Positions 1 through 64,000 of a stretch of DNA of 64,000 nt are shown here, in pieces (position 1 is the first letter of the stretch; the number at the start of each line of letters is the position of its first letter). The DNA is from Oscillospiraceae bacterium (lineage in GTDB: Bacteria > Bacillota > Clostridia > Oscillospirales > Oscillospiraceae): positions 1 through 64,000 of the forward strand of contig JAAWDI010000046.1 in the NCBI GenBank assembly GCA_022793685.1, read 5' to 3'. The translations under genes were made by a program, and so were the position numbers. The notes under the pieces are model-generated. The model saw only the letters and a list, made by a program, of their open reading frames with translations. It was not told the DNA's origin and did not search any database.

Positions 1-2
1 CC

Positions 3-1352
3 ATCACCTTCCTGGATACCCCCGGCCACGCAGCATTTACCGCCATGCGGGCCAGAGTAGCCCAAGTTACCGAAATTGCGGTGCTGGTGGTTGACGCCGA
101 TGACGGAATAAAGCCCAAGACCGTCGAGGCCATCAACCACGCCATGGACGCCGGCGTTTCCATATTCGTTGCCATCAACAAGATGGATAAGCCGGAGGCC
201 AACCCCGACCGCATCAAGCAGCAGCTCACCGAATACGAGCTGGTGCCGGAGGAGTGGGGCGGCGAGACCATCATCTGTCCCATCTCCGCCAAGACGGGCG
301 ACGGCATTGACAACCTGCTGCAAATGGTGGTTCTGACCGCTGAGATGCAGGAGCTGAAGGCCAATCCCAACCGCACCGCCCACGGCGCTGTTATCGAGGC
401 CCGTCTGGACAAGGGCCGCGGCCCCGTGGCTACCCTGCTGGTGCAGAACGGCACACTGAAGCAGGGCGACGTCATCATTGCGGGCACCGCTGTGGGCCGC
501 GTCCGCGCCATGACGGACGCCAGCGGCAAAAAGCTGATGGAGGCCGGCCCTTCTGTGCCGGTGGAAATCATCGGCATGAGCGAGGTGCCCGGCGCGGGCG
601 ACGACTTCCACGCCGTGGCTGACGAGCGCATGGCCCGCGAGCTGGTGGAACAGCGCAAGCACGAGCAGAAAGCTGCCGCCGCAGGCCCCCAGAACCAGAA
701 AATCAGCTTGGAAGACCTGTTCTCCCAAATTCAGCAGGGCGAGCTGAAAGACCTGAACCTCATTGTCAAGGCCGACGTACAGGGCTCTGCCGAGGCGGTC
801 AAGGCCAGCCTGGAGAAGCTCACCAACGAGGAGGTGCGGGTGCGCGTCATCCACTGCGCCGTGGGCGCCATCAACGAAAGCGACGTGATGCTGGCCGCCA
901 CCTCCAACGCCATCATCGTGGGCTTTAACGTCCGTCCGGACAACAACGCCAAGGACAGCGCCGAGCGCAACAACGTGGATATGCGGATGTACCGCGTTAT
1001 TTACGACGCCATCGACGAAATCGAAACCGCTATGAAGGGTATGCTTGCTCCCAAGTTCCGTGAGGTTGCCCTCGGCACCGTGGAGGTGCGTCAGGTCTAC
1101 AAAATCACCAATGTGGGTATTGTGGCCGGCTGCTATGTCACCGACGGAAAGGTCACCCGCAACGCGCAGGTTCGCTTGGTGCGGGACGGCATTGTCGTCC
1201 ACGAGGGCGTTATGTCCTCCCTCCAGCGCTTCAAGGACAGCGTGAAGGAGGTCGCACAGGGCTATGAGTGCGGCATCACCATCGAAAAGTACAGCGACAT
1301 CAAGGAAGGCGACGTTATCGAGGCCTTTATGATGGAGCAAATCGAGGTATAA
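3..1352 (+). CDS. infB: Translation initiation factor IF-2, 5' truncated by window edge
   Basis: Frame is open from base 3 ([20 protein letters not shown]3 DTPGH motif; [12 protein letters not shown]); full IF-2 C-terminal domains follow. Confidence 0.97.
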
Positions 1353-1358
1353 GCCAAC

Positions 1359-1388
1359 GGGGCGGGCGTATTCGCCCGCCCCCTTTTT
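1359..1388 (+). terminator. Rho-independent terminator after infB
   Basis: GGGGCGGGCG-TATT-CGCCCGCCCC followed by CTTTTT, directly after the infB stop. Confidence 0.85.
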
Positions 1389-1650
1389 ACAGGCGGGACA
1401 GGGCAAGCCCCACGGACAGCCCGCAGGCAAAGGACGCCTCCGCGTCCAGCTCATAGGCAAGCTCCAGCTCGTCCCACAAAATAGCAAGACGTTCGGCAAC
1501 CTGTTGAGGCCACTCCTCTTTCAGCTTGGCATAGGCCCGCTCGGCACACCGGAAGCTCTCTTTTTTCTGGCGGAACGCCTCCGGGTCATACTGGTCTTGC
1601 AGGTAGTTTTCGCGGGCATACCGATATAGAATTCTCACTAATTGATACAC
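1387..1650 (-). CDS. Small hypothetical protein (resembles DUF6809-type small Firmicutes proteins)
   Basis: 87-aa ORF MYQLVRILYRYARENYLQDQ..., divergent from the XRE gene; family assignment from memory only. Confidence 0.6.
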   Translation of the reverse strand: MYQLVRILYRYARENYLQDQYDPEAFRQKKESFRCAERAYAKLKEEWPQQVAERLAILWDELELAYELDAEASFACGLSVGLALSRL

Positions 1651-1684
1651 TGTTATCCCTCCAAAAGAGTAATTTGTTTGAATG

Positions 1685-1726
1685 AATTAGATTTAATCTA
1701 ATTTCATTATATTAGTTTATATCTAA
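1685..1726. promoter_or_regulatory. Two similar palindromic operator-like sites between divergent small gene and XRE gene
   Basis: TTAGATTTAATCTAA (1687-1701, within AATTAGATTTAATCTAATT) and TTAGTTTATATCTAA (1712-1726); 12/15 identical, 25 bp centre to centre. Confidence 0.65.
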
Positions 1727-1746
1727 CTCGTCAAGAGGGGATTGAT

Positions 1747-1965
1747 ATGTTTCAAAGAAAAGTATTTGGCGGCCGTCTGCGGGAATTGCGCAGGGCAAAG
1801 CACGAAACCCAAGACCATCTTGCAACCCTGCTTGGTGTGACCGTCACTCAAATCAGCGACTTGGAAAACGGAAAGACCACAACCACATTTGAAAAACTTG
1901 TCGCCATCTGCGAATACTACAACGTGTCCGCAGATTATCTGCTCGGCCTGACGGACGAGCCTTAA
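1747..1965 (+). CDS. XRE-family HTH transcriptional regulator
   Basis: 72 aa; HTH_3 pattern GRLRELRRAKHETQDHLATLLGVTVTQISDLENGKTTTTFEKLVAICEYYNVSADYLLGL. Confidence 0.9.
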   Translation: MFQRKVFGGRLRELRRAKHETQDHLATLLGVTVTQISDLENGKTTTTFEKLVAICEYYNVSADYLLGLTDEP

Positions 1966-1979
1966 CGAAAGGAGCCGCT

Positions 1980-2324
1980 ATGGCAAGCAACCGAATCGGA
2001 CGTATCAACGAGGAGATACAGCGGGAGCTTTCCTCCCTCATCCGCACGGTGAAGGACCCGCGGGTCACCGGCATGATTTCCATCACCGCGGTGGACACCA
2101 CCCCCGACCTGCGTTATGCCAAGGTCTTTGTCAGTATGCTGGACAAGACCGACGTGCAGGAGGTGGTCAAGGGCCTCAAGTCTGCCGCCGGATACCTGCG
2201 CCGCCAGTTGGGTCAGGCGCTTCAGCTTCGCTATACGCCGGAACTGACCTTCGTTCCGGACAACTCCATCGAAGAGGGCGCGCACATTTTGAAGCTCCTG
2301 AACGATTTGGAGAAGAGCGAGTAA
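1980..2324 (+). CDS. rbfA: Ribosome-binding factor A
   Basis: MASNRIGRINEEIQRELSSLIRTVKDPRV...; RBS AAAGGAG; downstream of infB. Confidence 0.95.
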   Translation: MASNRIGRINEEIQRELSSLIRTVKDPRVTGMISITAVDTTPDLRYAKVFVSMLDKTDVQEVVKGLKSAAGYLRRQLGQALQLRYTPELTFVPDNSIEEGAHILKLLNDLEKSE

Positions 2325-2341
2325 CACAAGGGAGGCATTCC

Positions 2342-3286
2342 ATGACCATCGAAGAAACGGCGGCGCTGCTGCTGTCCAAGGATAACATTCTCATTCTCAC
2401 CCACGCCCGCCCGGACGGGGACACCATCGGTTGCGCCGCCGCCCTGTGCGCCGCTCTGCGGAAAAAGGGCAAAACCGCTTTCGCCCTGCCCAACAACGGC
2501 GCTACCGAAACCTACCGCGGCTATCTGGCGCCCTATGAAGCGCCTGCGGACTTCCAGCCTTCCTTTGTGGTATCGGTGGACGTGGCCGCGTTGCAGCTAT
2601 TCCCCAAGGAGGCGCTGCCTTACAAGGATTCCATCGGCCTTGCCATCGACCACCATCCCTCTTACGGCGGCTTTGCCAAGGAGAGCTGTGTCCAGCCCCA
2701 CCGGGCAGCCTGCGGGGAAATCATCTATGAACTGTGCTGCACCATGGGCGTGCTGGACGAGGAAATTGCCCTGCCGCTTTATGTGGCGGTGTCCACCGAC
2801 ACCGGCTGTTTTGTGTATAGCAACACCACGCCGCACACCCACCGGGTGGCCGCCGACCTGTTGGCCGTGGGCGGCTTTGCTCCGGCAGTGAACAAAAAGC
2901 TGTTCCGCACCAAATCCTTCGCCCGTATCAAGCTGGAGGGTCTGATGGCGGAAACGATGCAGTTCTATGACGGCGGCGCCATCGTCTTTGCGCCCGTCAA
3001 GCTGTCCATGCTGGCGGAGGCACAGGCAAACGATGCGGACGCGGAGGACTTGTCCGCGTTTACCAGTCAAATTGCAGGCGCTCACGTCACCGCCACCCTT
3101 CGGGAAACGGAGGAGGGCAACTGCAAAATCTCTCTGCGCACCGATGAAACGCTGAACGCCACCAAGGTGTGCGCCCTTCTGGGCGGCGGCGGCCACGCGG
3201 CTGCCTCCGGGGCGCTGTATCATGGCAGCGTGGAGGAGGCTATGCAGGCGCTGCTGGCCGCAATCCGGCAGGTGCAGCATGGCTAA
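2342..3286 (+). CDS. nrnA: Bifunctional oligoribonuclease/PAP phosphatase-like DHH/DHHA1 protein
   Basis: LTHARPDGDTIGCA, DHHPSYGG, GGGGHAAASG motifs; between rbfA and truB as usual. Confidence 0.93.
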   Translation: MTIEETAALLLSKDNILILTHARPDGDTIGCAAALCAALRKKGKTAFALPNNGATETYRGYLAPYEAPADFQPSFVVSVDVAALQLFPKEALPYKDSIGLAIDHHPSYGGFAKESCVQPHRAACGEIIYELCCTMGVLDEEIALPLYVAVSTDTGCFVYSNTTPHTHRVAADLLAVGGFAPAVNKKLFRTKSFARIKLEGLMAETMQFYDGGAIVFAPVKLSMLAEAQANDADAEDLSAFTSQIAGAHVTATLRETEEGNCKISLRTDETLNATKVCALLGGGGHAAASGALYHGSVEEAMQALLAAIRQVQHG

Positions 3287-4145
3287 TGGCATCTTGATTG
3301 TGGACAAGCCAGAGGGCTGGACTTCTCAGGACGTGTGCGCCAAGCTCCGCGGCGTGCTGGGGGAACGGCGCATCGGCCATGGCGGCACATTAGACCCCAT
3401 GGCCACCGGCGTTCTGCCCGTTTTTGTGGGCCGTGCCACCCGCGCCGTGGAATATGCCGCCGAGGGCGACAAGGAATACATTGCCGAGCTTTTGCTTGGA
3501 CAAATTACCGACACCCAGGACGTGACTGGGAACACCACGGAAACCCGCCCTGTAACAGCGTCAAAAGCCGACCTTCAAGCCGTACTGACCCGCTTCACCG
3601 GCCCTATTCAGCAGGTTCCCCCCATGTACTCCGCCATCAAGGTGGGCGGCAAAAAGCTGTATGAGCTGGCCCGAAAGGGGAAAGAGGTGGAACGCAAGCC
3701 CCGGCCTGTCACCATTCACTCCTTGGAGCTGCTGGAACAGACCGGACAAGACCGCTATCGTCTGCGGGTGGCGTGCTCCAAGGGCACCTATGTGCGCACC
3801 CTGTGCCACGACATCGGTATGGCGCTGGGCTGCGGAGGCACGATGGCGGCTCTGCGGCGCACAAAGGCGGCCTCCTTCACCTTGGCCGACGCAACTCCCC
3901 TTCAGCAGATTGTGGACGGTCCGGAGAGGGAAGCGCTTCTCCTGCCTGTGGATACTTGCTTCTCCCAATATCCCGCCGTCACGGTGGATGGAAAGGCTCT
4001 GCGCCTTGCCCGAAACGGCAACCCCTTTCCCTATGAAACCGCCGAAGGCAGTTATCGGGTCTACGGCCCTGACGGTACATTTCTATTGTTGGGCCGGTGC
4101 TCTCATGGAACAATGTCCACTGTAAAAAGCTTTTTTGAGGTGTAA
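3279..4145 (+). CDS. truB: tRNA pseudouridine(55) synthase
   Basis: MANGILIVDKPEGWTSQDV...GHGGTLDPMATGVLPV catalytic motif; start trimmed from the 3222 ORF; overlaps nrnA. Confidence 0.95.
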   Translation: MANGILIVDKPEGWTSQDVCAKLRGVLGERRIGHGGTLDPMATGVLPVFVGRATRAVEYAAEGDKEYIAELLLGQITDTQDVTGNTTETRPVTASKADLQAVLTRFTGPIQQVPPMYSAIKVGGKKLYELARKGKEVERKPRPVTIHSLELLEQTGQDRYRLRVACSKGTYVRTLCHDIGMALGCGGTMAALRRTKAASFTLADATPLQQIVDGPEREALLLPVDTCFSQYPAVTVDGKALRLARNGNPFPYETAEGSYRVYGPDGTFLLLGRCSHGTMSTVKSFFEV

Positions 4146-4150
4146 CGCCT

Positions 4151-5059
4151 GTGAAACAGAGAAAACGTGTGATTGCCCTTGGTTTCTTTGACGGAGTACA
4201 TTTAGGCCATGCCGCCCTGCTCAAGACCGTTGTGCAGCGGGCGGCAGAGCGGAACGCCAGCCCTGCCGCCGTCACCTTTGACACCCATCCCGACCAGCTT
4301 ATTCTGGGCCAGAGCGTTCCCCTCCTCACCTCACCGGAGGAGCGGACAGAGCTGATGGGCCGCCTGTACGGCGTCCATGACATTATCGTCGTCCCCTTTG
4401 ACCAGCACATGATGCATATGCCGTGGGAGGTATTCCTCACCGACTTTCTGGTTCAGGAGTGCGGCGCCGTCCATCTGGTGGCGGGACACGACTTCTGCTT
4501 TGGCTACCGGGGCGAGGGCACGCCGGAGCGGCTCAAAGCCAAGTGCGCGGAATTGGGGCTGGGCTGTGACATTATCCCCGCCGTGACCATGGAGGGCATT
4601 ACCGTTTCCTCCACCTACATCCGCACCCTGATTGCACAAGGTGAGATGGAACGGGCCGCCGCGTTCCTCGGCCACCCTTATACCGTCATAGGACAGGTGC
4701 GCCATGGCAAGCAGCTCGGACGCAAGCTGGGCTTCCCCACCATCAATTTGATTTTGCAGGAGGGCGTCATCGTTCCGGCCTTTGGCGTGTACGCCACGCT
4801 GGTCACCCTGCCGAACGGCGAGCGGCGCATGGCGGTGACCAACGTGGGGGTGCGGCCCACCACCGACGGTGAAAACACCTCCGTCACAGTGGAGGGTTAT
4901 ATTCTCGACTACTCCGGAGACCTCTACGGCCAGAGCGTGCAGATGGAATTTTACCGTCATCTGCGCCCGGAGCGCAAATTTGAGAGCGTGGAGGAGCTAA
5001 CCGCTATGGTGCTCCACAACGCGGACGAAACGCGGGCCTACTTCGCCCCAAAAACCTGA
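4151..5059 (+). CDS. ribF: Bifunctional riboflavin kinase/FAD synthetase
   Basis: GFFDGVHLGHAALL, HDFCFGYRGEG, GRKLGFPTINL motifs. Confidence 0.95.
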   Translation: MKQRKRVIALGFFDGVHLGHAALLKTVVQRAAERNASPAAVTFDTHPDQLILGQSVPLLTSPEERTELMGRLYGVHDIIVVPFDQHMMHMPWEVFLTDFLVQECGAVHLVAGHDFCFGYRGEGTPERLKAKCAELGLGCDIIPAVTMEGITVSSTYIRTLIAQGEMERAAAFLGHPYTVIGQVRHGKQLGRKLGFPTINLILQEGVIVPAFGVYATLVTLPNGERRMAVTNVGVRPTTDGENTSVTVEGYILDYSGDLYGQSVQMEFYRHLRPERKFESVEELTAMVLHNADETRAYFAPKT

Positions 5060-5094
5060 GCAGGAGCCGTGCGGCAGCCGCCGCACGGCTTTTT

Positions 5095-5619
5095 CTATCC
5101 TCCGAAGAACAGGCGTACCGCAAAAGCAGAGGCGGCAAACCCCGCCAAATCCGCGCACAGGGCGGCGGGGATGGCGTAACGGGTTTTGCGCACGCCGATA
5201 GCGCCGAAGTAAACCGCAATGGTGTAAAATGTCGTTTCGGTAGAGCCGAGCATCACCGCCGCCGTGCGGCCAATGGCGGAGTCCACGCCGTAGGTGGTAA
5301 TCAGCTCTGCGCCCACCCCCAGCGCTGCCGAACCGGACACCGGCCTCACCAGCATCAGGGCCACCGTTTCCGCCGGAATACCCACAGCAGTGAGCACCGG
5401 CGACAGTGCGCTGGCCGCCAGTTCCAGCGCCCCGGAGGCCCGCAGCATATAAACCGCCGTCAGCAGGCCCACCAGGGCCGGAATGACGCGCACCGTGGTG
5501 GCAAGCCCCTCCTTGCCGCCTGTCACCAGCGAATCGTACACGTCCACCCGCCGAAGCATCCCATAAACGGCCACCGCGGCAATAATCAGCGGCACCATCA
5601 TATTGAACAGCAGACTCAT
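5095..5619 (-). CDS. spmB: Spore maturation protein B
   Basis: MSLLFNMMVPLIIAAVAVYGMLRRVDVYDSLVTGGKEGL...; adjacent to spmA; start overlaps the spmA stop. Confidence 0.9.
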   Translation of the reverse strand: MSLLFNMMVPLIIAAVAVYGMLRRVDVYDSLVTGGKEGLATTVRVIPALVGLLTAVYMLRASGALELAASALSPVLTAVGIPAETVALMLVRPVSGSAALGVGAELITTYGVDSAIGRTAAVMLGSTETTFYTIAVYFGAIGVRKTRYAIPAALCADLAGFAASAFAVRLFFGG

Positions 5620-6206
5620 GCGCGGTTCCTCCACAGCCTGCCAAAGCATTTCGCCGCCGTGATACCGACTGCCACCGAAATAATGGAGGCCAACCACACC
5701 GCCGGCAGGATGTCAAAGGGTGTGGTACACCCCGCTGCCGCCCGAATGCCCGCCACCGTGGTTGGGATAAGCTGAATGGACGCTGTATTGCAAACCACCA
5801 GCATACACATGGCGTCGCTGGCAATTCCTTTGCGTCGGCCTCGCTCGTGCATTTGCTTGGCTGCCTCGATGCCCAACGGCGTGGCTGCGTTCCCAAGCCC
5901 CAGCAGGTTTGCCGAAACGTTGGCTGAAATGGATTCCATCACCTTTTCATCCCGACGGAACTCCGGGTACAACCGCCCTAACAGGGGCTTCAGCGCCCGC
6001 GAAAGCTTTTCCGCCAATCCGGAACGGCGCATCACCTCCATAACCCCCATCCACAGGCAGAGGGTTCCCGCCATTGCAATCGAAAGCTGGATTGCAGCCC
6101 CTGCTCCTTCCAGTGCCGCCGTCGCCACTGCCTCCCCGTTTCCCGTCAGGAGGCCGCACACCACGGACACCACGACCATTCCCGTCCAAATCACCGCCAT
6201 TGCCAT
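5616..6206 (-). CDS. spmA: Spore maturation protein A
   Basis: MAMAVIWTGMVVVSVVCGLLTGNGEAV...NVSANLLGLGNAATPLGIEAAKQM typical SpmA. Confidence 0.92.
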   Translation of the reverse strand: MAMAVIWTGMVVVSVVCGLLTGNGEAVATAALEGAGAAIQLSIAMAGTLCLWMGVMEVMRRSGLAEKLSRALKPLLGRLYPEFRRDEKVMESISANVSANLLGLGNAATPLGIEAAKQMHERGRRKGIASDAMCMLVVCNTASIQLIPTTVAGIRAAAGCTTPFDILPAVWLASIISVAVGITAAKCFGRLWRNRA

Positions 6207-6428
6207 ATTCCTGTCCTCCTTTCTTTCATTCCTTACTTATACGAGCACAGGCGCTTGAACATGACCGCGCATCCGCAAATTTCATTCCTTTTATGTTATT
6301 TTCTTCCAATTTACTAAATATTCTTATTTTTTCCAGCTAAAATTCCAAAAAGCGTTGACATTCCTGCACTTCCATTGTAAGATGCACTTAACATAATACC
6401 TGACGGCAACCGAAAGGAGAAGGAAAAG

Positions 6429-6671
6429 ATGAAATCTACCGGTATTGTACGCAAGGTGGATGAGTTGGGACGCATCGTGCTGCCCATCGAGCTGCGCCGC
6501 ACCCTCGACATTGCGGAACGTGATGCCTTGGAAATCTACGTGGACGGGCCTTCTATCGTCCTGAAGAAGTATCAGCCCGCCTGCATCTTCTGCGACGACG
6601 CCAAGGACATCATCAACTACCGCGGCAAGAATATTTGCCGCAACTGCGTCAAGGCCCTGCTGGAGAAATAA
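6429..6671 (+). CDS. abrB: AbrB/SpoVT-type transition-state regulator
   Basis: MKSTGIVRKVDELGRIVLPIELRRTLDI swapped-hairpin domain plus CxxC...CxxC tail; upstream TTGACA-N17-TAAGAT promoter. Confidence 0.92.
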   Translation: MKSTGIVRKVDELGRIVLPIELRRTLDIAERDALEIYVDGPSIVLKKYQPACIFCDDAKDIINYRGKNICRNCVKALLEK

Positions 6672-6683
6672 TTCTGAAAGTAG

Positions 6684-6718
6684 GAAAAGCGGCCCCTGCC
6701 GAGCAGGGGCCGCTTTTC
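6684..6718. terminator. Rho-independent (possibly bidirectional) terminator
   Basis: GAAAAGCGGCCCCTGC-CGA-GCAGGGGCCGCTTTTC after abrB. Confidence 0.85.
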
Positions 6719-6770
6719 ATTTTCTTCTTCCAAATTTTCGCACATTAATTTCCATTAAATTACCCATTTT

Positions 6771-7619
6771 TTAACTATTTCTTCCTAAATCAAGCATAAA
6801 ATGATATAATTCGTTTTTAGAAAGTTCCAATTCCTTTGCCGCCTGTTTTATGGCGTCCCTTAAAGACATGCCGTCCTTTTGCAGCTCTTCCACACGGCAA
6901 GCGCCGTCTTCCACGGTGGGGCTGTCCTCCGTTTGCGGACAGGCGCCTTCCACCACCAAAACATACTCCCCCCGCGGCTCAAGGTCTCCTTCTGTGTAAT
7001 CGGCAACCGCTTCCCCCAAAGTTGTGCGGCGAACCTCCTCATGCAGCTTGGTCAGCTCCCGGCACAGCGCAATGCGGCGGTCTGCGCCAAAGGCTGCGCG
7101 CAGGTCGTTCAGCGTATCGGTCAGCTTATGGGGCGCCTCATAAAATATCATGGTACGCACTTCATTCTTCAGCTGGGCCAGCTGCGCCCGGCGGTTTTTC
7201 TTGTTGGTGGGCAGGAAACCCTCAAAGGTAAAACGGACGGTGGGCAGACCGGACAGGGTCAGCGCAACAATGAGTGCGCACGGGCCCGGCAGGGACTCCA
7301 CCAAAATCCCCCGCTCCACACACAGACGCACCAGCTCCTCGCCGGGGTCACTGATGGCGGGGGTGCCTGCGTCGGTCACCAGCGCGCAGCTTTCGCCTGC
7401 CAGCAGCCGCTCCACAATCGCCGCTGCGGAACGCTCCCCGCTGTGGCGGTGGTAGCTCGCCAGCGGCTTGCGCAGCCCCAGATGGTTCAAGACCTTCAGG
7501 GTAACCCGCGTATCCTCCGCCGCGATGAAGTCAACCTTTTGAAGGGTCTCCGCGCTCCGTGGGGATATATCCCCCAGATTTCCGATGGGGGTCGGCACCA
7601 AATACAGCGTTCCCGTCAT
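6771..7619 (-). CDS. rsmI: 16S rRNA (cytidine(1402)-2'-O)-methyltransferase
   Basis: MTGTLYLVPTPIGNLGDISPRS...EDTRVTLKVLNHL; LVTDAGTPAISDPG. Confidence 0.95.
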   Translation of the reverse strand: MTGTLYLVPTPIGNLGDISPRSAETLQKVDFIAAEDTRVTLKVLNHLGLRKPLASYHRHSGERSAAAIVERLLAGESCALVTDAGTPAISDPGEELVRLCVERGILVESLPGPCALIVALTLSGLPTVRFTFEGFLPTNKKNRRAQLAQLKNEVRTMIFYEAPHKLTDTLNDLRAAFGADRRIALCRELTKLHEEVRRTTLGEAVADYTEGDLEPRGEYVLVVEGACPQTEDSPTVEDGACRVEELQKDGMSLRDAIKQAAKELELSKNELYHFMLDLGRNS

Positions 7620-8233
7620 ACTCCATCACCCTCTACAATCAGCCCGCCTGGGCGGGCGTTCTTGACCGCCTCCACCAACAATAGCGGCGGGCGCAGTTTT
7701 AGTCGTTTTGGCTCTAAATTGGCATTGCGGAGCGCACACAGCACATCGGTCAGCCGGTCTGTCCGGTGACAGAGGGCAAATCTCCCGCCATTTTGAAGCA
7801 GCCGTCCCGCGGCGGCGGCAAAGTCCTCCAGCGAGGCGGATTCCTCCATCCGCGCATTGCCGCCGGAACGGCCCCCTCCTTTGGGAAAATAGGGCGGGTT
7901 ACACAGTACCAGCTGAAAGCGCCCCGCCTCCGGCAAGCCTTCGCCCGTCCTGACGTTGCCCAACACTGCCTGTCCTGCCAGACCGTTTTCCCGCAAATTC
8001 TCTCCCGTCAAGCGGACGGCGGCTTCCAGCGTGTCCACGCCTATCAGGGTAAGCCCCATGGCCCGGCGGGCGGCCAATACCAAAAGAGCGCCGCTGCCGC
8101 AGCCCAAGTCGCACACCTGCCAGCCACCCCTCACCGTGGCGAAAGCGCCCAAAGCCAGCGCGTCCCCCGTCAGGGGAAACACGTCCTCTTCCAGCCGAAG
8201 GGTGTATGGCTCCAGCGACTCCCACCTGCTCAT
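7616..8233 (-). CDS. tRNA1(Val) (adenine(37)-N6)-methyltransferase-like SAM-dependent methyltransferase
   Basis: CDLGCGSGALLVLAARR and NPPYFPKGGG (NPPY) motifs; next to rsmI. Confidence 0.85.
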   Translation of the reverse strand: MSRWESLEPYTLRLEEDVFPLTGDALALGAFATVRGGWQVCDLGCGSGALLVLAARRAMGLTLIGVDTLEAAVRLTGENLRENGLAGQAVLGNVRTGEGLPEAGRFQLVLCNPPYFPKGGGRSGGNARMEESASLEDFAAAAGRLLQNGGRFALCHRTDRLTDVLCALRNANLEPKRLKLRPPLLLVEAVKNARPGGLIVEGDGV

Positions 8234-8757
8234 GATTCAGGCCTCTGAAAGTGCGCCAGCGGGTCAGGCCGCGTCCATAAGACGGCTTGACCGGCGGCGC
8301 GGGTGGCCTTCATGTCAATGAGGCGCTGGTTGGTGCTGCCCCGAAAAAGCGCGCCGTAGGACTTGAGGATTTCCAGAAAAGGCCCGTCCACCAGTACGTC
8401 GGTCTCACGGAGAAGGGCGTCCCAATCGGGGCGGCCCGCCGCCGCCAGTTCTTCATAGCGGTAACCGGTGTATGTCCACACATTCAGCCCCTGTTGATGC
8501 GCAAAGGCCGCCAGCGCCCCGCAGGCTTCCGCCTGCTGGAATGGCTCGCCTCCCGATAGGGTAAGCCCTTCCACCAGCGGATTGGCCGTCAGAAGGGCTT
8601 GCAGCACCTCCACAGGGCGTTCTGTACCACCGGCAGGGTCGTGGGTTTCAGGATTGTGGCAGCCGGGGCAACGGTGGGGGCAGCCTTGGACAAATACGGT
8701 CAGCCGCAGGCCTGGGCCGTCCACAATGGAGTCCGTCACCACATTCGCAATACGCAT
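8230..8757 (-). CDS. nrdG: Anaerobic ribonucleoside-triphosphate reductase activating protein
   Basis: DSIVDGPGLRLTVFVQGCPHRCPGCHNPET radical SAM motif; downstream of nrdD. Confidence 0.95.
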   Translation of the reverse strand: MRIANVVTDSIVDGPGLRLTVFVQGCPHRCPGCHNPETHDPAGGTERPVEVLQALLTANPLVEGLTLSGGEPFQQAEACGALAAFAHQQGLNVWTYTGYRYEELAAAGRPDWDALLRETDVLVDGPFLEILKSYGALFRGSTNQRLIDMKATRAAGQAVLWTRPDPLAHFQRPES

Positions 8758-8830
8758 ACCGTCACCTCATAAAAAACGGGCAGGCGCAGCGGCCCGCCCG
8801 TTTTGTTCTGTTTCCCAAAAAATTTCTGCT

Positions 8831-11155
8831 TTAAACCGAATGTTTCACCCGGTCGTGCTCCTCCGCCCGCTTGGCGTTATTGAAGCGGTCGAGGGTGCCA
8901 ACCAAGTAGCCGGTGATGCGGCGGATACGCTCAAAGGGCACGCCGTCCGCCTCCGTGCGGTGGCAGCCGGGGCACTCGTCGCCGATAATACCGCTGAAGC
9001 CGCATACCGGGTCGCGGTCAACGGGGTGGTTGACGCTGCCATAGCCGATGCCCTGCTCCTTCATGCAGCGGATAACCCGCTCGAAGGCCTCCAGATTTTC
9101 GCTGGGGTCGCCGTCCATCTCAATGTAACTGATATGGCCCGCATTGGTGAGGGCGTGGTAGGGCGCTTCAATCTCAATCTTTTCACTGGCGGAAATTGGG
9201 TAGTACACCGGCACATGGAAGGAGTTGGTGTAATAATCCCGGTCGGTCACTCCTTCGATAACGCCGTACTTGGCCCGGTCCAGCTTCACAAAACGTCCGG
9301 ACAGGCCCTCCGCCGGCGTCGCCAGCAGGGAGAAGTTCAGGCCGCGCTTTTTGCTCTCCGTATCCATACGGGCGCGCATGTGGCCGATGATTTCACGGCC
9401 CAACACACGGGCTTTTTCGCTTTCGCCGTGGTGCTCGCCGATGAGCATTTTCAGCGTCTCCGCCAGACCGATAAAGCCCACGGACAGGGTTCCGTGCTTC
9501 AGCACCTCCCGCACCTCGTCGTCCCAATCCAGCTTCTCGCTGTCCAGCCATACGCCCTGCCCCATGAGGAAGGGGAAATTGCGCACCTTCTTGCGGGATT
9601 GAATCTCCATCCGCTCCAGAAGCTGGTTCACACACAAGTCCAGCTTGCGGTCGAGGCTCTCAAAGAACGCGTTCACGTCGCCGCGGGCCTTGATGGCCAG
9701 GCGCGGCAGGTTGATGGTGGTAAAGCTCAGGTTGCCCCGGCTGTTGCATATCTCACGGGTGGGGTCGTAGGTGTTGGCCATCACGCGGGTGCGGCAGCCC
9801 ATGTAGGCGATTTCGGTCTCCGGGTGGCCGGGCTTGTAATATTGCAGGTTGAAGGGCGCGTCGATAAAGGAGAAGTTGGGGAACAGCCGCTTGGCAGAGC
9901 ACCGCATGGCAAGCTGAAACAGGTCATAGTTCGGCTCGCCGGGGTTATAGTTGACCCCTTCCTTCACTCGGAAAATCTGAATGGGGAAGATGGCGGTCTC
10001 GCCGTTGCCCAGTCCGGCCTCGGTGGCCAGCAGCAGGTTTTTCATCACCATGCGGCCCTCAGGAGAGGTATCCATGCCATAGTTGATGGAGGAGAAGGGC
10101 GTCTGTGCGCCGGCACGGGAGTGCATGGTGTTCAGGTTGTGAATGAGCGCCTCCATAGCCTGATAGGTGGTACGGTCAGTCTCCTTCACCGCGCGGTAAT
10201 GGGCAAACTCCTGCGCTTTTTTCAAGGTCTCCTCATCGCCGCCGAACTGCTCCTGAAGCAGGGGCAGCTCCGCCGCTTCATAGGCGTCACAGTCCTCCAG
10301 CTTGGGATAAAGGCCCGTCTCCTCCTGCACCTTGGCGATGATTTCCTTGACCTGGCCCTCCGGGTCCTCCTGACCGCACAGCAGCATCAGCGCCCGTGCC
10401 AGATTCTGCCGGTACAGGCGAACAAAGGTCTTGGTCACGCCGTCTGCCATGCCATAGTCGAAGTTGACCACGCTCTGGCCGCCGTGCTGGTCGTTCTGGT
10501 TGGACTGGATAGCAATGCAGCACAGAGCAGAGTAGGAAGAAATGTCGTTCGGCTCACGCAGGTGGCCGTGGCCGGTGGAGAAGCCGCCCTTAAACAGCTT
10601 TTTGATGTCAATCTGGCAGCAGGTGGTGGTCAGGGTGAGAAAATCCAAATCGTGGATATGAATGTCGCCCTCTCGGTGGGCGCGGGCGTGCTCTGGATTG
10701 AGCACGAACATATCATAAAACTGTTTCGCGCCCTCGCTGCCGTACTTGAGCATGGAGCCCATGGCGGTGTCGCCGTCCACGTTGGCGTTCTCCCGCTTGA
10801 TGTCGCTCTCTTTGGCGGAAGCAAAGGTGATGTCCTCATAAATCTGCATCAGGCGGGTGTTCATTTCGCGGGCGCGGCTGCGCTCGGCCCGATAGAGAAT
10901 ATACGCCTTGGCGGTCTGGACATAGCCGTTGTCCATCAGCACCTTTTCCACCGTATCCTGCACATGCTCAACGGTGGGCTGTGAATTGCCCTCCTGCTCT
11001 AAAATGTCCACCACCTGACGGGAAAGCCGCTCCGCAGTCTCCCCCTGGCCGGGCTTATAGGTGGCGACAAACGCCTTGTTGATGGCCTCTGTAATCTTGC
11101 CCGCGTTGAAGTCCACAAGGCGGTTGTCACGTTTCTTGATTTGTGTGATGGTCAT
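8831..11155 (-). CDS. nrdD: Anaerobic ribonucleoside-triphosphate reductase
   Basis: 774 aa; N-terminal ATP-cone ITQIKKRDNRLVDFNAGKITEAINKAF; CGFSGIIGDECPGC and RRITGYL C-terminus. Confidence 0.97.
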   Translation of the reverse strand: MTITQIKKRDNRLVDFNAGKITEAINKAFVATYKPGQGETAERLSRQVVDILEQEGNSQPTVEHVQDTVEKVLMDNGYVQTAKAYILYRAERSRAREMNTRLMQIYEDITFASAKESDIKRENANVDGDTAMGSMLKYGSEGAKQFYDMFVLNPEHARAHREGDIHIHDLDFLTLTTTCCQIDIKKLFKGGFSTGHGHLREPNDISSYSALCCIAIQSNQNDQHGGQSVVNFDYGMADGVTKTFVRLYRQNLARALMLLCGQEDPEGQVKEIIAKVQEETGLYPKLEDCDAYEAAELPLLQEQFGGDEETLKKAQEFAHYRAVKETDRTTYQAMEALIHNLNTMHSRAGAQTPFSSINYGMDTSPEGRMVMKNLLLATEAGLGNGETAIFPIQIFRVKEGVNYNPGEPNYDLFQLAMRCSAKRLFPNFSFIDAPFNLQYYKPGHPETEIAYMGCRTRVMANTYDPTREICNSRGNLSFTTINLPRLAIKARGDVNAFFESLDRKLDLCVNQLLERMEIQSRKKVRNFPFLMGQGVWLDSEKLDWDDEVREVLKHGTLSVGFIGLAETLKMLIGEHHGESEKARVLGREIIGHMRARMDTESKKRGLNFSLLATPAEGLSGRFVKLDRAKYGVIEGVTDRDYYTNSFHVPVYYPISASEKIEIEAPYHALTNAGHISYIEMDGDPSENLEAFERVIRCMKEQGIGYGSVNHPVDRDPVCGFSGIIGDECPGCHRTEADGVPFERIRRITGYLVGTLDRFNNAKRAEEHDRVKHSV

Positions 11156-11210
11156 CGCTCTCTGCTCCCTTTTTCCAGTGCCGTTCTAAAACGGCCATTT
11201 TATTCCTCTC

Positions 11211-11228
11211 GACACAATATCTTGTGTC
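11211..11228. promoter_or_regulatory. NrdR-box-like palindrome upstream of nrdD
   Basis: GACACAATATCTTGTGTC; 15/16 to the NrdR-box consensus ACACWATATATWGTGT recalled from the literature; lies downstream of a TTGACG-N17-TACTAT-like promoter on the minus strand. Confidence 0.75.
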
Positions 11229-11376
11229 TATCTTTTTTGCGTGTACCCATATAGTACGATATGCAGGAAAATCCGTCAAGCCCAATTTCTTTTTTCGTAT
11301 GTAGAATTTTCCCGAAAAGGAACATGCAAAAGCGAGCCGTCGGCCTTGCCGCGGCTCGCTTTTTTGATGTCAAAAT

Positions 11377-13122
11377 TCACATTTTTACCGGAGCGTTGAC
11401 GCCCAAAATTCCAAGGCCCACCGCCAGCACCGCCCGAACAGAGTCGGCCAGCTTCAGCCGCGCTTTCAGCAGAGCGGGCTCCTCGCCTTTGATTCGGTGG
11501 GCGTTGTAGAACCGGTGGAAATCCCCCGCCAACGCCGCCAGATAACGGTTCAGGCGGGACGGGTCTAAATCGCGGGCCGCCAGATGAATTTCTTCCGGCA
11601 GCTGGGAGAGGCATTTCAGCAGAGCGCGCTCCTCACCGCTTTGCAGCAAAGACGCGTCCACCTCCTCCGCCGCGGGCACCGCCTCCCCCTCCTCCTCCAG
11701 CCGAGACAGGAGGGAGCAGATGCGGGCATGGGCATACTGGACATAATACACCGGATTTTCGCTGTCCTGACGCACGGCCAAATCCAAATCGAAGTCCAAC
11801 GGGCTGGTGCTCACCCGCGAGTTGAAGAAATAACGGGCAGCGTCCACACTGATTTCGTCCAGCAGGTCGTGGAGGGCAATGGCCTTGCCGCTGCGCTTGG
11901 ACATCCGCACCGGCTTGCCGTCCTGCATCAGGTTCACCAGCTGCATCAGCACAATGGTCAGACGCTCCGAGCCGTTCAGGCCAAGGCCGTCCAGCGCCGC
12001 CTGTAAGCGCGCCACATGGCCGTGGTGGTCGGCGCCCCAGATATTGATGACTCGGTCAAAGCCCCGCTTTTCAAATTTATTGCGGTGATAGGCAATGTCG
12101 GCGGCAAAGTAGGTATAGAAGCCGTTTTGACGGCGCAGCACGTCGTCCTTCAAATCCAGCTTGTCCACCTGTTCCTGCGTTTTGCCCTCACGCAGATATT
12201 TTTCCTTCAGGAGGGCGGTGGTGTTCAGCCACAGCGCGCCGTCCTTCTCATAGGTCCAACCCTTCTTCGTCAGGAGGGACACCGTTTCCTCCACATAGCC
12301 GCTTTCGTGCAGCTCCGACTCAAAGAACCACTGGTCATACTCGATGCCGTAACGGAGCAGGTCCTCCTTCATCTTCGGCACGTTGACCTTCAGGCCAAAG
12401 GCGCTCATGGCCTCCAGCCACTCCGCCTCCGGCTTGTCCTTGTAGCTGTCACCGTACTGGTCGTAAAACTGTCGGGCCAGCTCCTTGATGTCGTCGCCGT
12501 GATAGCCCTCCTCCGGAAAGGGGAAGTTCTCCTCTCCCACCAGAAGCTGCATATAACGGGCATGAATGGAGTCAGCAAACTTGTGTATCTGGTTGCCCGC
12601 GTCGTTGACGTAGAACTCTTTCCAAGTATCATAGCCGTCCCGCTTCAGCACGTTGGCCAAGGTGTCGCCCAAAACGCCACCGCGGGCGTTGCCCATGTGC
12701 ATGGGGCCGGTGGGGTTGGCGGAGACGAACTCCACCATCACCTTTTCTCCCTTGCCCTCGCTGCTCTCGCCGTACCGGACGCCCTCCGCCTCAATGACGG
12801 ACAGCACTTCGCCATACCATTTATCAGCTAGGCGGAAGTTGAGAAAGCCGGGGCCTGCGGTCTCCGCGGATGCAAAATAGCTGCCCTCCAGCTCCAAATG
12901 GGCGATGATAGCCTCCGCAATGGCGCGGGGAGCCATGTGCAGCGGCTTGGCCGCCGCCATAGCGAAAGAGGACGCATAATCGCCGTTTTTTGCGTCCTTG
13001 GGTATCTCTATCGTGGCACTTACCGTTGCCCCGCCCGAGAGCACGCCCTTCGCCGCCGCCCGCTCATAAGCCTGCTGTGTCAGCTCCTGTACCTGCCGCT
13101 TGGCAGCTTCAATCAAATTCAT
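11377..13122 (-). CDS. argS: Arginyl-tRNA synthetase
   Basis: EFVSANPTGPMHMGNARGGVLGDTLAN HIGH-type motif; MSKRSGKAI. Confidence 0.97.
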   Translation of the reverse strand: MNLIEAAKRQVQELTQQAYERAAAKGVLSGGATVSATIEIPKDAKNGDYASSFAMAAAKPLHMAPRAIAEAIIAHLELEGSYFASAETAGPGFLNFRLADKWYGEVLSVIEAEGVRYGESSEGKGEKVMVEFVSANPTGPMHMGNARGGVLGDTLANVLKRDGYDTWKEFYVNDAGNQIHKFADSIHARYMQLLVGEENFPFPEEGYHGDDIKELARQFYDQYGDSYKDKPEAEWLEAMSAFGLKVNVPKMKEDLLRYGIEYDQWFFESELHESGYVEETVSLLTKKGWTYEKDGALWLNTTALLKEKYLREGKTQEQVDKLDLKDDVLRRQNGFYTYFAADIAYHRNKFEKRGFDRVINIWGADHHGHVARLQAALDGLGLNGSERLTIVLMQLVNLMQDGKPVRMSKRSGKAIALHDLLDEISVDAARYFFNSRVSTSPLDFDLDLAVRQDSENPVYYVQYAHARICSLLSRLEEEGEAVPAAEEVDASLLQSGEERALLKCLSQLPEEIHLAARDLDPSRLNRYLAALAGDFHRFYNAHRIKGEEPALLKARLKLADSVRAVLAVGLGILGVNAPVKM

Positions 13123-13150
13123 GTCCTGTTTCCTGCCCTCTCCTTGGTAT

Positions 13151-13228
13151 TACTGCTTCAACAAGGGCCGCTTCTGCTCCCGCACATGGATGCGGAACAG
13201 GTTCTCCCCCGCTACCGCGTGGTCGATT
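13151..13228 (-). repeat. Partial duplicate of the 3' end of the DUF1934-like gene
   Basis: 73/78 identical by eye to 13346-13423 (offset 195 bp). Confidence 0.9.
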
Positions 13229-13340
13229 GCCCACCGGCTTTTCGCCGCCGGGTTCCCTTCGGTTATTTCAATCCTCGGGCGAACTGAATTCGCCCTCCGG
13301 CAAGGTTTTGCTCCGCAAAACGCTTGAATCGAAATCGACC
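13221..13340. repeat. Palindrome-rich insert between the duplicated segments
   Basis: Hairpins CCGGC/GCCGG, GGGCGAA-CTGAA-TTCGCCC, GTTTTGC-TCC-GCAAAAC inside outer 8-bp inverted repeat GGTCGATT/AATCGACC. Confidence 0.75.
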
Positions 13341-13344
13341 CCGC

Positions 13345-13788
13345 TCACTGCTTAAGCAAAGGCCGCTTCTGCTCCCGCACATGGATGCGGAACAGGTTCT
13401 CCCCCGCTACTGCGTGGTCGATTTCGATGGCATAGTCGATTTCAATATCGCCGCCGCTTTCGCCCATACGGCAATCCATCCGCTTGGTGTTGACGCCCAC
13501 TGAAAGCGCGCCGTAAGGCGTTTCGTACAACGACAGGTGCCGCTTACCCTCTTCAAATACCATCTGGGAGTTGAATTCACCCATGCGCATCAGGGTGACC
13601 TTATCCTCTTCAATTTCCAGCGTGGTGGTGGTGCCGTTTAATCCGGTCAGCTCGCTTTCGGCATAGGAGAGCAGGAAGCCGCCCTCCTGCCGCTTTAACT
13701 GTCCTTCGGTCACAAGCTCAATGGCGTCGTCGCCGGTATCTTCAAAGCATTGCATCCCCCGAATGGAGATAATCACAGCTTTTTCCAC
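13345..13788 (-). CDS. DUF1934-family beta-barrel protein
   Basis: 147 aa MEKAVIISIRGMQCFEDTGDDAIELVTEGQL...; neighbour of argS/murI, a typical DUF1934 context. Confidence 0.8.
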   Translation of the reverse strand: MEKAVIISIRGMQCFEDTGDDAIELVTEGQLKRQEGGFLLSYAESELTGLNGTTTTLEIEEDKVTLMRMGEFNSQMVFEEGKRHLSLYETPYGALSVGVNTKRMDCRMGESGGDIEIDYAIEIDHAVAGENLFRIHVREQKRPLLKQ

Positions 13789-13865
13789 GGTTCATCCCTC
13801 TTTTTCTGGCGCAAAGCCATTGTAAACGGAAATATTATACATGAGATTGTCCGCCCTGTAAAGAC

Positions 13866-14726
13866 TTAATACCGGCTTATGTCCACGTGCTCCACCCGGC
13901 CGCTCACATCTTGCCGCAGGAAAATAGACGCAAGCTGCGTGAAATCCTCCGCCGTATCGCTGACAAAATAGCGGCTCTGTCCTGTCCGGCCCGGCTCTGC
14001 CAGAGCCGCGCACGCCGTCAACTGGCGTTTGGTCGCCTCCGCGCCGGCGGCGCCTGCGTCAATCAGCGTCACCTTCGGCCCCATAAATGCCCCGATGACC
14101 TCCTCCAACAGGGGATAATGGGTGCAGCCGAGAATGAGGGTGTCTATCCTTGCCTCTTTCAGCTCTGTGAGGTATTCCCGCACCACCGTTTCAATGACCA
14201 CATCCCCCGGTTGAAAACGTCCATTTTCCACAAGCGGCACGAACAGCGGACACGCCTTGGCCATCACCTGCGCCTCCGGCCTTGCTTCCTTGATAAACCG
14301 TTCATACGCGCCGCTGCGAATGGACGCCACGGTGCCAATCAGCCCGATTTTTCCGCCGCTGGTCGCCTCTGCCGCCGCCAGTGCCGCAGGCTTGGCCACG
14401 CCCAGAATGGGCAGGTCATTTTCTGCCGCCAGCACCTCCAATGCCGTGGTGGAGACGGTGCCGCAGGCGATGACGATGGCCTTCAAATCAAAGGAGCGCA
14501 GAAAAGCCACGTCCTGCCTGGCATATTTGACAATGGTTTCCTTGGAACGGCCGCCGTAAGGCACCCGTCCCGTGTCTCCGAAATAGACAATATCTTCCTC
14601 CGGCATCAGCCGCTGGATAGCCCGCACCGTTGTCAGGCCACCCAGCCCGGAGTCAAACACACCAATGGGTCTGCCGTCCAAGAAGGCGTCCCCCTTTCCT
14701 GTCGCTTGCCTGTTTTTCTCTATCAT
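13866..14726 (-). CDS. murI: Glutamate racemase
   Basis: PIGVFDSGLGGLTTVRAI, YFGDTGRVPYG, ACGTVST, LGCTHYPLL. Confidence 0.96.
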   Translation of the reverse strand: MIEKNRQATGKGDAFLDGRPIGVFDSGLGGLTTVRAIQRLMPEEDIVYFGDTGRVPYGGRSKETIVKYARQDVAFLRSFDLKAIVIACGTVSTTALEVLAAENDLPILGVAKPAALAAAEATSGGKIGLIGTVASIRSGAYERFIKEARPEAQVMAKACPLFVPLVENGRFQPGDVVIETVVREYLTELKEARIDTLILGCTHYPLLEEVIGAFMGPKVTLIDAGAAGAEATKRQLTACAALAEPGRTGQSRYFVSDTAEDFTQLASIFLRQDVSGRVEHVDISRY

Positions 14727-14868
14727 ATGATAATCCGCTGGTGATTACAAGGGGCATTTTCTCCCCTGTGACGTTTGACATCCCTGAAAAATATACTATA
14801 ATATCAGCATACGCCGCGCCATGCGCGGCACCCCAATTCAACTTCTCTGACCGTGAGGAGGACGCGCC

Positions 14869-15288
14869 ATGAAACTGGAACTGACGGCCAAGCAATACCG
14901 CCGCCTTTTGGATATGGTCTATATCGGCAACTGGATTCTCAATTCAACCCGGGGCGAAGACCGCTTCGCCGACTATGACGAGGTGGAGTCCCTGCTCTTC
15001 GGCAAGGCCAAGGAGGAGGGGATGCCCACTCTGGCCGAGGTGTACGAGGGGGAGGTCATTCCCTCCCGCGCCTTTGCCGAGGGCGGTATTCACGAGGCCA
15101 TTATGGAATATGAGAACAACGTCTTTTTTGACATTCTGGCGGAAGACCTTGCCCGGCGGGATATGGACGACGTTCCCATTGACGAGAGCAATTATGCCGA
15201 GCTTCAGGGCCGCATCAGCGCTTATATCGCTGAATTTGAGGAGCACGGCACCGACAACATTCTGGTGGAAGGCTCCAATCTGGAATAA
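14869..15288 (+). CDS. Hypothetical acidic protein
   Basis: 139-aa ORF with upstream TTGACA/TATAAT promoter and GAGGAGG RBS; no family recognised. Confidence 0.7.
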   Translation: MKLELTAKQYRRLLDMVYIGNWILNSTRGEDRFADYDEVESLLFGKAKEEGMPTLAEVYEGEVIPSRAFAEGGIHEAIMEYENNVFFDILAEDLARRDMDDVPIDESNYAELQGRISAYIAEFEEHGTDNILVEGSNLE

Positions 15289-15327
15289 GCGAGCCAAAAG
15301 GGCCGGACGCATTGCGTCCGGCTCTTT

Positions 15328-16275
15328 TTATGCCTCGGCCACCAGTTGGTTCAGCTCTGCCGTCAGGCGGGTGCGCTCTCCCTCCAGCGTTTGGCGGCTC
15401 TCCTCCAGCTTCCGCATCAGGCTTTCCACCTTTTCCTCGCAGCGCCCCACCTGTGCCTGCGCGTCTTCAATATAGCGCTGCACTTCCCAGTCCACAAAGA
15501 GATTGTCGAAGAAAAGGTCGGCAAAACCCAGCAGACCGCCGGTAGGAAGGTCTATATTCAGCTCCATCTGCACGTCCTTCAGTTCAGCGGAAAAGCGGGA
15601 CAGGTGCCACTGGATACGCTCGATATCGTTCCGCGCGTCATCCATGGCGTTCTGCTTCAGCATGGTGCTTAAAAAATCGCCGCCCAGCATATCCCATACT
15701 CCATAGTTTTCCGCAGACCGCAGGTTGGCCGCTGCCGACGTAATGACCTGCTGCGCGGCCCGGCCTGCGGCGGCGGCCTCGTCCACCTCCTGCAGCACCG
15801 CGCCCACGCCAGATATTTGCTCCTCCAGCGCGGCGATGCGCTCCCCTGCTGGGCCGGAGCGCTGCCGCAGCACCTTCTGCTTTTCTGTCAGCAGGGCATT
15901 ATACTCCTGCTCCACATCGCGCAAGCCGTCCCGCTCCCTGCGGAGGGCATCCATGCGGCCCTCCACGTCGGTGCGCTCCCGTACCTTGGCATCATAGCGG
16001 AGCTTGGCGGCATAGGCCTCCGCCCGCTCCTTCTCCAGCCGTTCCTCCTTGCCGCCTCGGAGAGACGCCAGAAAGCCGGAAATGCCCTTTTCCAGCTTCT
16101 CCACGTCCCGCTCTTCCTTGCCCCACGTTTCCGCCAGCGCCTCTTCCCAGCGAAGCAAATCCTGCCGCTGTTCCTCTAAATCGCCCAGCATGGCGTTCAG
16201 CTTTTCCCTGCGGGCCAGCTTGGCGTGCAGGGCCCTCAGGCGCTCACACAGCTTCTCATATTCCAAATCGGTCAT
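15328..16275 (-). CDS. Hypothetical coiled-coil protein
   Basis: MTDLEYEKLCERLRALHAKLARREKLNAML...; long Glu/Arg/Leu heptad-like stretches; start trimmed from 16311. Confidence 0.75.
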   Translation of the reverse strand: MTDLEYEKLCERLRALHAKLARREKLNAMLGDLEEQRQDLLRWEEALAETWGKEERDVEKLEKGISGFLASLRGGKEERLEKERAEAYAAKLRYDAKVRERTDVEGRMDALRRERDGLRDVEQEYNALLTEKQKVLRQRSGPAGERIAALEEQISGVGAVLQEVDEAAAAGRAAQQVITSAAANLRSAENYGVWDMLGGDFLSTMLKQNAMDDARNDIERIQWHLSRFSAELKDVQMELNIDLPTGGLLGFADLFFDNLFVDWEVQRYIEDAQAQVGRCEEKVESLMRKLEESRQTLEGERTRLTAELNQLVAEA

Positions 16276-16381
16276 GGGTTCAACCCCCTTTGTGATTTTA
16301 TTGTACCACAATGCGCCCGTCTATGTTAGAATGAAGCAAGCAAAATCCATGAAAGTACCATGAAAAAAGGAGGAAAATCCC

Positions 16382-16867
16382 ATGAATTTCCGCCCCATGC
16401 GCCGCAGCAGGCAAGCCCTCAGCCCGGAACGCTGCGCCGACATTCTGCACCGGGGCAGTTCCGGCGTGCTGGCCGTTTCCGGCGACGGCGGCTATCCCTA
16501 TGCCGTCCCCCTCAGCTATGTGTACGACGGAACGCGCATCCTGTTTCACTGTGCAAAAACCGGCCACAAACTGGACGCCATTGCCCAAAGCGATAAGGTC
16601 TCCTTTTGCGTCATCGACCAAGACGAGGTGGCGCCGGAGAAATACACCACCCTGTACCGGAGCGTTATCGCCTTTGGCCGTGCGCGGTTGCTGACCGATG
16701 AAGCGGAAGCCCGTGCCGCGTTGTGGCTGCTGTCCGCCAAATACGACAACGGCGACGAGGCGGGCCGCCGGGCGGAAATCGAGCAGGGCTTTGACCGCAT
16801 GTATATGGTGGAGGTCGTCATCGACCACATGACGGGCAAAGAGGCCATTGAACTGCTTCATACATAA
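16382..16867 (+). CDS. Pyridoxamine 5'-phosphate oxidase-fold (NimA-like) flavin-binding protein
   Basis: MNFRPMRRSRQALSPERCADILHRGSSGVLAVSGDGGYPYAVPLSYVYDG...FHCAKTGHKLDAI. Confidence 0.85.
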   Translation: MNFRPMRRSRQALSPERCADILHRGSSGVLAVSGDGGYPYAVPLSYVYDGTRILFHCAKTGHKLDAIAQSDKVSFCVIDQDEVAPEKYTTLYRSVIAFGRARLLTDEAEARAALWLLSAKYDNGDEAGRRAEIEQGFDRMYMVEVVIDHMTGKEAIELLHT

Positions 16868-16904
16868 CACACAAAAAAGAGGGGGAGCGTTGCCCCCCCT
16901 CTTT

Positions 16905-17306
16905 TTATTGCATCAGGTCTTTCAGGGTCACGGAGTCCACATACCGGCCGATGGCCTCCTGCAAGCCCTGCCAGAAGGGCAAGGTCGGGCAGTCCTCCAC
17001 CCGTTCGCAGGGAGACGCCCCCGGCTCCAAGCAGGCCACCGGAACCAGTTCTCCCTCCGTCACCCGAAGCACCTCGCCCAGCGGATAGCCCTCCGGTGCT
17101 CTGGTTAGACGGTAGCCGCCCGCCGCACCTCGAACGCTTTTCAGCAAGCCCGCTTTGCACAGCGGGCCGACAATCTGCTCCAAATATTTGACGGAAATCC
17201 CCTGTCGGGCGGATACGTCCCGCAAGGCGATGGCCCCGCCCTTGTCGTTGCAGGCCAAGTCGAGCATCAGCCGCAGGGCATAGCGCCCCTTTGTGGAAAT
17301 TTTCAT
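16905..17306 (-). CDS. Rrf2-family transcriptional regulator
   Basis: MKISTKGRYALRLMLDLA...ISVKYLEQIVGPLCKAGLLKSVRGAAGGYRL; Cys motif C-x7-C-x5-C. Confidence 0.92.
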   Translation of the reverse strand: MKISTKGRYALRLMLDLACNDKGGAIALRDVSARQGISVKYLEQIVGPLCKAGLLKSVRGAAGGYRLTRAPEGYPLGEVLRVTEGELVPVACLEPGASPCERVEDCPTLPFWQGLQEAIGRYVDSVTLKDLMQ

Positions 17307-18541
17307 GTCCCGCTCCCCACGGACACAGCGCCGTACTTTTTCACGGCGGCGGCAAGGGCTGCGTCGTTTTCAGCGCCCACTACGCCACAGACGCCGCAGT
17401 ACAACCGCAGAGCATGCTCCACTGCTTCCGGAGTACCTTGTACCGCCAGAGGACAATCCACGCCGCCCCGAAGGGCGGCTACGCCCTTGGCCAGCGCTTC
17501 AGGGCTGTCGCCCGTCAGACAAAGAAGGGTGTCCCCGTCGACAAGCTCCATAGCGTCGTCCAGAATGTCCTCCTCATCGGCATCGTCCGCAATGTGGAGG
17601 TTCTCCCGATTTTCTATGGGCAAGGGAAATACTGCACTTTCGCTGCACAGGGCGGCGGCAACGGCAGGGGCCGCTTTCGGCCCCTCCAAGCCGGACAGCG
17701 CATCCCGCAGCAGGGAAACATACCGGGGGGCGGTACCGCAGCAACCGCCCAAGAAGCGCACGCCTGCGGCGGCCAGCGCCCGCTGGCTGTCCGCAAACTC
17801 TTCCGGGGTAATGTCGTAGCCGCCGTCCTTTCTGGGCAGTCCCGCGTTGGGCTTGGCAATCAGCGGCAGGCTGGTGTGGCGGCGCAGCTCGGCAATCAGC
17901 TCCGGAAGCTGCCGGGGGCCAAGGGAACAGTTCACGCCCAGCGCCGAAGCGCCCAACGCCTCCGCCGTCATGGCAAAGGAAGCCGCCCCCGTCCCCATAA
18001 AGGTGCGGCCGCAGGCCTCAAAGGTCATGGTGCAGAGCACGGGCAGGCCGGTGTGCTCCTTGGCCGCCAGAAGCGCACAGCGCAGCTCCTGCAAATCCGC
18101 CATGGTTTCCAGCACCACCAAGTCGGCTCCCGCCCTTTCGCCCGCCTCCATCATCTCGGCAAAGAGGGCATAGCCCTCCTCAAAGGTCAGGTCGCCCGCC
18201 GGCTGCAACAGCCGCGGCAGCGGGCCAACGTCTAACGCCACCAAGGCGCCGGTTCCGGCACACGCCCGCTTGGCGCACTCCACGGAAGCGGCGATGACCT
18301 CTTCCGGCGCGTGGCCCGTCCCGGCCAGCTTCTCCCGGTTCGCACCAAAGGTGTTGGCGTATATAATATGGCTCCCTGCCTCTGCATAAGCGCGGTGAAT
18401 ATCCTCCAGCCAATCCGGATGCTCAAGGGCAGCCAGCTCCGTGCGCTCCCCCGCCTTCAGGCCCTTCTGCTGAAGCATAGTACCCATAGCGCCGTCTAAA
18501 AAGACGAAAGGCTGGTTTTCAAACAGCGTCGCTGTGTCCAT
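17303..18541 (-). CDS. Homocysteine S-methyltransferase-domain protein (MetH N-terminal-like)
   Basis: FLDGAMGTMLQQKGLKAGERTEL, GVNCSLGP, GGCCGTAPRY zinc-binding motif; start trimmed from 18562. Confidence 0.88.
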   Translation of the reverse strand: MDTATLFENQPFVFLDGAMGTMLQQKGLKAGERTELAALEHPDWLEDIHRAYAEAGSHIIYANTFGANREKLAGTGHAPEEVIAASVECAKRACAGTGALVALDVGPLPRLLQPAGDLTFEEGYALFAEMMEAGERAGADLVVLETMADLQELRCALLAAKEHTGLPVLCTMTFEACGRTFMGTGAASFAMTAEALGASALGVNCSLGPRQLPELIAELRRHTSLPLIAKPNAGLPRKDGGYDITPEEFADSQRALAAAGVRFLGGCCGTAPRYVSLLRDALSGLEGPKAAPAVAAALCSESAVFPLPIENRENLHIADDADEEDILDDAMELVDGDTLLCLTGDSPEALAKGVAALRGGVDCPLAVQGTPEAVEHALRLYCGVCGVVGAENDAALAAAVKKYGAVSVGSGT

Positions 18542-18642
18542 AGCCGTCTCCTCTCCGGGCAAAAGCCCGCGGAATTTCTACCGTTTTCCTATGGTTTACA
18601 GTATAGCGTTCCTTGTCCTGTTCGTCAAGGCCGCCGAAAGCA

Positions 18643-18678
18643 GAAAACCGGACAGGCAAAGCGGCCTGTCCGGTTTTA
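18643..18678 (-). terminator. Rho-independent terminator after flavin oxidoreductase 1
   Basis: AAAACCGGACAGGC-AAAG-(C)GGCCTGTCCGGTTTT inverted repeat. Confidence 0.8.
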
Positions 18679-18684
18679 TTCAGG

Positions 18685-20562
18685 TTAAATCTGCATGGCG
18701 GCGTCGAAGCCGGTTTGGGTTGCAATGGCCAGCGTACCGCCCCGGCGGTTGCAGTCGCCCACAAAGTAAACGTCCTCCGCCAAATCACGGAAGGTCTCCA
18801 TGGCCGCGGCGTTGGGCCGGAAGCCAAGGGAGAGCACCAGCGTATCGCAGGGCAGGACGGTCTTGCTGCCGTCCTTCTCCGCCACGGTGGCCCCTTCGTC
18901 GGTCACGTCCTCCAGACGCACTTCACAGTGGAAGGTCACGCCCGCTTCCTTCAGAAGCTGCTTGATGCAGATAAGGTTGATGGCGTTGGCCCCGGCGCCC
19001 ACCTTGTCCTCCGGCACCATGTCGATAATGGTCACCTGCTTACCGTGGCGGGACAAGGCGACCGCCAATTCCATACCGGTCAATCCTGCGCCCGCGATAA
19101 CCACCTTATCGCCCACCTTGGCCTTGCCCAGCTCCACATCGCCCGACCATGCCACCTTGTCGGTGCCGGAGGCGGTAAAGGTGGGCAGGATAGGCACCGC
19201 GCCCGCCGCCACAATGATGGCGTCAGGGGCCACGGACTTCACCAGCGCCTCATCCGCCGCAGTGTTCATCCGCACCTCGATATTGGGATGCTCCTCCACC
19301 GTGCGAATAGACCATTGCAGATACTTCTTCATCTCCGCCTTGAAGTCGGCGGCACAGGCCATGCGGAAATTGCCGCCCAGCTCCCCGGTCTTTTCGCACA
19401 GCACCACGCTGTGCCCCCGGTTGGCCGCTGTGCGGGCGGCCTCCAAACCGGCGGGGCCGCCGCCCACCACCAGCACCTTTTTACTCTTCTCGGCCTTGCG
19501 CAGGTCGAAGCGAGTCTCCCTGCCAATCAGGGGGTTGACGGCGCAGCGCACCGACTTAAACTGGCTGTGGGTGCGGCCGATGCAGGTGTTGCAGCGCACG
19601 CAGGGACGAATCTGGTCGTCCTGCCCCTTCCGGGCCTTATTGACGCACTCGGTGTCCGCCAGCACGTTTCGAATCATGGCCACCACATCTACTTCTCCGG
19701 CGGCTACCACCCGCTCGGCGGTCTCCAAGTCGAAGGAGCCGATGACGGACACGGGGATGTCCAGCGCCTCTTTGAATTTCTTTGCAAAGGGCAGGTTCAT
19801 GGCGCGGGGCAGGTAAACCGGAGCGTTGATTTGGGGCAGCAGGTCGTCCACCTCCAGCAGCCCGCGGGAAACATGGAGCATGTCGATGTACGGCTGAATG
19901 ACCTTGGCGTATTCCAGCGTCTCTTCCAGCGTGGTCATACCGGGCAAAATCTCCTCGGCAGAGATGCGGTACTCAATGGGGAAGCCGGGACCGACTGCCG
20001 CCCGAACGGCCTCCAGCAGCTCCACACCGAAGCGGGTACGCTCGCCGAAGCGGTCGGTGCGGCGGTTATACTTCTTGTTGTAGAACATGGAGGGCACATT
20101 GCCGTGGCCGCCGTGAATCATCAGCATGTCAAACCCTGCGGCTTTGACCACTCCGGCGGCGGCGGCAAAGTTGCGGATAATGTCCTCCACCTCTTCCGTG
20201 GTAGTCTTATTCACCACGATTTCTGCGGGGGTGAGCATGTACTTGGAGTAGACCAGCTCAATGGACGCCTTGGCGCCATAGCGCTGGATGCCCTCTGCGA
20301 TGTCGTTGAGGTCGGAGAGAAAACCGCGGGTGGCGGACAGAATGCGTCCTCCGCCGGGTGCGGACTGGTCCACGTTGGTCACGCCGATGGTGACAACAGC
20401 GGCGCCTGACTTGGCCAGATTGACGGTGTACTGGTAAAATTCCGGCGTAACGGAACCGTCATGGCCGGTCAGAAAAGGGGCGGCAGGCGCCACCTCAATG
20501 CGGTTTTTAAGCTCCAGGTTGCCCAGCTTCAAGGGCCGGAAAATAGCGGCGGTCTTATCCAT
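18685..20562 (-). CDS. NADH:flavin oxidoreductase/2,4-dienoyl-CoA reductase family (FMN/4Fe-4S/FAD; OYE-like, BaiCD/BaiH-type architecture)
   Basis: FRPLKLGNLELKNRI, CVRCNTCIGRTHSQFKSVRCAVNP cluster motif, VLVVGGGPAGLEAARTAA dinucleotide-binding motif. Confidence 0.9.
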   Translation of the reverse strand: MDKTAAIFRPLKLGNLELKNRIEVAPAAPFLTGHDGSVTPEFYQYTVNLAKSGAAVVTIGVTNVDQSAPGGGRILSATRGFLSDLNDIAEGIQRYGAKASIELVYSKYMLTPAEIVVNKTTTEEVEDIIRNFAAAAGVVKAAGFDMLMIHGGHGNVPSMFYNKKYNRRTDRFGERTRFGVELLEAVRAAVGPGFPIEYRISAEEILPGMTTLEETLEYAKVIQPYIDMLHVSRGLLEVDDLLPQINAPVYLPRAMNLPFAKKFKEALDIPVSVIGSFDLETAERVVAAGEVDVVAMIRNVLADTECVNKARKGQDDQIRPCVRCNTCIGRTHSQFKSVRCAVNPLIGRETRFDLRKAEKSKKVLVVGGGPAGLEAARTAANRGHSVVLCEKTGELGGNFRMACAADFKAEMKKYLQWSIRTVEEHPNIEVRMNTAADEALVKSVAPDAIIVAAGAVPILPTFTASGTDKVAWSGDVELGKAKVGDKVVIAGAGLTGMELAVALSRHGKQVTIIDMVPEDKVGAGANAINLICIKQLLKEAGVTFHCEVRLEDVTDEGATVAEKDGSKTVLPCDTLVLSLGFRPNAAAMETFRDLAEDVYFVGDCNRRGGTLAIATQTGFDAAMQI

Positions 20563-20709
20563 GGTAGATACCACTCCTTATTGTTTGGCATTTTCGCCGC
20601 AGCCGACGGCAGTTTTACTCCTTACCATATTACCTGTTTTTCGCCCCTGACGCAAGAGGCAATCTGCAAGGATGCAAAAGACCCGAAGCATTTGCTCCGG
20701 GCCTTACCA

Positions 20710-21201
20710 TCATAGGGTATGGTAAAACAGAACAATGTCCTCATAGCGGCCGGAGGGCAGCAGAAAACCGCCGGGCACCGTTCCGATGCGGACAAATCCC
20801 AGTGATTCGTACAAATGAATGGCGCTATGGTTGCTGGCCACCACCGCATTGAACTGAAGCAGCCGGAAGCCCAGCTCACCGCCCTTTTTTAAGCAGTGGG
20901 ACACCAAAGCACGCCCTACACGCTTGCCCCGATGCTGGGAGCCAACCGCATAGCTGGCATTGGCGATATGGCCGCACCGCCCCACATTATTGGGATGCAG
21001 AATGTAAAGCCCCACCACTTCGCCGGTCTCTTTATCCTCCGCCACCGCAGTGAAGGATTGTTCCGCGAAAAAGGCTGCCGCCGCTTCCGCTGTCATCGGT
21101 TCCGTTTGGGGATAGGCGACTCCGTCCCGCACCACTTCGTTCCAAATTTCCGTCATGCGCGCCACATCGGCAGGCCCGTAGGCCCGAACAAACGGTTCCA
21201 T
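20710..21201 (-). CDS. GNAT-family N-acetyltransferase
   Basis: VRAYGPADVARMTEIWNEVV...QHRGKRVGRALVSHCLKKGGELGFRLLQFNAV. Confidence 0.88.
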   Translation of the reverse strand: MEPFVRAYGPADVARMTEIWNEVVRDGVAYPQTEPMTAEAAAAFFAEQSFTAVAEDKETGEVVGLYILHPNNVGRCGHIANASYAVGSQHRGKRVGRALVSHCLKKGGELGFRLLQFNAVVASNHSAIHLYESLGFVRIGTVPGGFLLPSGRYEDIVLFYHTL

Positions 21202-21276
21202 GTGCCTCTCTCCTTACGCAAAAATAGCAGACCGTATCTAAATTATGATACGGCCTGCTATTTCATCTGTCAATAC

Positions 21277-22443
21277 TCAGCAATAGTTGTCGTACACGCT
21301 GGTCATGAAGGCAGTAATATCGTCCAGCGTCAGGGGATACTCATAGCTTCCGGTCAAGCCGTCGTTCAGGACGGTTTCTGCAAGCGCCAGGAATTGCTCG
21401 CGCCCAATTTCCTTTTCCGCCATGGTGGGAATGCCCAGCTTCTTCATCAACGCGCGGTTTGCGTCCGCCGCAGCCTTGGCCAGCTTCTCGCCCTTGCAGC
21501 CGCACTCTACACCGAAAATGGGAGCCAGCTTCTCTACTTTTTCAGGGAAATACTTGCCCATCAGCTCAATGGACGCGGGATTCACCCACGCGCAGGCCAA
21601 ACCGTGAGGGATATGAAAGGTATGGCCGATGGTGTGCGCCACAGCGTGGCCCACGTTTGCGTCACTCTCGTTGAAAGCGATGCCTGCAAAGTTGGAAGCA
21701 AGAGACATATACTCTCTCGGCTCCAGCGCGGTGACGTCGGCGCAAGCCTTGGGCAGCCACTGATTGATAAGGCCCATGACCTCAAAGGCCATCATTTCCG
21801 TGTGATAGGTGCAGTTCTTGGAGGTGATGGACTCAGTGACATGGCTCAAAGCGTCCAAGCCGGTGATAGCGGTGGGAAACGCGGGCAATCCAACGGCCAG
21901 CGCAGGGTCAACCACTGCATAGCTGGGGGGCGCCACAAGGCCCATCTTGCTGTCGGTCACCGGGTCGTTGACTACCGCCACATAGGTGGATTCACTGCCG
22001 GTACCAAAGGTCGTGGGGATGAGAATAACCGGCATCTGGGGCTTGGGCAACGTCATCTGTCCGGTGAACAGCTCCACCAGATGGTCAAGGATGCCGTCCT
22101 CGTTGGGCGTAACCACCGAAATGGCCTTGGCGGTGTCCAGACCGCTGCCGCCGCCCAGACCGACAATGCCGTCCACATGGTTCTCACGGGCGACGCGGGC
22201 ACCGTCCTTTACATTTCCGGCAGGGCATTCGGGCTTGGCCTCCGCCCACACAACGCACTCCACACCGGCGCTCTCCAGCGCCTTGACCACCTTCTTGTCA
22301 TGGCCCACGGAAACGATGCCGGGGTCGGTGACCAGCATGACCTTGCGCAGGCCAAGCTCCTTGGCCACCTCGCCGGTCTTTTCCGTCACGCCCGCGCCGT
22401 ACAGTACCGGACAAAGCTGCTTATAAGTTCCGCAATTCAGCAT
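21277..22443 (-). CDS. Iron-containing alcohol dehydrogenase
   Basis: GLGGGSGLDTAKAI, GLDALSHVTES, HGLACAWVNP; Fe-ADH His ligand pattern. Confidence 0.93.
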   Translation of the reverse strand: MLNCGTYKQLCPVLYGAGVTEKTGEVAKELGLRKVMLVTDPGIVSVGHDKKVVKALESAGVECVVWAEAKPECPAGNVKDGARVARENHVDGIVGLGGGSGLDTAKAISVVTPNEDGILDHLVELFTGQMTLPKPQMPVILIPTTFGTGSESTYVAVVNDPVTDSKMGLVAPPSYAVVDPALAVGLPAFPTAITGLDALSHVTESITSKNCTYHTEMMAFEVMGLINQWLPKACADVTALEPREYMSLASNFAGIAFNESDANVGHAVAHTIGHTFHIPHGLACAWVNPASIELMGKYFPEKVEKLAPIFGVECGCKGEKLAKAAADANRALMKKLGIPTMAEKEIGREQFLALAETVLNDGLTGSYEYPLTLDDITAFMTSVYDNYC

Positions 22444-22567
22444 TTCTCTTTTCCTCCTAATGTGCCTGCTATGAGGGTAGTATTGCCATTCCTCTTGTTA
22501 AAAAGTAGGCGTTAAATATTTCGCACGTTAATAATATCACAACGTATTTGGGGAGGCAAGAGAAAAA

Positions 22568-22605
22568 GCGGGGGAAACAAGACAAAAAAGCCTTGTTTCC
22601 CCCGC
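22568..22605 (-). terminator. Rho-independent terminator between phosphotransacylase and alcohol dehydrogenase genes
   Basis: GCGGGGGAAACAAG ... CTTGTTTCCCCCGC; minus-strand CGCTTTTTCT tail. Confidence 0.85.
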
Positions 22606-22620
22606 CCATTTTGTGCGAAA

Positions 22621-23541
22621 TTAATAATTTTTGGCAACGTAAGCAGCCAGTGCAATGGAATAGTACTTGTCCGACGCCGTAGCCGCACGGGACGTCAGTA
22701 CGATGGGAACCTTTGCGCCCACCACCATGCCGGCGGTCTCGGCCTTGCCCAGCACGGTCAATGCCTTGGTCAGAATGTTGCCGGAAGCGATGTCAGGCAC
22801 CAGCAGCAGGTCGGCGTCGCCGGCCACAGGACTCTGATAGCCCTTGATGGGAGCGGCCTCCGGGTCCATGGCCAAGTCGAAGGAGATGGGGCCTTCCACG
22901 GTGCAGCCGACAATCTCGCCCTTCTCGTTCATTTCCTTCAAGGCGGCGGCGTCCACGCACTCGGGCATCTTGGGGTTCAGAGTCTCCACGGCGCACAGGG
23001 CGGCAACCTTGGGATTCTCGATACCCATGGCGTGCAGCACATTGACCGCATTCTCCATGATGTCCTTCTTGCCCGCCAAATCGGGGTAAGTGTTCATACC
23101 TTGGTCGGTGACGGCGAACAGCTTGTGGTAGGTGGGAATCTCATAGAAGCCCAGCAGGGAAATCTTCTTGCCGGTGCGCAGGTTGTTCTCTTTGTTGACA
23201 ACAGCCTTCATCATCTCGCCGGTCTGGAGCTTGCCCTTCATCAGGACGGTACCCTTGCCCTCCTGAATCAGCTTAACGGCCACGGCCAGGCTGGCCTCCA
23301 CGCCGTCGGCGGCGATAATCTCATACTTGGCAGGGTCGTCGCCCTCAGCGGTGATGATTTCGCTGATTTTGGCCACATCACCCACGAGAATGGGGTTGAT
23401 AATGCCGTCCTTGGTGGCGCGGACAATGGCGTCCAGCGTGTGCTCGTCCTGCGCGTTGACCACGACGATGCGGGTCTTTTCCTCCATTGCCTTGGCGGCG
23501 TTTACCAGTTCGGTGAAGTTCTTGATAGACATATTTTTCAT
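22621..23541 (-). CDS. Phosphate butyryltransferase/acetyltransferase family (PTA_PTB) protein
   Basis: NPILVGDVAKISEI, GTVLMKGKLQTGEMMKAVVN, DIASGNILTKAL..LGKAETAGMVVGAKVPIVLTSRA. Confidence 0.9.
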   Translation of the reverse strand: MKNMSIKNFTELVNAAKAMEEKTRIVVVNAQDEHTLDAIVRATKDGIINPILVGDVAKISEIITAEGDDPAKYEIIAADGVEASLAVAVKLIQEGKGTVLMKGKLQTGEMMKAVVNKENNLRTGKKISLLGFYEIPTYHKLFAVTDQGMNTYPDLAGKKDIMENAVNVLHAMGIENPKVAALCAVETLNPKMPECVDAAALKEMNEKGEIVGCTVEGPISFDLAMDPEAAPIKGYQSPVAGDADLLLVPDIASGNILTKALTVLGKAETAGMVVGAKVPIVLTSRAATASDKYYSIALAAYVAKNY

Positions 23542-23573
23542 ACTCCCTTCGGGATAGATTTATTTTGCCTTGC

Positions 23574-23663
23574 GCAAAAGGCCATTAAGGGGAACCATTC
23601 CTCTTAACGGCCTTTTGCACTGAACCAGTTTACCCGTGCGCGTTTAGGCGCGCACGGGTAAAC
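23574..23663. promoter_or_regulatory. Two tandem long hairpins in the aldehyde dehydrogenase to phosphotransacylase intergenic region
   Basis: GCAAAAGGCCATTAAGGGGAA-CCA-TTCCTCTTAACGGCCTTTTGC (23574-23618) and GTTTACCCGTGCGCG-TTTAGG-CGCGCACGGGTAAAC (23628-23663, 15-bp perfect). Confidence 0.8.
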
Positions 23664-23706
23664 CCTATTTCATGATTGTTACGCCTGAAGCGCTCCGCAG
23701 AGCTTC

Positions 23707-25041
23707 TTACAGGACGTAGCCCAGGCCGCTGCCCATGGCGAAACGGCGCTTACGGGCGAAGCTGCGGGGAGAGGTAACGCCCTCGCCGGTCGGGGTAGCA
23801 ATCGTGGGGGAGTTGGTGCCGGTGCCGCAGATGCCGAACGCAGCCAGAGTGGGGGCGTTCATCGCGCACACGGTGGTGTTCATGCGCTTACCGAACAGGG
23901 TAGCGCGATCCATACGGGCAGTCCAGATGGCAGAGGAGTGCCAGTTGCCGTGCTCAGCGGCCACAGCGCGCTCGACAGCCTCTTCAAAGTCCTTGCAGCG
24001 GACGAAGGGCAGGACGGGCATCATCTGCTCGGTCTGCACCAGGTTGTCCTCGTTCTTCGCCTCGAGGATAGCCAGACGGGGGTCGCCCTCAACGGGGATG
24101 CCCAGGTCCTTCAGGATGACAGCTGCATTCTTGCCGACATACTTCTTGTTGGTGGCGCGGCCGCCGTCGGGAGTCGCGATGGTGCACTTCTCGTTGGCGA
24201 TAGCAGCCTCTTCGGGGGTCAGCAGACGGTTGCCCAGAGCCACCATCTCTTTAATCAGCTCGTCGAACACGCTGTCAACAACGAAAACTTCCTTCTCAGC
24301 GATGCAGAGCAGGTTGTTGTCGAAAGAACCGCCCATGGTCAGACCCTGAGCGACAGCCTTGATGTCGGCAGTCTCGTCCACCACGACAGGGGGGTTGCCC
24401 GGGCCGGCCGCGATGACCTTCTTGCCGGAGGACATCAGGGTCTTCACCATGCCGGGGCCGCCGGTGCCCAGCAACAGCTTGACGGAGGGCCACTTCATGA
24501 TGACGTCCAGCGTCTCCATAGTGGGCTCGCCGGGCATGGTCAGCAGGTTGGCGGGGCCGCCGGCCTCCACGATAGCCTGGTTGGCCAGGTGGCAGGCATA
24601 TGCACAGCTCTTCTTGGCAGCGGGGTGGGCATTGAAGACCACAGCGTTGCCGGCAGCCAGGTTGCAGATGCCGTTGGCAAAGATGGTGGAGGAGGGGTTG
24701 GTGCAGGGGGTCACGGCGCCGACCAGGCCGTAGGGGGCATAGTAGTCGACAGTCAGGCCTTCGCTGCTGGCCAGCACCTCGTGGGTCAGAGCCTCAATGC
24801 CCTGAGTCAGGGTGAAAGAACCGCCGTTCTTCTGCAGCTTATCCTCATAACGGCCGTAACCGGTCTCCTCAAACTCCATCTTGGACAGCTCTTCCAGATG
24901 AGCCATACCCATCTTCTTCATGCTGTCAATCATAGCCTGACGCTGGGGAGTGCTGAACTTGGTAACCAGCTCTTTCTGCGCGGCCTCGGCGGCAGCCAGA
25001 GCCTCTTCGGCGGTTTCAAAAACGCCTAACAGTTTCTCCAT
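23707..25041 (-). CDS. CoA-acylating (EutE/PduP-like) aldehyde dehydrogenase
   Basis: VTPCTNPSSTIFANGICNLAAGNAVVFNAHPAAKKSC; SFDNNLLCIAEKEV catalytic Cys; no obvious N-terminal encapsulation extension. Confidence 0.9.
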   Translation of the reverse strand: MEKLLGVFETAEEALAAAEAAQKELVTKFSTPQRQAMIDSMKKMGMAHLEELSKMEFEETGYGRYEDKLQKNGGSFTLTQGIEALTHEVLASSEGLTVDYYAPYGLVGAVTPCTNPSSTIFANGICNLAAGNAVVFNAHPAAKKSCAYACHLANQAIVEAGGPANLLTMPGEPTMETLDVIMKWPSVKLLLGTGGPGMVKTLMSSGKKVIAAGPGNPPVVVDETADIKAVAQGLTMGGSFDNNLLCIAEKEVFVVDSVFDELIKEMVALGNRLLTPEEAAIANEKCTIATPDGGRATNKKYVGKNAAVILKDLGIPVEGDPRLAILEAKNEDNLVQTEQMMPVLPFVRCKDFEEAVERAVAAEHGNWHSSAIWTARMDRATLFGKRMNTTVCAMNAPTLAAFGICGTGTNSPTIATPTGEGVTSPRSFARKRRFAMGSGLGYVL

Positions 25042-25177
25042 GGGATTTTCCTCCTATAAATAAATTTTAGGTCTTCGCATGTTTGGGGGCCTACCGGCTC
25101 GCCAAAGATGCAGCCGGCACAGGCCGGTTTATTTATACCTGTCCACGGCGGACAGAGCATAAACCGTTGAGAAGGCT

Positions 25178-26194
25178 TTAGTGGATGCAGACGGGCAGTC
25201 CCATATCCTCCAGCAGGGTTTTAAGCTCCTGCATATACTCGTCCGTGGGGGGCACAGCCTCCATGATGGGGATGTCGTCCTGAATACGCTGCCACTTCAT
25301 CACGCCCAGATTGTGGTACGGCAACAGCTGAATCATGGTCACGGTGCCGGGGTTGATTTTCTCCAGCTCGCAGCAGAACTCGCCGGTCTTGCGGATGTTC
25401 TCCTTGGAGTCGTTGAACTGGGGAATCACAGGAATACGCACCTGCAGCTTGCCGCCTGCGGCAGCCAACTTCTTGGCATTCTCCAGAATAATTTCATTGG
25501 GAACGCCTACAACACGCTTGTGCAGGTCGTTGTCCATGTGCTTCAGGTCATAGAGATAGAGGTCGGCATAGGGAACGGTCTTCTCCAGCAGTTCCCACTT
25601 GCAGTAGCCGGTGGTATCCAGCGCGGTGTTGATGTCCTTCTCCTTCAGCGCCTTTAGCAGCGCGATGGTAAAATCGGGCTGAGACATGGCCTCACCGCCG
25701 GAGACGGTGACGCCGCCGCCGGAGTGGTCATAGAAGGGCTTATCCTTGGAAACGCGCTCCACGATTTCTTCCACGGTATAATCGGTGCCGCACATATAGA
25801 GGGCGTCGGGATGGCAGACCGCCGCGCAGTCGCCGCAGTTGGTGCAGACCTTACGGTCGATATGTATCTTCTGGACGGGAGTCTCCACCATGCGGTCGCG
25901 GCCAATGCCGTTCTCGTCCACTTCGCTTTCCTTCACCATGCTGGTGGTCAGCTCACCGTAAGAGATAGCGCCCAGCTTACAGGCGTTGACGCAGGCGTCT
26001 TCACACTTCTGGGTGCCGATGCAGCGCATGGCCATCCAGGCCAGCTGGCTCTCAAACGCCTGAGACTCCGGGCTGTGGCACCACGGGCAGCGCAGGGGGC
26101 AGCCCTTCAGGAATACGGTGGTGCGGATGCCGGGGCCGTCCTGTACGGAGAAGCCCTGAATATCATAGGTCTTACCAGTCAATTTCTTTTCCAT
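25178..26194 (-). CDS. Glycyl-radical enzyme activating protein (radical SAM with ferredoxin-like insert)
   Basis: VQDGPGIRTTVFLKGCPLRCPWCHSPES (CxxxCxxC), CTNCGDCAAVCHPDALYMCG, SGGGVTVSGGEAMSQPDF. Confidence 0.95.
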   Translation of the reverse strand: MEKKLTGKTYDIQGFSVQDGPGIRTTVFLKGCPLRCPWCHSPESQAFESQLAWMAMRCIGTQKCEDACVNACKLGAISYGELTTSMVKESEVDENGIGRDRMVETPVQKIHIDRKVCTNCGDCAAVCHPDALYMCGTDYTVEEIVERVSKDKPFYDHSGGGVTVSGGEAMSQPDFTIALLKALKEKDINTALDTTGYCKWELLEKTVPYADLYLYDLKHMDNDLHKRVVGVPNEIILENAKKLAAAGGKLQVRIPVIPQFNDSKENIRKTGEFCCELEKINPGTVTMIQLLPYHNLGVMKWQRIQDDIPIMEAVPPTDEYMQELKTLLEDMGLPVCIH

Positions 26195-26428
26195 TGATTT
26201 CCCCTCACAATACCTTTCTTTATGCGTTCTCTATGCGATGGAGCGACTCCCGTATCTTGTGAAAAACAAGACGTGCCGGGGCTTCCACGGCGCTGCCGCA
26301 GCGCTTCTATTCCGCGGCGGCTCCTCAAACCTCCATGCGAATTTATTATACACGTCCATGCACTTTTTTGCAAGGCATTTTTCCTGTTTTCCCGCTCCTG
26401 CAACCCTCACAAATATTTGTAGAATTGG

Positions 26429-26465
26429 GTAGGGGCGCGGCGCTTCTCCGGCGCCGCGCCCCTAC
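26429..26465. repeat. Long GC-rich perfect hairpin upstream of GRE activase gene
   Basis: GTAGGGGCGCGGCGC-TTCTCCG-GCGCCGCGCCCCTAC; flanked by ATTTGTAG (26415) / CTACAAAT (26462). Confidence 0.8.
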
Positions 26466-26492
26466 AAATCCTGGAAATATGAAAACGCAAGC

Positions 26493-28928
26493 TTACAGAG
26501 CCAGCTCCGTGCGGCGAATCAGGTCGTCCTGCGCGTCCTTGAACACCTCGACAAAGTAGGCCGAGAAGCCCGCGATACGCACCACCAAATCCTGATAAGC
26601 GGCTGGGTCCTCCTGCGCCGCCCGCATAGTGTCGGCGGAAACAATGTTCATCTGAAGCTGCATACCGCCCAGATGGAAGAAGTAGGTCTCCATCAGCGCG
26701 CGGAGCTTCGCCTTGCCCGCGTCGCTGTTCACCGCAGAGGGGTGGAACTTCATGTTCAGCAGGGTGCCGTTGGAGAAGTCGGTCTGGTCAATGCAGGACA
26801 CCGACTTCAACTCAGCGGTGGGGCCGTTTTTGTCCATCTGCTGTACGGCAGACATGCCGTCGGACAGCGGAGCCATGGCACTGCGGCCGTCAGGGGTAGC
26901 CCAGGTGCCGAAGCCGAACAGCACGTTCATGGTGACAGGGTACAGGCCCGCGCTGACGCGGCCGCGGGGGCCGGAGGCCTGATTGCTGTAATCAGCCCAG
27001 ACCTTGGCGGCCCATGCAACGTATTTGTCGGCCTCGGCGTCGGCGTTGCCGTAGTGGGGGCACTCGCCGATGATGTACTGCTGAAGCTCCTCATAGCCCT
27101 TCCAGTTGGCCATGATGGCGTCGTACAGCTCACGGGTGGTGCACTTCTTGGTTTTGAAGCACAAGAAGTCGATGATGTTCATGCTGTCCGCCACGTTGCC
27201 GATGCCCACGCCGGCGGTGCCGGTGGAGTTGTATTTGGAGCCGCCGTAGGTCACGTCCATGCCCTTCTCCATGCAGCCAACCATGCTGGCAGAGACAACG
27301 GGCTGGGGCAGGGTCTCACGGTAGACGTACTCAAAGGCGTTGGTGCAGTTCAAGTCCCAGCGAATCCAGAACTCCATCTGTTTGCGGAACGCCTCCTTGA
27401 CCTCCTCCATGCTGGTCATCTCATAGAGATAGCCGGTGGCGGGGCCTTGCTGGGGCCGCAGGCTGCCGTCGGGCAGGGGCATGGGGTTCTGGCCGTTGTT
27501 AATGGCCATCAGCAGACCGTTGACCATGTTCATAAAGCTCTCGGTGCCGTTGCCGCCGCAGGCAGGCCACTCGTTGCCGCAGCCCGCGGGCTCCACGCAG
27601 CCGATGATGCAATAGTCCAGCATATCTTCCTCGTTGTTGTCCAAACGGCCCGCCTTTTTCAGGGACTCAATAACCACGGGGTCGGAGTAGAAGGAGGGCA
27701 CGCCGCCCGCCATCTTGTTGACCTCAAGAGCGCACTCCCACAGTTCGTCCGGAGTGCCAGGATGCAGGCGCAGGGACTGCGGGGGGTCGTGGAGCTTCAT
27801 TCGGCCCGCCGCCTCAAGGCACATATAGGTGACCACGTTGGTGGCGTCCTTGCCGTCGCGAGTTTGGCCGCCCAAGGTGAAGTTCTGACCGGAGGTATAG
27901 CCGGGCACGGACAGAGTGGGGCCTTCGCTCCACGGCTTGTTCAGCTCGGCCACCTTCAGCATGAAGCAGTCCAGAATCTCCTGGCCCTGAGCACGGGTCA
28001 TCTTGCCGGAGGCGATGTCCGCCTCGGCCAAATGGCCCAGATATTGGTCGACGCGGCCCAAGCTGGTGCCGTGAAGGTTGGCGTCCATCATGACGCAAAG
28101 CTGGTACATCCACAGGGCCTGCACGCCCTCGTGGAAGTCGCGGGCGCCGTGGCGCATGACCCACGCGCAGTTCTGGGAAATCTTCTCCAGCTCCGCCTTG
28201 CGGACACTGTCGGTCTCCTTGGCGGCCAGCTCGGCAGCATAGGCGCTGTAACGCTCCGCAAAGGTGAAGAAGCCCTCGCACACTACCTTGATGGCACGAT
28301 AGAAATTGTACTGGTCGATGGTCTTGCCGTAGATGCCGTTGTCTTCCAGCTCCTTAATCTTGGCGACAGCCTGCTGGTAGGTTTCCTCAAAGCCCTCGTT
28401 GACAGCCTTGTTGTAGTTGGCGCAGAAGTGGCCCACGGGTTGGGCGCCCTGACCCTGCGCGCCCATGTTGCAGCAGCCATTGTCGGCCAGGGCGTGATAG
28501 GCCTCCGGGATGTAGGGGTTGAAGCGGTCCAGCATGGAGTGGTTCAGCCAGAACTGGCCGTGGTCGAGCACATACTGGCGGGTCTCCTCGCTGCAAATGT
28601 AAGGGTCGTTCTTGCGCTCCATCAGGGAACGGCTCTCCAAGTCGCGGATGAGCCAATCCACGGAGTTTTCAGGGAACATGGCGGCGGCGCGGAACTTGGT
28701 GACCATAGCACCGACAATCAGCTCGCCCTCGTCGATGAAGCAGGGCAGCTTCTCGCACAGGTTCTTGAAGTTATAAGCGCGTTTCAGGATGCCGGTGAGG
28801 TTGTCATGCTCCTCATAGAACTCGGTGACGATTTTGAACCGGTTCAAGTCCAGCTCAGGCGTGACGGAACGGTACTTCTCGCGAATCTTCTGCACGCGCT
28901 CCGTCATGGGTTGAAATGTGTACGACAT
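26493..28928 (-). CDS. Glycyl radical enzyme (PFL-like, dehydratase/lyase class), paralogue 2
   Basis: 811 aa; active-site DYCIIGCVEPAGCGNEW; C-terminal glycyl radical motif VVRIAGFSAYFVEVFKDAQDDLIRRTE. Confidence 0.95.
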   Translation of the reverse strand: MSYTFQPMTERVQKIREKYRSVTPELDLNRFKIVTEFYEEHDNLTGILKRAYNFKNLCEKLPCFIDEGELIVGAMVTKFRAAAMFPENSVDWLIRDLESRSLMERKNDPYICSEETRQYVLDHGQFWLNHSMLDRFNPYIPEAYHALADNGCCNMGAQGQGAQPVGHFCANYNKAVNEGFEETYQQAVAKIKELEDNGIYGKTIDQYNFYRAIKVVCEGFFTFAERYSAYAAELAAKETDSVRKAELEKISQNCAWVMRHGARDFHEGVQALWMYQLCVMMDANLHGTSLGRVDQYLGHLAEADIASGKMTRAQGQEILDCFMLKVAELNKPWSEGPTLSVPGYTSGQNFTLGGQTRDGKDATNVVTYMCLEAAGRMKLHDPPQSLRLHPGTPDELWECALEVNKMAGGVPSFYSDPVVIESLKKAGRLDNNEEDMLDYCIIGCVEPAGCGNEWPACGGNGTESFMNMVNGLLMAINNGQNPMPLPDGSLRPQQGPATGYLYEMTSMEEVKEAFRKQMEFWIRWDLNCTNAFEYVYRETLPQPVVSASMVGCMEKGMDVTYGGSKYNSTGTAGVGIGNVADSMNIIDFLCFKTKKCTTRELYDAIMANWKGYEELQQYIIGECPHYGNADAEADKYVAWAAKVWADYSNQASGPRGRVSAGLYPVTMNVLFGFGTWATPDGRSAMAPLSDGMSAVQQMDKNGPTAELKSVSCIDQTDFSNGTLLNMKFHPSAVNSDAGKAKLRALMETYFFHLGGMQLQMNIVSADTMRAAQEDPAAYQDLVVRIAGFSAYFVEVFKDAQDDLIRRTELAL

Positions 28929-29054
28929 GATGGCATTGCCTCCTTTTATTTTTGTCGTCAGCTTTGATAGAATACCACAAAAACATTGTTAATTTCAACG
29001 CTTTCTTTGTGTATCATAAAACAATTTTATTGCAAGAATATGAACTTTTTGAAA

Positions 29055-29086
29055 AAAGCGCCGCACCCAAGTGGGTGCGCCGCTTT
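29055..29086 (-). terminator. Rho-independent terminator between GRE1 and GRE2
   Basis: AAAGCGCCGCACCC-AAGT-GGGTGCGCCGCTTT; minus-strand run GCGCTTTTTTC. Confidence 0.75.
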
Positions 29087-29121
29087 CGGAAACATCGCTT
29101 TTCGCAGTTTCTCTGTTTTGC

Positions 29122-31551
29122 TTAAAGGCCCTGCTCTGTGCGGCGAATCAGGTCGTCCTGGCTGTCCTTAAAGACTTCCACGAAGTAGGCGGAGAAGCCG
29201 GCCACACGCACGACCAGGTCGCGGTATTTGTCTGGATTCTGCTGGGCATCACGCAGCGTGTCGACGGAAACAATATTCAACTGCAGCTGCATGCCACCCA
29301 TGGCGAAAAAGTAAGTGTTCATCAGGTCAATCAGCTTCTGCTTGCCCTCTTCACTGTTGACGGCAGAGGGATGGAACTTCATATTTTGCAGAATACCGTT
29401 GCCATAAAGGTTCTGCGGCACCTTCGCCATGGAGGTCAGCGCGGCGGTGGGGCCGCTCTTGTCCATGCCCTGCACCGCACCGATGCCGTCGGACAGCGGA
29501 GTGTGCGCCCGGCGGCCATCCGGGGTAGCCCAAGTGCCGTAGCCGAACAGTACGTTCAGAGTAACCGGGTAGCAGCCCACGGACAGCGGACCACGGGGGC
29601 CATGGAAAGAGGTTCCGATTTTGGCATAGCTCTCCATCACGAAGGTAGCGTACTTATCCACCTCGGGGTCTGCGTTGCCGTAACGGGGGCACTCACCGTT
29701 GATGTAGTTCAGCATCTCCTCATAGCCTTCCCAGTTGGCCATGACGGCGTCATACAGCTCACGGGTGGTGTACTTTTTGGTCTTGAAGCATACATGGTCG
29801 ATGATAGCAAGGCAGTCCACCACATTGCCCACGCCCACGCAGCTCAGGCCGGTGGAGTTGTACTTGGAGCCGCCGTCCATAACGTCCATGCCCTTTTCCA
29901 TGCAGCCGCCCATGGTGGCGGACACGACAGGCTGGGGCAGAATGTTGGGAGCGATGGACTCGAAGATATTGCGCAGGTTCACGTCCCATGTGGTCCAGAA
30001 GCGAATCTGATCCTCATAAGCTTTCATGACCTCCTCAATGGAATTCATCTCATACAGGTAGCCGGTGGCGGGGCCAAACTGCGGGCCGGGCTTGCCATCC
30101 GGGGAAGGCATAGGATTATAGCCGTTGTTAATAGCCATCAGGAAGCCGTTGACAATATTGGTATAGGTTTCAGTGCCGTTGCCGCCGCAGGCAGGCCACT
30201 CCTGACCGCCCAGAGAAGGCTCCACACAACCGATTAAGCAGTAGTCCCACGCGTCCTCCTTGCCGATACGGCCGGTTCTGGTAAGAGCATCGATAACCAC
30301 ATCGTCAGAGTAGAAAGAAGGTACGCCGCCCGCACGCTTGGTAACCTCAATAGCGCAGTCCCACAGCTCTTTCGGGGTGTTCCTGTGGATACGCAGAGCC
30401 TGCGGGGGGTCGTGCAGCAGCAGACGACCCGCCGCCTCAAGGCACATGTAGGTGCAGACGTTGGTGGCGTCGTTGCCGTCTTTGTCCACGCCGCCCAAGG
30501 TGAACAGCTGGCCGTTGGTGTAGCCGGGGTTGGCCAGAACCGCGCCCGCAGACCAAGGCTTATTCAACTCGGCTACCTTCAGATAATACATATCCATGAT
30601 TTCCTGAGCTTCTTCACGGGTCAGCTTGCCGGAAGCCAAATCAGCCTCGGCATACTTGCCCAGGTACTGGTCCACACGACCCATGGAGGTGCCGTGCATG
30701 TTGGCGTCCAGCATGACGCACATCTCATAGAACCACAGTGCCTGAACCGCCTCGTAGAAATCACGGGCAGGGTTCTCAACGACCCAGTCCAGCGTGACAG
30801 CCAGCTTCTCCAGTTCAGCCTTGCGCTTGGCGTCCTTCTCCTTCTTTGCCAAATCGGCGCAGTGGGCGGAGTAACGCTTGGCCAGCGTAATCATACCCTC
30901 GCAGACGATAGAGATGGAGCGGTAGAAGTTGTACTGGCGGGCGGTGGTGCCCACCATGCCGGTGCCTTCCAGCTCCTTGATTTTAGCGTCAGCCTCCGCC
31001 TTGATGGCCTTGAAGCCCTTGTCAACGGCCTTGCGATAGCCGGTGCAGAAGTGACCCACAGGCTGAGCGTTCTGACCCTGGGGACCGTAGCCGCAGCAAC
31101 CATTGCCAGCCAGATGGTCACGGTAAATTTCAGGGATATAAGAGTTCATCTTGGCGCTCATGCACTCCTGCATCCAGAAATCCACGGTACTCAGGACGTA
31201 CTCACGCACCTCATCAGGCACAATGTAAGGGTCGGTTTCACGTTCCCACAGCAGGCCGCTGGTCAGTTCTTCCTTCAGCCAGTCCACCGAGTTTTCAGGG
31301 AACATGGCGGCGGCGCGGTACTTGGCGGTCAGGCTGCCCACGATGATTTCGCCGTCGTTGACGTGGGGGGGCATCTTTTCGCACAGGTTCTTGAAGTTGT
31401 ACGCCCGCTTCAGAGCACCGGTAATGTCACGGTGCTCCATGTAGAATTCCGTTACCAGCTTATAGCGGTTCAGGTCCAGTTCAGGCTGGGTGTTGCGGTA
31501 GCGCTCACGCATCGCAGCCACACGGGGGGCAATGGGGCTAAACTGATACAT
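29122..31551 (-). CDS. Glycyl radical enzyme (PFL-like, dehydratase/lyase class), paralogue 1
   Basis: MYQFSPIAPRVAAMRERYRN...; DYCLIGCVEPSLGGQEW; VVRVAGFSAYFVEVFKDSQDDLIRRTE; start trimmed to ATG preceded by GGAGGT. Confidence 0.95.
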   Translation of the reverse strand: MYQFSPIAPRVAAMRERYRNTQPELDLNRYKLVTEFYMEHRDITGALKRAYNFKNLCEKMPPHVNDGEIIVGSLTAKYRAAAMFPENSVDWLKEELTSGLLWERETDPYIVPDEVREYVLSTVDFWMQECMSAKMNSYIPEIYRDHLAGNGCCGYGPQGQNAQPVGHFCTGYRKAVDKGFKAIKAEADAKIKELEGTGMVGTTARQYNFYRSISIVCEGMITLAKRYSAHCADLAKKEKDAKRKAELEKLAVTLDWVVENPARDFYEAVQALWFYEMCVMLDANMHGTSMGRVDQYLGKYAEADLASGKLTREEAQEIMDMYYLKVAELNKPWSAGAVLANPGYTNGQLFTLGGVDKDGNDATNVCTYMCLEAAGRLLLHDPPQALRIHRNTPKELWDCAIEVTKRAGGVPSFYSDDVVIDALTRTGRIGKEDAWDYCLIGCVEPSLGGQEWPACGGNGTETYTNIVNGFLMAINNGYNPMPSPDGKPGPQFGPATGYLYEMNSIEEVMKAYEDQIRFWTTWDVNLRNIFESIAPNILPQPVVSATMGGCMEKGMDVMDGGSKYNSTGLSCVGVGNVVDCLAIIDHVCFKTKKYTTRELYDAVMANWEGYEEMLNYINGECPRYGNADPEVDKYATFVMESYAKIGTSFHGPRGPLSVGCYPVTLNVLFGYGTWATPDGRRAHTPLSDGIGAVQGMDKSGPTAALTSMAKVPQNLYGNGILQNMKFHPSAVNSEEGKQKLIDLMNTYFFAMGGMQLQLNIVSVDTLRDAQQNPDKYRDLVVRVAGFSAYFVEVFKDSQDDLIRRTEQGL

Positions 31552-31763
31552 GCTTAAATACCTCCATTTTTTTGATATACACAGGCAGCCGTCCGGCGGC
31601 AGTTTTCTGCGCCGGAACGCCCGGTTATTCCATTTTTGTTCCGCCGGGTCGCTTTTTATCGACTTTTTCCTATGATGAATTGTAGCACGGGGGCAGCGCC
31701 CGTGTAAAATACACAAAAGCTAACCCTTCATAGGCGCAAAACTATATAACCCATACAAATCCC

Positions 31764-32660
31764 TTATACTTGGCCATATAATTCCTCTATGCTCTGCTGC
31801 AGGCAACCGAGAAACCGCAGGAAGGTGCCGCTTTTCAGACCGAACAGCGCCTGAATCCCCACCTCCACACCGGGCAGCTCTCGCCACGTCAGCGCCGGGT
31901 CGTTACACAGATAGCTGACATCAAAAAAGACGGCGGCTCCCAGTCCGGCCGCAGCGGCGTTAAGCATTCCCGAAATAGAATTTGTCTGGGAACACCGAGC
32001 CGGGTCTAAACCATGATGCTCTAACACTTTGGAAAAATACTCGTAGTAGTCCACGTCCCCCTCCGGGCGGACGGTTATCAAATTGCAGTCGGGCAGGTTC
32101 AGCTCTCCCTTTTCCACCTTCAGCTCATCCGGCGCCCCGGAAAAAAGCACCGCCTTGCTGCGGCAAAGAGGAACCGCCTCCAGCATCCGTCCGTCAGTGG
32201 AGACATATTCCGGCAGCACGACCACATCGGCATCTCCCGACTTGAACATACTCCACAGCTCTTTCACGTCGGCACGCATCAGGATAACCTCGTTGCCCTG
32301 CTCCGCCGCCTGATAATTGGCAATGGCGTCCTTCAGCGCCGGAATGCGGCTGACGCTCAGGCCGCGCATAATGGCGATGCCCACCTTTTTCCGTCCGCCC
32401 ACGTTGCCGCTGCGGGAACGCGCTACCGACAGCTTTATCTGGTCGCGGACGCCCCGCAGGGTGTGATACATCAGCACGCCTTCCGGCGTGAGGGACACAG
32501 CAGAGCGGTTCCGTTCCAGCAGGGAAAAGCCAAGACTTTCCTCCAGCAGCTTGATGTGCTTGGAAAGGGTAGGCTGGGAAATGGACATCTGTTCCGCCGC
32601 ACGGGAAAAGTTCAGCGTTTCCGCCACGGCGAGAAAGCTGCCAACCTGCATTTCCGTCAT
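31764..32660 (-). CDS. LysR-family transcriptional regulator
   Basis: MTEMQVGSFLAVAETLNFSRAAEQMSISQPTLSKHIKLLEESLGFSLLERN. Confidence 0.93.
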   Translation of the reverse strand: MTEMQVGSFLAVAETLNFSRAAEQMSISQPTLSKHIKLLEESLGFSLLERNRSAVSLTPEGVLMYHTLRGVRDQIKLSVARSRSGNVGGRKKVGIAIMRGLSVSRIPALKDAIANYQAAEQGNEVILMRADVKELWSMFKSGDADVVVLPEYVSTDGRMLEAVPLCRSKAVLFSGAPDELKVEKGELNLPDCNLITVRPEGDVDYYEYFSKVLEHHGLDPARCSQTNSISGMLNAAAAGLGAAVFFDVSYLCNDPALTWRELPGVEVGIQALFGLKSGTFLRFLGCLQQSIEELYGQV

Positions 32661-32663
32661 GGC

Positions 32664-33563
32664 TTACTCCCCCGTTTCCGTCATGTATTCCCGCAGCAGG
32701 CGGACAAAGTCGCTCACCGCCGGGTTCGGATTTTTTCGTTTCCACACCGCGCACATCTGAAGGGACGGAAGCCCTGTATTATCCACGGGCAGCAGGCGGA
32801 GGTCCGGACAGAAGCTCATGCGCCGCATCCACGGCGCCACCGTAATTCCAAGTCCTGCCTCCACACAGGCCAGCATGGAATCCAGGTCGCGGGCATAGCG
32901 GATAACGGAGTCGTCCACCCGTAAAAGCTCTTTTACCCCCTGAATGTAGCTGCGGAACATTTCGCCGCCCTCGTGGTGGGCAATCCAAACCGTGTCGTGT
33001 GAGAAATCATACTGGTGCATGGGAACGCCCCCCGCCACCAGATGACCGGCGGGCAGCACCAGCGCATACTCGTTATACCATAGCCTTTCGCACTCCCAGT
33101 TGCGGCCCGGCAGTTCAGAGGCCGTGTTGATAATCATATCAAGCTGGTCGTGGTTAAACTTGTTGGCCAGAATAGAGTGGTGGAAGGACTGCACTGTCAC
33201 CTCCACATTGCGGTGCTTCTCCCGCAGCGCCTTCAGCGTCCGGAGAAGGGCAGGGCAGGTCTCAAACCCTTCAGAAACGCCAATCTTCAAGGCACCGCCG
33301 CAATCGCACATATATTTGGCCCGTGATACCGCTTCATCGACGGTTTCGCGGCTTCGCTTGAAAGCGTCAATGATAATACGGCCCTCCGGCGTCAGCTCTG
33401 TACCGCTTTTCAGCCGCTCAAACAGACGGATGCCGAACTCCTCCTCCAGCAGGCATATCTGCTTGCTGATGGAGGATTGCGCCACATATAGATGCTTGGA
33501 TACCTCGGAGAACTTTTTATATTCCGCAAGCGCGATTGCGTATTCCATCTGGTTGATGTTCAC
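32664..33563 (-). CDS. LysR-family transcriptional regulator
   Basis: MNINQMEYAIALAEYKKFSEVSKHLYVAQSSISKQICLLEEEFGIRLFERLKSG. Confidence 0.93.
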   Translation of the reverse strand: MNINQMEYAIALAEYKKFSEVSKHLYVAQSSISKQICLLEEEFGIRLFERLKSGTELTPEGRIIIDAFKRSRETVDEAVSRAKYMCDCGGALKIGVSEGFETCPALLRTLKALREKHRNVEVTVQSFHHSILANKFNHDQLDMIINTASELPGRNWECERLWYNEYALVLPAGHLVAGGVPMHQYDFSHDTVWIAHHEGGEMFRSYIQGVKELLRVDDSVIRYARDLDSMLACVEAGLGITVAPWMRRMSFCPDLRLLPVDNTGLPSLQMCAVWKRKNPNPAVSDFVRLLREYMTETGE

Positions 33564-33708
33564 AGGACAGCCACCTTCTTTGCGTCAGCCATACATTGAG
33601 CAAACGCTATCAAATTCGCCTTTTCGAGTTATTTTATCACATTTCAATGTTTTTTTCAATCACACATTCCTTCCATTATGGTGTTTTTTCTATCAAAATT
33701 CGCTCTCT

Positions 33709-34845
33709 TTATCCTTTCAGCACTTCTGCCAAGGTCTTCGCAAACAGTTTTCCGCCGCCGATGGCCTCCTGAAGCGTATTGCCGTGGCTGCCCACCTCCA
33801 CCAGAAGGCACCCTGGCAAATATTGCTGATTATAACGCGAAGCCCGCATGGCAATGGCGCGCGCCAGCTTGGGCGTGGAGGCGTTCAGCGCCTGCTGCAC
33901 CTTCACCGCAAAGGTCAAATTCAGCCGCCAGTTGGGGTGGGACGCGCCCCCTTGGTCCGTCCCCACCACCATCATCACCTGCGCCACCTTTGCGCCGTCC
34001 ACCTCCGTGACCACCTTATAGGTTGTGCCGTCCTCACCCACCAAAGCGTCCCGGTGCACGTCCAGCACCACTTTAATAGAGGGGTAACGCGCCAGATAAT
34101 CGGCCACGGATTGCGTCGAGCGGCCATAGGCCCCATTGTAAGAGGGATAATCGTACAGGCTGCGGTCATGAAGCACCGTGATGCCATAGCTCTCCAGCAC
34201 CTTGGCCATCTCGTCCCCCACCCGCACCACATTATAATTGGTGTCGGTTGTGCGGTACGAGCTGCTTTCCGTGTACACATCGCTGCCGTCGGGGGTATAG
34301 GCCTCGCTGCCATGGGTGTGATAGATGAGCACCTGCGGCCCGTCCTCTCCCAGCGACACCGGCAGTTCCGCCGCCGCCATGGCGGCTACATCTACCTCCG
34401 CATCGGTTGGATTTTGGATATACACCTCCGCCGCATGGCTGTACCCTGACCCGCCGCGGGGAATGATGGTCTGCTCCACCACGTCGGCGGAGGCGTTGCT
34501 CTGGGGCACAGTCTCGGTCGGCTCCTCGTCGTCAGGAGGGACCGCGTTATCCGTTTCCACAGGGGCGGGCGGCCCTGCCAGCAGCAGGGGCGATTGCCGC
34601 ACCACCATGGTCTGCCAGCGGTTCAAACCCGCCAGGGTGCCGTCCTCTCCGTTGGGGCGGCCCAGCTCATAACGCAGAACGGAGATGGCAAAGTCCGCCC
34701 CGCTCTCCCAGCTTGAAAAAACCGCGCTCACACTGTCCCACGGCGCCGTCAATGCAACAACCCACAGGGTAAGCACCGCCAAAAAAAGGGCTAGCGCCCT
34801 TCTCAGCCCTTTGCCACACAACCACTTTTTCCGCTTCAATGCCAT
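33709..34845 (-). CDS. spoIIP: Stage II sporulation protein P
   Basis: VLIYHTHGSEAYTPDG, NVVRVGDEMAKVLESYGITVLHDRSLYDYPSYNGAYGRS, LVEVGSHGNTLQEA amidase motifs. Confidence 0.93.
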   Translation of the reverse strand: MALKRKKWLCGKGLRRALALFLAVLTLWVVALTAPWDSVSAVFSSWESGADFAISVLRYELGRPNGEDGTLAGLNRWQTMVVRQSPLLLAGPPAPVETDNAVPPDDEEPTETVPQSNASADVVEQTIIPRGGSGYSHAAEVYIQNPTDAEVDVAAMAAAELPVSLGEDGPQVLIYHTHGSEAYTPDGSDVYTESSSYRTTDTNYNVVRVGDEMAKVLESYGITVLHDRSLYDYPSYNGAYGRSTQSVADYLARYPSIKVVLDVHRDALVGEDGTTYKVVTEVDGAKVAQVMMVVGTDQGGASHPNWRLNLTFAVKVQQALNASTPKLARAIAMRASRYNQQYLPGCLLVEVGSHGNTLQEAIGGGKLFAKTLAEVLKG

Positions 34846-34999
34846 CGCTCCCTTGTCCTTTGTGATGCTTTACCCTATGACCTGTCCCACCGGATTATGA
34901 CGGCCTGTCCCGTTTCCGCCCCGTCAAAGGGCGTATATTTCCCGCCAGAATTGTGTAAAAGAACAAGGGGCCGCTGTGCCCCGGAGAGGAGGCCGACCC

Positions 35000-36151
35000 A
35001 TGGAACACCATCAGCCGCTTTCCGGCCAGGAACGGCTTGCGCTTTGGCTTCGCTGCCTGCTGCGGCTGGGGGCGCTGCTTCTTATCATCTGGGCCGTGCG
35101 GAAGGTACTGCCGGGACTGTTTTCCCTGCTGCTGCCCTTCCTGCTGGCGCTGCTCACCACATGGCTTTTGAATCCCGCCGTCAAGTTTTTGCAAAAAAAG
35201 TGCCACCTTTCCCGTGGCGGAAGCGCCCTTGTGGCCGTGCTTTTGACCTTTGCCCTGGCAGGCGGCGGCCTCACCGCCGTGTGCTATTTTCTTGTGCGTG
35301 AGGCGGTGGATTTGGCGCAAAGCTGGCAGTCCCTTTTTGAAGAGCTGACAAACGCCTTTTCCTCTCTGGACGCAGCCTTTGACTCTCTTTTCAAGGTGCT
35401 TCCCCCCGATGTTGCCGAATTGGTTGCCTCCCTCCGTGACGACCTACTCCACTGGCTGGGCACCGCCGTGCCCGGCTTCCTCTCCGGCCTCGCCTCAAGG
35501 GCCACCGACGCGGCTATGGGCCTGCCCTCCTTTTTCATCGGGCTGATGACCTATCTGCTGGGCACTTTTTTCCTCTCGTCCGGGTGGCCGGTCTATCTGC
35601 GGCGAATGTCGGAAAATCTGACCACCGGCGGACGGCAGCGCATGGCCGCCCTGCGCACCGTCACCGTCACTGCCTTCGGCGGCTATCTGAGAGCGCAGCT
35701 TCTGCTGTCGCTGGGGGTGTTCGTTCTGCTGACGGCAGGTTTTCTGCTGATGAAGCAGCCCTATGCGCTCCTGCTGGCGCTTCTTCTGGCCGTATTGGAC
35801 TTTATCCCCATCGTCGGCTCCGGAACCGTTATGATTCCATGGGGCGTTATCGCCCTGCTGATGGGGGATTTCTCCGCCGCCGTCCCTATTTTGGCTCTGT
35901 GGGCGGTCATCGCCCTGTTCCGCCAGATTGCAGAGCCGCGTATTCTGGGCGGCCAAACCGGCCTTTCCCCCATTCTGTCCCTCCTGTCGGTCTATGTGGG
36001 TATGCGGCTTTACGGCGTGGCCGGTATGATTCTCGCTCCGGTGCTGGTGCTCATTGTCCGCAATTTGGTGGCCTCCGGCGCGGCGGACGGACTTTTGCGG
36101 GACGCAAAGCTGCTGTTTTGGGATACCGCCCGGCTGTGGAGCGGTTCATAA
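35000..36151 (+). CDS. ytvI: AI-2E/YtvI-like sporulation integral membrane protein
   Basis: Polytopic; IVGSGTVMIPWGVIALLMGDFSAAVPILALWAVIALFRQIAEPRILGGQTGLSPILSLLSVYVG; start after GGAGAGGAGG RBS. Confidence 0.85.
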   Translation: MEHHQPLSGQERLALWLRCLLRLGALLLIIWAVRKVLPGLFSLLLPFLLALLTTWLLNPAVKFLQKKCHLSRGGSALVAVLLTFALAGGGLTAVCYFLVREAVDLAQSWQSLFEELTNAFSSLDAAFDSLFKVLPPDVAELVASLRDDLLHWLGTAVPGFLSGLASRATDAAMGLPSFFIGLMTYLLGTFFLSSGWPVYLRRMSENLTTGGRQRMAALRTVTVTAFGGYLRAQLLLSLGVFVLLTAGFLLMKQPYALLLALLLAVLDFIPIVGSGTVMIPWGVIALLMGDFSAAVPILALWAVIALFRQIAEPRILGGQTGLSPILSLLSVYVGMRLYGVAGMILAPVLVLIVRNLVASGAADGLLRDAKLLFWDTARLWSGS

Positions 36152-36259
36152 ACCGTTTTCCAATTTTTCAAAAACCGTTTGAATTTTCTTCACGGTTTGG
36201 ACATAACTTTGCAGTATCCTGTCGTTAGTTCAAACAGACAACGCAAAGGAGCGACCGTT

Positions 36260-37624
36260 ATGGACCTCAACAATCTGGACGAAATCAATGAGTTTTACCG
36301 CCGCAGGGCGGAGGAAAACTACCGCCGCCAGCGGGGCGAATCCACTGTGGACGCAGCAGGCTACAAGGTGGAGGACGCAGACCCCACCCCGCCCAAGCGT
36401 CATAAGGCAAAAAAGCGCACCGGCGGGCGGATGGTGGCCGCAGCCCTCGTCTGCGCCCTGCTGGGCGGAGCGGTAGGCGGCCTGAGCGTAGGCGGCGTGA
36501 CTGGCGCTTTCGGCCATGAGAAGGACGCGTCTACCGTCTATGAGGGCGACCGCCCCCTTGCCGTGGTGAACACCGTACAGATTCCCACCGGCGACCCGCT
36601 CACGCCCCAGCAGATTTATGCCTCCTATTTGGGCGCGTGCGTGGGCATCAACGCCGGCGTTACCACCAACGTCTGGGGCTGGGAGACCACCTCCGCCGTC
36701 TCCGGCAGCGGCTTTGTCATCAGCGAGGGCGGCTATATTGTCACCAATTACCACGTGGTGGAGAATGCCAGCAGCATCAAGGTAACCTTCTCTGACGGCG
36801 TCAGCTACGACGCTGTCTATATCGGCGGCGAACGGGAAAACGATGTGGCTGTACTGAAAATCGACGCAGAGGGCCTTGCCCCCGTCATTCTGGGCGACAG
36901 CGACAACATGGTGGTGGGCGACAACGTGTACACCATCGGCAACCCGCTGGGCGAGCTGACCTACACCATGACCGACGGCATGGTGTCCGCCCTGAACCGC
37001 ACCGTCACCAATGACAGCGGCGTCACCATGAATATGCTGCAAACCAATTGCACCATCAACTCCGGCAACTCCGGCGGCCCGCTCTTCAACCAGTACGGCG
37101 AGGTCATCGGCATCACCTCCGCCAAGCTGTCCGGCAGTTCCTCTTCCGCCGCCTCCATTGAGGGCCTTGGCTTTGCCATCCCCATCAACGACGTGCGCGG
37201 CATCATCACCGACCTGATGGAGAAGGGCTATGTCACGGGCAAGCCCTATCTGGGCGTCACCGTTTCCAATGTGACCGAAAGCGAGGCCCAGCGCTACCAC
37301 CTGCCTCAAGGCGTTTTGATTGAGCAGATGGAGCAGGGCGGCGCGGCCGACCGGGCAGGTCTCCAGCCCGGCGACATCATCACCGCCGTGGGTGACGCCT
37401 CCGTGACCACCTATTCCGAGCTGAACGCCGCCAAGAACAGGTATAAGGCCGGCGAGACCGTTGCCTTTACCGTCACCCGCTCAGGCGAGGAATTGATGGT
37501 AGACGTTACCTTCGACGAAGCCCCCATTACCAACAGCAGCCAGCAGGAGCCGACGCAGACCCAACAGGGACAGCAAGGCCAAAGCGGTTCCCGCTACAGC
37601 TTCCCCTTCTCTTGGGGAAACTGA
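36260..37624 (+). CDS. HtrA/DegP-like S1C serine protease with PDZ domain
   Basis: GSGFVISEGGYIVTNYHVVENA, NDVAVLKID, NCTINSGNSGGPLFN; single TM; C-terminal PDZ; start after AAAGGAG. Confidence 0.94.
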   Translation: MDLNNLDEINEFYRRRAEENYRRQRGESTVDAAGYKVEDADPTPPKRHKAKKRTGGRMVAAALVCALLGGAVGGLSVGGVTGAFGHEKDASTVYEGDRPLAVVNTVQIPTGDPLTPQQIYASYLGACVGINAGVTTNVWGWETTSAVSGSGFVISEGGYIVTNYHVVENASSIKVTFSDGVSYDAVYIGGERENDVAVLKIDAEGLAPVILGDSDNMVVGDNVYTIGNPLGELTYTMTDGMVSALNRTVTNDSGVTMNMLQTNCTINSGNSGGPLFNQYGEVIGITSAKLSGSSSSAASIEGLGFAIPINDVRGIITDLMEKGYVTGKPYLGVTVSNVTESEAQRYHLPQGVLIEQMEQGGAADRAGLQPGDIITAVGDASVTTYSELNAAKNRYKAGETVAFTVTRSGEELMVDVTFDEAPITNSSQQEPTQTQQGQQGQSGSRYSFPFSWGN

Positions 37625-37663
37625 ATGCTGTTGACATATTCCCTCTCTCTCTTCTTCTCTCTA

Positions 37664-37708
37664 ACAGCAGAACCCCCGCAGCGCTATGCGCTGCGGGGGT
37701 TCTGCTGT
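37664..37708. terminator. Strong bidirectional terminator
   Basis: 21-bp perfect stem ACAGCAGAACCCCCGCAGCGC-TAT-GCGCTGCGGGGGTTCTGCTGT between convergent genes. Confidence 0.8.
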
Positions 37709-37715
37709 CCCATAT

Positions 37716-38648
37716 TCAAGGCATATGCTCCTCCAGCCATGCCAGCATATCCGCATATACCTCCTGCTTGTTGGTCTCATTGATGATTTCGTGCCGTCCG
37801 CCGGGATAGAGCTTCAGCTTTAAGTCTCGCACTCCCGCCTTGCGGTACATCTCGTAAACTTTTTCCACGCCCTTGCCCATGCCGCCCACCGGGTCCGCAT
37901 CGCCGGAGAACAGCCCGATGGAGGTGTCAACGTCCAGTCGGCTCAGGGCCTGCCTGCTTGCAATATACTGAAGGCCGCCCAGCATATCCCGGTACATCCC
38001 CGCCGTCGGCATAAAGGTGCAGTATGGGTCTTTCAAATAGGCGTCCACCACCGCCTCGTCCCGGGAAATCCAGTCGGCGGAGGTTCGGTTAGGCGCGAAT
38101 TTCCGGTTATACGCCCCAAGGGAAAGATTGTTGACTAGCTTGCTCACCTTGTCCATTCCCCGCACATGACCCACAAGGGACGCCACCGCTTTGCCCAGGG
38201 ACACCAAAAACGCGCTCTCCTGCCCCGTGCCCGATAAGATTGCGCCGCTGACCTCGCCGGGGTAGCGGCACAGATAGGTGCGGGTCAGGAACGACCCCAT
38301 GGAGTGGCCCAGCAGAAAATAAGGCAGGCCGGAAAATTCCTCCCCCATTCTCTGCCGCAGGGTACGAATGTCCGCCGTCACCAGCGTCCAACCGTCGTAT
38401 TTCCCGAAGTAGCCGAATTTTCCGTCCTGCGCGCCCGTTCTGCCATGGCCCAGATGGTCCTCTCCGCATACGACATAGCCCCGCTCATTTAGAAACGCGG
38501 CAAAGTCCGCGTAACGTCCCACATATTCCGCTACGCCGTGGACAATCTGCACCACCGCCTTCGGCTCTCCCTCCGGCAGCCATACCGTGGCGTAAATCTG
38601 ATGCTCGCCATCGGCAGACGGATAAGTAAATTCTCTCACACGCTCCAT
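37716..38648 (-). CDS. Alpha/beta hydrolase (monoacylglycerol lipase/lysophospholipase-like)
   Basis: VQIVHGVAEYVGRYADFAAFLNERGYVVCGEDHLGHGRT; FLLGHSMGSFLTR (GHSMG nucleophile elbow). Confidence 0.88.
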   Translation of the reverse strand: MERVREFTYPSADGEHQIYATVWLPEGEPKAVVQIVHGVAEYVGRYADFAAFLNERGYVVCGEDHLGHGRTGAQDGKFGYFGKYDGWTLVTADIRTLRQRMGEEFSGLPYFLLGHSMGSFLTRTYLCRYPGEVSGAILSGTGQESAFLVSLGKAVASLVGHVRGMDKVSKLVNNLSLGAYNRKFAPNRTSADWISRDEAVVDAYLKDPYCTFMPTAGMYRDMLGGLQYIASRQALSRLDVDTSIGLFSGDADPVGGMGKGVEKVYEMYRKAGVRDLKLKLYPGGRHEIINETNKQEVYADMLAWLEEHMP

Positions 38649-38731
38649 GGAAATTCTTCTCCTTCTGTGGTATGATACTGTTATTCCAAGTTTATCCTCT
38701 CTTGACGGCTGCGTCAAGGGTGAAAGGGGCG

Positions 38732-40237
38732 ATGGCTTTGCCGTCCTATCTTCTGGCGCTTGACCAAGGCACAACCAGCTCCCGCGCTATCCTGTTCGAC
38801 CAGACCGGCGCGCGCGTTGCCATGGCGCAGCAGCCCTTTCCCCAGCACTACCCCCGCCCCGGCTGGGTAGAACACGCCCCCATGGAGCTGCTGGAGAGCC
38901 AGTTCTCCGCCGCAGCCGCATGCGTGGCGCAAAGCGGGGTCTCTTCCGGCGACATTGCCGCCGTCGGCGTCACCAACCAGCGGGAAACAGCAGTAATATG
39001 GGAAAAAGCCACCGGCAAGCCCATCTACAACGCCATTGTCTGGCAGTGCCGCCGCACGGCGGAGGCCTGCGACCGCCTTTCCGCCGAGGGCATGGGCAGT
39101 TATGTGCGGGACAAGACCGGCCTGCTTATCGACGCATACTTTTCCGGCACCAAATTTCAATGGATGTTGGACGCGGTTCCCGGCGCGCGCCGACGGGCCG
39201 AAAAGGGCGAGCTGCTCTGCGGCACGGTGGACAGCTGGCTCATCTGGAACCTGACGGGGCGGCACGTTTCCGACTACTCCAACTGCGCCCGCACCATGCT
39301 GTTTGACATCGGTGCCCTTCGCTGGGACGAGACCCTCTGCCGCCGGTTGGAAATCCCCATGCAGATGCTCCCACAGCCGGTTCCCAACAGCGGCGACTGC
39401 TTCGGCTCAGTCAAGCACGGTATTCCGGGGCTGGAGGCGTTGGCGGGCGTTCCGGTGCGGGGCGCTGCGGGCGACCAGCAGGCCGCCCTGTTCGGTCAGG
39501 GGTGCTTCACCCCCGGACAGGCCAAGAACACTTACGGCACCGGCTGCTTCACGCTGATGAATGTAGGCGGCACGCCCCTGCGCTCCAGCGGCGGTCTCGT
39601 GACCTCCGTGGGCTGGAATTTGGGCAGCGATACCACCTATGTGCTGGAAGGGAGCGTCTTTAACGCAGGCTCCTCCATTCAATGGTTGCGGGACGAGCTG
39701 GGGCTGATTTCCTCCTCCTCGGAGTGCGACGTTTTGGCGGAGTCCGTTCCGGACAACGGCGGGGTGTATCTGGTGTCCGCCTTCACCGGATTGGGCGCGC
39801 CCCACTGGGATATGTACGCCAGAGGCGCTGTCGTTGGCCTGACCAGAGGGAGCACCAAGGCTCACCTTGCGCGAGCGACGCTGGAGGGCATCGCCTATCA
39901 GGTCGCCGATTTGGTGGATACCATGGGCCATGACGTGCCCGGCGGCGTCACTGAGCTGCGGGTGGACGGCGGCGCGTGCGTCAGCGATTTCATGATGCAG
40001 TTCCAGTCCGACCTGTTGGGCATCCCCATCGACCGGCCCGCCATGGCGGAGACCACCGCTTTGGGCGCGGCCTTTCTGGCCGGGCTGTCCGCCGGAGTGT
40101 GGGACAGCACAGACGCCCTTTCCGCCCTCCGTAAAAGCGAGCGGGTGTTCACCCCAAAGAAAAGCCGGGAACGGGAATTCGCCGTCTGGCACAAGGCGGT
40201 AGAACGGGCCAAGGCGTGGGCGGACGAGGCGCAGTAA
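38732..40237 (+). CDS. glpK: Glycerol kinase
   Basis: LLALDQGTTSSRAILFD; GVTNQRETAVIWEKATGKPIYNAIVWQCRRT. Confidence 0.96.
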   Translation: MALPSYLLALDQGTTSSRAILFDQTGARVAMAQQPFPQHYPRPGWVEHAPMELLESQFSAAAACVAQSGVSSGDIAAVGVTNQRETAVIWEKATGKPIYNAIVWQCRRTAEACDRLSAEGMGSYVRDKTGLLIDAYFSGTKFQWMLDAVPGARRRAEKGELLCGTVDSWLIWNLTGRHVSDYSNCARTMLFDIGALRWDETLCRRLEIPMQMLPQPVPNSGDCFGSVKHGIPGLEALAGVPVRGAAGDQQAALFGQGCFTPGQAKNTYGTGCFTLMNVGGTPLRSSGGLVTSVGWNLGSDTTYVLEGSVFNAGSSIQWLRDELGLISSSSECDVLAESVPDNGGVYLVSAFTGLGAPHWDMYARGAVVGLTRGSTKAHLARATLEGIAYQVADLVDTMGHDVPGGVTELRVDGGACVSDFMMQFQSDLLGIPIDRPAMAETTALGAAFLAGLSAGVWDSTDALSALRKSERVFTPKKSREREFAVWHKAVERAKAWADEAQ

Positions 40238-40311
40238 AAAGGAACCAAGCGGGTGGGCGCTGCAAGCGCTGCCCACCCGTTTGGCAGAGTCCGAAAAGAT
40301 AAAATTGCCTC

Positions 40312-40340
40312 TTGACTTTAACACCAAAAAGTGCTAAAGT
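40312..40340 (+). promoter_or_regulatory. Putative sigma-A promoter of the aroF leader
   Basis: TTGACT-N17-TAAAGT. Confidence 0.75.
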
Positions 40341-40371
40341 AGCCCCAGAACAAACGGAGGGAGGAACCGGA

Positions 40372-40446
40372 ATGACCCACTTTTTCGGTCTGGCGTACGG
40401 CTATTACCGCTATTATTGCAATAGCGGCGGTTTTGTGCGCTCTTGA
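40372..40446 (+). CDS. Tyr/Phe-rich leader peptide MTHFFGLAYGYYRYYCNSGGFVRS
   Basis: 24 codons with 5 Tyr and 3 Phe; preceded by GGAGGGAGG; followed by terminator and aroF. Below the ORF-track size cutoff. Confidence 0.85.
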   Translation: MTHFFGLAYGYYRYYCNSGGFVRS

Positions 40447-40482
40447 CCGGATGCCCACGGCAGGGAACAGGTTCCTTCGCTG

Positions 40483-40520
40483 ACCGCGGCGCCCGCAGGG
40501 CGTGCGCGGTTTTATTTTTT
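40483..40520 (+). terminator. Attenuator terminator upstream of aroF
   Basis: ACCGCGGCGCCC-GCA-GGGCGTGCGCGGT then TTTTATTTTTT. Confidence 0.85.
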
Positions 40521-40540
40521 GCAGGAAAGGGTGTTTTACC

Positions 40541-41557
40541 ATGATTTTGATTATGAAGCAGGGCTTCTCAGAGTCCGAATTGCAGGAGGCCATCCACGCC
40601 ATGGAGGCCGGCGGCGTCAAGGTGATGGTCTCCAAGGGCAGCGAGACCACCATTCTGGGCGCTGAAGGCAACTCCTCCAAGCTCGATGAGGAAAAGCTGG
40701 CCCAACTCACCGGTGTGGAGCGCGTCATGCGGGTGAGCGAGCCGTTCAAAAAAGCCAACCGCAAGTATCATCCGGACAACAGCGTTATTGACATTGGCGG
40801 CGGCGTACAGGTGGGCGGGGACAAGCTGGCCGTCATCGCCGGGCCGTGCTCTGTGGAGGGCGAGGCTCAAATCACAGGCGTGGCGCAGGCGGTAAAAGCC
40901 GCCGGGGCGGCCGCCCTGCGGGGCGGCGCGTACAAGCCCCGTACCTCTCCCTATGCCTTCCAAGGCATGGGCGTGGAGGGCGTGCGCCTGCTGCTGGAGG
41001 CCAAGCAGGCCACCGGCCTGCCCATCGTCACCGAGCTGATGAGCTCCGACCAACTTCCCTTCTTCGAGGAATGCGTGGATGTGATTCAAATCGGCGCGCG
41101 GAATATGCAGAACTTCGACCTTTTGAAAAAGGTAGGCAAGTGCTCCAAACCCATCCTGCTGAAGCGGGGGCTCTCCTCTACCATTGAGGAGTGGCTCATG
41201 TCTGCCGAGTATATCATGGCGGGCGGCAACAACAACGTCATCCTCTGCGAACGCGGCATCCGCACCTTTGAAACCTACACCCGCAACACCCTCGACCTGT
41301 CCGCCGTGCTGGCGGCAAAGCAGCTCTCCCACTTGCCGGTGGTGGTAGACCCCTCCCATGCCTGCGGCAAGGCGTGGATGGTGGAGCGCATGGCGCTGGC
41401 CGCCGTCGCCGCCGGCGCGGACGGACTGCTCATCGAAGTGCACAACGACCCCCAGAACGCATGGTGCGACGGCGCGCAATCCATCACACCCGCTCAGTTT
41501 GCCGAGCTGATGCCCAAGGTGGCCCAGATTGCCGCCTGCGTGGGCCGTACCCTTTAA
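40541..41557 (+). CDS. aroF: 3-deoxy-7-phosphoheptulonate synthase (type I beta, with N-terminal regulatory domain)
   Basis: MILIMKQGFSESELQEAIHAMEAGG...VIAGPCSVEGEAQI...RGGAYKPRTSPYAFQGMG...VVDPSHACGKAWMV. Confidence 0.96.
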   Translation: MILIMKQGFSESELQEAIHAMEAGGVKVMVSKGSETTILGAEGNSSKLDEEKLAQLTGVERVMRVSEPFKKANRKYHPDNSVIDIGGGVQVGGDKLAVIAGPCSVEGEAQITGVAQAVKAAGAAALRGGAYKPRTSPYAFQGMGVEGVRLLLEAKQATGLPIVTELMSSDQLPFFEECVDVIQIGARNMQNFDLLKKVGKCSKPILLKRGLSSTIEEWLMSAEYIMAGGNNNVILCERGIRTFETYTRNTLDLSAVLAAKQLSHLPVVVDPSHACGKAWMVERMALAAVAAGADGLLIEVHNDPQNAWCDGAQSITPAQFAELMPKVAQIAACVGRTL

Positions 41558-41569
41558 GGGGGCGCAGTC

Positions 41570-42415
41570 ATGGAGCAAAAAACTATCCTTGTGGTCGGCC
41601 TCGGCCTGATTGGCGGCTCCTTGGCCATTGGCCTCAAGGGCTTTGAGGACTATGCCATCGTGGGCTGCGACGTAAGCCAGCCCACCCTTCGTTTCGCCGC
41701 TGAGCACGGTATCTGCGACAGGCTCACCGAACACGCCGCGGACGCTGTCCCTTCCGCCGACGTGACCCTGCTCTGCCTTCACCCTCAGGGTATCCTCGAC
41801 TTTATGAAAGAGCACGCCGGGAGGTTCAAGCAGGGCAGCCTTGTGACAGACGTGTGCGGCGTCAAGACCGCCATTATGGAGGGCGCTTCCGCTCTGCCGG
41901 AGTGCGTAGACTTCATCGGCGGCCACCCCATGGCGGGCACGGAATTCTCCGGCATCGAGCACGCCTTTGGTGAGATGTTCCAGCTTGCCCATTATCTGGT
42001 CACGCCGCGGGAAACCAGCACCCCGGATCACCTCGACCTGCTGCGCCGTATGGCGGAGCACATCGGTTTCCGTGATTTCATCACCACCACGCCGGAGCAG
42101 CACGACGCCATGATTGCCTACACCAGTCAGATGATGCACATCATCGCCCTGTCCGTATGCGACGACGAGGGGCTGTTCACCTGTAAGGGCTTCGAGGGCA
42201 ATTCCTTTCGGGACTGCACCCGGGTGGCGGCGCTGGACGTGCCGCTTTGGACGCAGCTTTTCTCCCTCAACGCCCCGGCGTTGGACAAGGTGCTGGCAGA
42301 GCTGGAGGTGCACCTTGCCGATTACCGTAAGGCCCTCCAAAGCGGCGACCGCAGCGCCCTTGCGGACAAGCTGCGCTATTCCGCCGCCCGAAAGCGGCAG
42401 ATGAATCTGGAATAA
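41570..42415 (+). CDS. tyrA: Prephenate dehydrogenase
   Basis: LVVGLGLIGGSLAIGLKGF; DVCGVKTAIM; GGHPMAGTEFSGIEHA. Confidence 0.93.
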   Translation: MEQKTILVVGLGLIGGSLAIGLKGFEDYAIVGCDVSQPTLRFAAEHGICDRLTEHAADAVPSADVTLLCLHPQGILDFMKEHAGRFKQGSLVTDVCGVKTAIMEGASALPECVDFIGGHPMAGTEFSGIEHAFGEMFQLAHYLVTPRETSTPDHLDLLRRMAEHIGFRDFITTTPEQHDAMIAYTSQMMHIIALSVCDDEGLFTCKGFEGNSFRDCTRVAALDVPLWTQLFSLNAPALDKVLAELEVHLADYRKALQSGDRSALADKLRYSAARKRQMNLE

Positions 42416-42433
42416 AAGCGAGGTCACGCGATT

Positions 42434-43321
42434 ATGTACGAGCTGATACAGGCCGGTGAAAACACATGGTATATGGATTGTCCCACCAAGGTGGGGCTGG
42501 TTCGCACTGCCTCCGGCCACGGCGTTCTGATTGACGGCGGCAGCGACAAGGACGCCGCAAAAAAAGTCCTCCGCCACATGGAGGCTCTCGGCCTGTCGCT
42601 GGACGCGGTCTACTGCACCCACGCCCACGCCGACCACATTGGGGGCTGCCGCCACCTGCAAAACAGTACCGGCTGTAAAATCTATGTTCCGGAGGATGAG
42701 TTGGCCTACCCTGCCCAGCCCATTTTGGAGCCTGCCATGCTCTACGGCGGACGTCCGCCCAAGGTGCTGTGCAACAAGTTCCTGATGGCGCCCTCCTTCG
42801 AGGCGGAGGCCCTGACGGCCGACGTACTGCCGGAGGGCTTCCGCATGGAATTGGTAGGGGGGCACTGCGCCGCCATGGCGCTGCTGCAAACGCCGGACGG
42901 CGTCTGGTTTGCAGGGGATGCGGTGGCGTCGGAGGAAACGCTCCAAAAATATCCGGTGTCTTACCTGATGGACGTGGACGGCTTCCTCGCTGCCCTGGAC
43001 AAAGTGGAAACGCTAACGGGCACGCTGTTCGTCCCCGCCCACGCCCCCGCCAGCGGGGACATTACACCGCTGGCGGAGGTCAACCGCCGCAATACGCTGG
43101 AGCTGTGCGCCATGCTGAAGGGCATCTGCGCTGCGCCCTCCACCATGGAGGACATTTTGAAGGCAGTCTTTGACCGGCTGGGCCATACGCTTAACTGGAT
43201 TCAATATGTGCTGGTGGGGTGCACCCTCCGCTCCTATCTGGCCTGTTTGATGGACAAGGGCGAGCTTGTGACCGATGTGGCGGACAACCGCCTGCTGTGG
43301 AAACTCCCCGAAGAAGCCTGA
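42434..43321 (+). CDS. MBL-fold metallohydrolase
   Basis: CTHAHADHIGG motif; distal H and D residues (GGHCAAMALL, WFAGDAV). Confidence 0.9.
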   Translation: MYELIQAGENTWYMDCPTKVGLVRTASGHGVLIDGGSDKDAAKKVLRHMEALGLSLDAVYCTHAHADHIGGCRHLQNSTGCKIYVPEDELAYPAQPILEPAMLYGGRPPKVLCNKFLMAPSFEAEALTADVLPEGFRMELVGGHCAAMALLQTPDGVWFAGDAVASEETLQKYPVSYLMDVDGFLAALDKVETLTGTLFVPAHAPASGDITPLAEVNRRNTLELCAMLKGICAAPSTMEDILKAVFDRLGHTLNWIQYVLVGCTLRSYLACLMDKGELVTDVADNRLLWKLPEEA

Positions 43322-43333
43322 CCTCAAAACCAG

Positions 43334-43367
43334 AAACGCCCGCTGGGATATATCCCAGCGGGCGTTT
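43334..43367. terminator. Bidirectional terminator between convergent genes
   Basis: 34-nt perfect palindrome AAACGCCCGCTGGGATATATCCCAGCGGGCGTTT. Confidence 0.85.
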
Positions 43368-43377
43368 TTCGTTCTGT

Positions 43378-45303
43378 TTACAGGATAGCCATCGCTGCAT
43401 CATAGGCAGTACGGGTGGCGTTGAAAATCGTCCCCTGCCTGGTGTTGCAGTCGCCCAGATAAACGACCTCCGGCGCGCAGTCCGCAAAGGAGCGGGCCAA
43501 CTCCGTCCTGGCGCGCACGCCAAGGGAGAGCACCAGCGTATCGCAGGGCATCTCCATTGCCTCCCCGTTCCGTGTTACCGTAATACCCCTATCCGTGACG
43601 GCCTCCAACCGGGTTTCCGGCAGAATTTCCACGCCCCGCAGCTCCATCATCTCCCGCAGCGCCAGAATATTCATCTTTGCGCCGCCGGTTCCGATTTTAT
43701 CGGCGCTTGCCATATCGATGAGGGTAACCTTCTTCCCCTGCCGGGACAGGTCAACGGCGCACTCCATGCCCGTCATGCCCGCGCCGGCAATGATAACGGT
43801 GTCGCCCACCGTCACGTTGCCCATGTCCACATCGCCCACCCAAACAGCCTTGGGGTTGCCCTTCAAGAAATCGGGAATAAGCGGCTCGCTGCCCACGGCC
43901 ACCAGCACTGCGTCATAGCTTTCCGCTTTCAGGGCAGCGGGGGTGGCCTCCGTGTTCAGCTTGACGGTGATGCTTTCGTCCCGCTCCACCATACGAACGC
44001 TCCATTCAATATAGCGGCGGATGTCCGCTTTCATCTCGGAAGCGGCGGCCAAATTGAGGGCGCCGCCCAGCTTGTCCTGCTTTTCGTACAGGGTAACCTT
44101 GTGGCCGCGCTTTGCCGCCGTCCGGGCGGCCTCCATGCCGGCGGGGCCGCCGCCCACCACCGCCACCTTGCGGGAACCTTCCGGTGCGGGATAGTTCATC
44201 CACAGCATTTCCCGTCCCAGCGTGGGGTTGATGGCGCACCGCACGGGCAGAAAGCCGTTGTGGGTGCGGTGGATGCAGGTGTTGCAGCGGATACAGGGCT
44301 TGATTTCGTCTGCCTTGCCCCGCTTCAGCTTGCGGGCAATCTCATGGTCGGCCAAAAGGGGACGGGACATGGATACCAAATCAATTTTCCCGTCCGCAAT
44401 GGCCTGGGACGCCACCTTGTAGTCCATACCGCCCACACAGGACACCGGAATATGCAGCGCCTTTTTGAACTGCTCCGCATAAGGCAGATTAAAGCCCCGC
44501 TCGAAGTACAGCGGCGGCATGACATAGGGCGTCAGCTTATGCACCGCAAGCTGTCCGCGGGAAACGTGGAGCCAGTCTATCTTGTCCTCAATCACCTTGA
44601 CAAACTCGATAAGCTCCGGCATTTCCGGGCTGCCCTCCATCATGTCCGTGCCGCTGATGCGGTACTCAATGGCAAGGGCGTCCCCCACTGCGGCGCGGAT
44701 ACCGTCCAGAATTTCCACGGTAAAGCGGCAGCGGTTCTCAAAGCTGTCACAACCGTATTCATCGTGGCGGTGGTTATACAGCTTGGAGAAGAACGCCGCT
44801 GGGGGCTGGAGATGTGCGCCGTGGATGACCACATAATCGCCGCCCGCCTTCTGAACCCGCACCGCCGCGTCGATGTATTGCCCAATCATTTCCTTGACTC
44901 CGGCGTTGTCATAGTTGTCTGGACTTATCTCAATTTGGGGCATTCCCTTTTTGTCCCGCTCGTCAAAGGTCTCGGTCTCGCCGCCGATGGGCACCAACTC
45001 GATGCCAGCCTTGCAATCATAGGCGTGGACGGTGTCAAACATCTGGGTAAGCTGGTTGATACAGCTATCATTGGACAGGTCGGGCAGTGTGATGCCATAG
45101 GGAATGGGCGTGATGGAGCCGGTGCCCACCGCCACACAGGCCGCGCCGCCTACCGCCAGCCCCCGCACCCACTCGATGAGTTCCCGATTGATATGGTTGT
45201 CCGCCGTGCAGAAAAAGGGGTAGGTCGGAGAAAAAAGAATACGGTTTTTCAGTTCCATACGCTTGGTGCGCAGGGGTTGGAGCAGATTTTGATAGTCGCT
45301 CAT
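43378..45303 (-). CDS. NADH:flavin oxidoreductase family (FMN/4Fe-4S/FAD), paralogue 2
   Basis: MSDYQNLLQPLRTKRMELKNRILFSPTYPF; CIRCNTCIHRTHNGFLPVRCAINP; VAVVGGGPAGMEAARTAA; start after GGGAGGT. Confidence 0.9.
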   Translation of the reverse strand: MSDYQNLLQPLRTKRMELKNRILFSPTYPFFCTADNHINRELIEWVRGLAVGGAACVAVGTGSITPIPYGITLPDLSNDSCINQLTQMFDTVHAYDCKAGIELVPIGGETETFDERDKKGMPQIEISPDNYDNAGVKEMIGQYIDAAVRVQKAGGDYVVIHGAHLQPPAAFFSKLYNHRHDEYGCDSFENRCRFTVEILDGIRAAVGDALAIEYRISGTDMMEGSPEMPELIEFVKVIEDKIDWLHVSRGQLAVHKLTPYVMPPLYFERGFNLPYAEQFKKALHIPVSCVGGMDYKVASQAIADGKIDLVSMSRPLLADHEIARKLKRGKADEIKPCIRCNTCIHRTHNGFLPVRCAINPTLGREMLWMNYPAPEGSRKVAVVGGGPAGMEAARTAAKRGHKVTLYEKQDKLGGALNLAAASEMKADIRRYIEWSVRMVERDESITVKLNTEATPAALKAESYDAVLVAVGSEPLIPDFLKGNPKAVWVGDVDMGNVTVGDTVIIAGAGMTGMECAVDLSRQGKKVTLIDMASADKIGTGGAKMNILALREMMELRGVEILPETRLEAVTDRGITVTRNGEAMEMPCDTLVLSLGVRARTELARSFADCAPEVVYLGDCNTRQGTIFNATRTAYDAAMAIL

Positions 45304-45330
45304 GGCCATACCTCCCGTCGTTTGCTTGTG

Positions 45331-45410
45331 CCAATTATGCCGTAGGCGCAGCACGCCGTTGTGGCATATGTGTAAAATCAAACATAATAGCTGCTTTCAG
45401 TTATTATAGC
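45331..45410. repeat. Dispersed hairpin element, copy A
   Basis: ~70% identical to 58581-58659 over 80 nt; shared core AGGCGCA.CACGCCGTTGTGG, TAAAATCAA and AATAG-hairpin. Confidence 0.8.
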
Positions 45411-45512
45411 ATCAAACAACTTGTGGCGCAACGCATCCCCGCCGCTCTACCTCAAGTCGGGTGACTTTTTCCCCGAAAAGCGGTACAATCAAGGCGAAAG
45501 GGGCGTGTACAG

Positions 45513-46853
45513 ATGAACGCCGTATATACTGGCAGCCGAATCGCCACCCTACGCAAGGATAAAGGGTGGACCCAAAAAGAACTGGCGGAACAGCTTCACA
45601 TCACGGACAAGGCCGTCAGCAAATGGGAGCGGGGCCTCAATTTCCCAGACCTTGCCCTGCTGGAGCCGCTGGCCGCCGCATTGGACACCTCAGCGGCCGA
45701 CCTGCTGGGTCTGGAGGATACCTCCGCCGCTGTGCTGGAGGCCGTTGCAGAGCTTCACAATAAGGAGGAAGCCAAGCTGAAAAAGCGGCTTTTGGCAACC
45801 GGGTGCATTTTTATGGCGCTGAGCCTTGTCATCTTCCTTTACCTCCTCGCCTGCGGGACTGGCCCGCACCCCTCAATCACGCCGCAAGGTCTGCTCCACA
45901 TCGTGGCTCTTGCCCTGTTTACCGTCAGCTTCCACGCCCTTTGGCCCTTTGCCGACAAGACCGCGGTCTTTTGGGTGGGCGCTGTCAAAGGCTCCCGCGT
46001 TGTCACAATGTCAGGCTTTTTCGTCAAGCGCCCGCCTATGCCTGCCGGTATGCTTCCAAAGCAAGAGGAAGCAGACACACCATCCGCCTTACTCCTTGAA
46101 GACGACCTCCCGTCTCCCGAACAGGTCAAGGCCGCTCTGAGCGTTCCCGGCTACAAGCTGTTGCCCGCCCTGCGCCTCCTATTCGCCGTCGGCATTGTGA
46201 ACATTCTGCTGGCGGTCATTTCCTGCTTTGGCCCCCATTGGCTGAACATAGCGGGCGCCATTGTGCTTTTGGTTGGTACGGTCATGCTTTGCCGCGCTAT
46301 TCGCAGCAGGGAGCTGTTGGCCGGCGCTGTCTTCGGCGCGGTCAATCTGGGGCTAATGATTATCTTCTTTTTTGCCCTGCCATCCTCCCTGCCTGTCTCA
46401 GGGAACCTCATTGCGGGTATTGTCCTTGTGGTGTGCGGCGTCGCCCATACAGTCTGCCTGTACCGCGGAATGGCTGACCATATGAACGCACGGGGCTTCC
46501 GTGGAGAAGCGACCACAGCCGTGCTTGCCGCCAACCTGACGATTTTTCTCTATGCGACCTCTGTTTGCTTGATGGGGTACAGCTTGTATGACAACCCGCA
46601 GGCATGGGGTTTTGGCCTTGAGGCACCCCTGCTTCAAGGCGCGCTCACGGTAGTGGAAACACTGCGCTTCGGAATGCCTGCGGCGGCGTTGCGGGCAATC
46701 TGGACTTCTTTACAAGACGTGCTCTTTAGCAACCCTGAGACAATCCTGCTCTGCATCGCTGTGGCGGTCTTTGCAGTGACCGCCCTCGGCAGCGGCGTTT
46801 CCTTCTTCCGCAAATGCTGTCGCTGTCTGAACGCGGAAGCGCCGGAAGGGTGA
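45513..46853 (+). CDS. XRE HTH regulator with multi-pass membrane C-terminus
   Basis: MNAVYTGSRIATLRKDKGWTQKELAEQLHITDKAVSKWERGLNFPDLALLEPLAAAL followed by several hydrophobic segments. Confidence 0.88.
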   Translation: MNAVYTGSRIATLRKDKGWTQKELAEQLHITDKAVSKWERGLNFPDLALLEPLAAALDTSAADLLGLEDTSAAVLEAVAELHNKEEAKLKKRLLATGCIFMALSLVIFLYLLACGTGPHPSITPQGLLHIVALALFTVSFHALWPFADKTAVFWVGAVKGSRVVTMSGFFVKRPPMPAGMLPKQEEADTPSALLLEDDLPSPEQVKAALSVPGYKLLPALRLLFAVGIVNILLAVISCFGPHWLNIAGAIVLLVGTVMLCRAIRSRELLAGAVFGAVNLGLMIIFFFALPSSLPVSGNLIAGIVLVVCGVAHTVCLYRGMADHMNARGFRGEATTAVLAANLTIFLYATSVCLMGYSLYDNPQAWGFGLEAPLLQGALTVVETLRFGMPAAALRAIWTSLQDVLFSNPETILLCIAVAVFAVTALGSGVSFFRKCCRCLNAEAPEG

Positions 46854-46873
46854 ACGGAAAAGGAGCATAACCT

Positions 46874-47038
46874 ATGGCCTCCGCATACACCGGCAATCAA
46901 ATTTCTGCCCTGCGCAAAGAAACGGCTGGACGCAGAAGAAGCTTCCGTTTTCTTCTCATTCTACCCACCGGCTTGCTTATTGTTTTGAGTCGGTCGATGT
47001 TTCTTGGCTATTGGCCGCTGTCAGAAAGCCTAAAATGA
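46874..47038 (+). pseudogene. Decayed remnant of a second XRE/membrane-regulator paralogue
   Basis: MASAYTGNQISALRKE matches MNAVYTGSRIATLRKD; then a 1-nt frame slip (GGCTGGACGCAGAAGAAGCTT = GWTQKKL in the other frame) and a short hydrophobic tail. Confidence 0.75.
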
Positions 47039-47040
47039 CG

Positions 47041-47077
47041 TAAAAATCCCGCTGACCCTTGGTCAGCGGGATTTTTA
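47041..47077. terminator. Bidirectional terminator
   Basis: TAAAAATCCCGCTGACC-CTT-GGTCAGCGGGATTTTTA. Confidence 0.88.
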
Positions 47078-47094
47078 TACGTCCTCAAAGGCGG

Positions 47095-48171
47095 TTAAAA
47101 ACTTCCAATCAGGTCGGCGTTGGCACGCTCCAGAATGGCGGCGGCCAGCTTTCCGGCGTTCACCACATCCTCATGGGCGGCAATGCCATAGTGGGTGTGG
47201 ATATACCGCACAGGGATACCGATGACAATGACGGGCACACTCCCGTTGGACAGGTGAATGGGCGCGCCATTGGTAGAGCCGCCGGTGCGCACACTCTCCT
47301 GCACGGGAATGCCCAGCTCCTCCGCCAGATTCAGCGCAAAGCGCTGATAGCGGGGGTTGGTAATCATGCGGGCGTCAATGTGGCGCAGCATGGGGCCTTT
47401 GTGGATGGCGGTCTGCACCATGTAAGGCTCCACCACCGTGTCGTCGGCAGGGCAGCCCTCAAAGACGATAGCCAAATCAGGCTTTACCACGTTGGCGGTG
47501 ACGGTAGCGCCACGGGTACCCATCTCCTCCTGCACGGCGAAAGCGGCGGTCACATCCACCTGAAGCTCCTTCCCCTTCACGTTGTCCAGCGTGTGGAGAA
47601 TGGCGGCACAGCCCATGCGGCAGTCAAACGCCTTGCCAATCATCAGGTCATGCTTCTCCTGATACTCAAAGGTCACGTCGGGCACCACCGGCGCGGCGAT
47701 GCGTACATGAAAATCACGGATGACCTCCTCCTTGGAGGAAGCGCCGATGTCGATGCTCATATCTTCCACTGTGGGCGCTGCGCCTTTTTCCGCTGCGCTC
47801 ATGAAGTGAGGCGGCTTGCTGGCAATCACGCCGGGGATGTAGTCGCCGTCCGCCGTCTGCACCCACACCCGATGGGCCGGAATGTTGGTAGGTACCCAAC
47901 CGCCCAGCGTGGTAAACCGCAGGGTGCCGTCCGGCTTGATGGCCTGCACCATAAAAGCCACCTCGTCGCTGTGGGCGTCAAGCTGCACCATGGGGCGGCC
48001 CCCCTTGTTTTCCTTGCGGGCAAGGTAAAGGTTGCGCAGGCTGTCCTCCTGAAAAGAGCCATACGCGCCGCCGTAGGTACGCAGGACAGTCAGAACCTCG
48101 TCCTCAAAGCCGGGCGCGCCCTTGGCGTTGGACAGGGCGGCCGCCATCTGGAGAGACGTTTCTTTTTCCAT
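47095..48171 (-). CDS. M42-family metallopeptidase
   Basis: VQLDAHSDEVAFMVQAI, AVQEEMGTRGATV, RTGGSTNGAPIHLSNGSVPVIVIGIPVRYIHTHYGIA. Confidence 0.93.
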   Translation of the reverse strand: MEKETSLQMAAALSNAKGAPGFEDEVLTVLRTYGGAYGSFQEDSLRNLYLARKENKGGRPMVQLDAHSDEVAFMVQAIKPDGTLRFTTLGGWVPTNIPAHRVWVQTADGDYIPGVIASKPPHFMSAAEKGAAPTVEDMSIDIGASSKEEVIRDFHVRIAAPVVPDVTFEYQEKHDLMIGKAFDCRMGCAAILHTLDNVKGKELQVDVTAAFAVQEEMGTRGATVTANVVKPDLAIVFEGCPADDTVVEPYMVQTAIHKGPMLRHIDARMITNPRYQRFALNLAEELGIPVQESVRTGGSTNGAPIHLSNGSVPVIVIGIPVRYIHTHYGIAAHEDVVNAGKLAAAILERANADLIGSF

Positions 48172-48201
48172 CTTTCATTCTCCCTTGAAGCTGATTATTT
48201 C

Positions 48202-48984
48202 TTAAAATTCCGTGCCGCAGGCCTTGGCGATGTCCACCTTTTTGAACTCCTCCATGAAGTCCGCAATGTAGTCCGCCGTTGTCTGAAGCATCTTCTGCCC
48301 CCACTCCACCGTGGCGGTCTCAGGATGGTCGGGGCCAATCCAGCCGTTGTGAGTCACGCTGGGGGTCAAGCGGGGGATATTGACACTGACACCCTTATAT
48401 TCCACCGAAGTAAAGCCGGTAGCCTTCAGCGTATCAGACACGTCATGGAGCACCATGGGGCCGGGCACCTCGCTCTGGTCGACCAGAGTGGGGTCGATGC
48501 CCAGAATGGCCGCCGTTTCCTCGCCGCCGCCGTGGCCGCCCTTCCATGCGGGGTCCATGTCCCATGCCATCAGCCACCAGTTCAGCTCGGCCAGAATGCC
48601 GCCCTTGCGCTGGATGTCATAGCCCACCCGGTCAATGGCCTTCACATTGCCGCCATGGCCGTTCAGAATAACGAAGCGGCGTGCGCCGTGCTGGAACAGG
48701 CTGTCGCACACATGGCTGAGCACCTGATACAGCAGCTCCGTACCCAGGTTGATGGTGCCGGGATAGTCGCAAAGGCTCTCCGTCGCGCCGTAGGGAATGG
48801 TGGGGCAGATGAGCACGTCGCTTTTTTCCTCGATTTTATCCAGCAGGAAGTCGGGAATCAAGGTGTCTGTACCCAGCGGCATATGCCGGCCGTGGCACTC
48901 GATGGAACCAACGCCGATGATAACGGTATCGTTGCTTTTGAAGTATTCCTCTGCCTTCGGCCAGGTCAAATTGGAAAGACGCAT
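48202..48984 (-). CDS. Creatininase-family amidohydrolase
   Basis: VGSIECHGRHMPLGTDTLIPDFLLDKIEE; LNGHGGNVKAIDRVGYDI; HGGGEETAAIL. Confidence 0.92.
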   Translation of the reverse strand: MRLSNLTWPKAEEYFKSNDTVIIGVGSIECHGRHMPLGTDTLIPDFLLDKIEEKSDVLICPTIPYGATESLCDYPGTINLGTELLYQVLSHVCDSLFQHGARRFVILNGHGGNVKAIDRVGYDIQRKGGILAELNWWLMAWDMDPAWKGGHGGGEETAAILGIDPTLVDQSEVPGPMVLHDVSDTLKATGFTSVEYKGVSVNIPRLTPSVTHNGWIGPDHPETATVEWGQKMLQTTADYIADFMEEFKKVDIAKACGTEF

Positions 48985-49032
48985 GACATTACCTCCAAAT
49001 CATATCGCCGGTGTTGCCCGGTGTAAAATACA

Positions 49033-50025
49033 TCAAATCAGCGGATAGTGGCAGGCGCACAGGCGGCCCGGCGCGATTTCCAGCAACTCCGGCACCTCTG
49101 TGCGGCACTTATCGGTACAGTGGGGGCAGCGGGGGTGGAATTTGCAGCCCGACGGCGTGTTGATGGGACTGGGCGGCTCGCCCTCAATGGCGTACTCCCG
49201 GTTCCGGTCGAGGGGGTCGAGCTTGGGGGCCGCCTTGGTCAACACTTGGGTATAGGGGTGGGCGGGCCTGTCGAAAATTTCCTCCGTGGGGCCGACCTCC
49301 ACATTGCTGCCCAGGTACATGACCATCACCCGATGGGTGATATGGCGCACCACCCGCAGGTCGTGGGAGATAAACAGCACCGTCAAGTCCAGCTCATCCT
49401 GAAGCTGCGCCAGCAGGTTGATAATCTGCGCCTGAATGGACACATCCAGCGCAGACACCGGCTCGTCCGCCACGATAAAGGCGGGATTGAGGGACAGCGC
49501 ACGGGCGATGCCGATACGCTGCCGCTGTCCGCCGGAGAACTCGCCGGGGAACCGCTGGGCAATGTCCATGGTGAGGCCGCTCATGGTGAGCAGCTTTTCC
49601 ACCTGCGCGGGTATTTCATTGTCGGGCACCACCTTATGCACCTTCAGCATTTCGGCGACGGTGTCATACACCGACATACGGGGATTCAGGGACGAATAGG
49701 GGTCTTGGAAAATCATCTGCATCTGGGGGCGAATTTTCCGCAGAGCCTCCCCCTTCATGTGGGAAATATCCGTACCCCGCAGCTTGATGGTGCCGCTGGT
49801 CGGCTCGTAAAGGCGGAGAATGGTACGGGCCAGCGTAGACTTGCCGCAGCCGGACTCGCCCACAAGGCCAAGGTTCTCGCCCTTGTAGATTTTGAAGGAT
49901 ACGTCGTTGACCGCCTTGAGGTATTTCTTTTCTTTCTTCTGGGCAGCGTCAATGATGCCGCGCTTCTGAGGGAACCACTTGCAGAGGTGCTCCACCTCCA
50001 GCAAAAGCTCGCGCTCGTCACTCAT
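49033..50025 (-). CDS. oppF: Peptide ABC transporter ATP-binding protein (OppF-like)
   Basis: Walker A GESGCGKST, signature FSGGQRQRIGIARAL, oligopeptide C-terminal GCKFHPRCPHCTDKC. Confidence 0.92.
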   Translation of the reverse strand: MSDERELLLEVEHLCKWFPQKRGIIDAAQKKEKKYLKAVNDVSFKIYKGENLGLVGESGCGKSTLARTILRLYEPTSGTIKLRGTDISHMKGEALRKIRPQMQMIFQDPYSSLNPRMSVYDTVAEMLKVHKVVPDNEIPAQVEKLLTMSGLTMDIAQRFPGEFSGGQRQRIGIARALSLNPAFIVADEPVSALDVSIQAQIINLLAQLQDELDLTVLFISHDLRVVRHITHRVMVMYLGSNVEVGPTEEIFDRPAHPYTQVLTKAAPKLDPLDRNREYAIEGEPPSPINTPSGCKFHPRCPHCTDKCRTEVPELLEIAPGRLCACHYPLI

Positions 50026-51109
50026 TTGGCTCCACCTCCTGCTCCTTGGCTTTGGCCGCGGCCTCCGGTGAAATCAATCCTTGGAATTCGCTGGTCACGT
50101 CAAGACGGTGGCAGCGGGCGAAGTGGCCCGGCTCCACCTCCACGATGTCGGGCCGCTTTTCGTGGCAGACGTCGCAGGCGTATTTGCACCGGGGCGCAAA
50201 GGGACAGCCCTCCGGCAGGTTTGCCAGGTTGGGAGGCGCGCCGCCGATGGCCTCCAGCGTACCGCCCGCGGTGTCCTCATTGGGCAGGGAGCCCATCAGT
50301 CCGTAAGTGTACGGGTGGCGGGGATGGGCAAACAGGGTGACGGTGTCCGTCATCTCCACAATCTGTCCGGCATACATGACGGCCACCCTGTCGCACATCT
50401 GGGCGATAACCCCCAAATCGTGGGTAACAAGGATAATGCTCATACCCAGCTCGTCCTTGAGCCGGTTCAACAGCTTCATAATCTGGTCCTGAATGGTCAC
50501 GTCCAGCGCGGTGGTCGGCTCGTCGGCCAGCAGCAGCTTGGGCCGGGCGCCCAGCGCGATGGCAATCATGGCGCGCTGACGCATACCGCCGGAAAACTGA
50601 TGGGGGTATTCCTCCAGGCGAGTCTCCGGAGACGGGATGCCCACCAGCTTCAGCAGCTCCAGCGCGGCTCGGTGCTTTTCGGCCTTGGTCATCTTCCGCT
50701 TGACTTCCTTGCCGTCCTTGTCCTTTTCGGTGATGAACGCGCCCTCAAAGGCCTCGTAAATTTGGGTCTTTATCTTCAGCACCGGGTTCAGGGAGGTCAT
50801 CGGCTCCTGAAAGATGATGGAAATCTCACGGCCCCGCACCTTCCGCAGTTCCCGCTGGTTCATCTTGGTGATGTCTTGTCCCTTATAGAGTATCTCTCCG
50901 CCGGACACCCGTCCGGGGGCTTTCAGCAGGCCAAGGATGGAGCGCATAGTCTGGCTCTTTCCGCAGCCGGACTCGCCCACAAGGCCGAAGGTCTCGCCCT
51001 CGTAAATGTCAAAGGAAACGCCGTCCACCGCTTGAACGGTTTCGTATTTACCGGGAAATTGGACGCTCAAATCCTTTACCTCAAGCAATTTCTTCTCCAC
51101 GCTGCTCAC
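50018..51109 (-). CDS. oppD: Peptide ABC transporter ATP-binding protein (OppD-like)
   Basis: GESGCGKSQT, FSGGMRQRAMIAIALGARPKLLLADEPTTALD; probable GTG start (GTGAGCAGCGTG) overlapping the oppC stop. Confidence 0.92.
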   Translation of the reverse strand: MSSVEKKLLEVKDLSVQFPGKYETVQAVDGVSFDIYEGETFGLVGESGCGKSQTMRSILGLLKAPGRVSGGEILYKGQDITKMNQRELRKVRGREISIIFQEPMTSLNPVLKIKTQIYEAFEGAFITEKDKDGKEVKRKMTKAEKHRAALELLKLVGIPSPETRLEEYPHQFSGGMRQRAMIAIALGARPKLLLADEPTTALDVTIQDQIMKLLNRLKDELGMSIILVTHDLGVIAQMCDRVAVMYAGQIVEMTDTVTLFAHPRHPYTYGLMGSLPNEDTAGGTLEAIGGAPPNLANLPEGCPFAPRCKYACDVCHEKRPDIVEVEPGHFARCHRLDVTSEFQGLISPEAAAKAKEQEVEPNE

Positions 51110-51966
51110 CGCCCTTTCGTGCGCAGGAAGTCCGTCAGGCCGTCGCCCAGCAGAGAGAAGCCCACGCCGCTGATTGCCAGGAACAGGCCGGGGAAGAAGG
51201 TCGTCCACCACGCGAAGGTGATAAAGTTACGGCCCTCATTGAGGATGGAGCCCCACTCCGGTGTGGGCGGCTGAACGCCCAAGCCGAGGAAACTCATGGA
51301 CGCGCCCGTCAGCATACACATCACCACGTCGGACGCAGCGAACACTACGGCCGAACTGATGACGTTGGGCAGCAGGTGACGGAACAGGATGCGGGCGTCG
51401 GAAAAACCGGCCACCCGTGCCGCCTGGATAAACTCCGAGTCCTTCAGCACCAGCACCTCGCTTCGCACCAGCTTTGCATAACTCATCCATCCCACCAGCC
51501 ATAGGGCGATGAAGAGGTTCATGGTTCCTTTGCCCAAGATAGCCATAATGGTGATAACCAGAATGGTAAAGGGGAACGCCATCATCACGTCGGTGACGCG
51601 CATGAGGATGCTGTCCAGCACGCCGCCGTAATAGCCGGCCAACAGGCCGATGATGCCGCCGATGAAGAAGGGCACCACCGTGCCCAGCACGCCGATGAGC
51701 AAATCGATGCGTGCGCCCCACACCACGCGGGAAAACACGTCGCGGCCATAGAAGTCGGTGCCGAAAATGTGCTCGGCGCTGGGCGCGGCGTTCTGAATCA
51801 GCGTGTTGGTTTCAATGGGGTCATAGGGTGCAATAAACTGGGGGAAGATGGCCATGATAACCACCAAAACCACAATAACAGTACCCACCACGAGGGAGGG
51901 CTTGGCAAGAAAGCCGGGAATGCGGCTTCTCTTTTGCAGGGGGCTTGCGCCGTTATACCGTTTCAT
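51106..51966 (-). CDS. oppC: Peptide ABC transporter permease (OppC-like)
   Basis: HIFGTDFYGRDVFSRVVWGARIDLLIG; EFIQAARVAGFSDARILFRHLLPNV. Confidence 0.92.
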   Translation of the reverse strand: MKRYNGASPLQKRSRIPGFLAKPSLVVGTVIVVLVVIMAIFPQFIAPYDPIETNTLIQNAAPSAEHIFGTDFYGRDVFSRVVWGARIDLLIGVLGTVVPFFIGGIIGLLAGYYGGVLDSILMRVTDVMMAFPFTILVITIMAILGKGTMNLFIALWLVGWMSYAKLVRSEVLVLKDSEFIQAARVAGFSDARILFRHLLPNVISSAVVFAASDVVMCMLTGASMSFLGLGVQPPTPEWGSILNEGRNFITFAWWTTFFPGLFLAISGVGFSLLGDGLTDFLRTKGR

Positions 51967-51981
51967 ACTCCCACCCCCCTA

Positions 51982-52923
51982 TCACAGACTGACCCGCGGG
52001 TCGAGCAGCGAGTACAGAATATCGGTAATCAAATTGATAACCAACACCATCACGGCAAACAGCAGAACCACCGACTGCACCACAGCGTAATCACGGCCGA
52101 AGATGGCGTCGCTGGCCAGCTTGCCGATGCCGGGGATGGAGAACACCGTCTCGATGATGACGGAGCCGCCCAAGGTGCCCGCCATACGCATGGACAGCAG
52201 GGTGACGGTGGAAATCATGGAATTGCGCATCACATGGCGGGAACGCACCTGTCCGTCGCTGATGCCCTTGCTGCGGGCAAAGTCCACATAATCCATTCGG
52301 GTGATGTCCACCACCGAATTGCGGGTGTTGCGCACCAGCAGGGCGGTGGTCATGAGGGACTGGGTGACGGCGGGCAAAATCAGGCACTTGAACTCTCCCC
52401 ACAGGGAGGTGTTGTCCCAGCCGCCCGCAGGGAGCCATTTCAGCTTGATGGCAAACAAAATCATCAGCAGCAGGCCCACCCAGAAAGAGGGCATGGAAAT
52501 GGCCACCAGCGACGCCGTCCGCACCACCTGGTCGCCCAAACGGTCCTTGTGGGTTCCTGCAAAATAGCCCAGCGGCAAGCTGATAAGCACCGAAATCAAG
52601 GTGGATAACAATGTCAGCGCCAGCGTAACCGGAAACCGGACCGCCAGCAGGTCTGCCACAGGCAGGTTGTTCTTGAAGGAGGTTCCCAAATCCAGGGTGA
52701 GCACCTGCTTCAGGAACAGGAAATACTGCGTGGGCAGCGGTTCGTTCAACCCCAGCTTTTCCGTCAAAGCAGCGACGGCAGCCGGAGTCGCTTTATCACC
52801 CAAAATCAGCCGGGCCGGCTCGCCGGGGATAAGGTGAACGATGGAGAACACCAGAATCGTCACAACAAGCAACACCGGTATCATCTGTAAAATGCGCTTT
52901 AGGATATACTGAAGCCTGCTCAA
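51982..52923 (-). CDS. oppB: Peptide ABC transporter permease (OppB-like)
   Basis: MSRLQYILKRILQMIPVLLVVTILVFSIVHLIPGEPARL; DYVDFARSKGISDGQVRSRHVMRN. Confidence 0.92.
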   Translation of the reverse strand: MSRLQYILKRILQMIPVLLVVTILVFSIVHLIPGEPARLILGDKATPAAVAALTEKLGLNEPLPTQYFLFLKQVLTLDLGTSFKNNLPVADLLAVRFPVTLALTLLSTLISVLISLPLGYFAGTHKDRLGDQVVRTASLVAISMPSFWVGLLLMILFAIKLKWLPAGGWDNTSLWGEFKCLILPAVTQSLMTTALLVRNTRNSVVDITRMDYVDFARSKGISDGQVRSRHVMRNSMISTVTLLSMRMAGTLGGSVIIETVFSIPGIGKLASDAIFGRDYAVVQSVVLLFAVMVLVINLITDILYSLLDPRVSL

Positions 52924-53116
52924 AAATATGCACCTGCCTTTTTATTGTCTCTGCTGTGCCCCTTTTCTGCGCGGCGGCCCTGGGCCGCCCTGATGCGCCC
53001 GGCCATAGGGAAATCCTCTTTCCACATGGCCGGAAGCACCAGTTGAAAACAGGGGATGGAGCGTGCGCCCCATCCCCTGTTTCGGCTGAGAGCGTGCTTA
53101 CTTCCTGCCGGACAAC

Positions 53117-54688
53117 TTATTTGGTCTTCGTCCAGTCCTTTGCATAGTAGACATAGAACGGGCTGAGATACACGCCGTCCACCTTGCCGGAATAGGCCAT
53201 GGCGGAGTCGTTCCGGTACAGGGGGATGACGTTGGCGTTGTCGTGGATGCGCTGCTGAATGTCCTGATACATCTCAACGCGCTTGGCGTGGTCCAGCTCC
53301 ACCAGAGCCTGCTCGTTCAGCTGGTCCAGCTCAACGTCGTTCAGGCCGGTGTAGAAGCACTGGGCCTGGTCATAATCGACCGTCCAGCCCACAACGCCGG
53401 AGGGGTCCTGATAATCGTCCACCCACTGGAGGATGGTGGACTGATGCTCCAGGTTCTGGAACTTGGCGCTGGTGGCAGCGCTCTCCAGCAGCTCGATTTC
53501 GCACTCGAAGCCGGCCTGGTCCACCTGGTTCTTAATCAGGGTGGCAATCTGCTCATAGAAAGCAGAGCCGGTGCGGACGGTCAGGGTGAACTTGACAGGC
53601 TCGGTATAACCGGCATCCGCCAGCATCTGCTTGGCAGTCTCAGGCGCATACTCGGTGACCGGAATGGAGGTGTTGCTCCACTCGCCCTGGGTGGCGGAGA
53701 CGATAGCGCCGACAGGCGCGCCGTACTCGCCGGCAATGGCGCTGGCCAGCTCCTTGGTGTTCAGCGCATAGTACATGGCCTGACGCACCTTCACATCATC
53801 GAAGGGGGCGTGGGTGGTGTTCAGGGTCAGGTAGTAAATCTGAGTGGAGGGATAGATGCCCAGCTCCAGGGAATCGTCGCTCTCCACAGCCTGAGCCAGG
53901 CTGAAGGGGAAGATGGGGGCCACATCAATCTGGCCGGACTGCAGCTGCATCAGACGGGTGTTGTCGTCCGCAATGACCAGGTACTTCAGTTCTTTGGTCT
54001 TGGGCATACCCTCTTCACGGTAGTTGGGGTTTGCGACCAGCGTGATGTCGGTGCCCAGGTTCCACTGCTGGAGCATATACGGGCCGGTGCCCATGGGCGC
54101 CTTCAGATACTCGTCGTCCGTCATGCTCTCGGCGTACTCCTTGCAGCCCAGAACCATGTTGAAGCAGCCCAGCTGAGCCAGGAAGCCGGGGGTGGGGGCC
54201 TTCAGCTTGATAATAACCTGCGTATCGGTGGCCTCAACGGTGTCGATAGGCTCAGCGATGAAGGCATAGTTGGACAGCTCGAAGTCACGGGCGCGGTACA
54301 GGGACCAAACCCAGTCCTCAGGCTTCACGTCGCGGCCGTCGGAGAACTTCACGCCCTGCACCAGATTAAAGGTGTAGGTCAGGCCGTCCTCGCTGATGGT
54401 CCAGTCGGTGGCCAGGCAGGGGACAATTTCGCCATCGGTGGCCGTGGAGACCAGGCCCTCATAAATCTGCTGGGTAATCTGAATCTCGGCAGGGCCGCAG
54501 CCGGGGCCGTTGGGCTCAAGCTGCATCGGCTCGGAAGTGATGCCCAGCACGATTTGGTCAGCGAATTCACCGCCGACAGGCTCGTTGGTGTCCTCCGGCT
54601 CTTTAGAGTTATTGGTGCAGGCCACAAGGCCGAGCACCATAACCAGCGCCAGAGCCAACGCCGCCAGTTTGCGCGCAATGCTTCTCAT
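53117..54688 (-). CDS. oppA: Extracellular solute-binding protein family 5 (OppA/DppA-like lipoprotein)
   Basis: Lipobox ALVMVLGLVACTNN; CLATDWTISEDGLTYTFNLVQGVKFSDGRDVKPEDWVWSL. Confidence 0.93.
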   Translation of the reverse strand: MRSIARKLAALALALVMVLGLVACTNNSKEPEDTNEPVGGEFADQIVLGITSEPMQLEPNGPGCGPAEIQITQQIYEGLVSTATDGEIVPCLATDWTISEDGLTYTFNLVQGVKFSDGRDVKPEDWVWSLYRARDFELSNYAFIAEPIDTVEATDTQVIIKLKAPTPGFLAQLGCFNMVLGCKEYAESMTDDEYLKAPMGTGPYMLQQWNLGTDITLVANPNYREEGMPKTKELKYLVIADDNTRLMQLQSGQIDVAPIFPFSLAQAVESDDSLELGIYPSTQIYYLTLNTTHAPFDDVKVRQAMYYALNTKELASAIAGEYGAPVGAIVSATQGEWSNTSIPVTEYAPETAKQMLADAGYTEPVKFTLTVRTGSAFYEQIATLIKNQVDQAGFECEIELLESAATSAKFQNLEHQSTILQWVDDYQDPSGVVGWTVDYDQAQCFYTGLNDVELDQLNEQALVELDHAKRVEMYQDIQQRIHDNANVIPLYRNDSAMAYSGKVDGVYLSPFYVYYAKDWTKTK

Positions 54689-54733
54689 TGCAGTTTCCTC
54701 CTTTTCCTTTCTAAATTCCGTGTGAAATCATCC

Positions 54734-54753
54734 GTTACAGCATTTACTGTAAC
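54734..54753. promoter_or_regulatory. Perfect palindromic operator-like site in the oppA 5' region
   Basis: GTTACAG-CATTTA-CTGTAAC, just downstream of minus-strand TTGCAA-N17-TATAAT. Confidence 0.7.
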
Positions 54754-54825
54754 AGTGCTAATTGAATTATAGCAAACACCTACTGTCATTGCAACATCTT
54801 TTTCCGTCTATTTTCAGCCAAAAAG

Positions 54826-54871
54826 GCAAGAAAAGGCGTCATGTTTCACAAAAAGCGACGCCTTTTCTTGC
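54826..54871 (-). terminator. Terminator after rpiR-family gene
   Basis: GCAAGAAAAGGCGTC ... GACGCCTTTTCTTGC (15-bp perfect) with minus-strand CTTTTT tail. Confidence 0.8.
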
Positions 54872-54891
54872 AAGTTTTCTTTCATTCTGAT

Positions 54892-55740
54892 TCAGTTTGC
54901 CGGAAAAAACGCCTCAAACCGCTCCCTCAAGTCCGTTTGAGCGGCCTCCTCCCCTTCACCGGCAACATAAGAACAAAACAGGCTGACCGTATCCACCATG
55001 CTCATCATAGCCGTAAATGAGTTGGTCAGTCCCAGCAGGGACACATGGCAGTAAAGGATAGCAGCCGCGTCCTGCGCCACCGGAGAGCCGGGCCGGTCGG
55101 TCAGGGCAACCACCGGTATTCCGATTTCCCCGCAGTAGCGGGCTGCGGCCACCGTGTCCGCTCCATAGGGCGGAATTGCCACCGCCACCAACAGGCTTCG
55201 TTCCGGCGTTTGCGCCAGATGGTTGAAGATGTCCCGCTTGTCCTGCAAGTCCAGCACATAGCTGTCAATCCCCAAATCATTCAGGCGGTAGTGGAGGTAA
55301 TCTCCTATCACACGGCTGAGGTCGTGAGCGGCAATATATACCCTCCCCGCCTTGTGAAGCAGTTCCGCAAAAGCGAACAGCTGCTCTGTCGTATTGCGCT
55401 CGAAGGTGGTTTGAATGGCTTCCCGCTCGGCTCTCGCCACTTTGCCATACAGCTCCCCTGCGCTGTCGCTGCCCGCCACCGCCAGCTTCATGCGCTTGCC
55501 CGGATTTACCTTTTGAATCACATAGTCCTGCAACGCTTTTTTCAGTTCCAGATAGCTTTTCAGCCCCAACGCCCGGCAGAAATTCAGTACGGTAACCTCA
55601 GTGGCGTGCACCCGCTGGGCAAAGCTGCGCAGCGAGCAGAAGCAGCACTGCTCCGGCTCGCTGAGGATATAATCGCAGATGCGCTTGCGGGTTTTACTAA
55701 ACCCATCGTATCGTGCGCTGATTTCTTCCAGAATATCCAT
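54892..55740 (-). CDS. RpiR-family (HTH + SIS domain) transcriptional regulator
   Basis: MDILEEISARYDGFSKTRKRICDYILSEPEQCCFCSLRSFAQRVHATEVTVLNFCRALG; SIS domain. Confidence 0.92.
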   Translation of the reverse strand: MDILEEISARYDGFSKTRKRICDYILSEPEQCCFCSLRSFAQRVHATEVTVLNFCRALGLKSYLELKKALQDYVIQKVNPGKRMKLAVAGSDSAGELYGKVARAEREAIQTTFERNTTEQLFAFAELLHKAGRVYIAAHDLSRVIGDYLHYRLNDLGIDSYVLDLQDKRDIFNHLAQTPERSLLVAVAIPPYGADTVAAARYCGEIGIPVVALTDRPGSPVAQDAAAILYCHVSLLGLTNSFTAMMSMVDTVSLFCSYVAGEGEEAAQTDLRERFEAFFPAN

Positions 55741-55784
55741 CCGTTTCTCTTCCTATCTCAAAATTTCGCACAGGCGCAAAAAGA

Positions 55785-55811
55785 AAGGCCCGGAACATGG
55801 CTCCGGGCCTT
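55785..55811 (-). terminator. Terminator after proS
   Basis: AAGGCCCGGA-ACATGGC-TCCGGGCCTT with minus-strand TTTCTTTTT. Confidence 0.8.
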
Positions 55812-55817
55812 CTCCAA

Positions 55818-57257
55818 TCAGTAGGCAACGCCCCAATATACCATTTTCTTTGCTTGCTTGCCGCAGATGGCGCAAACGTCGCTCAGGTGCTCCTGCTCCA
55901 GTGGGATACACCGGGAAGAGACGCCCGCCTCCTCCTTCATCCGCAGCTCGCACTCCAACTCGCCGCACCACATGGTCTTGGCAAAGCCGCCCTGGGCGGC
56001 CATCTTCTCCTTAACCTCTTCCAACGTGGCGCAGGCGTAGGTGTTGTCTTCCAAATTCTTTTTGGCCCTGGCATACAGCCCGTCGTGGACGGCGTCCAGC
56101 AGCTCCGCAACCTTCGTTTCCACGTCATTCAGGGCCACCGTCAGTTTTTCGCCGCTGTCACGGCGGACAATGACGCACTGGTTCTGTTCTATGTCCTTGG
56201 GACCAAGCTCGATGCGCAGGGGTACGCCCTTCATCTCATATTCCGCAAACTTCCAGCCGGGGCTGTTGTTGCTGTCGTCCATCTTGACCCGATAGCCGGC
56301 CGCCTTCAACCGCTCCATGAGGGTTCGGTTGGCCTCCAGTACGCCGTCCTTATGCTGCGCCACCGGAATGACGATGACCTGCACCGGCGCGATGCGCGGC
56401 GGCAGCACCAGGCCGTTGTTGTCTCCGTGGGTCATGATAACGCCGCCGATGAGCCGGGTGGACACGCCCCAACTGGTCTGGAAAGGATGGTGCAGCTGGT
56501 TGTCCTTGCCGGTAAAGGTGATGTCAAAAGCCTTGGCGAAGCCGTCGCCGAAATAGTGGCTGGTTCCGGACTGCAGGGCCTTCTTGTCGTGCATCATGCA
56601 CTCCACCGTATAGGTGGCCTCGGCGCCGGAGAATTTCTCCTTGTCGGTCTTGCGGCCCTTCACCACAGGCATGGCCAGATAGTTCTCGCAGAAATCAGCG
56701 TAGATGTTGAACATCTGCTCGGTCTCCGCAATGGCCTCCTCCTCCGTGGCGTGCATGGTATGGCCCTCCTGCCACAGGAATTCCCGATGGCGGAGGAAGG
56801 GGCGGGAGGTCTTTTCCCAGCGCAGGACGCTGCACCACTGGTTATACAGCTTGGGCAGGTCGCGGTGGGACTGGATGATATGGGCGTAATGCTCGCAAAA
56901 CAGGGTCTCGGAGGTGGGACGGATGCAATAACGCTCCTCCAGCGGCTCATTGCCGCCGAACGTGACCCATGCGCACTCAGGCGCAAACCCCTCCACATGG
57001 TCCTTCTCCTTCTGGAGCAGGCTCTCAGGAATCAGCATGGGGAGGTACACGTTTTCGTGTCCGGTTTCCTTAAATTTGGCGTCCAGCACCTTCTGGAAAT
57101 TCTCCCAGATTGCATAGCCATAAGGTCGAAGGATGAACATGCCCTTGATGCTGGAATAGTCGATGAGTTCTGCCTTGCGGCACACATCGGTGAACCACTG
57201 GGCAAAATCGACCTCCATATCTGTGATTTGCTCGACCTGCTTCTTCTCCTTCGACAT
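55818..57257 (-). CDS. proS: Prolyl-tRNA synthetase (archaeal/eukaryote-type, ProS type 3)
   Basis: [65 protein letters not shown]; start trimmed. Confidence 0.95.
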
Positions 57258-57350
57258 AATGAAAACCTCTCTTTGAACAAAAAGTACCTTATATTTTACG
57301 CACCGGCGCCCCAAAAGTCAAGGGTTCTGTATGCTTTGCGGGCCTTGGAG

Positions 57351-57545
57351 TCAAATCTCCCTGTACCGCAGCCAGAGGTAAATTCCAAGCCCTGGGATGA
57401 GCGCCGCCAGCCCGAAAACAATCAGCCAGCCAAAAAGCGATATTCCGTTGTCTCCTCCGTTTTTGGTCAACCGGTACGCTGTCCCATAGGCGAAAAAGGT
57501 CTGTACGATGACGATGAGCCGCCATAATATGAGCAGAAATCCCAT
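57351..57545 (-). CDS. Small membrane protein, hypothetical
   Basis: 64-aa ORF with two hydrophobic segments MGFLLILWRLIVIVQTFFAYG...GWLIVFGLAALIPGLGIYLWLRYREI. Confidence 0.6.
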   Translation of the reverse strand: MGFLLILWRLIVIVQTFFAYGTAYRLTKNGGDNGISLFGWLIVFGLAALIPGLGIYLWLRYREI

Positions 57546-57585
57546 CAGCAGTCTCCTTTACGCTGCGTCCTGCGCCCACCAGCTT

Positions 57586-58512
57586 TCAGGCGCCTCCGGC
57601 GGCAGGAACAGGTCGTTGTTGTCGTGGCCGTCGCCCACATGCGTTAAAATTCCAGTGACTGGTCAAAAACTCCTCGTCGGAGCGCAGCAGCCAGCTCTCA
57701 TCCGGCCTTTCCGGGTCACCGTTGTCCATCCATGTCACGTCCACATGATACCACTGCCCGTCCACCCGCACCAGGTTCCATGCGTGATGGGCGCTCCTCG
57801 TCTCGCCAGAGACCACGATGCTGTCCAGCCCCAAGGCCTCCGCCAAACACTGGAAGGTCTGGGCGTAGCCCTCGCAGACGCACATGCCGTACACCAAAGC
57901 GCCGTATTCGCTGCCGGCAAAGCGGTTGCGGTCATGGTTTTCCCTGCTCCAGCCGCCCTCCAGGCTTTCATAGTTGTACTCCAGCTCATTGCACATTAGG
58001 TCACAGATGGCGCGCACCTTCTTTTCGTCGGAGGCGTCCTTGCCCGGCAGCTTGGCCACCCATTCCTCAAAGACCGGCTCGAAAGCGGCGGTCATCTCCT
58101 CCCGGCTGCCGACGGGGACAATGGCTTCCCCGCGCTCTACCCCCACAAAGCCCGTGAAATCCTCGTTGGTAATCAGCACGTACTTTCCCCACTGCCACCG
58201 CCGCACCGCGTGGAGGGCGTTGTACAGGTCCAACACGTCCAGCATGGCCAGCCATTTCTGGTCTTCGTCACCGCTGAGGAGCGGCTCGTCAAACAGATAC
58301 GGCTCGCCTTCGGTGATAACGCCCGACTCCAGCACCTCATAAAGCTGCCGCTGCTCCTCCGTCATCTTGGCAACAAAGAAATCCCGCACCGAAACCTCCT
58401 CCGCAGCGGGCTCTGTCTCCGTCGGAGACGGCGTAGGGTCGGGCCCTCCCTGGGGCGTGCAGCCTGCCAGCAAAAGCAGAGCGAGCAAAAGAGGAAACAG
58501 ACGCTTTTTCAT
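57586..58512 (-). CDS. Transglutaminase-like-domain lipoprotein (possible C-terminal frameshift)
   Basis: MKKRLFPLLLALLLLAGCTPQ lipobox; YGMCVCEGYAQTFQCLAEALG, SAHHAWNLVRVDGQWYHVDVTWMD. Confidence 0.87.
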   Translation of the reverse strand: MKKRLFPLLLALLLLAGCTPQGGPDPTPSPTETEPAAEEVSVRDFFVAKMTEEQRQLYEVLESGVITEGEPYLFDEPLLSGDEDQKWLAMLDVLDLYNALHAVRRWQWGKYVLITNEDFTGFVGVERGEAIVPVGSREEMTAAFEPVFEEWVAKLPGKDASDEKKVRAICDLMCNELEYNYESLEGGWSRENHDRNRFAGSEYGALVYGMCVCEGYAQTFQCLAEALGLDSIVVSGETRSAHHAWNLVRVDGQWYHVDVTWMDNGDPERPDESWLLRSDEEFLTSHWNFNACGRRPRQQRPVPAAGGA

Positions 58513-58580
58513 GGTAATCCCTCCGGTGTTGTAATGAGCCGGCCTCATGTACCAAAGGCGCGGCGGCATATAGCCTGCGG

Positions 58581-58659
58581 CCATTGCACCACAGGCGCAA
58601 CACGCCGTTGTGGGACATGGATAAAATCAAGTACAATAGCCGTTTGCGGCTATTGTAAC
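58581..58659. repeat. Dispersed hairpin element, copy B
   Basis: Homologous to 45331-45410; perfect hairpin ACAATAGCCG-TTTG-CGGCTATTGT. Confidence 0.8.
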
Positions 58660-58734
58660 ACAGGCCGGTTAAAAAAGCACGAAAAACGCCGGGAGGCTCT
58701 TCCGCACAACAGGTTGCAGTCTGCATGGGCTTTC

Positions 58735-58764
58735 TTGACACTTTACCACAAAATAGGGTAAAAT
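58735..58764 (+). promoter_or_regulatory. Putative promoter of the topoisomerase subunit B-like gene
   Basis: TTGACA-N18-TAAAAT, with TTTACC/GGTAAA inverted repeat between the boxes. Confidence 0.65.
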
Positions 58765-58861
58765 AGTAAAAGACAGCTATTTGATAATGCCATATACTGC
58801 AACGGCGCGCCGCGCCTGTAGTAAGGCAAAGAGTAAATGACCGCAAAAAGGAGAACCGACC

Positions 58862-60853
58862 ATGGCAAAACCGTCCAAAGATTACGGCAACGACTCCATC
58901 GCCTCCCTCAAGGGTGCAGACCGGGTACGCAAGCGCCCCGGCGTCATCTTTGGTTCCGACGGGTTGGAGGGCTGTGAGCACGCCGTCTTTGAAATTCTCT
59001 CCAACGCCATTGACGAGGCCCGCGAAGGGCACGGCTCCCTCATCACTGTCCGCCGCTTTGCGGACGGCTCCATCGAGGTGGAGGACCAGGGCCGCGGCTG
59101 TCCGGTGGCATGGACCGAGAAGGAGCAGCGCTACAACTGGGAGCTGGTGTTCTGTGAGCTGTACGCCGGCGGCAAGTATGGCGGCAGCGAGGGAGACAAC
59201 TATGAATATTCCCTTGGCCTGAATGGTCTTGGCTCCTGCGCCACCCAGTACGCCAGCGAATATATGGACGTGACGGTCTGGCGGGACGGCAAAAAGTACT
59301 CCCTCCACTTTGAGAAGGGTGAAAATGTGGGCGGTCTTTCGGAGGAAGAAACCGACCGCGGCAAGAAAACGGGCACCCGTATTCGCTGGAAGCCTGACCT
59401 GGACGTGTTCACCGACATCGCCATTCCCGCCGACTATTTCACCGACGTGATGAAACGGCAGGCGGTGGTCAACGCCGGCGTCACCTTCCGCTTTCTGGAC
59501 GCGGGACAGGAGGCCTTGGAGTTCCGCTACGACAACGGTATTTTAGATTATGTCACCGAGCTTGCGGGGGAAGGCTCCCTCACAGCGCCCACCTTCTGGC
59601 AGACGGAACGGAAGGGCCGAGACCGTGAGGACAAGCCGGAATATAAGGTGAAGCTGTCGGTCTCCTTCTGCTTCTCCAATACGGTACAGATAATCGAGCA
59701 CTATCACAACTCCAGCTGGCTGGAGCACGGAGGCAGTCCGGAAAAGGCCATGCGCTCCGCCTTCGTCTCCGCCATCGACGCTTATCTGCGGGGGCAAAAC
59801 AAGTACCAGAAAAATGAGAGCAAGGTCACCTGGAACGACATTCAGGACTGCCTCGTGCTGGTGAGCAACAACTTCTCCACCCAGACCAGCTATGAAAACC
59901 AGACCAAGAAGGCCATCAACAACAAGTTCGTGCAGGAGGCCATGGCCGACTTCCTCCGCGCCCAGCTTGAGGTCTACTTCATCGAGAACCGCTTTGACGC
60001 GGAGAAAATAGCGGAGCAGGTGCTGGTAAACAAACGCTCCCGTGAAACGGCGGAGAAGGCGCGGCTGAACATCAAGAAGAAGCTCTCCGGCAGCGTGGAC
60101 ATCTCCAACCGGGTGCAGAAATTCGTGGACTGCCGCTCCAAGGATGTGGAGCAGCGGGAACTGTATATCGTGGAGGGTGACTCCGCATTGGGCAGCGTCA
60201 AGCTCTCACGGGACGCGGAGTTCCAGGGCATCATGCCGGTGCGGGGCAAGATACTCAACTGTCTCAAGGCGGACTATGCCAAAATCTTTAAGAGCGAAAT
60301 TATCACCGACCTTTTGAAGGTTATGGGCTGCGGCGTGGAGGTGCAAAACAAGCACGTCAAAGACCTGAACGCCTTTGACAAGGCCAACCTCCGCTGGAAC
60401 AAAATCGTCATCTGCACCGACGCCGACGAGGACGGCTTCCAGATACGCACCCTTATCCTGACCATGCTGTGGCGGCTCACCCCCACCCTCATCAAAGAGG
60501 GCTATGTCTATATCGCGGAGACCCCCCTTTATGAAATCACCTACAAGGACGGCGGTAAGGACATGACCTGGTTCGCCTATTCGGAAAAAGAGAAAAACGA
60601 CATTCTCTCTGGTGAGTTAGTGGACAAAAAGTACAGCCTTCAGCGCTCCAAGGGTTTGGGCGAGAACGACCCGGAGATGATGGCACTGACCACCATGAAC
60701 CCCGCCACCCGGCGGCTTATCAAAGTCCTGCCGGAGGGCGCCGACCTGACGGCGCAGATGTTCGACCTGCTGCTGGGCAACAATCTTCAGGGACGGAAGG
60801 ACCACATCGCCAACGAAGGGTACAAATATTTGGAATTGGCCGACATCTCATAA
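58862..60853 (+). CDS. Divergent type IIA DNA topoisomerase subunit B (GyrB/ParE-like, GHKL + TOPRIM)
   Basis: SLKGADRVRKRPGVIFGSDGLEGCEHAVFEILSNAIDEA; TOPRIM YIVEGDSALGSVK and DADEDGFQIRTLIL. Confidence 0.92.
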   Translation: MAKPSKDYGNDSIASLKGADRVRKRPGVIFGSDGLEGCEHAVFEILSNAIDEAREGHGSLITVRRFADGSIEVEDQGRGCPVAWTEKEQRYNWELVFCELYAGGKYGGSEGDNYEYSLGLNGLGSCATQYASEYMDVTVWRDGKKYSLHFEKGENVGGLSEEETDRGKKTGTRIRWKPDLDVFTDIAIPADYFTDVMKRQAVVNAGVTFRFLDAGQEALEFRYDNGILDYVTELAGEGSLTAPTFWQTERKGRDREDKPEYKVKLSVSFCFSNTVQIIEHYHNSSWLEHGGSPEKAMRSAFVSAIDAYLRGQNKYQKNESKVTWNDIQDCLVLVSNNFSTQTSYENQTKKAINNKFVQEAMADFLRAQLEVYFIENRFDAEKIAEQVLVNKRSRETAEKARLNIKKKLSGSVDISNRVQKFVDCRSKDVEQRELYIVEGDSALGSVKLSRDAEFQGIMPVRGKILNCLKADYAKIFKSEIITDLLKVMGCGVEVQNKHVKDLNAFDKANLRWNKIVICTDADEDGFQIRTLILTMLWRLTPTLIKEGYVYIAETPLYEITYKDGGKDMTWFAYSEKEKNDILSGELVDKKYSLQRSKGLGENDPEMMALTTMNPATRRLIKVLPEGADLTAQMFDLLLGNNLQGRKDHIANEGYKYLELADIS

Positions 60854-60893
60854 GAAACGTGTGCCGGTTAAAATTTGCAGAGGAGGAAACGTG

Positions 60894-62735
60894 ATGAAAC
60901 GGCTATTCACTTTCGTACTCACACTGGCGCTCTGCCTGAGCGCACTGCCCGGACTGGCCTTCGCCGCCAGTACCGCTCCTTTGTGGGAGCGGGCGGGCTA
61001 TGACAGCAAGGCCGCCTGTCTGGAAATCTGTGAAATTACAGAAGCAGAATACGCCCAACTGGAGAAGGAAGCGGCTACCTTCGACCCGGAGGCCTATTTT
61101 GAGGAGGAATACGGCGACTGGTACACCCGCGAGGAGTTCGAGGAATACTACCTCTCCGAAGGCGAGACCTTTGAGGAATACCTGACGTGGGACTGGTTCA
61201 CCGACCGCGTCATCGAGCTTGAGGACGCGCGTTTTGAGGCGTGGAAGAAATCCCACGGTTATCTTCTCTCCGGCTTTGACCCGGAGGCCTATTTCGAGGA
61301 GGAACACCCCTATTGGGACTCCCCGGAGGAGTATATGGAAATCAGCGGCATAACCCGCTCGGAATTTGAGACGGAGATGCAGGACGAATACCTCCGTGAC
61401 CGCTATGATGCCGAGCGGGAGGCCCAGCGGCAGAAAGCGTGGGCGGAAAACCTGATTTCCACCATGGGCGGCAAGCCCGGCAAGGTCAACGTGGTGGTGG
61501 GCGGCTCCTGCGTGGTTTTCCCCAGCGCAGCGCCGGAATTGGTCAAGGGCCGCACCATGGTGCCCCTTCGTGCCGTCATGGAGGCGCTGGGCGCCAAGGT
61601 GGAGTGGACGGACGGCGGCGTTGCCTGCACGCTGGACGGCGTGACCCTATCCTTCCGCGTGGGGGACACGGTGCTGAACGTCACAAAGGACGGCAAGACT
61701 GAAACCGTACAGATGAAAACCGCCCCCTACCTCAAGGGCAACTTTACCTATGTGCCCGTCCGCTTCTTTGCCGAGGCGCTGGGCTATGACGTATTTTGGG
61801 ACAGCCTCTGCACCTCCGCCGTGCTGATTGACAAGGAGGCCGTCATCGCAGAGCTGGACAAGGACTTCACCATTTACAATGAAATTCTCGCTTGGCAGGC
61901 GAAGGCCAACGGCGACGGCGCGCGGGAAGGCAGCCTCTCCGCCACTATGAATGTCACCACTATGGACTCCATCAGCGGCAACAAGACCGTTACCGCCTCC
62001 GCCAACGGGACGCTCCTCGCCAGCAGCGAGGCAGTCAACCTGTCCGGCACCATGAACCTGTCCAGCTTGGTTGACCTGATGCAGGCACAGGGGGATTATC
62101 CAGAGCTTGCCGGCCTGCCGCAAATGCTGCGCAGCCTGCCGTACAGCTTCATCGCTTCTCAGGAGGGCATCTTCCTCAATATGCCCCAACTGACGGAAAC
62201 GGGTGAAATGGATGCGGGCCATTGGAGCCTGCTTGGCAGCGGCGTTTCTCTGGGCGGCACAGCTGACAGGAGCGAAACCCTTGGCCATTATATCTACGAC
62301 AGCACGACAGCCGCCAACATGTTCCCCGTTTTGCTGTCCGGCCAGTTGGCTGACGCGGCGGAAATCCTGTCCGACACTTGGGGAGACAGCAATTTCACCC
62401 GCAGCGGCTCCGGCTATGCGTGGAAAATGGACACGGACGATTACGGCGTTGGCTCCTATGACTCTCCTTACAGCGAATTGGAGGTAAGCGCCACCTTCCG
62501 CCCCGACGGCAACGTCAGCTTCCGTATGGCCATGGGGATGCGTACCAGCCTCATCGGCGGCCCCGTCGCCATGCGCATTACCTGCTCCGGCAGCAGCGGC
62601 GTGTCCGGCGGAAATCTGGATATGCAGCTTCAGCTTCGCAACATGGCGGACGTCGGCATCAAAGCAAACTGGAACTGCCGCAGCACCAGCCGCGTCCCCG
62701 TCACCGCGCCGCCGGAGGGCGCGGTCATCGAATAA
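60894..62735 (+). CDS. Secreted protein with copper-amine-oxidase N-terminal-like (stalk) domain
   Basis: Signal peptide MKRLFTFVLTLALCLSALPGLAFAAS; VKGRTMVPLRAVMEALGAKVEWTDG...YVPVRFFAEALGYDVFWD. Confidence 0.85.
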   Translation: MKRLFTFVLTLALCLSALPGLAFAASTAPLWERAGYDSKAACLEICEITEAEYAQLEKEAATFDPEAYFEEEYGDWYTREEFEEYYLSEGETFEEYLTWDWFTDRVIELEDARFEAWKKSHGYLLSGFDPEAYFEEEHPYWDSPEEYMEISGITRSEFETEMQDEYLRDRYDAEREAQRQKAWAENLISTMGGKPGKVNVVVGGSCVVFPSAAPELVKGRTMVPLRAVMEALGAKVEWTDGGVACTLDGVTLSFRVGDTVLNVTKDGKTETVQMKTAPYLKGNFTYVPVRFFAEALGYDVFWDSLCTSAVLIDKEAVIAELDKDFTIYNEILAWQAKANGDGAREGSLSATMNVTTMDSISGNKTVTASANGTLLASSEAVNLSGTMNLSSLVDLMQAQGDYPELAGLPQMLRSLPYSFIASQEGIFLNMPQLTETGEMDAGHWSLLGSGVSLGGTADRSETLGHYIYDSTTAANMFPVLLSGQLADAAEILSDTWGDSNFTRSGSGYAWKMDTDDYGVGSYDSPYSELEVSATFRPDGNVSFRMAMGMRTSLIGGPVAMRITCSGSSGVSGGNLDMQLQLRNMADVGIKANWNCRSTSRVPVTAPPEGAVIE

Positions 62736-62774
62736 GCACACCCCCATCTTTCATCAGATAAGGATGATAAGCCA

Positions 62775-64000
62775 ATGCCAAAGAAGAAGCAGCCGGAGCG
62801 AAAGCTCGACGCCATCGATACCTCCAATGTCCGCGGCCTCAGCGCCGAGGTGCTGGAGCAGCCCATCACCGAGACGCTGGAACTGAACTACATGCCCTAT
62901 GCCATGTCGGTCATCGTCTCCCGCGCCATTCCGGAGATTGACGGGTTTAAGCCCTCTCACCGTAAGCTGCTTTACACCATGTACCAGATGAAGCTGCTCA
63001 CCGGCAGCCGCACCAAGTCGGCCAACATCGTGGGGCAGACTATGAAGCTGAACCCCCACGGCGACGCCGCCATCTATGACACCATGGTGCGCCTTTCCCG
63101 CGGCTACGGCGCTCTGCTCCACCCCTTTGTGGACAGCAAGGGCAACTTCGGCAAGGTCTACTCCCGCGATATGGCGTGGGCCGCTCCCCGATACACGGAG
63201 GCCAAGCTGGACCCTGTCTGCGCCGAGTTCTTCCGCGACATCGACCAGGACACGGTGGACTTTGTGGACAACTACGACGGCTCTATGCAGGAGCCGACCC
63301 TGCTGCCCACCACCTTCCCCAACGTGCTGGTGGCCGCAAATCAGGGCATTGCCGTGGGCATGGCATCCAACCTGTGCGGCTTCAATCTGGGGGAGGTGTG
63401 CGACGCTGCCATCGCCCATCTGGACAATCCGGACTGCGACCTGCTGGACATTCTGAAGGCCCCCGACTTCCCCACCGGCGGCGAGCTGCTTTACGACGGG
63501 GCAGAGCTGGCGGAGATTTACCGCACCGGCCGCGGTTCCTTCAAGGTGCGGGCCAAGTGGCGTTATGAAAAAGAGGGAAACCTCATCGAGATTTATGAAA
63601 TTCCCTACACCACCACCGCCGAGGCCATTATGGACAAGGTGGCGGAGCTTATCAAGGCGGGCAAAATCAAAGAGATTGCCGATATGCGGGACGAGACCGA
63701 CCTTTCCGGCCTGAAGCTGACCATCGACCTCAAACGGGGAACCGACCCGGAAAAGCTGATGCAAAAGCTGTTCCGCACCACCCCCTTGCAGGACTCCTTC
63801 GGCTGCAACTTTAACATCCTTATCGCCGGAATGCCCAAGGTCATGGGCGTCAAGGAGATTTTGGACGAGTGGTGCGCATGGCGCTCAGAGAGCGTCCGCC
63901 GCCGGGTGTACCACGCCATGAAGAAGAAGCAGGAGAAGCTGCACCTCTTAAAGGGCCTCAAAAAAATCCTGCTGGACATCGACAAGGCCATCAAAATCGT
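62775..64000 (+). CDS. Type IIA DNA topoisomerase subunit A (GyrA/ParC-like), 3' truncated by window edge
   Basis: MPKKKQPERKLDAIDTSNVRGLSAEVLEQPITETLELNYMPYAMSVIVSRAIPEIDGFKPSHRKLLYTMYQM; active-site Tyr region YSRDMAWAAPRYTEAKL; frame open to window end. Confidence 0.94.
   Translation, partial: MPKKKQPERKLDAIDTSNVRGLSAEVLEQPITETLELNYMPYAMSVIVSRAIPEIDGFKPSHRKLLYTMYQMKLLTGSRTKSANIVGQTMKLNPHGDAAIYDTMVRLSRGYGALLHPFVDSKGNFGKVYSRDMAWAAPRYTEAKLDPVCAEFFRDIDQDTVDFVDNYDGSMQEPTLLPTTFPNVLVAANQGIAVGMASNLCGFNLGEVCDAAIAHLDNPDCDLLDILKAPDFPTGGELLYDGAELAEIYRTGRGSFKVRAKWRYEKEGNLIEIYEIPYTTTAEAIMDKVAELIKAGKIKEIADMRDETDLSGLKLTIDLKRGTDPEKLMQKLFRTTPLQDSFGCNFNILIAGMPKVMGVKEILDEWCAWRSESVRRRVYHAMKKKQEKLHLLKGLKKILLDIDKAIKI

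Follow-up and report, generated by a model that had tools for sequence, protein, structure and literature searches.

Structured repeats of about 120 bp lie within long gene-edge duplications in the Oscillospiraceae

The DNA between a DUF1934 gene and argS in a 64,000-nucleotide stretch from a gut bacterium of the Oscillospiraceae (the whole stretch is called the window below) contains one copy of a structured repeat of ∼120 bp, which we call E. It is close to certain that E is a real, recurrent and structured element that is accompanied by long duplications of gene edges, and it is likely to represent a novel type of mobile repeat at gene edges. Members of the E family are located at gene edges in the Oscillospiraceae and, as more distant forms, in further families of its order. 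The explanation that we prefer, with slightly better than even confidence, is that a copy of a gene end (X), a short arm and E arrive as one unit, and that the gene end of the recipient is left stranded on the far side (X′), where it would serve as a portable homology arm.

On the minus strand of the window, DUF1934 is followed by a 118-bp insert (13229-13346), by X′ and then by argS. The locus has the following features.

13345..13788, minus strand: DUF1934 gene, intact (open reading frame; Pfam PF09148, E-value 8.2e-39)
13347..13423, minus strand: X, the in-gene copy, comprising the last 77 bp of the DUF1934 gene (direct repeat)
13152..13228, minus strand: X′, the second gene-end copy, apparently stranded and located between E and argS (direct repeat)
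13412..13428, minus strand: L/X junction, the presumed target site, ATCGA/AATCGACCACGC (inverted repeat; homologous position in 84 loci)
13328..13344, minus strand: arm, GCGGGGTCGATTTCGAT, an inverted copy of the L/X junction and the left end of E (16/17 complementary)
13301..13326, minus strand: hairpin H1, CAAGCGTTTTGC-GGA-GCAAAACCTTG (conserved core, compensatory changes)
13277..13295, minus strand: hairpin H2, GGGCGAATTCAGTTCGCCC (compensatory changes, per pair in as many as 12 of 34 copies)
13230..13257, minus strand: hairpin H3, a locus-specific stem and the right end of E (consensus structure; same-locus versus between-locus identity)
13227..13345, minus strand: entire E by covariance model R1 (93.6 bits, E-value 8.4e-21; the score is not independent, this copy being one of the 34 E copies from which R1 was built)
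13217..13228, minus strand: start of X′, able to close a stem with the arm (MFE structure of 13215-13350)
11377..13122, minus strand: argS, the downstream gene (Pfam arginyl-tRNA synthetase domains), which directly follows DUF1934 in relatives

An earlier sequence-only reading had described the end of DUF1934 as duplicated upstream of argS, and its coordinates were right: X and X′ form a direct repeat with a spacing of 195, in which 73 of 77 positions are identical, or 73 of 78 if the next base is counted. All four differences within the 77 bp are synonymous (GCA/GCG, CCT/CCC, CTT/TTG), and a fifth difference exchanges one stop codon for another (TGA/TAA). The same reading had placed three hairpins between the copies, in agreement with a predicted fold of 13215-13350 on the minus strand (-59.6 kcal/mol, z -3.9), and had reported an inverted copy of a stretch within the gene, which we find to match at 16 of 17 positions.

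From 5′ to 3′, E loci are laid out as L / X / spacer of 0-35 nt / arm / H0 / H1 / H2 / H3 / 0-4 nt / X′ / R. The window copy is composed of the arm, H1, H2 and H3 and is devoid of H0. The consensus of H1 reads CAAGCGTTTTGC..GCAAAACCTTG, that of H2 (G)GGCGAATTCACTTCGCC, and the latter is followed by GAGGAT..aaat and by H3 (GGGGYCCCC...GGGG). The right end of E is nearly fixed (H3 plus 0-4 nt), and the left end is variable. RNAalifold predicted 30 pairs in E, 16 of which have at least one double compensatory change. Compensatory changes are present in hairpins H1 to H3, and for one pair located next to H1, 17 copies have C-G and 13 have G-C. We compared these sequences with Rfam and found no family at the gathering score in the window, nothing at an E-value ≤1 for 13100-13500, and no convincing match across the element at six other E loci. 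Likewise, no description of such an element was found in the open-access literature, subscription papers and preprints being outside the scope of this search.

We searched the host genome for additional copies, as the sequence-only reading had proposed, and R1 identified nine copies there in total. This genome is a metagenome-assembled genome (MAG) of 73% completeness in 69 contigs, and the single representative of its genus in our comparison set; three sister species contain 12-29 copies. Several copies in the host genome are found at contig ends (G000:C59, C47, C43 and C53; loci L003, L004, L005 and L293, respectively), and the repeat thus probably breaks assemblies, with the consequence that its copy number is underestimated. 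In a DNA search, the E core was present in 44 of 201 genomes of the family, representing 31 of 106 genera. A pattern scan of named genomes returned >119 E stretches, and Flavonifractor, Oscillibacter, Pseudoflavonifractor, Dysosmobacter, Intestinimonas and unnamed Oscillospiraceae or Clostridia are among its matches. A distant form of E in another family of the same order retains the layout of H2 and H3 and has a different H1; it reaches ∼70 copies per 1.9-Mb genome, for example in genomes G228 and G042. In G228, G042, G244 and G283 (L386-L405), this form is often located near other palindromes and mostly has no long duplications, and these four genomes are a good hunting ground for an autonomous partner of E. 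Only one contig of the viral collection matched the H1 pattern exactly (IMGVR_UViG_3300010163_000993, L223), close to one end of its 8.8 kb. This contig also holds a second core match, for which no duplication was detected.

We assessed flanking duplications in those 157 of 194 unique E copies for which full flanks were available. Direct repeats of 31-138 bp, which are 76-100% identical, flank 128 of them (82%), and the same test was positive at 4 of 384 random placements in the same loci (Fisher p 2e-89). Of the two possibilities raised by the sequence-only reading, a palindromic repeat that inserted along with a long duplication is right. The other, a single template-switch or foldback event, is at odds with our finding that insert, duplication and inverted copy recur at dozens of different loci and across dozens of species, a recurrence that argues for an element with repeatable behavior. 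An assembly artefact was rejected because X and X′ differ in sequence and because the arrangement is also present in independent assemblies, including complete genomes.

The duplicated piece usually corresponds to the end of a gene (same strand) or to the start of one (either strand), and one complete gene remains. As the duplication spans the edge of the gene, the neighboring gene stays whole. Duplicated ends include those of lepA, DUF1934 and a pduL-like gene; duplicated starts are those of hisZ-, truB- and gidA-like genes, and specificity for gene 3′ ends was therefore discarded. The right duplicate usually starts ∼40 nt past the E core. The insertion sites form 62 clusters; in the biggest, unrelated loci are chained together artificially. 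We also found tandem arrays of the type (X E)n X, for example X-E-X-E-X, indicating that recombination between X and X′ does happen. No duplication was detectable for ∼18% of the E copies, many of which adjoin terminators or tRNAs. In the distant relatives G228 and G042, only a few of the examined copies are duplicated at their flanks, and duplication is thus not universal to the fold. At the lepA 3′ end of two other genomes (L256 in G088 and L259 in G151), ∼30 bp are duplicated around quite different hairpin DNA with no E core; the habit of duplicating gene ends may extend to other repeat families, or E may have decayed there. A third lepA 3′ end (L237 in G177) has kept X and X′, with the E core between them replaced by other sequence, and is a decayed or swapped element.

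We next consider the differences between X and X′ in relation to the reading frame. Over 65 loci, these differences fall on codon positions 1, 2 and 3 in 34, 17 and 152 cases, respectively, and 145 of 182 differing codons (80%) are synonymous. The third-position share is 75%, compared with ∼46% expected for a freely drifting X′, a value that we estimated assuming equal divergence of the copies and full neutrality of X′ (P about 2e-16, the loci not all being independent). This third-position and synonymous bias implies that X′ was coding until recently or has been repeatedly re-exposed to selection, and it rules out a simple target duplication followed by neutral decay of X′. The pattern bears on a SINE-like retroelement, in which a folded RNA would be reverse-transcribed at an L/X nick by an enzyme acting in trans, a second nick 30-140 bp away giving rise to the long duplication. 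A near-fixed right end, a variable left end and long duplications of variable length are indeed as in target-primed reverse transcription, and the arm could position the RNA. We nevertheless regard such a retroelement as quite unlikely, since equal copies at insertion and neutral decay of X′ conflict with the codon pattern, and since RVT_1 is found in 18 of 44 E-positive versus 43 of 157 E-negative genomes (p 0.10) and was detected neither in the E-rich, near-complete genomes G178, G180 and G183 nor in the host MAG.

An empty site in relatives, another check proposed in the sequence-only reading, was found: where the insert is missing, DUF1934 and argS are directly adjacent, and there is no duplication. 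At lepA, G205 carries E; in its genus sisters, G022 and G141, the gene end is present once, and the terminator after it is of the same type as the one located beyond X′ in G205. A joined-flank query revealed additional precise empty sites in this trio. We used such sites to compare the two copies, choosing true empty sites by the identity of their R flank. For four 3′-type loci (L280, L299, L309 and L326) and seven comparisons with empty sisters, summed by hand, identity to the sisters is 93.5% for L, 88.6% for X′ and 84.0% for X, and in none of the 7 comparisons at the 4 loci is X closer to the empty sisters than X′. As judged from these few loci, the outer copy thus appears to be the native one and the in-gene copy the newcomer. 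Some X copies are nearly identical to X′, for example at lepA of G180, which counts against an incoming X.

The arm, which lies in the stretch from X to the core, is complementary to the L/X junction with a score ≥9 at 56 of 84 clean loci, compared with 15 of 331 control positions. Its mean score is 10.5 against its own target and 5.8 against the permuted targets of other loci. Arms typically span about -5 to +8 around the L/X point, and those at lepA track species-specific differences of their target; approximately one-third of E copies have no clear arm. An inverted copy, a direct copy and a short filler between X and the arm are features that templated repair synthesis typically leaves. They could be produced by host template switching or fork reversal, if hairpins stall synthesis and the 3′ end slips back, copies L/X first inverted and then direct, and captures E from a different locus. 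This appears unlikely to us, as the arm repeatedly covers the same interval around the same point, as an identical E, with an identical right end, would be needed in each event, and as E is locus-faithful over species. Template switching is possible as the founding step of a new locus. Snap-back priming through microhomology at the end of X was considered as well, and no such microhomology was seen in a few loci inspected by eye.

At nine loci common to sister species, E copies have an identity of 0.92 in the core and of 0.85 in H3, compared with 0.71 and 0.61, respectively, for copies at different loci of one genome; the latter values equal those between genomes. High identity at the same locus and low identity between loci together indicate that E rarely jumps to new loci and persists at old ones. 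Recent bursts of transposition within a genome are not supported, given that copies at different loci resemble each other no more within a genome than between genomes, and no de novo insertion of E was seen. Direct repeats of 30-140 bp are expected to be easily lost through recombination, and the persistence of E thus calls either for loss and regain or for selection. In the latter case, E would be a 3′-UTR or intercistronic RNA element that is kept for mRNA stability or regulation, and the duplications would be relics of allelic recombination. Strong compensatory evolution and long persistence at the same loci are consistent with a selected RNA, as are the location of E between the lepA stop codon and the native terminator in G205 and that of the window copy inside a gene pair. 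It is, however, a doubtful explanation: the orientation of E relative to the gene is not fixed, sisters manage without E, and the match of the arm to L is left unexplained.

In our preferred explanation, E would not travel alone. The arriving unit would consist of the gene-end copy X, the arm and E, and would be placed at L/X, with the arm pairing with the target across the junction. Here, X would restore the reading frame, and the gene end of the recipient would be stranded as X′. X′ could then act as a portable right-hand homology arm and L-X as the left-hand one, such that recombination between X and X′ may remove E, and homologous recombination may restore it from a relative even when the intergenic DNA is unrelated. 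It is our guess that new loci are founded by arm-guided, target-primed synthesis on a folded RNA or single-stranded DNA. Taken together, this suggests that a small element can reach the edges of essential genes without breaking genes, by a way not previously known. A more far-reaching version, which we put forward tentatively and consider improbable, is that E is a self-homing element guided by RNA or single-stranded DNA. The arm would be a ∼12-nt guide to L/X, the start of X′ a primer-binding site and the replacement gene end a cargo, and E would install itself beside conserved genes, spread between species at the same locus and be repeatedly lost and regained.

As reverse transcriptase families and Y1 transposases are inconsistently present in genomes with E, we do not name an enzyme. 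A REP/BIME-like repeat moved by a Y1 transposase (IS200/IS605-type, RAYT-like) would be in line with the palindromic nature of E, its location at gene edges and its high copy number, and Y1_Tnp is found in 24 of 44 E-positive and 59 of 157 E-negative genomes. We consider this very unlikely, as this enrichment is slight (p 0.06), Y1 is missing from E-carrying genomes, near-complete ones among them (none was detected in G141, G178, G096 or G111), no GTAG head was apparent on reading the alignment by eye, and IS200/IS605 transposition is not accompanied by larger target duplications (PMC2817692).

A very small element that is non-coding, resides in long gene-edge duplications and has an outer copy still evolving in a coding-like manner points to a mode of spread without a named mechanism. 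This mode would explain how small repeats settle harmlessly beside essential genes (lepA, argS, hisZ-like, aspS-like), and E provides a natural substrate for studying recombination-driven loss and gain in gut commensals. If the arm is a guide, E would add a natural targeted-insertion system. For genome annotation, partial gene copies of this kind should be read as footprints of an element rather than as assembly errors.

We compared E with known systems. To our knowledge, target duplications of known bacterial mobile repeats are short or absent. In at least one feature that was tested, E departs from each of the following: MITEs, REP/RAYT repeats, SINE-like elements, integrative elements of gene ends and Rfam families. 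Like REP/BIME-RAYT repeats, E copies are short, palindromic, multi-copy gene-edge repeats with conserved stems that are often clustered. In contrast to these repeats, which have a single palindrome with a GTAG-type head, E has several stems (H0-H3), an arm copied from the target, flanking duplications of 31-138 bp and no consistent Y1 partner. MITEs are likewise small, non-coding and multi-copy, and share with E precise empty sites and a duplicated target. E differs from them in being GC-rich, in having no fixed terminal inverted repeats, in a left arm that matches its own target rather than the element or other loci, and in duplications much longer than a few bp. No parent transposon was found for it either, and no transposase gene was noticed between E parts in an unsystematic inspection. 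With SINE/LINE target-primed reverse transcription, E shares a structured, RNA-like unit, a fixed right end, a variable left end and long variable duplications. Unlike eukaryotic SINEs and LINEs, E is bacterial, its in-gene copy appears to originate from a foreign allele, and it is not associated with a reverse transcriptase, which is absent from many E-carrying near-complete genomes. E differs from integrative elements of gene 3′ ends in that it measures ∼120 bp, is non-coding, has no integrase and uses many target genes, including gene starts. In these elements, as proposed for E, the incoming copy restores the gene end and the old end comes to lie on the far side; tandem arrays are formed in both.
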